Shown one piece after another: positions 1-33,502 of a stretch of DNA of 33,502 bases. The DNA comes from a virus. Position 1 is the stretch's first letter; the number at the start of each line of letters is the position of its first letter. Below the pieces are notes generated by a model. That model worked only from the letters and a program-made list of their open reading frames with translations. It was not told where the DNA came from and did not search any database. The stretch lies in IMG/VR virus record IMGVR_UViG_3300025769_000439, positions 1 through 33,502 of that record. The stretch is one strand, 5' to 3'. The position numbers and the translations under genes are program-made.

Positions 1-378
1 TGGGAAGGCGCAAACTTCAAGTTGAAAGTTCGTCAGTATGAAGGTTGGCCTAACTATGATCGTTCAGAGTTCTCAGCAACTGGACCTCTTGCTGACGACG
101 AGGAACTTGAAAAAATCTATTCTCAAGTTTATTCGTTGAAGGAGTTTTCAGACAGGTCTACATTCAAGAGTTACGATGAACTCAAATCACGATTGAATAT
201 CGTTATGGGTTCAAACGATAACGATGTTGTAAGAGCATCTATGAATGAATCGCCAGCACCATCAATGAACCAATCGAAATCATATGATGATCTTGATGAT
301 GAAATTCCATACGATAAATTCAGCAATGAAGACGCCGACACCATCGATTATTTCAACAAACTATTAGAAGAGGATTAA
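1..378 (+). CDS. 32: Single-stranded DNA-binding protein gp32, C-terminal part (5' truncated by window edge)
   Basis: The frame is open from the first base. The reading begins WEGANFKLKVRQYEGWPNYD, which matches the end of the OB-fold core of T4 gp32 (its '..ILKVKQVSGFPNYD..' stretch). It continues with a basic/hydrophobic FKSYDELKSRLNIVMGSN segment equivalent to T4 'FKSFEELNTKFGQVMG'. The last ~35 residues are rich in Asp/Glu and end in LLEED, the acidic tail through which gp32 proteins contact replication and recombination partners. The protein coats ssDNA during phage replication. The start lies outside the window. The TAA stop (376-378) is itself part of a 9-bp RNA stem. Identity is confident from the core motif plus acidic tail. 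Confidence 0.93.
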   Translation, partial: WEGANFKLKVRQYEGWPNYDRSEFSATGPLADDEELEKIYSQVYSLKEFSDRSTFKSYDELKSRLNIVMGSNDNDVVRASMNESPAPSMNQSKSYDDLDDEIPYDKFSNEDADTIDYFNKLLEED

Positions 379-435
379 TTCGACACTATGACTGGGAACG
401 ACGCATAGTTCGTCCGAAGGTCAAAAGTCGAATTA
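376..435 (+). other. Candidate structured RNA element at the gp32 stop codon
   Basis: A perfect 9-bp stem joins 376-384 (TAATTCGAC) to 427-435 (GTCGAATTA). Directly inside it a 6-bp stem joins 385-390 (ACTATG) to 404-409 (CATAGT), with a 13-nt loop and a 17-nt single-sided bulge. The two helices can stack into about 15 bp. The closing stem includes the gp32 stop codon. Possible roles are 3'-end protection of gp32 mRNA, control of read-through, or a small RNA. It has no tRNA features. No known RNA family was recognised. Confidence 0.5.
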
Positions 436-437
436 GC

Positions 438-512
438 ATCGGGGCGCGATAACTCGTTATATCCACTCTGTCCGGACAGTGACGCTAAAGGATGAACTCG
501 CCCCGATTTTTA
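438..512 (+). terminator. Terminator with branched hairpin downstream of gp32
   Basis: 438-446 (ATCGGGGCG) pairs perfectly with 499-507 (CGCCCCGAT), followed at once by TTTTTATTT, the signature of an intrinsic terminator. The 52-nt interior is too long for a simple loop and can fold further: 449-452 with 457-460, and 468-471 with 476-479 inside the palindrome CTGTCCGGACAG. The closed form is therefore branched. It is much more GC-rich than its surroundings and lies 2 nt after the preceding structured element. Confidence 0.75.
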
Positions 513-531
513 TTTACAAGGTTATAGGAAA

Positions 532-723
532 ATGTTAGTGATTGGATACAGAGGAAATATAAATAAATCTGAAGTTATTAAGAGTTTAAGTAAGCACACA
601 GATTTTAAAAAGGATGATTTGAAAACGATTGCCACAAATATTGTTGCTGGTAATACTGTAAATCTACCTAATGATTTTGTACTCAGGGAAGAACTCGAAG
701 CCCTTAATATCTTACTAAAATAA
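532..723 (+). CDS. Small hypothetical protein (63 aa)
   Basis: ATG with a nearby AGGAAA ribosome-binding site (TATAGGAAAATG). The 63-residue product is soluble, helical and lysine-rich at the N-terminus (NKSEVIKSLSKHTDFKKDD). It ends in an alternating hydrophobic helix (REELEALNILLK). It shows no signal peptide, membrane segment or metal motif. It is the first gene after the gp32 terminator and is followed 11 nt later by a small membrane-protein gene with a strong RBS, so the two are probably co-transcribed. I do not recognise a family. The frame contains a TATAAATA octamer at 558-565 that may or may not be a late promoter. Confidence 0.6.
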   Translation: MLVIGYRGNINKSEVIKSLSKHTDFKKDDLKTIATNIVAGNTVNLPNDFVLREELEALNILLK

Positions 724-734
724 GGAGAAAACAC

Positions 735-827
735 ATGGATAACATTAAAGCACTTTGGGAAAACAAATATGCTTGGTTTGTAGCAGGCGGCGTTTTAGTA
801 TATGTTGTCATGACATATGGAGTATAA
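735..827 (+). CDS. Very small single-pass membrane protein (30 aa)
   Basis: ATG at 735 follows a canonical AAGGAGA site (722-728) at good spacing. The 30-residue product starts MDNIKALWENKYAW and then has a single hydrophobic stretch (about residues 15-30, FVAGGVLVYVVMTYGV) reaching the C-terminus, with the charged end presumably cytoplasmic. Its strong RBS and clean N-in membrane-anchor layout support a real gene despite its length. No homologue is recognised. Plausible roles for such phage micro-proteins include membrane or superinfection effects or a lysis accessory, but nothing in the sequence decides. Confidence 0.55.
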   Translation: MDNIKALWENKYAWFVAGGVLVYVVMTYGV

Positions 828-840
828 ACACATAAATTAA

Positions 841-927
841 GTGGATTTAAAATCCATTGATTATCTTGATATTCACTGGAATGACGATCCCCATGATAAT
901 TGTACACATTGGATAAATTATTTGTGA
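841..927 (+). CDS. Possible micro-ORF (28 aa, GTG start)
   Basis: GTG at 841 sits directly after an in-frame TAA and opens a 28-codon frame whose product, DIHWNDDPHDNCTHWINYL at its end, has a protein-like composition (two Trp, acidic patch, His/Cys). There is no convincing Shine-Dalgarno site upstream, so this is a weak call. It fills the otherwise empty 828-945 interval between two better-supported genes, where nothing else was seen. Confidence 0.25.
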   Translation: MDLKSIDYLDIHWNDDPHDNCTHWINYL

Positions 928-945
928 AATTAAGGTAAATTTGTA

Positions 946-1179
946 ATGCCATTATACACGATTAAAAATCGATCAACAAAAGAAGAGTTTGAGGTTCAGT
1001 GTACATATCCTGAACTTCAAATTATTCTATCCGAAGATCCCGATTTAATACAAAAACTATCATCGCCCGGAATCGTTTCGGGTGTTGGAGGTGTACATTC
1101 TAAAACACCATCAGGTTTTAAAGACTTACTAGGAAGAATCAAAAAAGGCTCAGGAAGAGGAAATACAATTAGGACTTGA
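946..1179 (+). CDS. Conserved T4-like phage protein, FmdB-like N-terminus without zinc knuckles
   Basis: ATG 946 is preceded by AAGGTAAATTTGTA (AAGG as ribosome-binding site). The 77-aa product starts MPLYTIKNRSTKEEFEVQ, the beta-hairpin opening of FmdB-type zinc-ribbon proteins, but lacks the paired CxxC motifs. Its middle (LSEDPDLIQKLSSPGIVSGVGG) and its GFKDLLGRIKKG tail resemble a short protein I recall from marine T4-like phages ('PTYTF...' N-terminus, 'GFR(E/D)VLSKI' tail). Function is unknown. It runs 1 nt short of the next gene's ATG (stop TGA 1177-1179, next ATG 1181), suggesting translational coupling. Confidence 0.7.
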   Translation: MPLYTIKNRSTKEEFEVQCTYPELQIILSEDPDLIQKLSSPGIVSGVGGVHSKTPSGFKDLLGRIKKGSGRGNTIRT

Positions 1180-1180
1180 C

Positions 1181-1360
1181 ATGGCTAAGTATGGCAAACG
1201 TAATCCCGAAAATCGTAAAAGTAATCGTAACAAGTATCTCTCGGAAAACAAAGAAAAAAGAATTAAAAATGCAGAAGATACTAAATATAATAAGTACAAG
1301 ATCAGACCAACTTATTATACGGAAAATGTAGAAGATGAATACTCTGAAAATATCAACTAG
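1181..1360 (+). CDS. Small highly charged protein (59 aa)
   Basis: ATG at 1181 lies 1 nt after the previous stop. The 59-residue product is very polar and basic in its first half (MAKYGKRNPENRKSNRNKYL, many Lys/Arg/Asn) and acidic at the C-terminus (ENVEDEYSENIN). Together with its Lys/Asn/Tyr richness, this suggests a disordered or nucleic-acid-binding peptide. Its last 26 nt overlap the start of the next gene in another frame. No family is recognised. The gene call rests on tight spacing and coding-like composition. Confidence 0.5.
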   Translation: MAKYGKRNPENRKSNRNKYLSENKEKRIKNAEDTKYNKYKIRPTYYTENVEDEYSENIN

Positions 1361-1691
1361 AATTATAAAATACTTTTATGATGTTTTATTGACGGTTTCA
1401 ATATTGATCAATGTTATCTCTTTTGGTAACATGAACCAAACATTCTCAGCAAGAAATTACGAATGGAAAAGATCAAAAAGGTTAAATCTTGTCTGGTTGA
1501 TTGATGGTGTATTCTATTATTCCGGAAAAGTTTTGAATAAGATATTTCCTAAACTTTTTTCAGTGAATAAAAACCATTGCCTAGATGCTTGGGTATATTG
1601 GTATACGAGAAAACATTGTTTAGATTCGTTTTGTACGGATAAAATTATTATGGAGCAGGTGAATAATGGACAAATCGAATTCTATTTTTGA
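1335..1691 (+). CDS. Small phage membrane protein, NQTFSARN motif family
   Basis: The 118-aa product has one N-terminal hydrophobic segment (about residues 12-32, YDVLLTVSILINVISFG). It is followed by NMNQTFSARNYEWKR, WLIDGVFYY and a Cys-containing HCLDAWVYWYTRK motif. I recall small phage proteins with the same NQTFSARN / LVWLID / HC..(S/A)W.YW.TRK pattern, generally of unknown function. The topology suggests a membrane-anchored protein with a soluble C-terminal domain. It overlaps both the previous gene (26 nt) and the next (26 nt). There is no good Shine-Dalgarno site, so translation may be coupled to its neighbour. Confidence 0.6.
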   Translation: MNTLKISTRIIKYFYDVLLTVSILINVISFGNMNQTFSARNYEWKRSKRLNLVWLIDGVFYYSGKVLNKIFPKLFSVNKNHCLDAWVYWYTRKHCLDSFCTDKIIMEQVNNGQIEFYF

Positions 1692-1875
1692 TTTACTGAA
1701 TAAACGATTTGAATTTTCAGAATTGGTTAAAGATTTGAATGTACCTGAACATATTATTGAAGGTGATATAAATAGTCTAAGATGGTTTGTACATAATGGA
1801 CATAAGAGCAATCGATTTAAAGAAAACTACGAAGAAGCATTGAGTATAGCCAAAACAATACTTGAACAGTCATAG
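1666..1875 (+). CDS. Hypothetical protein (69 aa)
   Basis: ATG 1666 follows GGAGCAGGTGAATA, a usable RBS inside the end of the preceding gene. The 69-residue product is mixed-charge and probably all-helical: SIFDLLNKRFEFSELVKDLNV, then DINSLRWFVHNGHKSNRFKE, then EEALSIAKTILEQS. It has no membrane segment or cysteines. It sits between two membrane-protein genes and overlaps the first. No family is recognised. A TATAAATA octamer within it (1767-1774) lies about 117 nt before the next gene. Confidence 0.55.
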   Translation: MDKSNSIFDLLNKRFEFSELVKDLNVPEHIIEGDINSLRWFVHNGHKSNRFKENYEEALSIAKTILEQS

Positions 1876-1890
1876 TGAGGCGTTTTTGTT

Positions 1891-2232
1891 ATGAGAAAAA
1901 TAACGAGGCGAATCATGAACGGATTTTCAAAGTTCTGGTGGTATGCTCCCGAATACTTTAGTCGTTGGAGACTATTTCCTAGAGCATTTATTACGATGTA
2001 TTTGTATCTATTGTATGAAGTTGTCACATGGTTTATGGCATTGGATGCTCCATCTATGGAACAAGCAGGTCTTGTATCTGTTATTGTTGGTGCAGGTGCT
2101 GCTTGGTTTGGTTTGTATGTAAATAGCACTAGCACGAAGTTCTCAGAAACAAGTTTTGAAAGTAAATTAGGTAGTGTTCGTCAAAATGGTGATCCAGATA
2201 GAAAGACTGTAATCGAAGAATACGAAAAATGA
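1891..2232 (+). CDS. Two-helix membrane protein, possibly holin-like
   Basis: The 113-aa product has a strongly basic amphipathic N-terminus (MRKITRRIMNGF). Two membrane segments follow (about 33-50, FITMYLYLLYEVVTWFMA, and 59-77, AGLVSVIVGAGAAWFGLYV), separated by a short acidic turn. A polar, charged C-terminal tail comes last. Size, two hydrophobic helices and a charged tail fit a class II holin layout, but many phage membrane proteins look alike and no lysin gene is adjacent. GAGG (1876-1879) is the nearest RBS. It ends 9 nt before the glycosyltransferase operon and could instead be an accessory of that operon, such as a membrane partner. Holin function is a guess. Confidence 0.6.
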   Translation: MRKITRRIMNGFSKFWWYAPEYFSRWRLFPRAFITMYLYLLYEVVTWFMALDAPSMEQAGLVSVIVGAGAAWFGLYVNSTSTKFSETSFESKLGSVRQNGDPDRKTVIEEYEK

Positions 2233-2241
2233 AAGTTTATT

Positions 2242-3024
2242 ATGAAGAGAATGATCTATCAAGTTTCCGTAGGGAAACCTTCTAAATTATACAAACATTG
2301 TATTGAGTCTGTGAAAAGATATTGTATAAAATTCGATATCGATCATATAGTACAGACAAAACCAATTCTAGTTATTCGACCAGATCCTTTTAATACAGGC
2401 AGAAGTCAGGAATGCGTTTCCCGACCTCTGCCTCTTCCTATTTACGAAAAAGAAAACGCATTCAACTATTTTGATCGTTATGACCAGATAGCAATCATTG
2501 ATGCTGATATTTTCATTCGTGATACGGCACCAGATATATTTGAAGCATTTGGTTCCGAAGCGAATTTTGGTGCTGTTGTAGAACGAGATATGCCAATCAC
2601 GAATCAGTATAAAGCGAAGATACTGAATTATTCTCAAATGCAATATGGAAGACTTCATCCCAAAGTAGACTTTGACCCAAATCATCTTGGTTATGAGTTT
2701 ATGAATATGGGTCTCATGCTGATGAATAAATCAATCGTAAAATATCTTCGCGGCCAGACACCAAAACAGTTTCTCGAAAGACCAGAGTTCAAGAATTTCA
2801 TTGATGGTGTTGGTACATGGAAATGGTCAACAGATCAAACACTACTGAACTGGTGGATTCGCAAAGAAAAAATGAAGATAAATAGAATGCATTGGAAATG
2901 GAATGGTCTGTACTCAGCAAATCGTAAAATTGAACATTGTCATTTTGTGCATTTCTTTCTAAAAGATAAATTGCCAAATCAAGGTGAGAATGTAGAACAG
3001 TTGATGAAGGATATAAATGCATGA
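2242..3024 (+). CDS. Glycosyltransferase, GT8-like fold with DAD metal motif
   Basis: First enzyme of the glycan operon, 260 aa. The N-terminal MIYQVSVGKPSKLYKHC..SVKRYC strand-helix is shared with two other genes of the operon. The nucleotide-sugar/Mn2+ site is IAIIDADIFIRD, with the DxD at D87-A88-D89. Later motifs (NMGLMLMN, then TDQTLLNWW) are the acceptor-side 'N.G' and 'DQ' signatures of GT-A retaining enzymes. Sugar and acceptor cannot be read. A second in-frame ATG lies at 2251 (giving MIYQVSVG) and aligns better with the starts of its paralogues. The gene shares its stop with the next start (ATGA). Confidence 0.8.
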   Translation: MKRMIYQVSVGKPSKLYKHCIESVKRYCIKFDIDHIVQTKPILVIRPDPFNTGRSQECVSRPLPLPIYEKENAFNYFDRYDQIAIIDADIFIRDTAPDIFEAFGSEANFGAVVERDMPITNQYKAKILNYSQMQYGRLHPKVDFDPNHLGYEFMNMGLMLMNKSIVKYLRGQTPKQFLERPEFKNFIDGVGTWKWSTDQTLLNWWIRKEKMKINRMHWKWNGLYSANRKIEHCHFVHFFLKDKLPNQGENVEQLMKDINA

Positions 3025-4373
3025 TATCTCTTGTTCTTTTTGATTTAGATGGTGTTCTCATTGACGCAAAAAAGATACATTATGAAGCACTTAATGAAGC
3101 TCTAGGCAAATATGCCATTACCGAAGAAGAACATGTGAATATATATGATGGAAGAAAAACAACTGAAAAACTGAATATGTTATCTGTTCGCAAAGGATTA
3201 CCAACAGAAGAACATCAACAAATATGGGAGAAGAAGCAAACCATTACAATGAAAAAACTCGGTGAGTTGGAACCCATTCCTGCAATAAACGAACTTTTTC
3301 AATATCTGGAAAATAATGGATATAAGATAGGTGTGTGTTCCAACTCTATACGAAGAACAGTTCTGACTGCACTATCGGCAGCAAATCTTATTCAGCATTG
3401 TAGTGTTGTTCTTTCAAACGAAGATGTAAAGAACTCAAAACCTCATCCAGAAATGTACTGGAAAGCAATGTCAATGATGAATGTTCTTCCCGAAAACACG
3501 CTTATTGTTGAAGATAGTCCTCCCGGTCTATTAGCAGCACAAAGATCAAAAGCGCATTATATTCGCGTAGAAAATCCATACGAAGTTTGTATAGATAGAA
3601 TAATTACTGAACTAAAGGGTGGTGAAATGAATAAAAAATGGAAAGACGATAATCTAAATGTGTTGATACCTATGGCGGGCGCTGGTTCTCGTTTTGAAAA
3701 AGCAGGTTATACTTTTCCCAAACCTCTTATTGAAGTGAATGGTAAACCAATGATCCAAGTTGTCGTAGAAAACATTGGTCTTGAAGCAAACTTTCATTTT
3801 GTCGTTCAAAAACAACACAGAGAAAAATACAATCTAGACACAATGCTCAATCTGATTGCTCCCAAATGTAAGATCATCGAAGTTGATGGTATTACAGAAG
3901 GAGCCGCTTGTACTGCTCTTCTCGCAAAAGAATATATCGAAAACGACAAACCACTATTCTTTGCGAACAGCGACCAGTGGGTAGACTGGAATCCTTTGGA
4001 ATTTATGTATCGTATGCAGGAGACAAATGCGGATGGGGGTATTGTCACCTTTAAGGCGACACATCCTAAATGGTCGTTTGTGAAAGTAGACGAACGGAAT
4101 ATCGCAACAGAAGTTGCTGAGAAGAATCCTATATCCAACAACGCAACAGTAGGATATTATTATTGGAAACGTGGATCAGATTTTGTAAAATATGCTGAAC
4201 AAATGATAGCAAAGAACATTCGCGTGAATAACGAATTTTATGTTTGTCCCGTATACAATCAAGCAATTCAAGACGGGAAAATCATAAGAATAGATGAGGC
4301 GAAAAGTATGTGGGGGCTAGGAACACCTGAAGATTTGGAACACTTCATCAAAAACAAGGTATCATATTCATGA
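3021..4373 (+). CDS. Fusion: HAD phosphatase/phosphoglucomutase-like domain + sugar nucleotidyltransferase
   Basis: The 450 aa form two enzymes in one chain. Residues 1-~200 are a HAD subfamily I domain: nucleophile motif FDLDGV (D8 and D10), CSNS as motif II (~S107), KPHPEMYW as motif III Lys, and VEDSPPGLLAA as motif IV. Its order resembles beta-phosphoglucomutase. Residues ~212-450 are an NTP_transferase: VLIPMAGAGSRF (GxGxR loop), then FPKPLIEVNGKPMI, then ANSDQWVDW as the metal-site Asp. Together they could convert a sugar phosphate and then activate it to an NDP-sugar for the neighbouring glycosyltransferases. An internal ATG at 3627 after GGGTGGTGAA could yield the second domain alone. 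ATGA overlaps join it to both neighbours. Confidence 0.85.
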   Translation: MISLVLFDLDGVLIDAKKIHYEALNEALGKYAITEEEHVNIYDGRKTTEKLNMLSVRKGLPTEEHQQIWEKKQTITMKKLGELEPIPAINELFQYLENNGYKIGVCSNSIRRTVLTALSAANLIQHCSVVLSNEDVKNSKPHPEMYWKAMSMMNVLPENTLIVEDSPPGLLAAQRSKAHYIRVENPYEVCIDRIITELKGGEMNKKWKDDNLNVLIPMAGAGSRFEKAGYTFPKPLIEVNGKPMIQVVVENIGLEANFHFVVQKQHREKYNLDTMLNLIAPKCKIIEVDGITEGAACTALLAKEYIENDKPLFFANSDQWVDWNPLEFMYRMQETNADGGIVTFKATHPKWSFVKVDERNIATEVAEKNPISNNATVGYYYWKRGSDFVKYAEQMIAKNIRVNNEFYVCPVYNQAIQDGKIIRIDEAKSMWGLGTPEDLEHFIKNKVSYS

Positions 4374-5107
4374 ATTTATCTCAATATCTAAAAATGCAAT
4401 TTAAACATTATGAAAGTGAAGCCAAGAGATGGAGTTTAAAAAATAGAAATCCTGTAGTCGGTGGTTATGATAAACACAATAAATGGTCTGACTATGATGA
4501 GTTTTTATTTAAAAATTTTGATACCAAAAATCTTATAGCATTAGATTATGGTACAGGCCCTGGAAGAAACATCATCAAATTCAATCACCGTTTTAAAAGA
4601 ATTGATGGTGTTGATATTGGTGAAAAAAATATTGAGAACGCCAAGATAAATCTAAAAAATGCAGATATCACAGAGAGTAATTTATATGTGTGTGACGGTA
4701 AAAGTACACCTGTTGAGAATGAGTCTTATGATGTTTGGTTCAGTGTGATATGTTTACAACATATTGCGTGTTATGATATTCGTTACTCCATTTTTGAAGA
4801 CGCTTATCGGGTACTCAAACCGAATGGTCATATTTGTTTTCAAATGGCCTTTGGTGGTCGAGATACGAGTAGTCATAACTTTAATGTGTATGCTAAGTCA
4901 CATGTAATCATGACTGCGGGTTATTATGATAATGACGTTAACGCCAAAACAACAAATGGTATGCATGATGTAAGTGTGACAGAAGACCGTCAGATTATTG
5001 ATGACCTAGAAAAGATTGGATTCACCGACATATTGATTGATCACAGGCCTACTGGTCCTGGTTGTAGTCACAAAGAATGGATATTTGTTCAAGGCACAAA
5101 AAAATGA
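4370..5107 (+). CDS. Class I SAM-dependent methyltransferase
   Basis: The 245 aa carry the SAM-binding motif I ALDYGTGPGRN (about residues 58-67), motif II acidic IDGVDIG, motif IV-like DVWFSVICLQHI, and the post-motif strand VLKPNGHICFQMAF. This is the usual Methyltransf_11/25 order. It is embedded between sugar-activation and glycosyltransferase genes with a 4-nt ATGA overlap to each. It most likely methylates a sugar or glycan, but small-molecule or protein targets cannot be excluded. Confidence 0.85.
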   Translation: MNLSQYLKMQFKHYESEAKRWSLKNRNPVVGGYDKHNKWSDYDEFLFKNFDTKNLIALDYGTGPGRNIIKFNHRFKRIDGVDIGEKNIENAKINLKNADITESNLYVCDGKSTPVENESYDVWFSVICLQHIACYDIRYSIFEDAYRVLKPNGHICFQMAFGGRDTSSHNFNVYAKSHVIMTAGYYDNDVNAKTTNGMHDVSVTEDRQIIDDLEKIGFTDILIDHRPTGPGCSHKEWIFVQGTKK

Positions 5108-5892
5108 AAGTGGCAGTTTTAATATCTGGGATTATGAAACCAAATCCAAAATTTCCTGAGTTGATGACTCGTATTATAGAAGTCAACAAGTCTATGTTTT
5201 CTGAGGCTGACTTTTATTATGCGACTTGGGATAATGAAAAGAATAGAAAACTATTCGATACATATTATCCAGAAGAAGAATGCCATTATTTTAATGAACC
5301 GAAAATTCATTATCATCCATACACAGATGTTCCAAAAGAATATCATCTATCAGAAAATTTCAAAAAAAAGATCAAACAATTTGGAAGTAAACCATGGTTT
5401 CGTGAATGGACTTCTCATCACACAAAACAGCATTTGATACATTGTTTTCTTCTTGACAAAATAGAAATGAAATATGATGTTATTGTGAGAATGCGATTTG
5501 ATAGTTTTATACATCGAAAGGCAAATTTTTTGCCTTATGTAGAAGACGCATATCAGACAGGTTACGCACATGGATTTGCAGTAACGAAAAGATCCAAGTT
5601 CAATGAGTTTTATGATTCGCCCGAAAGTGACAAACGCATGAAAGATTACATGATTGATCAACTTATAATACACAATGCTGCCAATATAGATACAAAAGAA
5701 GTATACAAGTTGCATGAAGAAAAGAGATTAAGAGCAGCAGAATTTGGATGGTATCAAGTTTTATCACAACCTTATGTTGGTCATAAAAATCATCACGGTT
5801 TTGTGAACTCATATCTTCAAGTAAATGCGGAACATATGATTGAAGAAGACAAAAAACCACTCGACATAAAATTTTTAGAAAAAAAGGATTAA
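5104..5892 (+). CDS. WavE-like glycosyltransferase
   Basis: Start chosen at ATG 5104, which overlaps the previous TGA (ATGA) as in most genes of this operon and begins MKVAVLISGIMK. An upstream in-frame ATG exists but would overlap the neighbour by 31 nt. The 262-aa product begins with a Rossmann-type VAVLISG strand. Its YDVIVRMRFDSF motif (about residues 125-135) is the R-x-R-x-D signature of WavE/LPS-core type glycosyltransferases. The Trp/His-rich middle (EWTSHHTKQHL) is also typical. It probably adds a sugar to a surface or virion glycan. Confidence 0.65.
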   Translation: MKVAVLISGIMKPNPKFPELMTRIIEVNKSMFSEADFYYATWDNEKNRKLFDTYYPEEECHYFNEPKIHYHPYTDVPKEYHLSENFKKKIKQFGSKPWFREWTSHHTKQHLIHCFLLDKIEMKYDVIVRMRFDSFIHRKANFLPYVEDAYQTGYAHGFAVTKRSKFNEFYDSPESDKRMKDYMIDQLIIHNAANIDTKEVYKLHEEKRLRAAEFGWYQVLSQPYVGHKNHHGFVNSYLQVNAEHMIEEDKKPLDIKFLEKKD

Positions 5893-5893
5893 T

Positions 5894-6592
5894 ATGATAT
5901 ATGATTGGAACGCAAAAATCTTTATACATATACCAAAAAATGGAGGGATGACAATTCGCAAATCTCCTCTTCTACAAAACAAGATTATTGCCTGTACTCC
6001 AGAACTACATGAATCGCCTGAATACACAAAAGGTCTTCATCAAAGAATGAAAGAAATTGGAGATCATCATGGGAATGAACACACACCTTGGAAACATATA
6101 AAACCTTCTTACAGAAATCATTATACAGCATTTGCGATTATTCGCAATCCATGGGATCGTGTGGTTTCTCGTTATTTCTTTGCGAAGAAAGTGATTGAAG
6201 TTGAAAAGAAAGAACCTGTTGGAAAACATCGTATCGATTCATTTGAACATTTCCTGTCGGAACGAGATTTGTGGTATAATCAACCATTCATGCATCACCG
6301 GGCAATTCGAGGATGGCAACCCGCATACGAATATGTGACAGACAACAAAGACACTATTCGGTGCGACATTCTTCGATTTGAGAATTACAATGATGATGTG
6401 TGTAAGTATTTCGAAATACCGAAAATGTCAAGAGCAAGAAATGTCACCGATTTGAACAAAGGTTCTTATCGTGATGTATATACACCAAAAACTATTCAGA
6501 TGGTAGCAGATTGGTACAAGATTGATATTGATACTTGGGGATACGATTTTGATACCGGACCGACAAAAAATTACTGGGCATTGGACAAGTGA
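5894..6592 (+). CDS. Carbohydrate sulfotransferase (PAPS-dependent, Sulfotransfer_2 type)
   Basis: The 232 aa open with IFIHIPKNGGMTIRK (P14-K15-N16-G17-G18), the 5'-phosphosulfate-binding loop of PAPS-dependent sulfotransferases (usual form PKTGG(T/S)). FAIIRNPWDRVVSRYFF (R84 to about S92) is the 3'-phosphate-binding motif. FENY later matches the family. Length and motif spacing fit the HNK-1/chondroitin-type carbohydrate sulfotransferases, so the product would transfer sulfate from PAPS to a sugar hydroxyl. Its RBS is AAGGA (5883-5887). Sulfotransferases are uncommon in phages, and the setting implies a sulfated phage-directed glycan. Confidence 0.85.
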   Translation: MIYDWNAKIFIHIPKNGGMTIRKSPLLQNKIIACTPELHESPEYTKGLHQRMKEIGDHHGNEHTPWKHIKPSYRNHYTAFAIIRNPWDRVVSRYFFAKKVIEVEKKEPVGKHRIDSFEHFLSERDLWYNQPFMHHRAIRGWQPAYEYVTDNKDTIRCDILRFENYNDDVCKYFEIPKMSRARNVTDLNKGSYRDVYTPKTIQMVADWYKIDIDTWGYDFDTGPTKNYWALDK

Positions 6593-7287
6593 AAAACATA
6601 CTACTACAACATTATAATGGCCAACTGTCCGATTTGGCAAAAGCGTCTATGGAAAACATGAAACAATATGCTTCATATTGTGGTGCTGAGTATAGATTAA
6701 TTACTGGAGAACCAGTCGGCGCTATTATGTCAATTTCCAACAAATCCCAATTGAAGAAAGTCAATGCTTGTCATAAAGTGCATATGTTGAATCCTGAGTT
6801 TGACGAATATGATGTGGTTGCGATGATTGATCCTGATATGTTTGTTAGAAGAGGATTGTCTAGGAATATCTTTGAAGACGAAACGGGTGTGGGTATTTGT
6901 TCCGATCATATTAGAGCGAATGCCTTTGCGAGATTTCGAAATGCTTTTCCGCAATATTCTTCAAAAATAAATGCCTTCTGGGGAGGTGCTATCTGGCGAC
7001 TTGATAGAGATATGAGAAAGAGACTTCGCAAACAGTGGAATGTGAAAGAAGTTATGCGAATCGGAAGTACAATATTCGTAGACGAAGGTATTATGCACAA
7101 TCTATCTCGAAAAGCAAATATTCCAGATTCTCCCGAATATATACTAGATCAAAAATGGTGTTGGTGTTCTTATTTACCAAAATCTAAAAACGCATATATG
7201 ATTCATATGAGAAAGACTGACTCAAAAGGAAATAAAGTCACGAAAGAACAATCACTCAAAAGATTGCAGAATGAAGGTATAGTATGA
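6589..7287 (+). CDS. Glycosyltransferase, GT8-like, DPD motif
   Basis: GTG start at 6589 in a GTGA overlap with the previous stop. The 232-aa product begins MKNILLQHYNG and shares the N-terminal layout of the 2242 and 7284 genes. The metal/nucleotide-sugar motif is VVAMIDPDMFVRRG (D81-P82-D83). The segment INAFWGGAIWRLDRDMRK corresponds to the acceptor-side 'N.G(G).(V/I)' region. VDEGIMHNLS matches the 'DE..l' catalytic segment. It is part of a paralogous set within the operon. Donor and acceptor are unknown. Confidence 0.75.
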   Translation: MKNILLQHYNGQLSDLAKASMENMKQYASYCGAEYRLITGEPVGAIMSISNKSQLKKVNACHKVHMLNPEFDEYDVVAMIDPDMFVRRGLSRNIFEDETGVGICSDHIRANAFARFRNAFPQYSSKINAFWGGAIWRLDRDMRKRLRKQWNVKEVMRIGSTIFVDEGIMHNLSRKANIPDSPEYILDQKWCWCSYLPKSKNAYMIHMRKTDSKGNKVTKEQSLKRLQNEGIV

Positions 7288-8087
7288 AAACATTGATATA
7301 TCAATACTGGGATGGACCACTAAAATCGGGCATTCGCGCAGGCAAAGCAGCGATGCGCGAATATGCGCATAGTATTGGAGCAGAATATCTTTTTGAACAT
7401 AATCCCAAATATTGTTCAGGACTTGGAAAATACACACCACATTACGGTCAGTTCAAAGTCGTTTATGAACCGGAGTTTGAGAAATATGATAAAGTTCTTT
7501 TTTGTGATACTGACATATTTCCAACAGATACAGTACTTCAATCTAAAGAAAATATATTTGAAGAATATTCTGGCGACATAGGAATCTGTACAGAACCACA
7601 TCAACCAGAATTGAGAAAACAAAATCCTAATCATCACATAGGATATAATGCTGATGAAAAATGGGCAAAAATTATCAAGACTGTTTATGCTGTTGATATG
7701 CCTAGAACAGAAAAAGGATTATTAAAGGTTTACAATTCCGGTGTAGTGTTGTATAATATGAAATCCGTAGATAAAATACGAAAGGGGTTTGTCAAGTTCA
7801 AGAGATATCAAGACCTGATAAATACAAATGGACTAAGTGCTTTTTATGGTTGTGATCAACCATATCTTCACGCTATGATGTTCAAGTCAAATCTTATTGT
7901 AGATGAAATGAATCAGAAATGGAATGCGTTTGTTCATTATCACGGTCAAGGAAATCCGAGGCCTGTTGTTGATTTGAGAACTCAGGACACCAATTTTGTT
8001 CATATTCAACTTTCTGGTGCAGATGATTTTGATACCGACAAACTATGGCGAATAACCAATTTACACAAAACAGAATGGAAACTATAA
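7284..8087 (+). CDS. Glycosyltransferase, GT8-like, DTD motif
   Basis: The 267 aa start at an ATGA overlap and begin MKTLIYQYWDGPLKSG. The DxD is in KVLFCDTDIFP (D75-T76-D77). VYNSGVVLYNMKS is the canonical 'N.GV.l' acceptor motif and FYGCDQPYLHAMM the 'DQ..' motif of GT8-like enzymes. The segment NQKWNAFVHYHGQ then FVHIQLSG matches their C-terminal His-containing metal-ligand region, so the site looks complete. It is probably a retaining transferase acting on the same glycan as its neighbours. Confidence 0.8.
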   Translation: MKTLIYQYWDGPLKSGIRAGKAAMREYAHSIGAEYLFEHNPKYCSGLGKYTPHYGQFKVVYEPEFEKYDKVLFCDTDIFPTDTVLQSKENIFEEYSGDIGICTEPHQPELRKQNPNHHIGYNADEKWAKIIKTVYAVDMPRTEKGLLKVYNSGVVLYNMKSVDKIRKGFVKFKRYQDLINTNGLSAFYGCDQPYLHAMMFKSNLIVDEMNQKWNAFVHYHGQGNPRPVVDLRTQDTNFVHIQLSGADDFDTDKLWRITNLHKTEWKL

Positions 8088-8650
8088 TGCTCACGACCGA
8101 TATGACACATACAAAAACTCTTCAGGAGTTTTATGACGATCTAAGAAAGCGACAAGAAGAATATCATGGCGAAGATTATTGCGCGGTTCACGATGAAATT
8201 GTTCGCTTGATGGAAAAATGCGAGACTTACAAAGAACTCGGAGTAAAACAAGGAACGACTCTTGCGGCAGTTCTTTTACAAAAACCAAAATCTGTTATTG
8301 GAATTGATAGATCACTCAAAGATTATAGTCCATGCAAGGCACTATTTGAAAAATATGCTACCGATAATGATATTGATTTCAAGGTCATTGAAGATGATTC
8401 GTGTTCGTTTAGAGCAACGGCGACAGATTGTGATCTTTTATTCATTGATACTTGGCATGTGTATTCACAATTAAAGAAAGAACTCAATGCACATTATTCT
8501 TTTGTTAATAAATATATCGTAATGCATGACACTCACTCAAAACCAGAACTCGGTAAAGCGATTGAAGAGTTTTTGAATTCTGGTAAGAAGTGGAGACTAT
8601 ATAAAGTGAACAATAAAAATGTTGGTTATACAGTATTGGAAAAAGAATGA
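8087..8650 (+). CDS. SAM-dependent methyltransferase (Methyltransf_24 / CmcI-like)
   Basis: Start chosen at ATG 8087, giving a TAATG overlap with the previous stop (187 aa). An upstream ATG at 8045 would overlap the neighbour by 43 nt. The motif YKELGVKQGTTLAAVLLQKP is a variant glycine motif I, followed by VIGIDRS (motif II acidic). DLLFIDTWHVYSQLKKEL and YIVMHDTHSKPELGKAI are the characteristic 'lifiDg.H.Y..v..Dl' and 'i..hDt' motifs of CmcI/rhamnosyl O-methyltransferase-like enzymes. In this operon a sugar O-methyltransferase is the likeliest role. Confidence 0.75.
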   Translation: MLTTDMTHTKTLQEFYDDLRKRQEEYHGEDYCAVHDEIVRLMEKCETYKELGVKQGTTLAAVLLQKPKSVIGIDRSLKDYSPCKALFEKYATDNDIDFKVIEDDSCSFRATATDCDLLFIDTWHVYSQLKKELNAHYSFVNKYIVMHDTHSKPELGKAIEEFLNSGKKWRLYKVNNKNVGYTVLEKE

Positions 8651-9219
8651 AAATTTATAAGTACAGAGATTACGACCATTATGTCGAAATGCAAACTGAA
8701 GCCAACAAGAAAAAAATTGATTGGCGTTATGTAAAACCCGAAACGGTAAAACGCATTGTAGACCATTTCCGAAAAAACTTTGATGGTGATCCAAAAGCGA
8801 TAATCTGTCATGGCACAAGAAATGGAGGAGAACAACAGTTCTTTCAGGGGCATTTTCCGAATGCTGAGATTATCGGTACTGAAATATCCGAAACTGCTGA
8901 ACAGTTTCCTATGACTGTTCAATGGGACTTTACAAAACAAAAAGATGAGTGGATCGGTAAACATGATATTGTTTATTCTAATTCATTTGATCATAGTATT
9001 GACCCCGAAGAAACTTTGCGAGTTTGGACAGAACAATTAACACCAAATGGCATTTTGTATATTGAATATTCAGAACAACAATCTGAATCTTCAGCATATG
9101 ATCCGCTTGATGCCACAAACAAAGAGGTGATAAAAATGATTCGTGATAAAGGTTTCAAAGTAGAAGTCGAACCTGGAAAGCGTAGCGGGCATTTGATCTT
9201 TATGTGTACCCAAGAATGA
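8647..9219 (+). CDS. SAM-dependent methyltransferase, class I
   Basis: The 190 aa start at an ATGA overlap. After a helical lead, AIICHGTRNGGEQQFF is the motif I loop, unusual in that GTRNGGE replaces the usual GxGxG. AEIIGTEIS follows as motif II and QWDFTKQKDEW with DIVYSNSFDHSIDPEETL as motifs III/IV (a Methyltransf_11-like 'vvs...lehi.dp'). LTPNGILYIEYSEQ completes the fold. This is the third methyltransferase of the operon, so the glycan may carry several methyl groups. The target is unknown. Confidence 0.75.
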   Translation: MKIYKYRDYDHYVEMQTEANKKKIDWRYVKPETVKRIVDHFRKNFDGDPKAIICHGTRNGGEQQFFQGHFPNAEIIGTEISETAEQFPMTVQWDFTKQKDEWIGKHDIVYSNSFDHSIDPEETLRVWTEQLTPNGILYIEYSEQQSESSAYDPLDATNKEVIKMIRDKGFKVEVEPGKRSGHLIFMCTQE

Positions 9220-9228
9220 GGTCGTATT

Positions 9229-9933
9229 ATGGATGGATATGTAATATATGTTGAAAACAATATACATTCCGAACAGGGCGTTTCTTATTTAAAAGAATCG
9301 ATAAAGCATTTTGCGCCTTGGATTAATCTTCATAAACTCAAAGCGATCACAGATAAATCCGAAATCGATCAGTTCATGAAGAAAGAGAACATCCATTGGA
9401 ATTATCCATGGTCTGGTTCTCAACAAGATTTTGTCACAGGATTGAAAAAGTCTGCTTATCCGACAAAAAATCCATATTCAAGAATTTCTTGCGCAATCAT
9501 GCATTATTCTTTGTGGAAAAAAACTGCTATAGAAAACAAACCAATATTCGTTTTTGAACATGATGCGATTTTTATTAAAGACATACCAGAAAACTTTACA
9601 GAAGGAAATAAAGCGCCTATTATAGGTTTGAACTCCCCGTTCGGCGCAACACGAATACCCACAGCATATAATAATTTTGTTCAAACATATAATGGTGATA
9701 AGGAAATAATTCCCGCACCAAGAATCGATCATTCATATATTCCACAAGGTCTTGCTGGCAACTCGGCATATTACATAACATCAAATGGTGGCAGTATTAT
9801 GTTGAATTTAGCCAAAGAACACGGCCTTTGGCCTAATGATGCTTTGATGTGTAGACAACTTGTTCCCGGGTTATCTGTGACTAAAACATACTACACAAAA
9901 GTTCAGGGCATTCAATCAACTACGAGTTTATAA
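9229..9933 (+). CDS. Glycosyltransferase family 25-like (LPS-type)
   Basis: The gene has its own RBS (GAGG 9218-9221, with the previous stop TGA inside it) and is 234 aa. The GT25 signature is present: SRISCAIMHYSLWKK (the 'C..SH..LW' element, with MH for SH) and then PIFVFEHDAIFIKDIP, the 'l.lEDDa' motif as E110-H111-D112. NSAYYITSNGGSIML is the later 'aY.is..gA..l' element. GT25 enzymes add galactose or glucose in LPS and, in eukaryotes and giant viruses, to collagen hydroxylysine. It is followed directly by a second GT25-like gene (TAATG). Confidence 0.75.
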   Translation: MDGYVIYVENNIHSEQGVSYLKESIKHFAPWINLHKLKAITDKSEIDQFMKKENIHWNYPWSGSQQDFVTGLKKSAYPTKNPYSRISCAIMHYSLWKKTAIENKPIFVFEHDAIFIKDIPENFTEGNKAPIIGLNSPFGATRIPTAYNNFVQTYNGDKEIIPAPRIDHSYIPQGLAGNSAYYITSNGGSIMLNLAKEHGLWPNDALMCRQLVPGLSVTKTYYTKVQGIQSTTSL

Positions 9934-10577
9934 TGAAAGCATATGTAATCACAATAATGGATAATCCTTTGTCAGTTTCTGCCGCAGAACGATGTATAAA
10001 ATCTGCAAAGAAATTTGGTCTTGATGTAAAGATGTGGAAAGCATTTACACCAAAAGACAATCCAAGAAAAATACTAACAGACCACGGGATCAATCCCAAG
10101 GGTTTTGAAGAAGTATATTCAAGACTTGAGAATTGTATGGCTGCATTTCTATCACACTATTCTTTGTGGCAAGAATCCTTTACAAAAGACGAGAACATTC
10201 TTATTCTTGAACATGACGCTGTGGTTAAATCAGAAATACCAAAAATGAACTTCTTTAGAGGATGTATTTCATTCGGCAAACCATCTTATGGCAAATTCAA
10301 TATTCCAACACAAATGGGTCAAAACAAACTGCAATCAAAGCAGTACTTTCCGGGCGCACACGCATATTTGATTTCGCCAAGAAAAGCAAAGATCGTAATT
10401 GAAAAAGCGAAGACAGAGGCCGCTCCAACGGATGTATTTTTTCATAATGACAGATTTGATTTTCTTGAAGAGTGGTATCCTTGGCCTGTAGAGGCAGTCG
10501 ATTCTTTTACTACGATACAGAAACGAGAAGGGTGCCTTGCAAAACACAACTTTGGAGAAACTTACGAGATTGTATAA
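9933..10577 (+). CDS. Glycosyltransferase family 25-like
   Basis: The 214 aa overlap the previous stop as TAATG. They begin MKAYVITIMDNPLSVSAAERC, the typical GT25 start (Y.I.l..s..R...). NCMAAFLSHYSLWQE is the conserved 'gc..SH..lw' motif and NILILEHDAVVKSEIP the acidic E-H-D site (E93-H94-D95). FPGAHAYLISPRKAKIVI is the 'g..aYlis..gA..l' element. It is closer to canonical GT25 than its upstream neighbour, and the two are probably an old duplication acting on successive sugars. Confidence 0.8.
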   Translation: MKAYVITIMDNPLSVSAAERCIKSAKKFGLDVKMWKAFTPKDNPRKILTDHGINPKGFEEVYSRLENCMAAFLSHYSLWQESFTKDENILILEHDAVVKSEIPKMNFFRGCISFGKPSYGKFNIPTQMGQNKLQSKQYFPGAHAYLISPRKAKIVIEKAKTEAAPTDVFFHNDRFDFLEEWYPWPVEAVDSFTTIQKREGCLAKHNFGETYEIV

Positions 10578-11206
10578 TGAAAAAAATTTTTATCACAGGT
10601 TGCGACTCCAATACTCAATGGCAACTGAAATGGTTCGTAGAAAACTTTCAAAAACATAATCCGAACGCAAAACTTTTGATATGGGATTTTGGTATGGATA
10701 ATAATCCATATCCGAAAATATCACAAAAACTAAAGTCTCAGGACCCAGGATGGTTCAAAAAACCAAAAGCAATGTTTGAAGCATCTAAAATGTCAGACTA
10801 TGTTTGTTGGCTTGACACAGATTGTGAAGTGAGAGACAACATAGAAGACATATTCGATTATGTTGAACCGAATAAACTTGCTATGGTAGAAGATGTTCCA
10901 TGGTCACGCCGAAGAGGAGAAAAATGGCATAACTCTGGTGTTGTAGCATTTCAAGGCACTCCAAAGATATTGAATGATTGGGTTTCTGCTACAGTATTTA
11001 CAAAAGAAGTCGGAGATCAAGAAGTACTTCATTCGATTGTTCGAGATGGTATGAAAAGGATGATAAATATCACTGACCTCCCCAGAAAATATAACACTCT
11101 TCGTCTTGATATTCAAGATAAGACGGGTCCTAAAACTATCAAAGTTATGCATTGGACAGGGCGCCGGGGTAAGGAAGAAATAAAGAAACTTATGAAAGAG
11201 AAGTAA
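10577..11206 (+). CDS. Glycosyltransferase, GT8-like, DTD motif
   Basis: Start chosen at ATG 10577, giving the operon-typical TAATG overlap and 209 aa starting MKKIFITGCDSNTQWQLKWF. An upstream in-frame ATG would sit 105 nt inside the neighbour. DYVCWLDTDCEVRDNIEDIF holds the DxD (D80-T81-D82). WHNSGVVAFQG is the 'N.GV' motif and VGDQEVLHSIV the 'DQ' motif. MHWTGRRGKEEI at the C-terminus supplies a His like the third metal ligand of this fold. Sugar specificity is unknown. Confidence 0.75.
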   Translation: MKKIFITGCDSNTQWQLKWFVENFQKHNPNAKLLIWDFGMDNNPYPKISQKLKSQDPGWFKKPKAMFEASKMSDYVCWLDTDCEVRDNIEDIFDYVEPNKLAMVEDVPWSRRRGEKWHNSGVVAFQGTPKILNDWVSATVFTKEVGDQEVLHSIVRDGMKRMINITDLPRKYNTLRLDIQDKTGPKTIKVMHWTGRRGKEEIKKLMKEK

Positions 11207-11817
11207 TGAAACCAAGAATAGTTCATATTATCGGTAATGGCGATAACGCTCATATCTACAACACCGAACAAAGAAAAGGTATCAAACTTACTTGTAATCT
11301 ACCACCATTTTCTGTACCTGACGCTTATGCTACTTGTATTGTCGATTTCAAGATGTGTAAAGCGATAACTGAAGGTTCTGTTATACCTCCTGGTGAATGG
11401 GTCATGGGTATGAGACCAAAAATGTGGTGCGACAACCATCCACAATTTTATATGAACCATGCTTCACGAATCAAAGGATTCTTTACAGAAAAACCAGAGT
11501 ATGTGGACAACTACACAGATTTTAATTGTGGTCACATGGCCACATACTATGCGATAAAGAAACTCAAAGGTAATGAAATACATATGTACGGATTTGACTC
11601 CATCTTTGATATGAATCTTAGATCGTGTTCAGATTTCTATCTCCAGTCGGATCGTGAGAAGACAAACACATTCCGATTGAGCAACAACTGGCGACCCATC
11701 TGGCAAAGCATGTTCCAAGAGTTCCCGAACGTTAAGTTCTATCTGTATCACAACCACGATAATTCGCGAATCGAATTGCCGACCAACGTAGAGGTAGTGG
11801 TAAAAAAGAAAAAATAA
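11206..11817 (+). CDS. GT42/DUF115-like putative glycosyltransferase, last gene of the glycan operon
   Basis: The 203 aa start in a TAATG overlap. The N-terminus IVHIIGNGDNAHIY, a following 'cN.pp' strand, and a distal GHMATYYAIKKLKGNEIHMYGFDSIFD helix-strand form a pattern. It resembles bacterial sialyltransferases of GT42 and the DUF115/MptE-like group (GNG.S start, G..A...A...G...I...G.D end). Overall similarity is weak, so a sugar-transfer role is inferred from fold pattern and position. No clear terminator follows; there is only a weak AT-rich hairpin at 11816-11834. Confidence 0.5.
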   Translation: MKPRIVHIIGNGDNAHIYNTEQRKGIKLTCNLPPFSVPDAYATCIVDFKMCKAITEGSVIPPGEWVMGMRPKMWCDNHPQFYMNHASRIKGFFTEKPEYVDNYTDFNCGHMATYYAIKKLKGNEIHMYGFDSIFDMNLRSCSDFYLQSDREKTNTFRLSNNWRPIWQSMFQEFPNVKFYLYHNHDNSRIELPTNVEVVVKKKK

Positions 11818-11840
11818 ATGAAAAAAGTTCATTTTACCTC

Positions 11841-11869
11841 TTGACGAATCACTTTCGAATGCTTATATT
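11841..11869 (+). promoter_or_regulatory. Early sigma70-type promoter, copy 1
   Basis: TTGACG (11841-11846), exactly 17 nt, then TATATT (11864-11869). The spacer ends CGAATGCT, as in copy 2, and GTAAGAGAGAGG follows in the leader. It drives the 11895-13394 genes and probably separates them from the glycan operon. Confidence 0.85.
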
Positions 11870-11894
11870 GATAGTGTAAGAGAGAGGAAAACAG

Positions 11895-12299
11895 ATGTAC
11901 ACTTACAGCGACGAACTTTACAGCGACATTCACAAAGACGCCTACGGATTTCGTCCTCGTGACGGTGGTGTTCATTGCTGGCACGTTCTCACTCCTGCTC
12001 AAAAGCAGGAAGCATGGGACCGCATGGAAGCGACAATCGCAGAAGATATTGCTGCTGAAAAAGTGCGAGCAGCAGAAGACATTGCTGCGTTTGAAGCAGA
12101 AGTTCAAAATACCATTCAACTGGGTGCTGGCGACCGTGCAACTGCTCTGCGTTGGATGATGCAGACTGAGGATTTCTATCACGAACAAGACGTTGAAGGT
12201 TGGGTTTGGAAGAAGGGTATTCTCTTCACCGACGAAGGCCGCGCTCTTGTGAAAGAGTTGATGGAAATAGTTGAATTCAAAGAATGGGAGATAGCGTAA
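11895..12299 (+). CDS. Conserved phage early protein ('YSDE..SD.HKDAYGFRP' type)
   Basis: The 134-aa product sits directly behind promoter copy 1, with GAGAGGAAAACAG as leader/RBS. It begins MYTYSDELYSDIHKDAYGFRPR, an N-terminal signature I recall from small proteins of many unrelated phages with unknown function. Residues ~33-75 form a long acidic, alanine-rich helix (QKQEAWDRMEATIAEDIAAE...), likely a coiled coil. The C-terminal half is Trp-rich and acidic. Base composition is visibly more GC-rich than the glycan operon just upstream, consistent with a different origin. Confidence 0.75.
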   Translation: MYTYSDELYSDIHKDAYGFRPRDGGVHCWHVLTPAQKQEAWDRMEATIAEDIAAEKVRAAEDIAAFEAEVQNTIQLGAGDRATALRWMMQTEDFYHEQDVEGWVWKKGILFTDEGRALVKELMEIVEFKEWEIA

Positions 12300-12301
12300 C
12301 A

Positions 12302-12484
12302 ATGCGTGAGTACTGGGAAATCGCTAAGGAATTGCGTCATATGATTCGCGTAACGAACACTCCGGAGGATGCTATTCCTGCTTGGAAAATACTTCGTCTT
12401 GCGGAAACATTTGAAAACAAAGCAGAGGAACTTGAAATGAAAATGATCGTTCAAATGCAAAACGATTGGGTAGAGGCTTCTTGA
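12302..12484 (+). CDS. Hypothetical early protein (60 aa)
   Basis: Start chosen at ATG 12302, 2 nt after the previous stop, with GGGAG (12287-12291) as RBS. An in-frame ATG at 12284 would lie inside the neighbour. The product is acidic and all-helical (MREYWEIAKELRHMIRV... AWKILRLAETFENKAEELEM), with no motif that I recognise. It is the second gene of the promoter-1 operon, and its stop TGA overlaps the next ATG (TGATG). Confidence 0.6.
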   Translation: MREYWEIAKELRHMIRVTNTPEDAIPAWKILRLAETFENKAEELEMKMIVQMQNDWVEAS

Positions 12485-12684
12485 TGGACTATGCAAAAAC
12501 TTATGCAGAACGCATGGAACTGATTCGTGAAGTTCATCAAAAGATGCAGGGCAAACCTAAGAAGCGCAAAGTTTCTGCTGGGCACGACCCAGATTTGTAT
12601 TACACTGATGCGTCAAAGTACGCAGAAAAGTACTATGGTGAGTCATATCGGCAAACAGTTAGGTATGATAATGAGTGGGACTGA
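12484..12684 (+). CDS. Hypothetical early protein (66 aa)
   Basis: Start chosen at ATG 12484, in a TGATG overlap with the preceding gene. The product begins MDYAKTYAERMELIREVHQKM, then a basic patch (GKPKKRKVSAG), then a Tyr/Asp-rich end (DPDLYYTDASKYAEKYYGES..YDNEWD). The mix of a short helix, basic linker and aromatic acidic tail is unlike an enzyme. No family is recognised. The last 14 nt overlap the next gene. Confidence 0.55.
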   Translation: MDYAKTYAERMELIREVHQKMQGKPKKRKVSAGHDPDLYYTDASKYAEKYYGESYRQTVRYDNEWD

Positions 12685-12802
12685 TTATTATCTATTGAAA
12701 TTATCGGACAAGATTTCCGAACTGAACAAGAGACTTGAAGAACTCGAAAAACGAATTAAGAAGTTGGAGAAAAATACCTCAATTCAGAGAGCAACACTAT
12801 GA
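12671..12802 (+). CDS. Short coiled-coil protein (43 aa)
   Basis: Start chosen at ATG 12671 (MSGTDYYLLKLSD), near the end of the previous gene. The same frame is open further upstream, but there the residues are a shadow of the neighbour's coding frame. Residues ~9-36 (KLSDKISELNKRLEELEKRI.KLEK) are a near-ideal heptad coiled coil with Leu/Ile at a/d positions, so the product is expected to oligomerise. It ends in an ATGA overlap with the first Q-V repeat gene. Confidence 0.55.
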   Translation: MSGTDYYLLKLSDKISELNKRLEELEKRIKKLEKNTSIQRATL

Positions 12803-12999
12803 AAACTAGGAATCAAGTCTGGGATCAAGTCTGGGATCAAGTCGGGGATCAAGTCTGGGATCAAGTCTGGGATCAAGTCCGGTATCAAGTCTGGGATCAA
12901 GTCTTGGGTCAAGTCGAGGATCAAGTCGAGGATCAAGTCTGGTATCAAATCGAGGATCAAGTCTTGGATCAAGTCTTGGATCAATGGTATGAAAACTAA
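12799..12999 (+). CDS. Q-V-x-x tetrapeptide repeat protein, copy 1
   Basis: The 66 aa begin MKTRNQV and consist almost entirely of the four-residue unit Q-V-W-D, with variants GD, RY, LG, ED, WY and LD in the two variable places. There are about 15 units, closing with QWYEN. The regular 4-residue period with Gln-Val constant and Trp/Asp alternating suggests an extended beta or solenoid-like structure with aligned Gln and Val faces. Function is unknown. I recall similar QVW(D/N) repeat proteins in bacteria and phages. The start overlaps the previous stop (ATGA). The tail contains the start codon of copy 2. Confidence 0.65.
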   Translation: MKTRNQVWDQVWDQVGDQVWDQVWDQVRYQVWDQVLGQVEDQVEDQVWYQIEDQVLDQVLDQWYEN

Positions 13000-13140
13000 T
13001 AATCAAGTCAGGGATCAAGTCAGTATTCAAGTCTGGGATCAAGGCTGGGGTCAAGTCGGTATTCAAGTCTGGGATCAAGTCAGTAATCAAGTCCGGGGTC
13101 AAGTCTGGGTTCAAGTCTGGGTTCAAGTCTGGGATCAATG
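12808..13140 (+). repeat. Degenerate 12-nt tandem repeat (consensus GGATCAAGTCTG)
   Basis: About 27 head-to-tail units of a 12-nt sequence close to TGGGATCAAGTC span the two Q-V genes. Variation is concentrated in the six bases that encode the variable residue pair, while TCAAGT is nearly invariant. The period is a multiple of three, so unit gain or loss keeps the reading frame. The antisense strand reads as an apparent Asp-Pro/Leu repeat, which is only its shadow. Confidence 0.9.
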
Positions 13141-13159
13141 GTATGAAACAACATCCTAA
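12989..13159 (+). CDS. Q-V-x-x tetrapeptide repeat protein, copy 2
   Basis: A 56-aa frame starting at ATG 12989, inside the TGGTATGAAAAC that encodes the QWYEN tail of copy 1. It begins MKTNNQV (copy 1: MKTRNQV), has about 12 Q-V units with variants SI, GI, SN, RG and WV, and closes QWYETTS. Start, repeat body and QWYE tail all match copy 1, so this is a tandem gene duplication. Variable residues differ between copies, being more neutral here and more acidic in copy 1. The next gene's ATG (13143) again falls inside its TGGTATGAAA tail. Confidence 0.6.
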   Translation: MKTNNQVRDQVSIQVWDQGWGQVGIQVWDQVSNQVRGQVWVQVWVQVWDQWYETTS

Positions 13160-13394
13160 TCATTGCAATCATAAAGATGACGAGTTTTACGGTCATGTCG
13201 AAATTGCTGATCGCGGATTTGGTGATTTGTATTTCTTTTATTCTAAATCTCATGAAAGTTGGGAATATTGCTTTCGTACCGGACCCGATGGTGAATATTC
13301 ATCTATGCCTTTGAAATATGTTCTTCGGTGGAATGACGACACACATCAACAAATAATTCGTTATTTTATCGAATTTATGAACAAAAGGGCTTGA
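13143..13394 (+). CDS. Hypothetical early protein (83 aa)
   Basis: The ATG lies within the last codons of Q-V copy 2, in a different frame. The product begins MKQHPNHCNHKDDEFYGHVEI and has His/Cys residues near the N-terminus that could bind a metal. An aromatic beta-rich middle follows (FGDLYFFYSKSHESWEYCFRTG), then a helical end (DDTHQQIIRYFIEFMNKRA). No family is recognised. It is the last gene of the promoter-1 operon and converges on gp23 with 75 nt between them. Confidence 0.6.
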   Translation: MKQHPNHCNHKDDEFYGHVEIADRGFGDLYFFYSKSHESWEYCFRTGPDGEYSSMPLKYVLRWNDDTHQQIIRYFIEFMNKRA

Positions 13395-13405
13395 CGAAAT
13401 CGGAA

Positions 13406-13433
13406 ATAAAAAAGGGGCGCTAAATGCGCCCCT
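13406..13433 (-). terminator. Intrinsic terminator of the capsid operon
   Basis: Perfect 8-bp stem AGGGGCGC/GCGCCCCT (13413-13420 with 13426-13433) with a 5-nt loop. Read on the minus strand it is followed by TTTTTTA (13412-13406). It lies 37 nt beyond the gp23 stop. On the plus strand the downstream bases (AAGTTTA) are only weakly suitable, so termination there would be partial. Confidence 0.85.
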
Positions 13434-13469
13434 AAGTTTATCTGGTTGAACCCAGATTTTTTTATTGGA

Positions 13470-14810
13470 TTATGCAGATAGCATATTATCAACCCTAAAG
13501 ATACGATAATATTGATTTGTTTTCGCAGTTGCAAGACCGTTAGCAGGTGTCGAACCAACGAATGGGTTAGATACCATACCGTAGCGAGTCTTGAAGCCGA
13601 TTTTCGGCTGGAAGGTCGCTTCAACAACGGCACGAACCATCGTCAGAGGAACGTATGGGCAGTAGAACACACCAGCGTCATATGGGTTTGTACCCTTATA
13701 ACCAACGTTCACATAATCGGTTGCCGAATATGGGTCAATGTACACTCTGGTACGTCCATTCAGAACACCAGCGAATGTGTTGCCTGTGTCATCAACATTG
13801 AGGCTCGTTGACATAGCAGGAGCATAGTCAAGCATACCCGAAGCAGCAAGAGCCGAGGCAACATCAGACGAACAGAGAACGAAGTTACCTTTGCCTCTCC
13901 GAGTCTCTTTTGCAATCACATTGGCTTCTCTTTCGATCTGAATAACGAGACCCTTGAACTTCTCAACCGACCAACGACCATCAGCATCGGTCGAAAGATC
14001 GAAGATACCGTTGATAGCAGTGTTAGCTTGTGAAGCACCAGTTTTCGCTTGCGAGTTGACTGTACGAACAACTTCACGGTTGATTTCTGCAAGGATTTCA
14101 GTCGTGAGAATATTCGCAAGTTCGGTTTCAGCATCAAGACCGTGGATCGCTTTCAAGTCTTGTGCGAGTTCAAGCGAATAGTCTGCCTGCAATGCACGGG
14201 ACTTCGCAGTCACGGTTGCTTTTTCGATGGTGAATCCCATGTCATTGAAAGTCGAACCACCCGTAGAACCGAGGGCTTCCGCATCGTCTGTCGCCATACC
14301 AGTACCGACAACAGGACCAACACGATCATTGTTGATAGAAGAGTCGCTGTTAGAGTCGGTTAGACCAAGCAGACCAGAAGGCGATGCGTCTTGAGCGGAA
14401 CCCGAAGATTCACCACCGTACTTCGTGTTAGCTTCGTTGAAGAGTGCTTCAGTAGACGCTGTAGAACCGTCACCATAGCGCGACTTCATCGCGAAGATAA
14501 GACCAGTAGGACCAGTCATCGGCTGAACGCCGCAGATATCATAAGCGACGAGGTTTGGCATCGCACGACGAACAAGCGAAATCAGAACTGGGTTCCAGTT
14601 GGCCGCTGAAGTTGTGCTGTTTGAAGGAGCACCTGTACCTTCGTGAAGAAGCATACCTTCTTCGCGCATGGCACGCTCTTGGTTTTCAAGAAGAACGGCA
14701 GTGACCGACTTCTTGTGATAGTCTGTGATTTTACCGGCAGCATCTTCATTAAGAACGCTGCCCCACTTCTCGACGAGAGAAGAATAGTTAGGGAGTTGTT
14801 GGTTATACAT
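13470..14810 (-). CDS. 23: Major capsid protein gp23
   Basis: The 446 aa fit the T4 gp23 family: MYNQQLPNYSSLVEKWG start, AANWNPVLISLVRRAMPNLVAYDICGVQPMTGPTGLIFAMK (the strongly conserved N-arm/E-loop stretch), and an FYCPYVPLTMVRAV and FQPKIGFKTRYGMV end. Slightly shorter than T4 gp23 (521 aa). Residues 55-57 are L-H-E followed by GTGAP, matching the (L/I)-x-E cleavage rule of the T4 prohead protease, so the mature protein would start at G58. The RBS is AGGAG, 10 nt before the ATG. It forms the hexameric head shell and is the last gene of the late minus-strand operon before the terminator. Confidence 0.97.
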   Translation of the reverse strand: MYNQQLPNYSSLVEKWGSVLNEDAAGKITDYHKKSVTAVLLENQERAMREEGMLLHEGTGAPSNSTTSAANWNPVLISLVRRAMPNLVAYDICGVQPMTGPTGLIFAMKSRYGDGSTASTEALFNEANTKYGGESSGSAQDASPSGLLGLTDSNSDSSINNDRVGPVVGTGMATDDAEALGSTGGSTFNDMGFTIEKATVTAKSRALQADYSLELAQDLKAIHGLDAETELANILTTEILAEINREVVRTVNSQAKTGASQANTAINGIFDLSTDADGRWSVEKFKGLVIQIEREANVIAKETRRGKGNFVLCSSDVASALAASGMLDYAPAMSTSLNVDDTGNTFAGVLNGRTRVYIDPYSATDYVNVGYKGTNPYDAGVFYCPYVPLTMVRAVVEATFQPKIGFKTRYGMVSNPFVGSTPANGLATAKTNQYYRIFRVDNMLSA

Positions 14811-14837
14811 TTTTTTATTCTCCTGAATGTATTGTTA

Positions 14838-15764
14838 TTATTCTTTTCTTTGGCGACGGATCGCATCAACATATTTTGCCATAGTGTCATTGTCGATTTG
14901 AGCAATGGCACCCATGTCTTTATCTACGAGAAGATCATCGGTTTCATCCGCACCTTCTGAAATAGATTTTTTGAAATAAGATTTCTTGATGGTATCCACT
15001 TTCTCCGAGAAAGTTTCAGCATCTTCAAAATCTAAATCCTCAACCAACGAAAAGAGTTTTTCGATTTCGGTTTCGGCAAGACCAGATGATTTCTCCAGAA
15101 TGATATCACGCTTGTGATATGCTTCCAGATCCTCGTTCATTGCAAGCATTGCTTCTGTGTAAGTATTCACAGTTTCTTTCAATGAATCAATTTCAGCTGC
15201 CAATTCGTCTACAACATTAACCTGTGATTCAGGTACTTCAATGTATGATTCCATAAACAAGTTCTTGAGACCTTCCATGAAGTTCTCAGCAATCTCGGTA
15301 CGAAGACCTTGTTCGATTGCAATTTCATTTTCCTTCATCCAAGTTTCAACTACTAGATTCAGATACGCATCCACTTCTTCTGCGAGAGCATCTTTGTAGA
15401 CTTCCAGATCCTCCGTAAGTTTTTCTTCATAGGCTTCTTCAAGACGGTCAATTTCTTCTTTGAGTTTTGAATTGATCACCGCTTCAAAGATCGTTGCCGC
15501 TTTCTTTTTGAAACCTTCTGAAAGAGTGGCTTCTTCTGAAATAAGAGCGTCAAGGTCATCTTCGAAATCTTCTTTAGCAACTTTAAGTTCGCTAGGCATA
15601 GAATTCTCCTTATCACCTTTACGCTTTTTTGCGCCTTTTACTTTATCATCGGCAGCAGCTACTGAAGCAACAGATTGTTCTTCAGCATTTTTTTCGTCAT
15701 GAGCTTCTTCGATTTCTTCGCCATCGTAATCTAGCTCAAGATCATCTTCATATTTTTTTGTCAT
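14838..15764 (-). CDS. 22: Prohead scaffold (core) protein gp22
   Basis: The 308 aa are highly charged and helical, located between protease gp21 and capsid gp23 exactly as in T4. ISEEATLSEGFKKKAATIFEAVI and WMKENEIAIEQGLRTEIAENFMEGLKNLFMESYIEVPES align by eye with T4 gp22 (SPEAKETFGTVFEATV..; WLTENKLAVDKGIKAELFESMLGGLKELFVEHNVVVPEES). It builds the prohead core and is later degraded by gp21. The first ~55 residues (very acidic, then KKRKG) are extra compared with T4. An internal ATG at 15599 behind a strong AAGGAG site would give a 253-aa product of T4-like length. Confidence 0.92.
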   Translation of the reverse strand: MTKKYEDDLELDYDGEEIEEAHDEKNAEEQSVASVAAADDKVKGAKKRKGDKENSMPSELKVAKEDFEDDLDALISEEATLSEGFKKKAATIFEAVINSKLKEEIDRLEEAYEEKLTEDLEVYKDALAEEVDAYLNLVVETWMKENEIAIEQGLRTEIAENFMEGLKNLFMESYIEVPESQVNVVDELAAEIDSLKETVNTYTEAMLAMNEDLEAYHKRDIILEKSSGLAETEIEKLFSLVEDLDFEDAETFSEKVDTIKKSYFKKSISEGADETDDLLVDKDMGAIAQIDNDTMAKYVDAIRRQRKE

Positions 15765-15782
15765 TTATTTGACTCCTATCAA

Positions 15783-16445
15783 TTATCTTGATTTTGATTT
15801 AACTAATGAGAGGAAATTTTTAAACTCACGAACCTGCGTCTCATAGAGATTAGCGCGTGGAGCCTTTCTAATTTCAGTCTCCATTTTTCTCACTTCTCTG
15901 GCTTCCAAGATTCCGTTATTCCAGATCCAATCTACACCTTCCATAATCCCATTAACAAACGCATCGTGCGCTGATGGATCTTGTACGATATCAACTGTAC
16001 TTAAAACGAAATCAGGTTTGACATAGTTAATGCCTTCCCTTTGTTCCAGACTTCCCATACCACGAGTTGAAACACCCAACTTTACACCCCCTTCAAGTAA
16101 TCCTCTTACGATTTGACCACATGGAGTTTCAAGAATGGTTGCTCTTCCGATCACATTATTGCCGTCCCATTTGAGTTCGTCAATTTTGTGCGAAACTTTG
16201 TCTAAGTTAATAGTCGGACCTGTAGGATGATTCAATTCACCAACAGCACGACCTTTACTTACTTGATCTTCAATATATTTGTTGACCGCACCTTCCATGA
16301 TTCCTCTTGGATAGATGCGACCATTTCTATTCTTTGTCTCTGCTTGCATGAATACGCCTTCAATCGCGTATTTCTTGCGACCGTCTGCTTTTGCTTCGGC
16401 GATGACCTCTAGATCATCTTCAACGTATTCGGTAATTAGTTTCAT
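15783..16445 (-). CDS. 21: Prohead core protease gp21
   Basis: The 220-aa serine protease has the herpesvirus-assemblin-like fold used by T4-type phages. Motifs: NRNGRIYPRGIMEGAVNKYI, catalytic His in GELNHPTGPT (H73), nucleophile Ser in LGVSTRGMGSLE (S126), and the DIVQDPSAHDAFVNGI segment. It cleaves gp23, scaffold and internal proteins at (L/I)-x-E sites. Its own ribosome-binding site is poor (AGAAGAAAG). About 88 nt upstream a second, truncated copy of its first codons lies behind a much better site, so the start may have moved by recombination. Confidence 0.95.
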   Translation of the reverse strand: MKLITEYVEDDLEVIAEAKADGRKKYAIEGVFMQAETKNRNGRIYPRGIMEGAVNKYIEDQVSKGRAVGELNHPTGPTINLDKVSHKIDELKWDGNNVIGRATILETPCGQIVRGLLEGGVKLGVSTRGMGSLEQREGINYVKPDFVLSTVDIVQDPSAHDAFVNGIMEGVDWIWNNGILEAREVRKMETEIRKAPRANLYETQVREFKNFLSLVKSKSR

Positions 16446-16494
16446 GCGAAAATTCTTTCTTCTTTTCTTTTTTTACCTTCATTGGAAGAAGTTG

Positions 16495-16533
16495 CTATCT
16501 ACCGAGTTTTAAATATTCGGTAATCAGTTTCAT
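16495..16533 (-). pseudogene. Fossil 5' end of gene 21 (MKLITEY) with intact RBS
   Basis: ATG at 16533 (minus) opens a 12-codon frame MKLITEYLKLGR-stop. The first seven codons encode the same MKLITEY as real gp21, with 19 of 21 nt identical and both differences at synonymous third positions. A strong GGAGGAAG site lies just upstream, inside the end of the gp67-like gene. Homology stops after codon 7. It looks like the leftover start of a displaced gp21 allele; a leader-peptide role is possible. Nothing else recognisable lies between it and gp21 (16446-16494). Confidence 0.7.
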
Positions 16534-16536
16534 TTG

Positions 16537-16737
16537 TTATTCTTCCTCCGATTCCAGTTCTTCGTAGTCGTCTTCGTCAGCAAGTTCATAACCAGAGTAA
16601 TCAGCACCCATGCCGATTTTAATAGTTTCAAAAGCATCTGCTACTTTTGCATGTAATGCTTGATTAATTGCATCACCAGCATTGGTATAGTTTTTGCTAA
16701 GAATGTTATCAATAATATTTTCAGCGTATTCGCTCAT
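16537..16737 (-). CDS. 67: Small acidic prohead core protein, gp67-like
   Basis: The 66 aa occupy the T4 position of genes 67/68 between portal and protease. The layout is that of gp67: a short helical N-terminus (NIIDNILSKNYTNAGDAINQALHAKVADAFETIKIGM) and a very acidic tail (ELADEDDYEELESEEE). T4 gp67 (80 aa) is a minor prohead core component that is processed by gp21 and affects head shape. Assignment rests on position, size and charge more than on residue identity. RBS AAGGAG (16746-16741). A TATAAATA late box sits 25 nt upstream. Confidence 0.75.
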   Translation of the reverse strand: MSEYAENIIDNILSKNYTNAGDAINQALHAKVADAFETIKIGMGADYSGYELADEDDYEELESEEE

Positions 16738-16762
16738 TTCAAATCTCCTTATAATTTAATAT

Positions 16763-16770
16763 TATTTATA
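16763..16770 (-). promoter_or_regulatory. T4-type late promoter upstream of the prohead genes
   Basis: Minus-strand TATAAATA octamer, identical to the T4 late consensus. Its inner end is 25 nt before the start codon of the gp67-like gene and it lies in the only gap (16738-16788) of the region. It would start transcription of 67-21-22-23. Octamers of this AT-rich kind also arise by chance, so position is the main support. Confidence 0.75.
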
Positions 16771-16788
16771 CTTTTAAAGTTTTTGACA

Positions 16789-17007
16789 TTAAGTTAAACT
16801 AACATTGTCCCAATATGTCTTGCTCAACTCACCTTCAGTTTCTACAGTCGAACCTACTTTTCTACATTTCACATAAACCTGATTTACACCTGTTGTTCGA
16901 ATGCCGTTTGTCTGCTTTTCCCATAATGCTCTTTGCGCAATGTTGCCAGGATCTGGTGGATTATCATCATATTCCCAAATTCCACCTCTTATCGTATTCC
17001 ATGCCAT
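16789..17007 (-). CDS. Virion-associated hypothetical protein (72 aa)
   Basis: The 72-aa product begins MAWNTIRGGIWEYDDNPPDPGN and continues ALWEKQTNGIRTTGVNQVYVKCRKVG..GELSKTYWDNVSL. This is Trp- and Gly-rich, beta-type composition as in small tail or fibre-attached proteins. It is the last gene of the decoration cassette inserted between portal and prohead core genes and lies 12 nt after its neighbour (RBS AAGGAAGAAG). No family is recognised with confidence. A structural or host-contact role is inferred from context. Confidence 0.6.
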   Translation of the reverse strand: MAWNTIRGGIWEYDDNPPDPGNIAQRALWEKQTNGIRTTGVNQVYVKCRKVGSTVETEGELSKTYWDNVSLT

Positions 17008-17019
17008 TTGCTTCTTCCT

Positions 17020-18147
17020 TTAATCTATAACATCTTCAATAACAGAAGTGATCAAATCTGCTATAAGTGTTGCTCTAAATTTTAATAGTCCGCTCAAATC
17101 ATCTCGAATAACAATCTCGATTCTGTCATTTTCAGAACCCAATAACTCAATTTCAGTCGTAAAATCAAATCGAATCTTTAACATAGTGTTTGTTGAATCT
17201 GATACTGAAGTCACGATCCGACTGCCGGGCAGATTCAAAAAATCGAATAGATTTTTCACATTTCCCGAAAACCGCAATTTATTTTTTCTATACCATCTAA
17301 AGATAATGCCATTCTGTAACTCATTAACATTGAGAATTTTATTATACGAGTATCCATAAGATGCGCCGTCAGTCGCAGTCGGATTTAATGCGTCAACCAA
17401 TATCAATTCTAGACCTCTTGCAGCGACTCTTTGACCAGAATTTGGTGCCATCTTGAAAATTGCTGGAGCGCCTGTTTCTTCGAACTGAATATCGTCTAAA
17501 TAATAATTAGGTGCCTGACCGGCTCCGATATCAATAGTTTTAACTACCAACTGATCTAAAGTTGTACCAACAATTGCAAAATCTGAAAGACCTATTGAAA
17601 AATTTTGCCAAGCATTTAAAGTTATAGTAGAAATATATTCAGATAAATTTAATTCGTTGCTCACATTTGTTCCGGCGAGTCTAAATCTTAAAGAAACATC
17701 TTTATCTCCCTGAAGAGACCAAGACGATAGATAGATCGAACCAGATAATGATTCGTAATTACCAAATGTAATAGCACCAGAGTCTCTATTGAAAAGTGCC
17801 TCTGCTCCACCAACTGTTCCTGAAGCGTCTATACTTTGTGCGCCACTATTTGCTTGATCAGTCGAAACAAAATCCCATGTCCCAGAAATTGTCGATGCGC
17901 TCCATCCAGCACTATCACCACCATTATGAATCAACAGCGGAGTACCACCAGCGGAGATATTTTGATTTAAATCTGGTCCATATGAATCATTTGATGCTAT
18001 GATATTATTATTGACATGATGAACCATAGGATGCGTGTAAGCAGCAATGCCATATGGTTTATTTGGTATACCGTCTGCATGATTGTCATCACGCACAACG
18101 TCAGCAGTATGTCCGCTAGTAGTACTACCAATTTCAAACTTTATCAT
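17020..18147 (-). CDS. Putative virion adhesin with carbohydrate-binding-module-like domain
   Basis: The 375-aa product is rich in Ser, Thr, Gly and Asn and poor in Cys. Residues ~84-235 look like a jelly-roll carbohydrate-binding module: SGTWDFVSTDQANSGAQSI, then YESLSGSIYLSSW, VSLRFRLAGT, LNAWQNFSIGL, and YYLDDIQFEE, the strand set seen in CBM-type folds. The C-terminal ~140 residues (KLRFSGNVKNLFDFLNLPGS... IEIVIRDDLSGLLKFRATLIADLI) form a separate domain. It is encoded in a late structural operon beside a collagen-like fibre gene, so a glycan-binding surface protein is a reasonable inference. Confidence 0.6.
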   Translation of the reverse strand: MIKFEIGSTTSGHTADVVRDDNHADGIPNKPYGIAAYTHPMVHHVNNNIIASNDSYGPDLNQNISAGGTPLLIHNGGDSAGWSASTISGTWDFVSTDQANSGAQSIDASGTVGGAEALFNRDSGAITFGNYESLSGSIYLSSWSLQGDKDVSLRFRLAGTNVSNELNLSEYISTITLNAWQNFSIGLSDFAIVGTTLDQLVVKTIDIGAGQAPNYYLDDIQFEETGAPAIFKMAPNSGQRVAARGLELILVDALNPTATDGASYGYSYNKILNVNELQNGIIFRWYRKNKLRFSGNVKNLFDFLNLPGSRIVTSVSDSTNTMLKIRFDFTTEIELLGSENDRIEIVIRDDLSGLLKFRATLIADLITSVIEDVID

Positions 18148-18158
18148 ATTTTATTCTC

Positions 18159-18728
18159 TTACTGTAAATAGAACGAAACTCTAGTATATACGGTTCCCGA
18201 AGTATGATCACCAACGTAGTTTATTTCCATAGTTTTTCCGGGAGGAATGATAAGCGAACCCTCTTTATTGAATCTGTACATTTCTCCTTCTTCTTTTGGA
18301 TAATGACGATCAAACACGTCAATTGTTCCGGTTGTTGTTGGCCCAGCATTATAAGCTGTCACGGAAGAAAGTTTACCAGATCCTGAGTTCATATTTGTAG
18401 GAGTTTTTGATGTACCCCCAGAAGAATATGTCGTATCAAAACCTATCTGTAAATAGTTAGACGCATTCGGCAAAGCAGTTCCACCAGAGGGATCTAAAAT
18501 TTGCCAACGAATATAATTTACAACCATATCTAAAGTAGAATTATTTTTCAAATGTAAAATCGTGACAGTACCATTTACACATGTCCCCGTACCCCAGACT
18601 TGGTATGCATTACCATCTCTTAGACTGATAATGTGTTGTTGTGATGATGTTTCTGAATAAACATTTAATTGATTATTATCTGTAACAGATACCCATTTAC
18701 CATTACCAGATCCAGATTCTATTTTCAT
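18159..18728 (-). CDS. Putative virion decoration protein A (189 aa)
   Basis: Begins MKIESGSGNGKWVSVTDNNQLNVYS and is an all-beta, Gly/Ser/Thr-rich protein with no membrane segment. It shares a layout with the 18923-19480 product. In both, a 'GsG...kV...n.L' start is followed by a 'k N.st..m.v..i' strand pair and a late 'I.P.k...i' strand (here GSLIIPPGKTMEINYVG). A 'T.vt..l.yY' end closes both. The two therefore look like divergent paralogues. It probably coats a tail or fibre or decorates the capsid. The start overlaps the upstream stop (ATGA). Confidence 0.6.
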   Translation of the reverse strand: MKIESGSGNGKWVSVTDNNQLNVYSETSSQQHIISLRDGNAYQVWGTGTCVNGTVTILHLKNNSTLDMVVNYIRWQILDPSGGTALPNASNYLQIGFDTTYSSGGTSKTPTNMNSGSGKLSSVTAYNAGPTTTGTIDVFDRHYPKEEGEMYRFNKEGSLIIPPGKTMEINYVGDHTSGTVYTRVSFYLQ

Positions 18729-18919
18729 AGTCTTTCCTCCAAATTAATTTCTTCGTCTGATAATTCTTCACCTGTGACAATAGATAAATGAAGATTTATC
18801 TTCTTGAGTTCGTATAAAATTTCTGTCAATAATTCCCGATCTAGTGTATCATTACCTATCTTAAAATTATTAAGGGTTTTTTCTGTTGCTAAATCTTGGA
18901 ATGCGTTTCTTAATGCCAT
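18725..18919 (-). CDS. Small conserved phage protein (64 aa, helical)
   Basis: The 64 aa run MALRNAFQDLATEKTLNN..., then TLDRELLTEILYELKKINLHLSIVTGEEL, with an acidic end. The 'LL.eIL.eLKK.N.hLs..t' helix is a pattern I recall from small proteins next to tail or fibre genes in other phages. It is probably a short coiled coil that trimerises or bridges neighbouring structural proteins. It lies between the two paralogous decoration genes, 3 nt after one and overlapping the other. Confidence 0.65.
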   Translation of the reverse strand: MALRNAFQDLATEKTLNNFKIGNDTLDRELLTEILYELKKINLHLSIVTGEELSDEEINLEERL

Positions 18920-18922
18920 GCT

Positions 18923-19480
18923 TTATTCACCATAATAATAAATTAGTCTTGTGCAAATAGTTCCCGCAGTCGCGACTTCAACAGTAAGTGCAATACTTTT
19001 CTGAGGACTGATAATCAACGCACCGTTAAAAAATTCTTCGCTGTGACCTGTCCCGTTGATCCACTGTTCAAAGAATGTTCCATTTGTTACTGTTGATCCA
19101 TTCACACCTCTGTAAGCATTCACTGTCGAAACATTATTTGAACTCAAATTCAAATTGTTGACATATGCATCTGTTGCGGCAGATATTAGTGTACCTGTTG
19201 TGGAATTAGTATACATTTTCCACAACGATACAACCGTTCCGCATGTTCTTATACTGTGGACCAATATGTTTCTTGTTCCAGTATTTTTTATATAAAGATT
19301 GCCGGTCTCAGTGTCCGTTGTGGTCATAGAAATGTGATCTGTAATAGCAACATAAGCATCCCCATTTGTATCTGATCTCTCAGCAAAAACGGGTGTTGTA
19401 ACAGCATCAGTCAATAGTCTATTAATAGAACTTACCTTCGCCTGATATCCACTGCCCGCGCCATCTCTAATGATTGTCAT
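18923..19480 (-). CDS. Putative virion decoration protein B (185 aa)
   Basis: Begins MTIIRDGAGSGYQAKVSSINRLLTDAVT, a start I recall from small structural proteins in many phages. The rest is beta-rich: NLYIKNTGTRNILVHSIRTCG, LWKMYTNSTTGTLIS, FFNGALIISPQKSIALTVEV and a TRLIYYYGE end. The 'l.I.N....ilV..I' and 'a.ii.P..s..l.v' strands pair with those of protein A. Its two Cys residues (..RTCGT.. and ..TICTR..) could be a disulfide or chance. Probably a homotrimeric or decorative virion protein. RBS AGGAG. Confidence 0.6.
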   Translation of the reverse strand: MTIIRDGAGSGYQAKVSSINRLLTDAVTTPVFAERSDTNGDAYVAITDHISMTTTDTETGNLYIKNTGTRNILVHSIRTCGTVVSLWKMYTNSTTGTLISAATDAYVNNLNLSSNNVSTVNAYRGVNGSTVTNGTFFEQWINGTGHSEEFFNGALIISPQKSIALTVEVATAGTICTRLIYYYGE

Positions 19481-19506
19481 TAGTTTTTCTCCTCATTTGT
19501 TTTTTC

Positions 19507-20505
19507 TTAGCACCCATCATCGAACCAGAATGTAAAACTATCTGAATCACTATCTATATTCGTTTGTATCCATAAATATTTATTCAATTCTGTTGTCGGT
19601 GCCGAATCTTGTATGAATAAGGGAACCGAAGAATCACCACCACCGATTGCATTATCTATAAGTTGTACTTCATATTTATCAATGTCTTTATTATATATCA
19701 GTATAGCACGATCTGGTATATTCTCTTTTCGTGTACGAACAACATCAGCATTGTCCATCAAATTATAAGAACCGCCACCGCCTAATGTACTTAATGACTT
19801 ATTCACATTTGCTTGCCATGTCTTGAAGTTCTTTTCTACTTCTTCAATGTATGGCTGCACATTTGGCAATGCTGCATCTTTGCCAGCAGGACCTTCCGGC
19901 CCTTGTGGTCCTACTGGTCCCGTATCACCTTTATCGCCTCTTTTTCCCTTTGGTCCCATGGGACCGGCTGATCCTTCAGGACCTCTTGGACCAATATCAC
20001 CTTTTTCGCCTCGGTCACCTTTAGGTCCAGTTTCACCAGTATCTCCCTTTTTTCCTTGGATACCTGGTTCGCCTTGTTCACCTTTTTCTCCTTGAAACCC
20101 CTTATCGCCCTTATCGCCTTTAGGTCCTATCGGCCCTTGATAACCACGAGGTCCTCTTTCTCCTTGGGAACCATCAAGACCTCTTTCGCCTTGCTCACCT
20201 TTATCGCCTTGAACGCCTTGAACGCCTTGAGGACCAATCTCGCCCTGTTCACCAATCAATCCTTGCGGACCTACTGGTCCCGTATCACCTTTTTCACCTT
20301 TCTCCCCCTTATCACCTTTAGGACCTTCTACAATAGTTGTTTGTTCTTCAAGCAATCTATTATCAATAGTCTCTATGTCTTCCATCAAAGCAGATATCTT
20401 TTTCAAGATACCCAACTTTAGTTCTTTCAGTTCCTTTCGGACCTCTTCTGTGTTTTCATCACTATAGAGTAAGGCAGTAGCGAGTAATTTATTTTCATGA
20501 GACAT
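19507..20505 (-). CDS. Collagen-like fibre protein with 50 Gly-X-Y triplets
   Basis: The 332 aa form three parts. Residues 1-60 are a helical, charged N-terminus ([27 protein letters not shown]) suited to trimerisation. Residues 61-210 are 50 uninterrupted Gly-X-Y triplets rich in GPK, GDK, GEK and GPQ, dominated by charged pairs that stabilise a triple helix without hydroxyproline. Residues ~211-332 are a C-terminal cap ending [21 protein letters not shown], a motif often found at the ends of phage collagen-like or head-fibre proteins. It starts 1 nt after gp20's stop, so it rides on the portal transcript. Likely a thin virion fibre. Confidence 0.85.
19876..20325 (-). repeat. Collagen Gly-X-Y repeat tract
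   Basis: 450 nt encoding 50 perfect Gly-X-Y triplets. At DNA level it is a 9-nt-like quasi-repeat (GGTCCT/AAAGGT/GATAAAGG types read on the minus strand), prone to slippage and recombination that keep the frame. Two GPVGPQG-type blocks near the ends are almost identical (around 19905-19930 and 20265-20290). Confidence 0.9.
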
Positions 20506-20506
20506 G

Positions 20507-22207
20507 TCATTTATTCAACTTTTTAGCAATCATCCTATTCAAATTTTCAGTCAGTTCAAGATCGGCGACCTGTGACCAGTCGGTATCTTCTTTTTGCGGT
20601 TTGACATTAATATCTATAGAATGTTTTTGGCCTTGCGGCTGAGGTTCCGGTTCGGGTTCCGCTTCGGGTTCCTGTTCAGGTGGCGCTTCTTCTTCTTTTG
20701 GTGTTTCTTGCATAATCTGCTTTTTCATTTCTTCAATATCATCATCGGAAAGTCTCAGAACATTTTTCATCACCCATTCTTGGCTGAAGTATTGTCCAAC
20801 ATAGTTCTGAATGACATCCATGTTCTGTAGTCTTTCACGAAGCAATTCAGCCTCTTTCAGTTCCGTAAAGTGATTGTCACGATCATATTCAAAAAATAAA
20901 TCGCCGTTTAGATCATTCCAATCTTCCTCGGTCACGATATTTTTGAGTATCAACTGTCGCTTCAAGCATTCCTTGAATACGAGAGAAAATCTTTTTCTAA
21001 GACGATCAACAAATTTCTGGAACTTCAATTCATCTCTTGTGATTTCATTTGATCTACCAAGAGAGAAGTTTGTTTCTGGTTCCATTCTTGAGATAGGAAC
21101 ACCAAGAGATTTATACAGTTTCTTTTGAAAGAAAATGACATCATCTATTTGCCCAAGATTATCGCCACCCGGCAATGAAGAAACTTCAGTTCCGCGGCCG
21201 CCTTCTCTTCTCGGCATCCAGAAATCTTCTGTCATTGCCATAAACTTACGGTCGTCTTTTATCTCGCCTGTACTCGCATCGTATACCAACTTATTGCGAT
21301 ACCGAGCCATGATACCTTTCATGTACTCTTCTGCTTTGCCTTTAGGCAAGTTGCCAACATCTACATAGAAAATTCTTCTTTCAGGCGCTCTTGCCAATCT
21401 GTACAAAACAAGAGAATCTTCCATCATTCTAAGTTGGTTTGTTGGTTTCAATGCTTTGTGAAGATACGAAATCACAGTCTTCATATTCTCATCAAGTAAT
21501 CCTGATGTAGTATAGAGAATCGCATCTTTTGAAATTTTGACACCCCCAGCAGCAATAGGTGCCGAAATCAATTTGTTATTTGTGGCAACCTTATCTTGAT
21601 ATATGAAGAATTCTTCTTCTTTATCAATGATCGGCGCACCAGTTCTTTCATCTCTTTTTCTTGTGATATTTTTGATTTTACGAAGTTTAGATGTGTCGAT
21701 TGGACGAATTTCTTGAATACCCTTCTTGGGATTCTTTTCATCTACAATCAATTGAAAACAAATTCTTCCATCAATATACCATCTCCGAAAAATGTCATGA
21801 CCTAAATCGGAGAATTTCAACATATTCAATATGTCATCAAATTCGTCTTTTATCTTTTTCTTTATGGAATCCGAAATTTTTACATCATCCATATTCAGTT
21901 CTAAACCAAACCCAGATTCCGTACCGACAATAGATTCGTTCACAATGTCTTCAATTGCCATATCGACTTCTGGATAGAGAGCAATTCCTCTATATCGCAT
22001 AATCAACTGATAGTTATCTTTTGCGGAGTTTCCATCAATATCAACATATTGACCAAAATGCGCCCCGGCAGCGGTCATGTAACCAGGACCGTCTTCGTCT
22101 ACTTTTGGTACAATCGCTTTTAAATTCGGATCTTCTTTGGTTTTTCTCTTGATTTCAAAACCAAATATCGAAAAACCATCACTTTTTTGTGTATCTTGTT
22201 CCGCCAT
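20507..22207 (-). CDS. 20: Portal vertex protein gp20
   Basis: The 566 aa fit the size of T4 gp20 (524 aa). Conserved stretches: [75 protein letters not shown] (here LRMMEDSL), [40 protein letters not shown], and [23 protein letters not shown]. It forms the dodecameric ring at the unique head vertex through which DNA is packaged and to which the neck attaches. The C-terminus carries an extra Pro/Glu-rich linker ([20 protein letters not shown]) before a short final helix, an unusual feature. Confidence 0.97.
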
Positions 22208-22232
22208 GTCTAGCCTTCATGTAAGTAATAAT

Positions 22233-22258
22233 GACTAGGAGAGTTTCCCCTCCTAGTC
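22233..22258 (-). terminator. Hairpin between gp19 and gp20
   Basis: 9-bp perfect stem GACTAGGAG/CTCCTAGTC (22233-22241 with 22250-22258), 8-nt loop. On the minus strand it lies 16 nt past the gp19 stop and is followed by ATTATTACTT, only moderately T-rich. It is probably a partial terminator or a 3'-end stabiliser that sets the gp19:gp20 ratio. Confidence 0.6.
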
Positions 22259-22273
22259 TTATTTAGTCATGTT

Positions 22274-22804
22274 TTATGTTGTGATTGCCACATCTTCCCA
22301 GTACTGGACAGCAAGTGTTGTCTGGAATCTTTCAATAGTGTCTTGATCACCATATGAAACTTCAATAGCACTTACCGCAATAGGGAATGTTCCTCTGAAG
22401 TCATATCTTTTGATGGAAGAACCATCTTTATCAAGTTGCTCAATAAACATGTCCACCATATAAGATGCAGGATTCGTCAAACCAGTATTTGCTGAGTGAG
22501 CATTGATTGTGTTCATCCAGCGTTCAAAGGAGTTCCGAATTTTGAAGTCTGTATCGTTAATAATATTAACGGTCCAGTCATCAAATGTACGATCACCAGC
22601 AATTTTCAGGATACGACCCCGAAAAGGCACAGGAATCATACCAATGGTAGACCCAGGTAACTGTGCGGCTTCGCACATGAAAGATGTGAGTTCAACATCA
22701 CCACCCGCAAAGAGTGGAAAGTTGAGTGTTGCTTTGAAGAGGTTTGAACGTGCGCCACCCCCCTTCAGTTTTGCTTTGAAATCGTCAATACCTAAAACAG
22801 CCAT
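22274..22804 (-). CDS. 19: Tail tube protein gp19
   Basis: The 176 aa compare with 163 in T4 and lie between sheath and portal genes as in T4. Typical family features: FKATLNFPLFAGGDVELTSFMCEAAQLPGSTIGMIPVPFRGRILKIAGDRTFDDWTVNIINDTDFKIRNSFERWMN, and then a C-terminal FRGTFPIAVSAIEVSYGDQDTIERFQTTLAVQYWE. Hexamers stack to form the inner tail tube through which DNA is ejected. RBS AAGGAG. It is separated from gp18 by 14 nt. Confidence 0.96.
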   Translation of the reverse strand: MAVLGIDDFKAKLKGGGARSNLFKATLNFPLFAGGDVELTSFMCEAAQLPGSTIGMIPVPFRGRILKIAGDRTFDDWTVNIINDTDFKIRNSFERWMNTINAHSANTGLTNPASYMVDMFIEQLDKDGSSIKRYDFRGTFPIAVSAIEVSYGDQDTIERFQTTLAVQYWEDVAITT

Positions 22805-22818
22805 CTGTTATCTCCTTA

Positions 22819-24546
22819 TTATACTGTGCCAACAACTTCGTTGAAATCCACACCAGTGCGAACAGCAACGAAATTGAGGGTGACATAGTTGATTGATCTC
22901 GCTGGCTTGATGTAGATATCAGCAACGAACTCATTTCTATCTATAACAGCGGCGGTGTTGTTTGACGCATCACACACAACGCGGAAGTCAGTGATACCAC
23001 GACGACCTTTGACTTCTCTTAAAAGAGGTTCAACAATGTTCACAAATTCGGCACGGGTGAATTCATCGTTGAATTCAAACATGACCGATCTTGCGGCAAT
23101 TGCGATTGATCTTTCAAGAACAAGGAACAGACGGCGCACATTGATTCTATCAAATGCGGATGGTCTGCGTAGATGTGTCTTATCACCATAAAGCATCAGA
23201 CCTTCGCCAGGAATATTGGCGATTGGGTTGATACCTGCTTTATAGAGTGTGTCTCTATTTGCTTTTGTTGGCGAATATGTCAATGCTGTTACACCAAGAT
23301 AGTTACCTCTTCTCGCGCCTGCTGGTGAGAACCAAGGAGCAGAAGAAAGATCAGATAGTGCCATAACACCAGCAGTTGATGATGCCGCCGGAATGTGGAT
23401 ATACTGATCATTATATTTGTCGTATATTTTGAAGTAAGCATTATCCATGAACAGATACGACGAGTTCGTAAATGTGTTCGCGGTTGTTACAGCATCGGCA
23501 ACTGGAGTTGCGCCATTGACGATATCCGATCTTGCGGGTGATGCTACAACAACGCAGTCTTTGCGAGTCGATCCGGCAATCGCGATAAGATCATTGACAA
23601 CGGTTGTTTGATTCGCTCTTGATGACATACCAGGCGCAATCAAGAAATCCACCTGAATATTGTCAACATCTTCAAACTCGTCAAACCCTGTCGCATATTC
23701 TGACGTGGTAAGAGTTCCTGAGTTCACACCACCTTGCATGGTGAATGTTTGAACAGCGCCACCCGAGAATATGAAGTTGTCTCCGGAATCCGCATCAGTA
23801 CCAGCAAGAGCATCAAACTTTGATTGGTTACCAAAACCGGCCATCCAAATGTAACGTGAACGGCCATTGATAACATCTTTGATGTAGTTTGTGGAACCAT
23901 CAGTATTCTTTGCGTTTTTAGCAAGAGAAACGAATGGATATCTTTCGAGAATGGTACCAACAGTACCAGTCATTTTACCAGTTCTGTCAACGACGATAAC
24001 ATGTGCTTCGTCATTGGTAGCACTTCTATTTGAAGCGTATGTGGATGTACCGGGCGCCGAATCAAATTCATTCACATAGGTCCACGCATCAAACGCAGTA
24101 CCGGCTGAGTCAACTGGGCAAACTTCAATTTTAATTGCGTTGCCGAGTTCGCCCGGATATTTTGAAATAAATGTATGATTGTCACTATCAAGTGCGGTCA
24201 CTTGAGTGTCAAAATGATCCCGTTCCCGTACAGTTGGTGCTGAAGCAGCATCGGAATCATAAGAGTTTTTGGCCGCTGAAGTCGCTTCTCTCACGACCTG
24301 TAGACTGCCTGAGTATTTCAGGAAGTAAGCAGCCGAATGGAAATCTATAGTGTTATCTGAATCTGGTGCGCCAAAAGTAGTAACCAATTCGTTTTCGTTT
24401 GCAATAAGAACAGGATCTCTCACTGGACCCCAACTAAAATCGCCAACAAAAGCGCCTGTGGTTGACTGAACATTCGGTGCTACACCAGTTAAATCGATCT
24501 CCTTGAACGTTACCGCTGGAGATTCTGATGGAGTGAATAATGCCAT
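22819..24546 (-). CDS. 18: Tail sheath protein gp18
   Basis: The 575 aa compare with 659 in T4. The N-terminus SPAVTFKEIDLTGVAPNVQSTTGAFVG...WGPV is diagnostic of contractile sheath proteins. So is the C-terminal core GDKTHLRRPSAFDRINVRRLFLVLERSIAIAARSVMFEFND..TRAEFVNIVEPLLREVKGRRGITDFRVVCD. Sheath subunits interlock around the tube and contract at infection. It is the first gene of the 18-19-20 transcription block and has a TATAAATA late box 60 nt upstream. Confidence 0.97.
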   Translation of the reverse strand: MALFTPSESPAVTFKEIDLTGVAPNVQSTTGAFVGDFSWGPVRDPVLIANENELVTTFGAPDSDNTIDFHSAAYFLKYSGSLQVVREATSAAKNSYDSDAASAPTVRERDHFDTQVTALDSDNHTFISKYPGELGNAIKIEVCPVDSAGTAFDAWTYVNEFDSAPGTSTYASNRSATNDEAHVIVVDRTGKMTGTVGTILERYPFVSLAKNAKNTDGSTNYIKDVINGRSRYIWMAGFGNQSKFDALAGTDADSGDNFIFSGGAVQTFTMQGGVNSGTLTTSEYATGFDEFEDVDNIQVDFLIAPGMSSRANQTTVVNDLIAIAGSTRKDCVVVASPARSDIVNGATPVADAVTTANTFTNSSYLFMDNAYFKIYDKYNDQYIHIPAASSTAGVMALSDLSSAPWFSPAGARRGNYLGVTALTYSPTKANRDTLYKAGINPIANIPGEGLMLYGDKTHLRRPSAFDRINVRRLFLVLERSIAIAARSVMFEFNDEFTRAEFVNIVEPLLREVKGRRGITDFRVVCDASNNTAAVIDRNEFVADIYIKPARSINYVTLNFVAVRTGVDFNEVVGTV

Positions 24547-24606
24547 GAGTCTACCTCTCTTATAGAGTTATTGATATGTTATCATAATACGAATAATCAT
24601 TATTTC

Positions 24607-24614
24607 TATTTATA
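24607..24614 (-). promoter_or_regulatory. T4-type late promoter upstream of gp18
   Basis: Minus-strand TATAAATA, a perfect late consensus, 60 nt before the gp18 start in the intergenic region 24547-24685. The same gap holds the divergent early promoter copy 2 on the plus strand, with 19 nt between the two elements. Confidence 0.8.
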
Positions 24615-24633
24615 AAAAAATGCTTTTTAGCAC

Positions 24634-24662
24634 TTGACAAACCACTTTCGAATGCTTATATT
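24634..24662 (+). promoter_or_regulatory. Early sigma70-type promoter, copy 2
   Basis: TTGACA (24634-24639), 17 nt, TATATT (24657-24662). The stretch ACTTTCGAATGCTTATATTGA is shared almost exactly with copy 1, and GTATGTAAGAGAGAGAATC follows. It drives the first metallopeptidase-like gene at 24686. Confidence 0.9.
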
Positions 24663-24685
24663 GAGTATGTAAGAGAGAGAATCAT

Positions 24686-25114
24686 ATGAACTATGTAGAA
24701 ATCATGAATGGCGCCCAATGGATGAAAATCCTTACTGAGCGTGTCATTTATCATTGCATCGAAGAACTAATGCCTCGGATGCGGACTCTCGACATTACGG
24801 TTGAATTCAGTTCCGACATGGGCGAAACGGCCGGTGCTGTTCTTGAAATCGACAAGCGCATGTTTGAAATCGAACTGTCGGAGTTTCTGGGTTTTGATGA
24901 ACTGATCAAAACTGTTTGTCACGAAATGGTTCACGTCAAGCAGTATGCACGTGGCGAAATGAAGGCCGAAAGTATCGGTGCCGTTCTGTGGAGGAACGAA
25001 GAAGTTGCTTCTGATCCCGCAAACTACTATGAGTTTCCTTGGGAAGTCGAAGCATACGAGATGGAAGTGATTCTTTTCGAATCTTTTTTGAAAAAATATC
25101 CCGGATGCTCTTGA
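24686..25114 (+). CDS. Zincin-type metallopeptidase-like early protein (HExxH)
   Basis: The 142-aa product carries VCHEMVHVKQYARGE, an HExxH zinc-binding and catalytic motif (H79, E80, H83). It is followed ~37 residues later by FPWEVEAYEMEV, whose Glu (E120 or E122) is in the right place for the third ligand of a gluzincin/SprT-like minimal domain. The N-terminal strand (LDITVEFSSDM) supports that fold. The leader GTAAGAGAGAGAATCAT supplies the RBS. Its target is unknown; phage-encoded early zincins could act on host regulators. Its stop TGA is part of the -35 box of promoter copy 3. Confidence 0.7.
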   Translation: MNYVEIMNGAQWMKILTERVIYHCIEELMPRMRTLDITVEFSSDMGETAGAVLEIDKRMFEIELSEFLGFDELIKTVCHEMVHVKQYARGEMKAESIGAVLWRNEEVASDPANYYEFPWEVEAYEMEVILFESFLKKYPGCS

Positions 25115-25139
25115 CATTTGATTCAAGAGTGCTTATATT
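25111..25139 (+). promoter_or_regulatory. Early sigma70-type promoter, copy 3
   Basis: TTGACA (25111-25116), 17 nt, TATATT (25134-25139), then AAGTATGTAAGAGAAAGAGAG. The -35 box contains the stop codon of the preceding gene (25112-25114), so gene and promoter are packed without a gap. It drives the 25165 gene. Confidence 0.9.
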
Positions 25140-25164
25140 AAGTATGTAAGAGAAAGAGAGAATC

Positions 25165-25395
25165 ATGTCCAACTGGAATCTGAAAGTTTACGACTTCATC
25201 AACGGCAAGAAAATTCTTGTTGCCCATGCCAATGGTTTGAATGACAAACTTGAGCGGTACTGGCGGAACTACTACCATGCTGAAGGTCACGCATGGATCG
25301 AATCACAGAACATGGATATCGTAGAAGAACAAATGATTCTTGATCTACACCTTGCCGACTCGGATGGTTATGCGTGTAATCAGATTATGATGTAA
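25165..25395 (+). CDS. Hypothetical early protein (76 aa)
   Basis: A single gene behind promoter copy 3. The 76-aa product begins MSNWNLKVYDFINGKKILVAHANG, a beta-hairpin-like opening. It continues with a Trp/His-rich helix (DKLERYWRNYYHAEGHAWIESQN) and an acidic helix ending in ADSDGYACNQIMM. It shows no motif that I can assign. Its GC-richer composition than the late genes matches the other early-island genes. RBS-like GAGAG before the ATG. Confidence 0.6.
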   Translation: MSNWNLKVYDFINGKKILVAHANGLNDKLERYWRNYYHAEGHAWIESQNMDIVEEQMILDLHLADSDGYACNQIMM

Positions 25396-25414
25396 AAAAA
25401 GTTCCTTCACCCTC

Positions 25415-25443
25415 TTGACATTTGGTCTCGCAATGCTTATATT
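25415..25443 (+). promoter_or_regulatory. Early sigma70-type promoter, copy 4
   Basis: TTGACA (25415-25420), 17 nt, TATATT (25438-25443), then AAGTATGTAAGAGAGAGAAAG. Copy 4 shares CTCTTGACATTTG and GCTTATATTAAGTATGTAAGAGA with copy 3. It drives the run of coupled genes from 25476 to 26888. Confidence 0.9.
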
Positions 25444-25475
25444 AAGTATGTAAGAGAGAGAAAGAGAGAATCACC

Positions 25476-25688
25476 ATGAGCATGATGACCTTCAATGAAT
25501 ACAATGAATCGACTAACTCTCTGAAACCGGTTATGATCCATAAGACCTTCCAAGGTTATATGGTCTTCACTCCGAAAGGTCGGTTGGATGATGATTTCAC
25601 CTCTGCTGGTCCGTTTGTTAGTTTTGATGCGGCTCGGCGGAACGCAGAAATGAACGTAGGAATGAAAATGAACTGGGGAGACTTCTAA
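25476..25688 (+). CDS. Hypothetical early protein (70 aa)
   Basis: First gene after promoter copy 4. The 70-aa product MSMMTFNEYNESTNSLKPV... has a small beta-rich core (GYMVFTPKGRLDDDFTSAGPFVSFDAARRNAEMN) of the kind seen in single-domain antirestriction or host-takeover peptides, but no family is recognised. The C-terminus MNWGDF is encoded by a 24-nt sequence that recurs exactly at the end of the next frame. The stop overlaps the expected start of that frame (TAATC). Confidence 0.6.
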   Translation: MSMMTFNEYNESTNSLKPVMIHKTFQGYMVFTPKGRLDDDFTSAGPFVSFDAARRNAEMNVGMKMNWGDF

Positions 25689-25689
25689 T
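25666..25689 (+). repeat. 24-nt direct repeat, copy a (gene end encoding MNWGDF)
   Basis: AA ATGAACTGGGGAGACTT CTAAT, 24 nt, is identical to 25830-25853. Both copies end a gene with MNWGDF-stop and both place TAAT at the junction with the next frame (TAATC here, TAATG in copy b). Confidence 0.85.
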
Positions 25690-25852
25690 CAAAAACTCAC
25701 AAGAACTTAATGAACTTGGCTGGAGCATTTACCGGTCGAATAACTGGATCGCTCGCCATCGTGAGACCGGTAAAAAAATCACTGCTGATACTCACCTCAC
25801 TCTTCTTCATCTTGTGAATTACGAAGAAGAAATGAACTGGGGAGACTTCTAA
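25688..25852 (+). CDS. Coding frame with no standard start codon (54 codons, ATC at the start position)
   Basis: The frame from 25688 reads (I)KNSQELNELGWSIYRSNNWIARHRETGKKITADTHL..., a clearly protein-like product ending YEEEMNWGDF, but it contains no ATG, GTG or TTG before the end of the upstream gene. The position where this operon would place a TAATG overlap has TAATC. Either translation initiates at ATC (or CTG 25673) by coupling, or a start codon was lost and the gene is silent, or the base is a sequencing error. A 35-codon ATG frame at 25710 overlaps it but looks less protein-like. The next gene starts in its stop (TAATG). Confidence 0.5.
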   Translation: MKNSQELNELGWSIYRSNNWIARHRETGKKITADTHLTLLHLVNYEEEMNWGDF

Positions 25853-25853
25853 T
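25830..25853 (+). repeat. 24-nt direct repeat, copy b
   Basis: Identical to 25666-25689 and again encodes a terminal MNWGDF. The T at 25853 is the middle base of the next gene's ATG. The 164-nt spacing equals the length of the intervening frame, so unequal exchange between the copies would delete exactly that gene. Confidence 0.85.
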
Positions 25854-26514
25854 GCTCGTCTACACCGCCGAACAGAAAGAACTCGTTTCTCGGTTGAAAA
25901 CCGACTATGGTTGGGATCACGATACGATTCGTGCGTATCTCAACTATCTAGGTAAGATGAAGAACAAACTTGCCCTTTCTAATAAAGGCAAGACCGCGCA
26001 TACCGATTCTCAACGGTCGAAAGTCTACAGAGCCGAATGGTCGTTTGAGCGTAAAAACTTCGAATCCATTCACAGGTTTTCGTCAATCAAAGAAGCGATT
26101 GCTTATGCCAACAAAGTCGTGAAGTCGGCAACATGGCAGAAAGTCAAAGGTCCTATCGGAAATGATATTCGGACTCTTGAAGTTCGCGCTCGGAAGATTG
26201 GTTCGCGCCTTGCCGGTCGCGCTTATTGGAACGGCATAATCGAACTGAACCCTGAGGTTGGTTTCAACGAATACACTTTGCTTCACGAACTTGCTCATAG
26301 TGCTGGTTATATGCACCACGATGGTTCGTTTGTTGAATGCTTGCTGAAACTAGTTTCCCGGTTCATGGGACCCAATCTCGCCAAGGAACTCAAGTCGGAA
26401 TTCAAGAACAAGAAAGTGAAACTCAAAGTTCCTACTCCGAAAATCAAGATACCTGATGAATGGATCGTTGGTTATGAACGGATGAAAAAAGCGCGGGAAG
26501 CAAAAGGAGAATGA
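25852..26514 (+). CDS. Putative metallopeptidase of the TIGR04338 type
   Basis: The 220 aa have AYWNGIIELNPEVGFNEYTLLHELAHSAGYMHHDGSFVECLLKLVSRFMGP. This includes HELAH (H145, E146, H149) and a downstream HHDGSF (H155/H156, D157) that can supply the third zinc ligand, in the HExxHxxGx(6-8)H style of metzincin-like minimal zincins. I recall this combination, with the 'GRAYWNG' strand and 'F...LL.L..R..G' helix, from the putative metallohydrolase family TIGR04338 of phages and actinobacteria. The N-terminal ~100 residues are a basic separate region. The C-terminal KKVKLKVPTPKIKIP tail may contact nucleic acid or a partner. Substrate unknown. Confidence 0.75.
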   Translation: MLVYTAEQKELVSRLKTDYGWDHDTIRAYLNYLGKMKNKLALSNKGKTAHTDSQRSKVYRAEWSFERKNFESIHRFSSIKEAIAYANKVVKSATWQKVKGPIGNDIRTLEVRARKIGSRLAGRAYWNGIIELNPEVGFNEYTLLHELAHSAGYMHHDGSFVECLLKLVSRFMGPNLAKELKSEFKNKKVKLKVPTPKIKIPDEWIVGYERMKKAREAKGE

Positions 26515-26736
26515 ATGACTATCGTTTCTAAAGAATCAAATCAAATAGCAGAACACGGATCACCACAAGATCGCGGCAGTGCTGACCGGTATTACGGTCG
26601 TCGGTATGATCCTCATTGGTGGCCTGAAGGAACTGGTAAGGGGGTTCGGGTCGAAGCAGTCGATATGACTACCGAAGAACTACAAGAATATCGGTATGGA
26701 TTTGATACTGAAGAGGACCGCAAACATTGGGAATAA
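26515..26736 (+). CDS. Small conserved phage protein (HGSPQDRGSADRYYGR type)
   Basis: The 73-aa product contains HGSPQDRGSADRYYGRRYDPHWWPEG, followed by VEAVDMTTEELQEYRYGFDTEEDRKHW. This two-part signature (GSPxDRGxADxYYGR..xPH, then MTxEExxxYxxGYxxxExxxxW) is one I recall from short proteins in very diverse phages, with no known function. The aromatic, charged character suggests a compact protein-binding module. It starts directly after the metallopeptidase stop, with AAGGAGA as RBS, and its last 10 nt overlap the zinc-ribbon frame. Confidence 0.75.
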   Translation: MTIVSKESNQIAEHGSPQDRGSADRYYGRRYDPHWWPEGTGKGVRVEAVDMTTEELQEYRYGFDTEEDRKHWE

Positions 26737-26888
26737 AAACTTCAGTAGAATATATTTTTCATTATACATGTTCAGAATGTCTTGGTTGGTGGAGCATCGC
26801 AAGTCAAGAGAAATATAAACCCGATAAAATGTTCTGCCCACATTGTGGAGTAAAACATATTGAAATAACTACCAAGGATTATCAATAA
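26727..26888 (+). CDS. Zinc-ribbon protein (53 aa, TTG start)
   Basis: The frame begins at TTG 26727 inside the end of the previous gene and reads GIKTSVEYIFHYTCSECLGWWSIASQEKY... MFCPHCGVKHIEI. Two Cys pairs, CSEC and CPHC, ~24 residues apart make a rubredoxin-like zinc ribbon. I recall similar 'Y.C..C..WWSI......YCPHCG' proteins in T4-like phages. It could bind nucleic acid or RNA polymerase. No ATG or GTG lies before the motifs, so TTG is the likely start. Its 3' end overlaps the terminase gene on the other strand by 20 nt. Confidence 0.65.
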   Translation: MGIKTSVEYIFHYTCSECLGWWSIASQEKYKPDKMFCPHCGVKHIEITTKDYQ

Positions 26889-28479
26889 CTTCAAAGGAGA
26901 ACGAGGACCTCTTGTTCTCCTCTTCTTTTATTGCATCCTCAACACCATTGTTTATCCATCCGAATGGTACCATATCATTCTCAATCTCTTGGATTCTACC
27001 ATCAAATATCATTTTCTTGAGATTGACATTTGACATGTCTTCAAACATTTCTGTGACTGAGAAATATCCAAACAGAACAAGATTCATCATAAGATCATCA
27101 TGATTTCCGTTTGATGCTTCATATGATTGACCTTTTGCAACAAAGGTGGTACACTCTTTGATTGTTTCTTTGTCATAGAGTCTGAGTTTATTACTTTCGA
27201 TAATATCTTTGATGGAAGAACATCCTATTCTCTTCACCTTTTTATTCATTTCAATACCAAGAGCATCCGCTTTGATAGATGATGAAGCATGAAGATTTTC
27301 GTATTCTAGATCATAATAAAGCCCTTTCGTCACCAAAGAACCCTGATCGTTGGCTTCTACAATAACATATGCTTCATTGAAAATCTTGGCATATTTTTCT
27401 ATCACATTCGGGAATAGAATTGGAGATATCTTGTTATTGCGATATGTGACAACCTGCTCAAAAGGTTCATTCGTGATATCAATGATATTGAATGATGAGT
27501 AGTCTTGACCTCTACCTTTTGCCACATCAACTAAAACAAGGTATTGATGTTTCTTTTCAGGTTCTTTGTAGATTTTCAAATCACCTTTTTCTAGAGTCTT
27601 GATAGGTTCTATTGCTCTTAGTTTCATAAGAGTTTCGCCATTGATCAATGTATCACCTGTGCCTAAGAATTCGTTTCCAAATTCTTGGTCGAACTGTAAT
27701 TGTGAAGTGTTTTTGATGGTGTCTATTTTCCACTTTTCATCTCTTCCTGGAACGTCCCACCAATCAACTCTGAATGGTCTGAAATCGTTTGTGCCTTGTA
27801 ATGCTCCGGTCCATAAATCTTCATAGACATTGCCTACGCCATTTGCAGTAGATGTAACAATAATCTTTGTAGATGTACCAGCAACGACAACGGGATATGT
27901 TGACGTATAGAATTCAACATCATTATCAACAAATGCAAACTCGTCTAGATAAAGCAGAGAAACCGATTGACCACGAATGGATTGTCCTGTAGTCGCAGCC
28001 GCAAATATTCGAGAGTTATTGGAAAACTCTATTGAACCTTTATTGAGTACTTTTGTGCCGGGTTGTAGAAAGAATGGTAAGTTCTCCAGCATCAATGTAA
28101 TGCGAGAAAGCATTTCTCTTGCTGTTGCCGCTTTGTTTGCAAGGATTGCCACATTTTTATCGGGGTGAAAAATCGCATACCACAACAAATATGCCACAGA
28201 AGAAATGGATTTGCCAGACTGCCGACAAGCCAATATGATATTGAAACGGTTCTTTTCAAACGCTTCAAACATATTTTCTTGATATGGATATAATTCAAAA
28301 TTTATAAGTCCCTTATCAAGCGAAATGATTTTACAATAGTTTCTGGCAAAGTATTTTGGATCTTTCATGCACTTGGCATATTCTGAAACTTGTTCAGACG
28401 ACCAACTGTCTACAATACCATGTTTCTTTACATTAGTATTTCTACCTAATGCAAATTCAATGTCATTCGTTATCGTCAT
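26869..28479 (-). CDS. 17: Terminase large subunit gp17
   Basis: The 536-aa DNA-packaging motor/nuclease has YPYQENMFEAFEKNRFNIILACRQSGKS with Walker A C85-RQSGKS, then Walker B LLYLDE (D179, E180 catalytic). TSTANGVGNVYEDLW is the coupling motif III. The RNase H-like nuclease follows, with acidic residues in LVLVDVAKGRG (D318), VIVEAND and NGNHDDLMMNL. All key residues are present. Length is close to T4 gp17 (610 aa), mainly shorter at the C-terminus. The start overlaps the gp16 gene by 17 nt as in T4-like phages. Its last codons also contain a plus-strand terminator. Confidence 0.97.
   Translation of the reverse strand: MTITNDIEFALGRNTNVKKHGIVDSWSSEQVSEYAKCMKDPKYFARNYCKIISLDKGLINFELYPYQENMFEAFEKNRFNIILACRQSGKSISSVAYLLWYAIFHPDKNVAILANKAATAREMLSRITLMLENLPFFLQPGTKVLNKGSIEFSNNSRIFAAATTGQSIRGQSVSLLYLDEFAFVDNDVEFYTSTYPVVVAGTSTKIIVTSTANGVGNVYEDLWTGALQGTNDFRPFRVDWWDVPGRDEKWKIDTIKNTSQLQFDQEFGNEFLGTGDTLINGETLMKLRAIEPIKTLEKGDLKIYKEPEKKHQYLVLVDVAKGRGQDYSSFNIIDITNEPFEQVVTYRNNKISPILFPNVIEKYAKIFNEAYVIVEANDQGSLVTKGLYYDLEYENLHASSSIKADALGIEMNKKVKRIGCSSIKDIIESNKLRLYDKETIKECTTFVAKGQSYEASNGNHDDLMMNLVLFGYFSVTEMFEDMSNVNLKKMIFDGRIQEIENDMVPFGWINNGVEDAIKEEENKRSSFSFEVIDNPW
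26895..26930 (+). terminator. Terminator of the early island, embedded in the gp17 coding sequence
   Basis: Stem AGGAGAAC/GTTCTCCT (26895-26902 with 26914-26921) plus an inner GAGG/CCTC helix (26903-26906 with 26908-26911) is followed by CTTCTTTTATT on the plus strand. It starts 7 nt after the zinc-ribbon stop. The same bases encode residues near the gp17 C-terminus on the minus strand. Confidence 0.75.
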
Positions 28480-28810
28480 TTGGTGTAATGTCTATAGTTT
28501 GATTTTGTTCTGCTATCAGTTTTTGAAGTTCAACAGCAGAACCGATAAAAACATTGGTAATCTTGTCGGGTGGTTCCAACTGTTTCTTGTCCATTGTTTT
28601 GAGTTCTTTGTTTTTCTTATGCAGATCAAGAACCCTATCATTAATATCTGATAGATTTTTGATCATCGTGGCAAGAACTTCAAATGCTCTTGGATGTTCC
28701 GTTTCTTCAGCAACTCTCACTAAAGTTTCAAGTGATTGTTTGCCTGTTTCTAGGAGTTCAAAATAAGTACTTCTGGATTTCTCAAAATCATCATTAATAT
28801 TATCATTCAT
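28463..28810 (-). CDS. 16: Terminase small subunit gp16
   Basis: The 115 aa sit directly upstream of gp17 with a 17-nt overlap, as in T4-like phages. The product is acidic, all-helical: a central helical hairpin (KQSLETLVRVAEETEHPRAFEVLATMIKNLSDINDRVLDLHKK) that forms the oligomerisation ring in this family, and a C-terminal segment (NVFIGSAVELQKLIAEQ). The 'HPRA(Y/F)EVL..(M/L)IK...(D/E)ln..LldLhKk' run is the family signature. It regulates packaging initiation and gp17 activities. Confidence 0.9.
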   Translation of the reverse strand: MNDNINDDFEKSRSTYFELLETGKQSLETLVRVAEETEHPRAFEVLATMIKNLSDINDRVLDLHKKNKELKTMDKKQLEPPDKITNVFIGSAVELQKLIAEQNQTIDITPNDDNE

Positions 28811-28811
28811 T

Positions 28812-29213
28812 TTAAAACCTTATTGTTCTATTCGGTGTGCTGAAGTTTTTCTTTCGCATAATCGTTTTTGCCGCAACATCAAATTCATCGTTCCTGCTAT
28901 CGTATGTGACGGCAATAGGAATATTTAAATCTGATTGCATGTCTTTAATTACTGCTTCCGATCCCTCTACGCTCTTGATAGATTTACCACTATTCTTATA
29001 TATCTTTTTGATGAAGTCAGCCAACTCTTGCATTTTGATACAAGGATTATTTCTGTTGTCGCTCATACGATCTGCGAAATGTTTTGTGAAATTGAAATCA
29101 ATATGGAACTTCTGAAACATACGATCAACAAATTTTTCAAATTCTTTCATATGACGATATGATATAAGATCACATTTGTCTTGTTCATATAGAAACTGTC
29201 TGAATCTTATCAT
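28812..29213 (-). CDS. Conserved phage protein (FTKHFADRMSDNRN type) with capsid-targeting-like N-terminus
   Basis: The 133-aa product begins MIRFRQFLYEQDK, resembling the T4 internal-protein targeting peptide MKTYQEFIAE. It contains FNFTKHFADRMSDNRNNPCIKMQELADFIKKIY, SVEGSEAVIKDMQSDLNIPIAVTYD and KTIMRKKNFST. I recall small phage proteins with the same 'HF.DR.nd.RN', 'eaV.KD.qsd.NiP' and 'TImRK.nF' motifs of unknown function; the fold suggests a small RelE/BrnT-like beta-alpha domain, but that is a guess. It ends 1 nt before gp16's start and overlaps the Cys-rich gene upstream. Confidence 0.65.
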   Translation of the reverse strand: MIRFRQFLYEQDKCDLISYRHMKEFEKFVDRMFQKFHIDFNFTKHFADRMSDNRNNPCIKMQELADFIKKIYKNSGKSIKSVEGSEAVIKDMQSDLNIPIAVTYDSRNDEFDVAAKTIMRKKNFSTPNRTIRF

Positions 29214-29325
29214 CTTTCAGGTCTTCCTTTTTTGTAGCAGTCTCACATTCTCCGCAACAATCTTCAGTGCCACAATTTGGGTGGTCTTCAAGTATAATTG
29301 GAGGTTGTTCATTTTTTGTATTCAT
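29185..29325 (-). CDS. Small cysteine-rich protein (46 aa)
   Basis: ATG at 29325 on the minus strand opens a 46-codon frame: MNTKNEQPPIILEDHPNCGTEDCCGECETATKKED..., ending QTVSI. Four cysteines in C-x4-CC-x2-C within 10 residues, preceded by an acidic/His segment, suggest a metal- or disulfide-bound knuckle. It overlaps the next gene by 29 nt. No Shine-Dalgarno site precedes it, and a TATAAATA late box ends only 5 nt upstream, so its mRNA would be nearly leaderless. I call it on composition and position. Confidence 0.5.
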   Translation of the reverse strand: MNTKNEQPPIILEDHPNCGTEDCCGECETATKKEDLKDDKIQTVSI

Positions 29326-29330
29326 ATGTC

Positions 29331-29338
29331 TATTTATA
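29331..29338 (-). promoter_or_regulatory. T4-type late promoter upstream of the gp16-gp17 side
   Basis: Minus-strand TATAAATA, a perfect late consensus, overlapping the last codons of the 29334-29609 gene. It would transcribe the Cys-rich gene, the 28812 gene, gp16 and gp17. Confidence 0.65.
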
Positions 29339-29609
29339 AAAAGTCGCGTTCTTTTATTTTTAATATTAGATTATTGGTTCCCATAATAAGTCTATGATAT
29401 ACCATTTTCTCTACATTAAAAATTTTACCGGGAACTAACAATTCAGGTAATTCATTTTCTCTTTGAAAACGCCAATTGTCTCCAGACATAACAAATATAG
29501 TCCTGTCCTTTCTGTCTCTATGCCAGATAAGTTCAGAATTATCAAGATTTGTATTGAATGATCTTAACCATTCGTTTTCACTGATATGCGTATCTACATA
29601 TGGATTCAT
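29334..29609 (-). CDS. Conserved small phage protein, cupin-like
   Basis: The 91-aa product has HISENEWLRSFNTNLDNSELIWHRDRKDRTIFVMSGDNWRFQRENELPELLVPGKIFNVEKMVYHRLIMGTNNLILKIKE. The arrangement 'WHRD..dR.i.V..G..W.fQ..n.lP..l..g..f.i....yHRli.G...L...I' is that of a minimal cupin barrel with His residues facing the centre. I recall near-identical small proteins in other phages. Metal or ligand and role are unknown. It lies 3 nt after the 29613 gene's stop and probably belongs to the neck-gene transcript. Confidence 0.7.
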   Translation of the reverse strand: MNPYVDTHISENEWLRSFNTNLDNSELIWHRDRKDRTIFVMSGDNWRFQRENELPELLVPGKIFNVEKMVYHRLIMGTNNLILKIKERDFL

Positions 29610-29612
29610 AAA

Positions 29613-30143
29613 TTACCAGAAAAATGATCCCCCGCCCGAAAGTCCAAGTTGCTTTGCATAATAAGGTAGTCTACAAGCCCAATACGCTGCGGATGTTTTA
29701 TCGTTTTGCTGATCACATTTGTGTCTTGCTGCAAACGATTTTCTTGCTTCAGGATTGTTTATTTTTACTTTTAATCCCGTTGTATCGCCCCAAGAAACTT
29801 TCTTGACATTGCCCGTTGATGGATCTTTTACATAAACATAATATTTCTTTGGTCCGCCAACTTTAGGTTTATTGAGTTCTGGTTGTTCTTCTTCCATAAG
29901 AGGACAATCAAGAGGTACATGATTGCCTTCATACAAACCAAACTCACCAATGTCAGTTTGTTCTATCATGAACTTATCAACACCTGAAAGTTCCAAGTTT
30001 CCCTCGTTATAGAGTTCTCGCGCTTCTCGGAATGTTTTGTAATATGCTTCAGATCCAACTCTATAAAGTTCACCAAGAGACATATTATTTTCGGCGACAT
30101 ATTGAATTGAACTATTGGATACGAATTTTCTAAAACTTATCAT
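29613..30143 (-). CDS. Conserved phage protein with C-terminal 'FAARHKC..WACRLPYYA' domain
   Basis: The 176 aa begin MISFRKFVSNSSIQYVAEN, again resembling the MxxFxxF(I/L)xE start. An NMSLGELYRVGSEAYYKTFREARELYN helix follows, then an acidic linker. The C-terminal domain KKYYVYVKDPSTGNVKKVSWGDTTGLKVKINNPEARKSFAARHKCDQQNDKTSAAYWACRLPYYAKQLGL is a module I recall from marine T4-like phages (Ser/Arg-rich, two conserved Cys). Role unknown; virion association is inferred from context and N-terminus. Its ATG overlaps the stop of the fossil gp15 end (ATGA), the ancestral junction. Confidence 0.7.
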   Translation of the reverse strand: MISFRKFVSNSSIQYVAENNMSLGELYRVGSEAYYKTFREARELYNEGNLELSGVDKFMIEQTDIGEFGLYEGNHVPLDCPLMEEEQPELNKPKVGGPKKYYVYVKDPSTGNVKKVSWGDTTGLKVKINNPEARKSFAARHKCDQQNDKTSAAYWACRLPYYAKQLGLSGGGSFFW

Positions 30144-30196
30144 GTGCTATCTACCGTTTCTACTATTGTCGTCATGAAACCATAATCCGAATCAGG
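30140..30196 (-). pseudogene. Fossil 3' end of gene 15
   Basis: 57 nt encoding PDSDYGFMTTIVETVDST-stop, against PDSDYGFTTTIVETVDST-stop at the true gp15 end (30659-30715). 51 of 57 bases match. Of six differences, four are synonymous third positions, one changes Thr to Met and one changes TAA to TGA. No upstream gp15 sequence remains; the 30192 gene ends within it in another frame. It is a remnant of a second gp15 allele. Confidence 0.85.
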
Positions 30197-30647
30197 CGAC
30201 AACAATATGAGATTTTGTTGGGTGACTAGGTGTTCTTTTAGGTTTATTGAAACTTTCAACTCCAGCACGTACTAGACGTGGGTCTTTTTTCTCTTCGTTC
30301 ATTTTTTCCTTCTCTGATTGAAGGTAATCACGAACGGACGAGATATAGTCTTCCGCTTTGGTGATTTTAGACTGCACCCACTCAGGGAGATTGTCGTCGT
30401 CACCCATCATCTTCATAAGATCAGAAGCGTTACGTACCAGAGTCTTTAATTGACCCTTAGCCATATCGCCTTCTTTATCATATTCGTTTGGATCTTTTTC
30501 CTCTTTAGTCAATTTTTCCCAATTTTCTTTATCAGGATAATTCGGGTCACCAGGTTTCGCTGGTTTTTCACCTCTTTTTCTCTTGGCATGAATATTGTCC
30601 CAGAGGCCTCTTTTTTTCTCTTCTAAGTATTTTTTGAATGTTAGCAT
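30192..30647 (-). CDS. Conserved T4-like virion-associated protein (GLWxNIHAKRKRGE... KSHIVVA)
   Basis: The 151 aa begin MLTFKKYLEEKKRGLWDNIHAKRKRGEKPAKPGDPNYP. The 'GLWdNIhaKR.RgEkp.kpG...YP' start, the middle GQLKTLVRNASDLMKMMGDDDNLPEWVQSKITKAEDYISSVRDYL, and the end FNKPKRTPSHPTKSHIVVA are three modules I recall from proteins of marine T4-like phages. The N-terminal YLEE would fit a capsid-targeting peptide cut after L-E-E. The gene sits between true gp15 and a gp15 fossil, so it probably arrived with the current gp15 allele. RBS AAGGAAAAAAAC. Confidence 0.75.
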   Translation of the reverse strand: MLTFKKYLEEKKRGLWDNIHAKRKRGEKPAKPGDPNYPDKENWEKLTKEEKDPNEYDKEGDMAKGQLKTLVRNASDLMKMMGDDDNLPEWVQSKITKAEDYISSVRDYLQSEKEKMNEEKKDPRLVRAGVESFNKPKRTPSHPTKSHIVVA

Positions 30648-30658
30648 TGTTTTTTTCC

Positions 30659-31441
30659 TTATGTGCTATCTACTGTTTCTACTATTGTTGTCGTGAAACC
30701 ATAGTCAGAATCAGGGGATACGTTTAATGGATTTGGTAATACTGTGATTGTCGCAAACTTTACATCCGAATCTGATGGACCTTCTTCCATCAGATAAAGA
30801 TTATTGATGACTTTGCGAATAATATTTGGTGTTGGTGCTGTTGGGCCATAGAAATTGGCGTGCATTTCAAAGTCCAATGTGTAAATGATCATTCGTCTAT
30901 CTAAAAGAGTGCCTTCATAGTTATCCGTAAATGTCATAGACATCAGAGTGATCGGAACATCTTCTATCACATCATAATCGGTGAATGGTTTGATTGATAA
31001 ACTATACTGAGGCGTAAAATATGGAATGATCTGCTCAACAATCTGTAAAGCATCTTCTTGTGTCTTGGCATATATGTTCAACTGAAAACTAATATTATAT
31101 GGAACAGGGGCATATATTTTTCTTCTGTTGGAAACCGTAGTCCCAGATTGTGTTATAGTTTGTGTCTTGATCAGTTGCCTTTCTGAAGCATACTGATAAT
31201 TTATGATTTCAAAAGACATACGAGGTAACTTGATAGCAACTTTTGTGTCGGTATCAAGATCAGGGTTCTCTCTCAACCTATCAAGATATTTTCGTTTCGG
31301 TGCATATGATAAAGGAACTCTTACAGAACTACGAATATCACCATTCGCATTTTTCCGCAGCACATAGATTTCCTTGAATAGCGACCCAAACATCGCTACT
31401 GATTTTCTTATGCGTTCATGATAGAAATAGTTGGTTAGCAT
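30659..31441 (-). CDS. 15: Tail sheath stabiliser / completion protein gp15
   Basis: The 260 aa compare with 272 in T4, following gp14 as in T4. Family features: MLTNYFYHERIRKSVAMFGSLFKEIYVLRKNANGDIRSSVRVPLSYAPKRKYLDRL (compare T4 'FYNSSFRRYATLMGDLFSNIQIKRQ...IRVPITYASKEHF'), LPRMSFEIINYQYASERQL, VPYNISFQLNIYAKTQEDALQIVEQIIPYFTP, and TLDFEMHANFYGP. The protein forms the hexameric ring that caps the tail and joins it to the neck. A diverged copy of its last 57 nt lies at 30140-30196. Confidence 0.95.
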   Translation of the reverse strand: MLTNYFYHERIRKSVAMFGSLFKEIYVLRKNANGDIRSSVRVPLSYAPKRKYLDRLRENPDLDTDTKVAIKLPRMSFEIINYQYASERQLIKTQTITQSGTTVSNRRKIYAPVPYNISFQLNIYAKTQEDALQIVEQIIPYFTPQYSLSIKPFTDYDVIEDVPITLMSMTFTDNYEGTLLDRRMIIYTLDFEMHANFYGPTAPTPNIIRKVINNLYLMEEGPSDSDVKFATITVLPNPLNVSPDSDYGFTTTIVETVDST

Positions 31442-31461
31442 TTATTTCGGTTCTTTCGACT

Positions 31462-31755
31462 CTATTTCATTAACTTCTTTATCACTCTTAATGATTTTCT
31501 TGCATCCGGGTGATTTGGATTAATGCTCACTTCATCACCATTTACAAAATCTGATATATTTGCAGATTTACCTAACATTGTTATCGCTTTATGTAAAGGG
31601 TCTTTAGGATCATAGTTGGTTTCAAAATTTGGTTTACCTCGCAATTCGACCCATTTTGAATCACCCTTATTCCACATTTTGAGCGTATCTTGATTCCCAC
31701 CACGAATCAACTTTAATTTAACACCCTCTGATATATATTGCTTAAAACGTAACAT
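31462..31755 (-). CDS. Small protein with capsid-targeting-like N-terminus (97 aa)
   Basis: Begins MLRFKQYISEGVKLKLIRGG. MLRFKQYISE matches the layout of the T4 internal-protein targeting peptide MKTYQEFIAE, and I-S-E followed by G fits the prohead protease rule. The rest, WVELRGKPNFETNYDPKDPLHKAITMLGKSANISDF, then DARKSLRVIKKLMK, is compact, mixed alpha/beta and basic (pI clearly high), as expected for a protein packed with DNA. The start overlaps the gp14 stop (TAATG). It has no T4 counterpart that I recognise at this position. Confidence 0.65.
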   Translation of the reverse strand: MLRFKQYISEGVKLKLIRGGNQDTLKMWNKGDSKWVELRGKPNFETNYDPKDPLHKAITMLGKSANISDFVNGDEVSINPNHPDARKSLRVIKKLMK

Positions 31756-32654
31756 TATCTTGGATCTCCAAATGGATTGTCTTCAGAGAAGTCTAAGAAA
31801 TCCATATCTGTTGCTGATGTTTCAAATGCTGAGTTGTCTTCGTTTGCGGATATTGTGTTCGTTTCTGTGACTGTTGCAACATTGATACTTGTGCCTGAAG
31901 TCCCACCAACAATATTGATTCCTGTAGTAAACTCATGGAAGTTATAACCATTACCAGCCGAGTCATCACCACCAACATGAGCGACCCACATAGTCGCATC
32001 TGAATCGGCCCATCTTACAACTTCACCAGAGATAACAATACCGCTTGAAAGTGTTTGGGTGACAGTTTCACCAACTGTGTAACCAGCACCCGCCGAATCT
32101 GTCGTGATGTTCCAACGATAAGCAAAGTCTTTTTCAATTTCATCTATTTCAGCAATATTCGTATCAAACTGCTCATCATTATATTCAAACAACTCACAAC
32201 GCAACTTATACACTGGAAGATTTCGTAACTGATAAAACGGATCTTCGTGTTCAACATGCATAATCTCAAAAAGAGATTTTGACATAGGAAGATAGATCAA
32301 GTCACCTTCTCGGGGTCTTACAGAACTTATCTCGTTATCTAATCGTGCGACCGTTTGTGACCATCTCCTTCTCGCAAGAACAAAGGTAGCGGCATCACGA
32401 ATCTCTACTCCGAACTTTGTATAAAGATCACCTTCTCCATCAAATCCCATGACATTTTCGGGATACATTTCCACGATATATGCCGAGTTGAATTTAGAAG
32501 GAACATCATCGCCAAGAATCGTGTCTTCTCTCACAATATCGCGAGGAAGATAATACACATCTTGACCATAAAACTTCAAGGACTCTACAATGATATCTTC
32601 GTAGAGTTGTTGTTCACTTGAAACTTTTTGGTTGAAGTAATGATTCGTTGCCAT
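31755..32654 (-). CDS. 14: Neck / head-completion protein gp14
   Basis: The 299 aa (T4 gp14 is 256) lie between gp13 and gp15 as in T4. Core features: NQKVSSEQQLYEDIIVESLKFYGQDVYYLPRDIV..DTILGDDVPSKFNSAYIVEMYPENVMGFDGEGDLYTKFGVEIRDAATFVLARRRW, and RPREGDLIYLPMSKSLFEIMHVEHEDPFYQLRNLPVYKLRCELFEYNDE. An extra beta-rich region (~residues 185-270, with repeated 'GYTVGETVTQ..SG..IsG.V' type strands) looks like a decoration domain added to the usual core. It joins the packaged head to the tail. Confidence 0.95.
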   Translation of the reverse strand: MATNHYFNQKVSSEQQLYEDIIVESLKFYGQDVYYLPRDIVREDTILGDDVPSKFNSAYIVEMYPENVMGFDGEGDLYTKFGVEIRDAATFVLARRRWSQTVARLDNEISSVRPREGDLIYLPMSKSLFEIMHVEHEDPFYQLRNLPVYKLRCELFEYNDEQFDTNIAEIDEIEKDFAYRWNITTDSAGAGYTVGETVTQTLSSGIVISGEVVRWADSDATMWVAHVGGDDSAGNGYNFHEFTTGINIVGGTSGTSINVATVTETNTISANEDNSAFETSATDMDFLDFSEDNPFGDPR

Positions 32655-32798
32655 TTATTGTTTCTTCTTTTTTATCTTTAGGTCATAACCTTTAGCACCA
32701 TATGCTATATCATCTTCAACCGATCTAATCTCTGGTCTTGTTTCTGGTGGGTCTTGATTAGGATATTTGTCTTCCATAAACTGCTTAAACGTTTTCAT
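32655..32798 (-). CDS. Small protein with capsid-targeting-like N-terminus (47 aa)
   Basis: Start chosen at ATG 32798, which overlaps the stop of the endonuclease gene (ATGA) and has GGAG 6 nt upstream. An upstream in-frame ATG at 32837 lacks a good site. The product MKTFKQFMEDKYPNQ... has almost the T4 targeting consensus (MKT(Y/F)xxF), then an acidic/Pro region (PPETRPEIRSVEDD) and a lysine end (DLKIKKKKQ). M-E-D replaces the (L/I)-x-E cleavage triplet, so processing is doubtful. It lies 1 nt before gp14. No family is recognised. Confidence 0.55.
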   Translation of the reverse strand: MKTFKQFMEDKYPNQDPPETRPEIRSVEDDIAYGAKGYDLKIKKKKQ

Positions 32799-33349
32799 TT
32801 TTGACTCCATACTCTTTTCCCATCGATTAAAGTCCATGTTCTACCTTTCCAATGATTGGATAGTTTTTCCTTTGTCGAATCCTTCATTGTTTTCCCAAGA
32901 TTCGCCTCAGACATTTTTCTTCTGGTTTCTTCTGTATGAGTTTTTCCATAAAACCCATTTTTTTCTCCCCTAATGGATTTCCCTATATTTGCTTTATGTG
33001 TTTCCGATAAAGTTGATCCTGTTCTTATTTTTTTATTTGCAGCGCCGATTTTTCTCTTTGTTTCTTCACTGTGTTCAGACAAGTAAAACTTGCCACCGTT
33101 ATGTCTATTGTAATACATCTCATTTGTAGAAGCATTTGCCGCTTTCAATATAGAAGATTCTAAATCAATCATATCTTTCTTTTTTCCTGTAGCGATAATA
33201 GTTCTCGAAAAATCTTCAGGACGTTTTTCATATTCGGCCAACATATATTTACTTGAACATACATAACCATCGTCAGGATCACCTTTATGATACCCAACGT
33301 AAAGCATATTGGTTGCCTCATCAGTCCATTTATATACGAATGCTTCCAT
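32795..33349 (-). CDS. GIY-YIG homing endonuclease with NUMOD3 repeats
   Basis: Start chosen at ATG 33349, behind GGTGA at 5-nt spacing; GTG at 33358, overlapping the gp13 stop, would add three residues. The 184-aa product has the GIY-YIG core as FVYKWTDEATNMLYVGYHKG (VYK..YVG). A conserved Glu in MIDLESSILKAAN and Asn in YYNRHNGGKF follow, so the catalytic set looks largely intact. The C-terminal half holds NUMOD3-type DNA-binding repeats: HSEETKRKIGAANKK, SETHKANIGKSIRGEKNGFYGKTHTEETRRKMSEANLGK. This is a freestanding homing gene, like T4 seg genes, lodged between gp13 and gp14. Confidence 0.92.
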   Translation of the reverse strand: MEAFVYKWTDEATNMLYVGYHKGDPDDGYVCSSKYMLAEYEKRPEDFSRTIIATGKKKDMIDLESSILKAANASTNEMYYNRHNGGKFYLSEHSEETKRKIGAANKKIRTGSTLSETHKANIGKSIRGEKNGFYGKTHTEETRRKMSEANLGKTMKDSTKEKLSNHWKGRTWTLIDGKRVWSQK

Positions 33350-33354
33350 ATTAT

Positions 33355-33502
33355 TCACCCTACAAAAAAGTCACAAGGTTCTTCCCATGTCATTCTTAAA
33401 GTTTCTTCAAGCGATTGGATTTCGTTATTCGCATCATCAAACATTTGTCGACCGTTCAATGTGACCCCACCTGGCAACTGCATACCTTCAAACTTGATCA
33501 GG
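33355..33502 (-). CDS. 13: Neck protein gp13, C-terminal part (truncated by window edge)
   Basis: The last 48 codons of a frame entering from the right edge: LIKFEGMQLPGGVTLNGRQMFDDANNEI..LEETLRMTWEEPCDFFVG-stop. The 'LPGG...NGR.m...A..EI..Le.....(Y/W)..P..f.iG' ending is how I recall the C-terminus of T4-type gp13, and the position next to gp14 agrees. The stop TGA (33357-33355) overlaps the possible GTG start of the endonuclease. The start lies outside the window. Confidence 0.75.
   Translation of the reverse strand, partial: LIKFEGMQLPGGVTLNGRQMFDDANNEIQSLEETLRMTWEEPCDFFVG

Follow-up and report, generated by a model that had tools for sequence, protein, structure and literature searches.

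A predicted thirteen-gene glycan-assembly operon of a T4-like phage belongs to a syntenic cluster family and may extend the host lipid A-core

Pelagimyophages, which are marine T4-like phages, carry several GT8-type glycosyltransferases and other LPS-related genes, and a change of the host surface that prevents coinfection has been proposed for these GT8-rich genomes (PMC7029224). Their glycosyltransferase genes lie mainly in a host recognition cluster flanked by VrlC and gp14; otherwise they are scattered in twos and threes. The T4-like Prochlorococcus phage P-SSM2, which has a cyanobacterial host, holds 24 LPS-type genes in two clusters, and a change of the surface was likewise proposed (PMC2984593). 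A further likeness is offered by the chlorovirus PBCV-1, a eukaryotic virus whose own soluble GT-A transferases, along with methyltransferases, act on a known acceptor, its major capsid protein (PMC7826918, PMC9614988). The window analysed here is a stretch of 33,502 nucleotides, and thus only 33.5 kb of the genome, of a T4-like phage known only from environmental sequence. Unlike the pelagimyophages, it holds a single 13-gene operon with a conserved frame, between gp32 and gp23. Since glycosyltransferase and sugar-activation genes are clustered here in a T4-like phage genome, the operon is a phage glycan cluster of the kind already known from P-SSM2 and the pelagimyophages.

The operon comprises 13 intact ORFs on the plus strand (Table 1), as tightly joined as an earlier note on this DNA had described. 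After correction of three starts, neighbouring genes overlap by 1 or 4 bases at 10 of the 12 junctions, and the remaining two are gaps of 1 and 9 bases. The start of g04 was moved from 5077 to 5104, creating an ATGA overlap with g03 at a Met that is invariant in 31 sequences, while those of g08 (from 8045 to 8087) and g12 (from 10472 to 10577; homologue median 229 aa) were moved to TAATG junctions. Eight of the products are probable glycosyltransferases: four are DxD/GT8-like, two belong to GT25, and one each has a GT-A and a GT42-like fold. The other five are the HAD-nucleotidylyltransferase fusion, the sulfotransferase and three methyltransferases. The same enzyme-class count had been given in the earlier note, and profile searches, conserved motifs and fold models of g04 and g13 agree with it. 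No membrane segments were predicted in any of the 13 proteins. Purifying selection was seen in all 12 testable genes, with dN/dS of 0.01-0.24 wherever dS was measurable, and key motif residues were nearly all invariant among relatives. No NCBIfam equivalog scored above cut-off for the ten cluster proteins tested, and a search of Rfam gave no match. The small hydrophobic protein directly 5' of g01 is perhaps co-transcribed with the operon. Relatives also have an analogous small hydrophobic protein at this position.

Table 1. Features of the operon (window positions 2242-11817) and of the ORF preceding it
Feature	Product	Position	Strand	Evidence
5' ORF	Small hydrophobic protein	1891..2232	+	Homologue in Phage C48C1
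g01	DxD glycosyltransferase, GT8-like	2242..3024	+	Sub-threshold PF01501; conserved DxD
g02	HAD phosphatase/mutase-type domain fused to sugar-phosphate nucleotidylyltransferase	3021..4373	+	Both Pfam domains
g03	SAM-dependent methyltransferase	4370..5107	+	Methyltransf_11
g04	GT-A fold transferase	5104..5892	+	AlphaFold2 model, fold matches
g05	Sulfotransferase	5894..6592	+	PF03567, phrog_3347
g06	DxD glycosyltransferase, no named family	6589..7287	+	Invariant DxD
g07	DxD glycosyltransferase, GT8-like	7284..8087	+	Sub-threshold PF01501; invariant DxD
g08	Probable methyltransferase	8087..8650	+	Weak Methyltransf_24
g09	Probable methyltransferase	8647..9219	+	Weak Methyltransf_31
g10	GT25 glycosyltransferase	9229..9933	+	PF01755
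g11	GT25 glycosyltransferase	9933..10577	+	PF01755
g12	DxD glycosyltransferase, glycogenin/GT8-like	10577..11206	+	Glycogenin profile match; invariant DxD
g13	Putative GT42/DUF115-superfamily transferase	11206..11817	+	AlphaFold2 model, nearest in fold to CstII with HPPK tied

Profile searches placed g02, g03, g05, g10 and g11 above curated cut-offs for the enzyme classes expected of them. The two GT25 proteins matched Glyco_transf_25 (PF01755, cut-off 24 bits) at 33.3 bits for g10 and 45.6 bits for g11; a PDB match of g11 at E 0.015 was judged to be due to chance. The GT8 labels given earlier held as far as the DxD motif goes, but not as exact family assignments, since g01 (16.5 bits) and g07 (14.7 bits) stay under the GT8 (PF01501) cut-off of 24.3 bits. 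The aspartates themselves are 100% conserved in g01 (D87 and D89, 41 sequences) and invariant in g07 (D75 and D77, 26 sequences), in g06, which matched no family (D81 and D83, 30 sequences; its alignment holds 16), and in g12 (D115 and D117, 28 sequences, numbered from 10472). The match of g12 to PDB glycogenin appeared only via its profile, at E 0.003-0.005.

The proposal that g04 is WavE-like found no support in sequence searches, Pfam WavE being absent up to E 1; the AlphaFold2 model (pLDDT 90) has a GT-A/nucleotidyltransferase fold. Foldseek returned 255 matches to this model at E<=0.001 (best E 3e-6), and VIA gave Z 12.7 with rmsd 3.7 over 189 aligned residues; R138, R140, D142 and H199 (numbered from 5077) are 100% conserved in 53 sequences. 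A PBCV-1 capsid transferase ranked third to fourth in the Foldseek comparison, having only the fold in common with g04. For g13, the nearest structures to the AlphaFold2 model (pLDDT 90) were the GT42 sialyltransferases CstII and CstI, with VIA giving Z 10.5, rmsd 4.3 and 172 aligned for CstII and an archaeal HPPK tied at Z 9.8; Foldseek alone found no significant match. Its GNG, CN, CGH and GFD motifs are invariant among relatives. Single-sequence PDB matches of g13 were judged to be chance, and PDB sequence searches with g04, g05, g06 and g13 gave no meaningful match.

Both domains of the g02 fusion scored above their curated cut-offs (HAD_2 114.6 bits, NTP_transferase 40.5 bits), and the protein carries DxD, GxGxR and PKP motifs. 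Its HAD half is nearest to beta-phosphoglucomutase-type enzymes, and the nearest PDB entry to the C-terminal half is 4evw. The sulfotransferase g05 matched Sulfotransfer_2 (PF03567) at 37 bits against a cut-off of 22 and phrog_3347, galactose-3-O-sulfotransferase, at E 5e-11, with the N-terminal PKxGG and RNPW motifs largely kept in 6 sequences. Methyltransf_11 was matched by g03 at 58.1 bits, above the curated cut-off, and this gene is present in only 6 of 80 loci. Under-cut-off matches of g08 to Methyltransf_24 (E 0.002) and of g09 to Methyltransf_31 (E 0.001; 12 sequences in the g09 alignment) indicate that both are probably methyltransferases.

Relatives of the g02 fusion are encoded in 405 IMG/VR stretches, and a search for the same gene order found the cluster with a conserved frame in 29 of 79 other loci examined. 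A GT8-like gene and the fusion come first, a 3' quartet (GT25, GT25, GT8-like, GT42-like) comes last, and the middle is exchangeable, which suggests that lineages make variants on a common frame by swapping middle genes between phages. The operon thus belongs to a family of syntenic clusters seen across dozens of phage contigs from the environment. The earlier view of its gene set as unusually complete does not hold, because relatives share the frame and carry similar or larger sets. Among 84,980 prokaryote species genomes, g13 relatives occurred in five MAG contigs only, four of them with T4-like flanks; within the genomes searched, the cluster family is restricted to phages. At the nucleotide level, none of 50,697 phage records matched the cluster. 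Synechococcus phages S-8S55, S-CAM9, S-PRM1 and B23 encode a g02-type fusion (54-56% identity) beside glycosyltransferase genes, with no further gene of the cluster recognisable by tblastn in S-8S55. No P-SSM2 record was among the matches listed for g02 (the best 40 of 66), g11 or g13. Neither Phage C48C1, which has a g13 homologue (43%), nor Pelagibacter phage HTVC008M, whose glycan/methyltransferase/NodU region includes a g12-like gene (36%), has the 13-gene frame. These two phages also have the nearest named gp23 (64% and 61%, respectively); a literature search on Phage C48C1 found nothing. In four near-complete relatives of the window's cluster psbA was not found, so there is no sign of a cyanobacterial host.

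We consider that the operon directs a cytoplasmic, phage-encoded glycan assembly of the lipooligosaccharide outer-core type that extends the host lipid A-core, with a probability of roughly 0.5. Judging from its domains, the g02 fusion would convert a sugar phosphate to a nucleotide-activated sugar, and the soluble GT8-like, GT-A, GT25 and GT42-like transferases would place several sugars on a cytoplasmic acceptor. This acceptor would most likely be nascent host lipid A-core, since neither an initiator acting on a lipid carrier nor a flippase was found: Bac_transf (PF02397) and Wzx-type Polysacc_synt (PF01943) were matched neither in the window nor in six relatives. The same negative result speaks against a Wzx-dependent capsule or O-antigen locus, which would have an initiating phosphoglycosyltransferase and a Wzx flippase. 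GT8, GT25 and GT42 each include lipooligosaccharide outer-core members. The methyltransferases and the sulfotransferase may then modify the sugars, with the sulfate donor PAPS supplied by the host, and host LPS export would carry the altered glycan to the surface. There it could remove or mask the receptors of competitor phages and keep progeny off debris. The earlier note had expected a short, capped, anionic glycan; of the cluster's products, only the sulfotransferase and the GT42-like fold would point that way.

Alternatively, an O-methylated, sulfated glycan may be put on the virion itself, whether on capsid, decoration protein or fibres, though we think this rather unlikely. All cluster enzymes appear soluble and would be equally suited to virion proteins, which speaks against the lipid A-core as acceptor, and PBCV-1 provides a precedent. 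Timing was considered through the late-type motif TATAAATA, exact copies of which stand before several structural genes. Among 39 loci, 12 also have it no more than 1 kb upstream of g01 on the sense strand, and none has it there on the reverse strand. However, the copy at 1767 in the window, like that of most close relatives, sits within protein-coding sequence, in an ORF whose DIN segment is conserved, and carries little weight as timing evidence, and late timing was dropped as a general argument. The exception is L010-L012, where a canonical late-type promoter upstream of the unit favours a virion target, whereas competitor exclusion would be expected early. One of the window's virion genes encodes a collagen-like fibre that has 50 G-X-Y triplets, and the GT25 family includes collagen galactosyltransferases. 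But strict collagen-like runs do not go together with the cluster: none was found in cluster-bearing G002 and G007, while G019, where the 3' quartet is missing, has one. Glycosylation of collagen by the two GT25 enzymes is therefore not general. The cluster is, moreover, accessory among T4-like phages, and relatives hold it upstream of gp32, near replication genes and far from the structural block. That a phage-restricted modular pathway coats T4-like virions, with middle swaps creating serotype-like diversity, seems unlikely. Of the two targets put forward in the earlier note, we lean towards the host surface over virion decoration.

Another host-made, phage-modified target, such as a capsule, S-layer, pilus or other surface protein, is quite improbable. 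The GT42/DUF115 superfamily, to which g13 may belong, also holds Maf flagellin transferases, but no phage gene suggests such a target and no initiator or flippase was found. Modification of phage DNA, for which the T4 glucosyltransferases make T4-like phages the classical example, is very improbable. No thymidylate synthase-family (hydroxymethylase-type) match was found in five cluster-bearing relatives, PF00303 being matched only in G019; eight transferases and sulfation would be excessive, and cyanomyoviruses are without sign of modified bases (PMC2984593). Finally, an artefact, be it DNA from the host, an island in decay or a chimeric assembly, can be dismissed almost entirely. Although the cluster has gp32 on one side and an inverted gp23 block on the other, unlike its placement in three near-complete relatives carrying it whole, a further contig, perhaps not an independent sample, spans both junctions from gp32 to gp23 at 99.94% identity over 13,973 bp. 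Many phage contigs share the synteny, and the genes are under purifying selection and intact in their motifs. Together with gp32 and gp14-gp23 on the contig, this upholds the original reading of a carbohydrate operon inside a T4-like phage that is probably not chimeric.

Glycan clusters of marine T4-like phages have mostly been described as loose assortments of auxiliary genes. Here the clusters form a defined family in synteny, whose frame is fixed and whose middle can be exchanged. As this family can be traced over dozens of contigs and is under purifying selection, the choice between host surface and virion becomes testable on few genes. A virion coat, if true, would be the equivalent, in a virus of bacteria, of capsid glycosylation in chloroviruses. 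What sulfotransferases do in phage genomes has been described as unclear (PMC10580990), and the operon gives the phage sulfotransferase a plausible pathway context.

The placement of thirteen plus-strand genes (g01 to g13) by the earlier note was confirmed, and all are intact. Once start sites are revised for three of them, 10 of the 12 gene junctions are overlaps of 1 or 4 bases; the remaining two are gaps of 1 and 9 bases. None of the 13 proteins contains a membrane-type hydrophobic stretch. Scores above curated family cut-offs were obtained for g02 (a HAD domain fused to a nucleotidylyltransferase), g03 (methyltransferase), g05 (sulfotransferase) and the GT25 pair g10 and g11. GT8/glycogenin-like assignments of g01, g07 and g12 had sub-threshold scores and are supported by invariant DxD motifs. 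The DxD motif is also invariant in g06, which matched no named family, and g08 and g09 gave weak methyltransferase matches. For g04, described earlier as WavE-like, WavE itself found no support; what stands is a GT-A fold predicted in a high-confidence model. The nearest structures to the high-confidence model of g13 were CstII-type GT42 enzymes, tied with archaeal HPPK, and this predicted similarity fits the GT42/DUF115 superfamily.

Features of the window by coordinate
Feature	Position	Strand	Remarks
Two hairpins and T-run	380-515		just 3' of gp32 stop; folding z-score -1.8; no Rfam match; probably a terminator
Small hydrophobic protein	1891-2232		unlike that of relatives
Cluster g01-g13	2242-11817	plus	
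g04 revised start	5104	plus	
g08 revised start	8087	plus	
g12 revised start	10577	plus	
12-bp tandem repeat	12812-13138		between cluster and gp23; 27 copies of ATCAAGTCTGGG, which small plus-strand ORFs translate into repeated xDQV tetrapeptides
Collagen-like fibre protein	19507-20505	minus	between gp20 and gp21; 50 consecutive G-X-Y triplets
SprT-like metallopeptidase	24686-25114	plus	HEMVH; PF10263 E 2e-5, just below cut-off; inside structural module, opposite strand

A search with the g02 protein matched 405 viral stretches, and the best 80, including the near-identical L002, were retrieved for comparison. Of these 80 loci, 40 have g01, 44 have g11, 33 have g13, 29 have g12 and 7 have the sulfotransferase. 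In 29 of the 79 loci other than the window's own, the genes extend from g01 or g02 through to g13; a GT8-like gene and the fusion stand at the 5' end of this span and GT25, GT25, GT8-like and GT42-like genes at its 3' end, though not all of these are called at each locus. The middle varies between these 29 loci; representatives of the unassigned ORFs across the spans matched epimerase, methyltransferase, radical SAM, sulfotransferase, PIG-L deacetylase, hexapeptide transferase and cytidylyltransferase families, among others. Wherever dS was measurable, dN/dS between related clusters was 0.01-0.24 (g05 lay outside this test, and g03 is represented by one pair). Between the loci L003 and L058, dS was 0.2-0.5 for g01-g07 and g09 and 0.85-2.3 for g08 and g10-g13; this mosaic pattern suggests that parts of the cluster have been exchanged.

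In a scan of 84,980 prokaryote species genomes, the g13 profile, applied through two degenerate peptide patterns that more distant cellular relatives could escape, matched only five contigs (L120-L124), every one of which belongs to a MAG or bin; the phyla are unrelated. Since gp32 or other T4-like genes flank the cluster in four, and the flank of the fifth is too short to judge, these look like misbinned phage DNA. Judging from them, public MAGs appear to contain wrongly binned phage DNA.

The 33.5-kb virus record carries gp32 at its left end and, on the minus strand of its right part, gp23, gp22, gp21, the collagen-like fibre, gp20, gp19, gp18, gp17, gp15 and gp14; its gp23 is 64% identical to that of Phage C48C1 and 61% to that of Pelagibacter phage HTVC008M. 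Three near-complete relatives (G002, G007, G016) have the cluster on the upstream side of gp32, close to PhoH, RNaseH or exonuclease and roughly 70-85 kb along the contig from gp23, whereas the window has it after gp32, facing an inverted gp23 block. A second contig, L002, covers both junctions (99.94% identity over 13,973 bases), which makes a simple chimera improbable, although L002 may share the window's sample. Proteins resembling the collagen-like fibre were found in G016 and in G019, a relative without the 3' quartet, and none by the same strict G-X-Y test in G002, G007 or HTVC008M. Upstream of g01, directly or one small gene away, the related loci L010, L011, L026 and L003 encode a small hydrophobic protein that carries an EF-hand-like DxDGDG segment and is possibly holin-like.

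The encoded enzymes could supply an activated sugar, carry out several sugar transfers and modify the residues. Searches of the window and six relatives found neither an initiating phosphoglycosyltransferase nor a flippase, which is compatible with the lengthening of a pre-existing cytoplasmic acceptor. GT8, GT25 and GT42 each include lipooligosaccharide outer-core members, and we therefore favour host lipid A-core as the acceptor, with a probability of about 0.5. Transfer to a virion protein, the main rival, is rather unlikely; in its favour, the enzymes appear soluble, the unit in L010-L012 is preceded by a canonical late-type promoter, and chloroviruses offer a precedent. Another host surface polymer or protein is a more doubtful target, and DNA a very improbable one, since a search of five cluster-bearing relatives found no hydroxymethylase-type gene. 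Each of these target assignments is an inference.

LPS-type gene sets are already known in T4-like marine phages, namely P-SSM2 (PMC2984593) and pelagimyophages (PMC7029224), and we class the window cluster with them; a surface change excluding other phages has also been proposed for such sets (PMC2984593, PMC7029224). In the open-access literature we found no prior description of the specific frame of the cluster, of its confinement to phages or of its exchangeable middle section.
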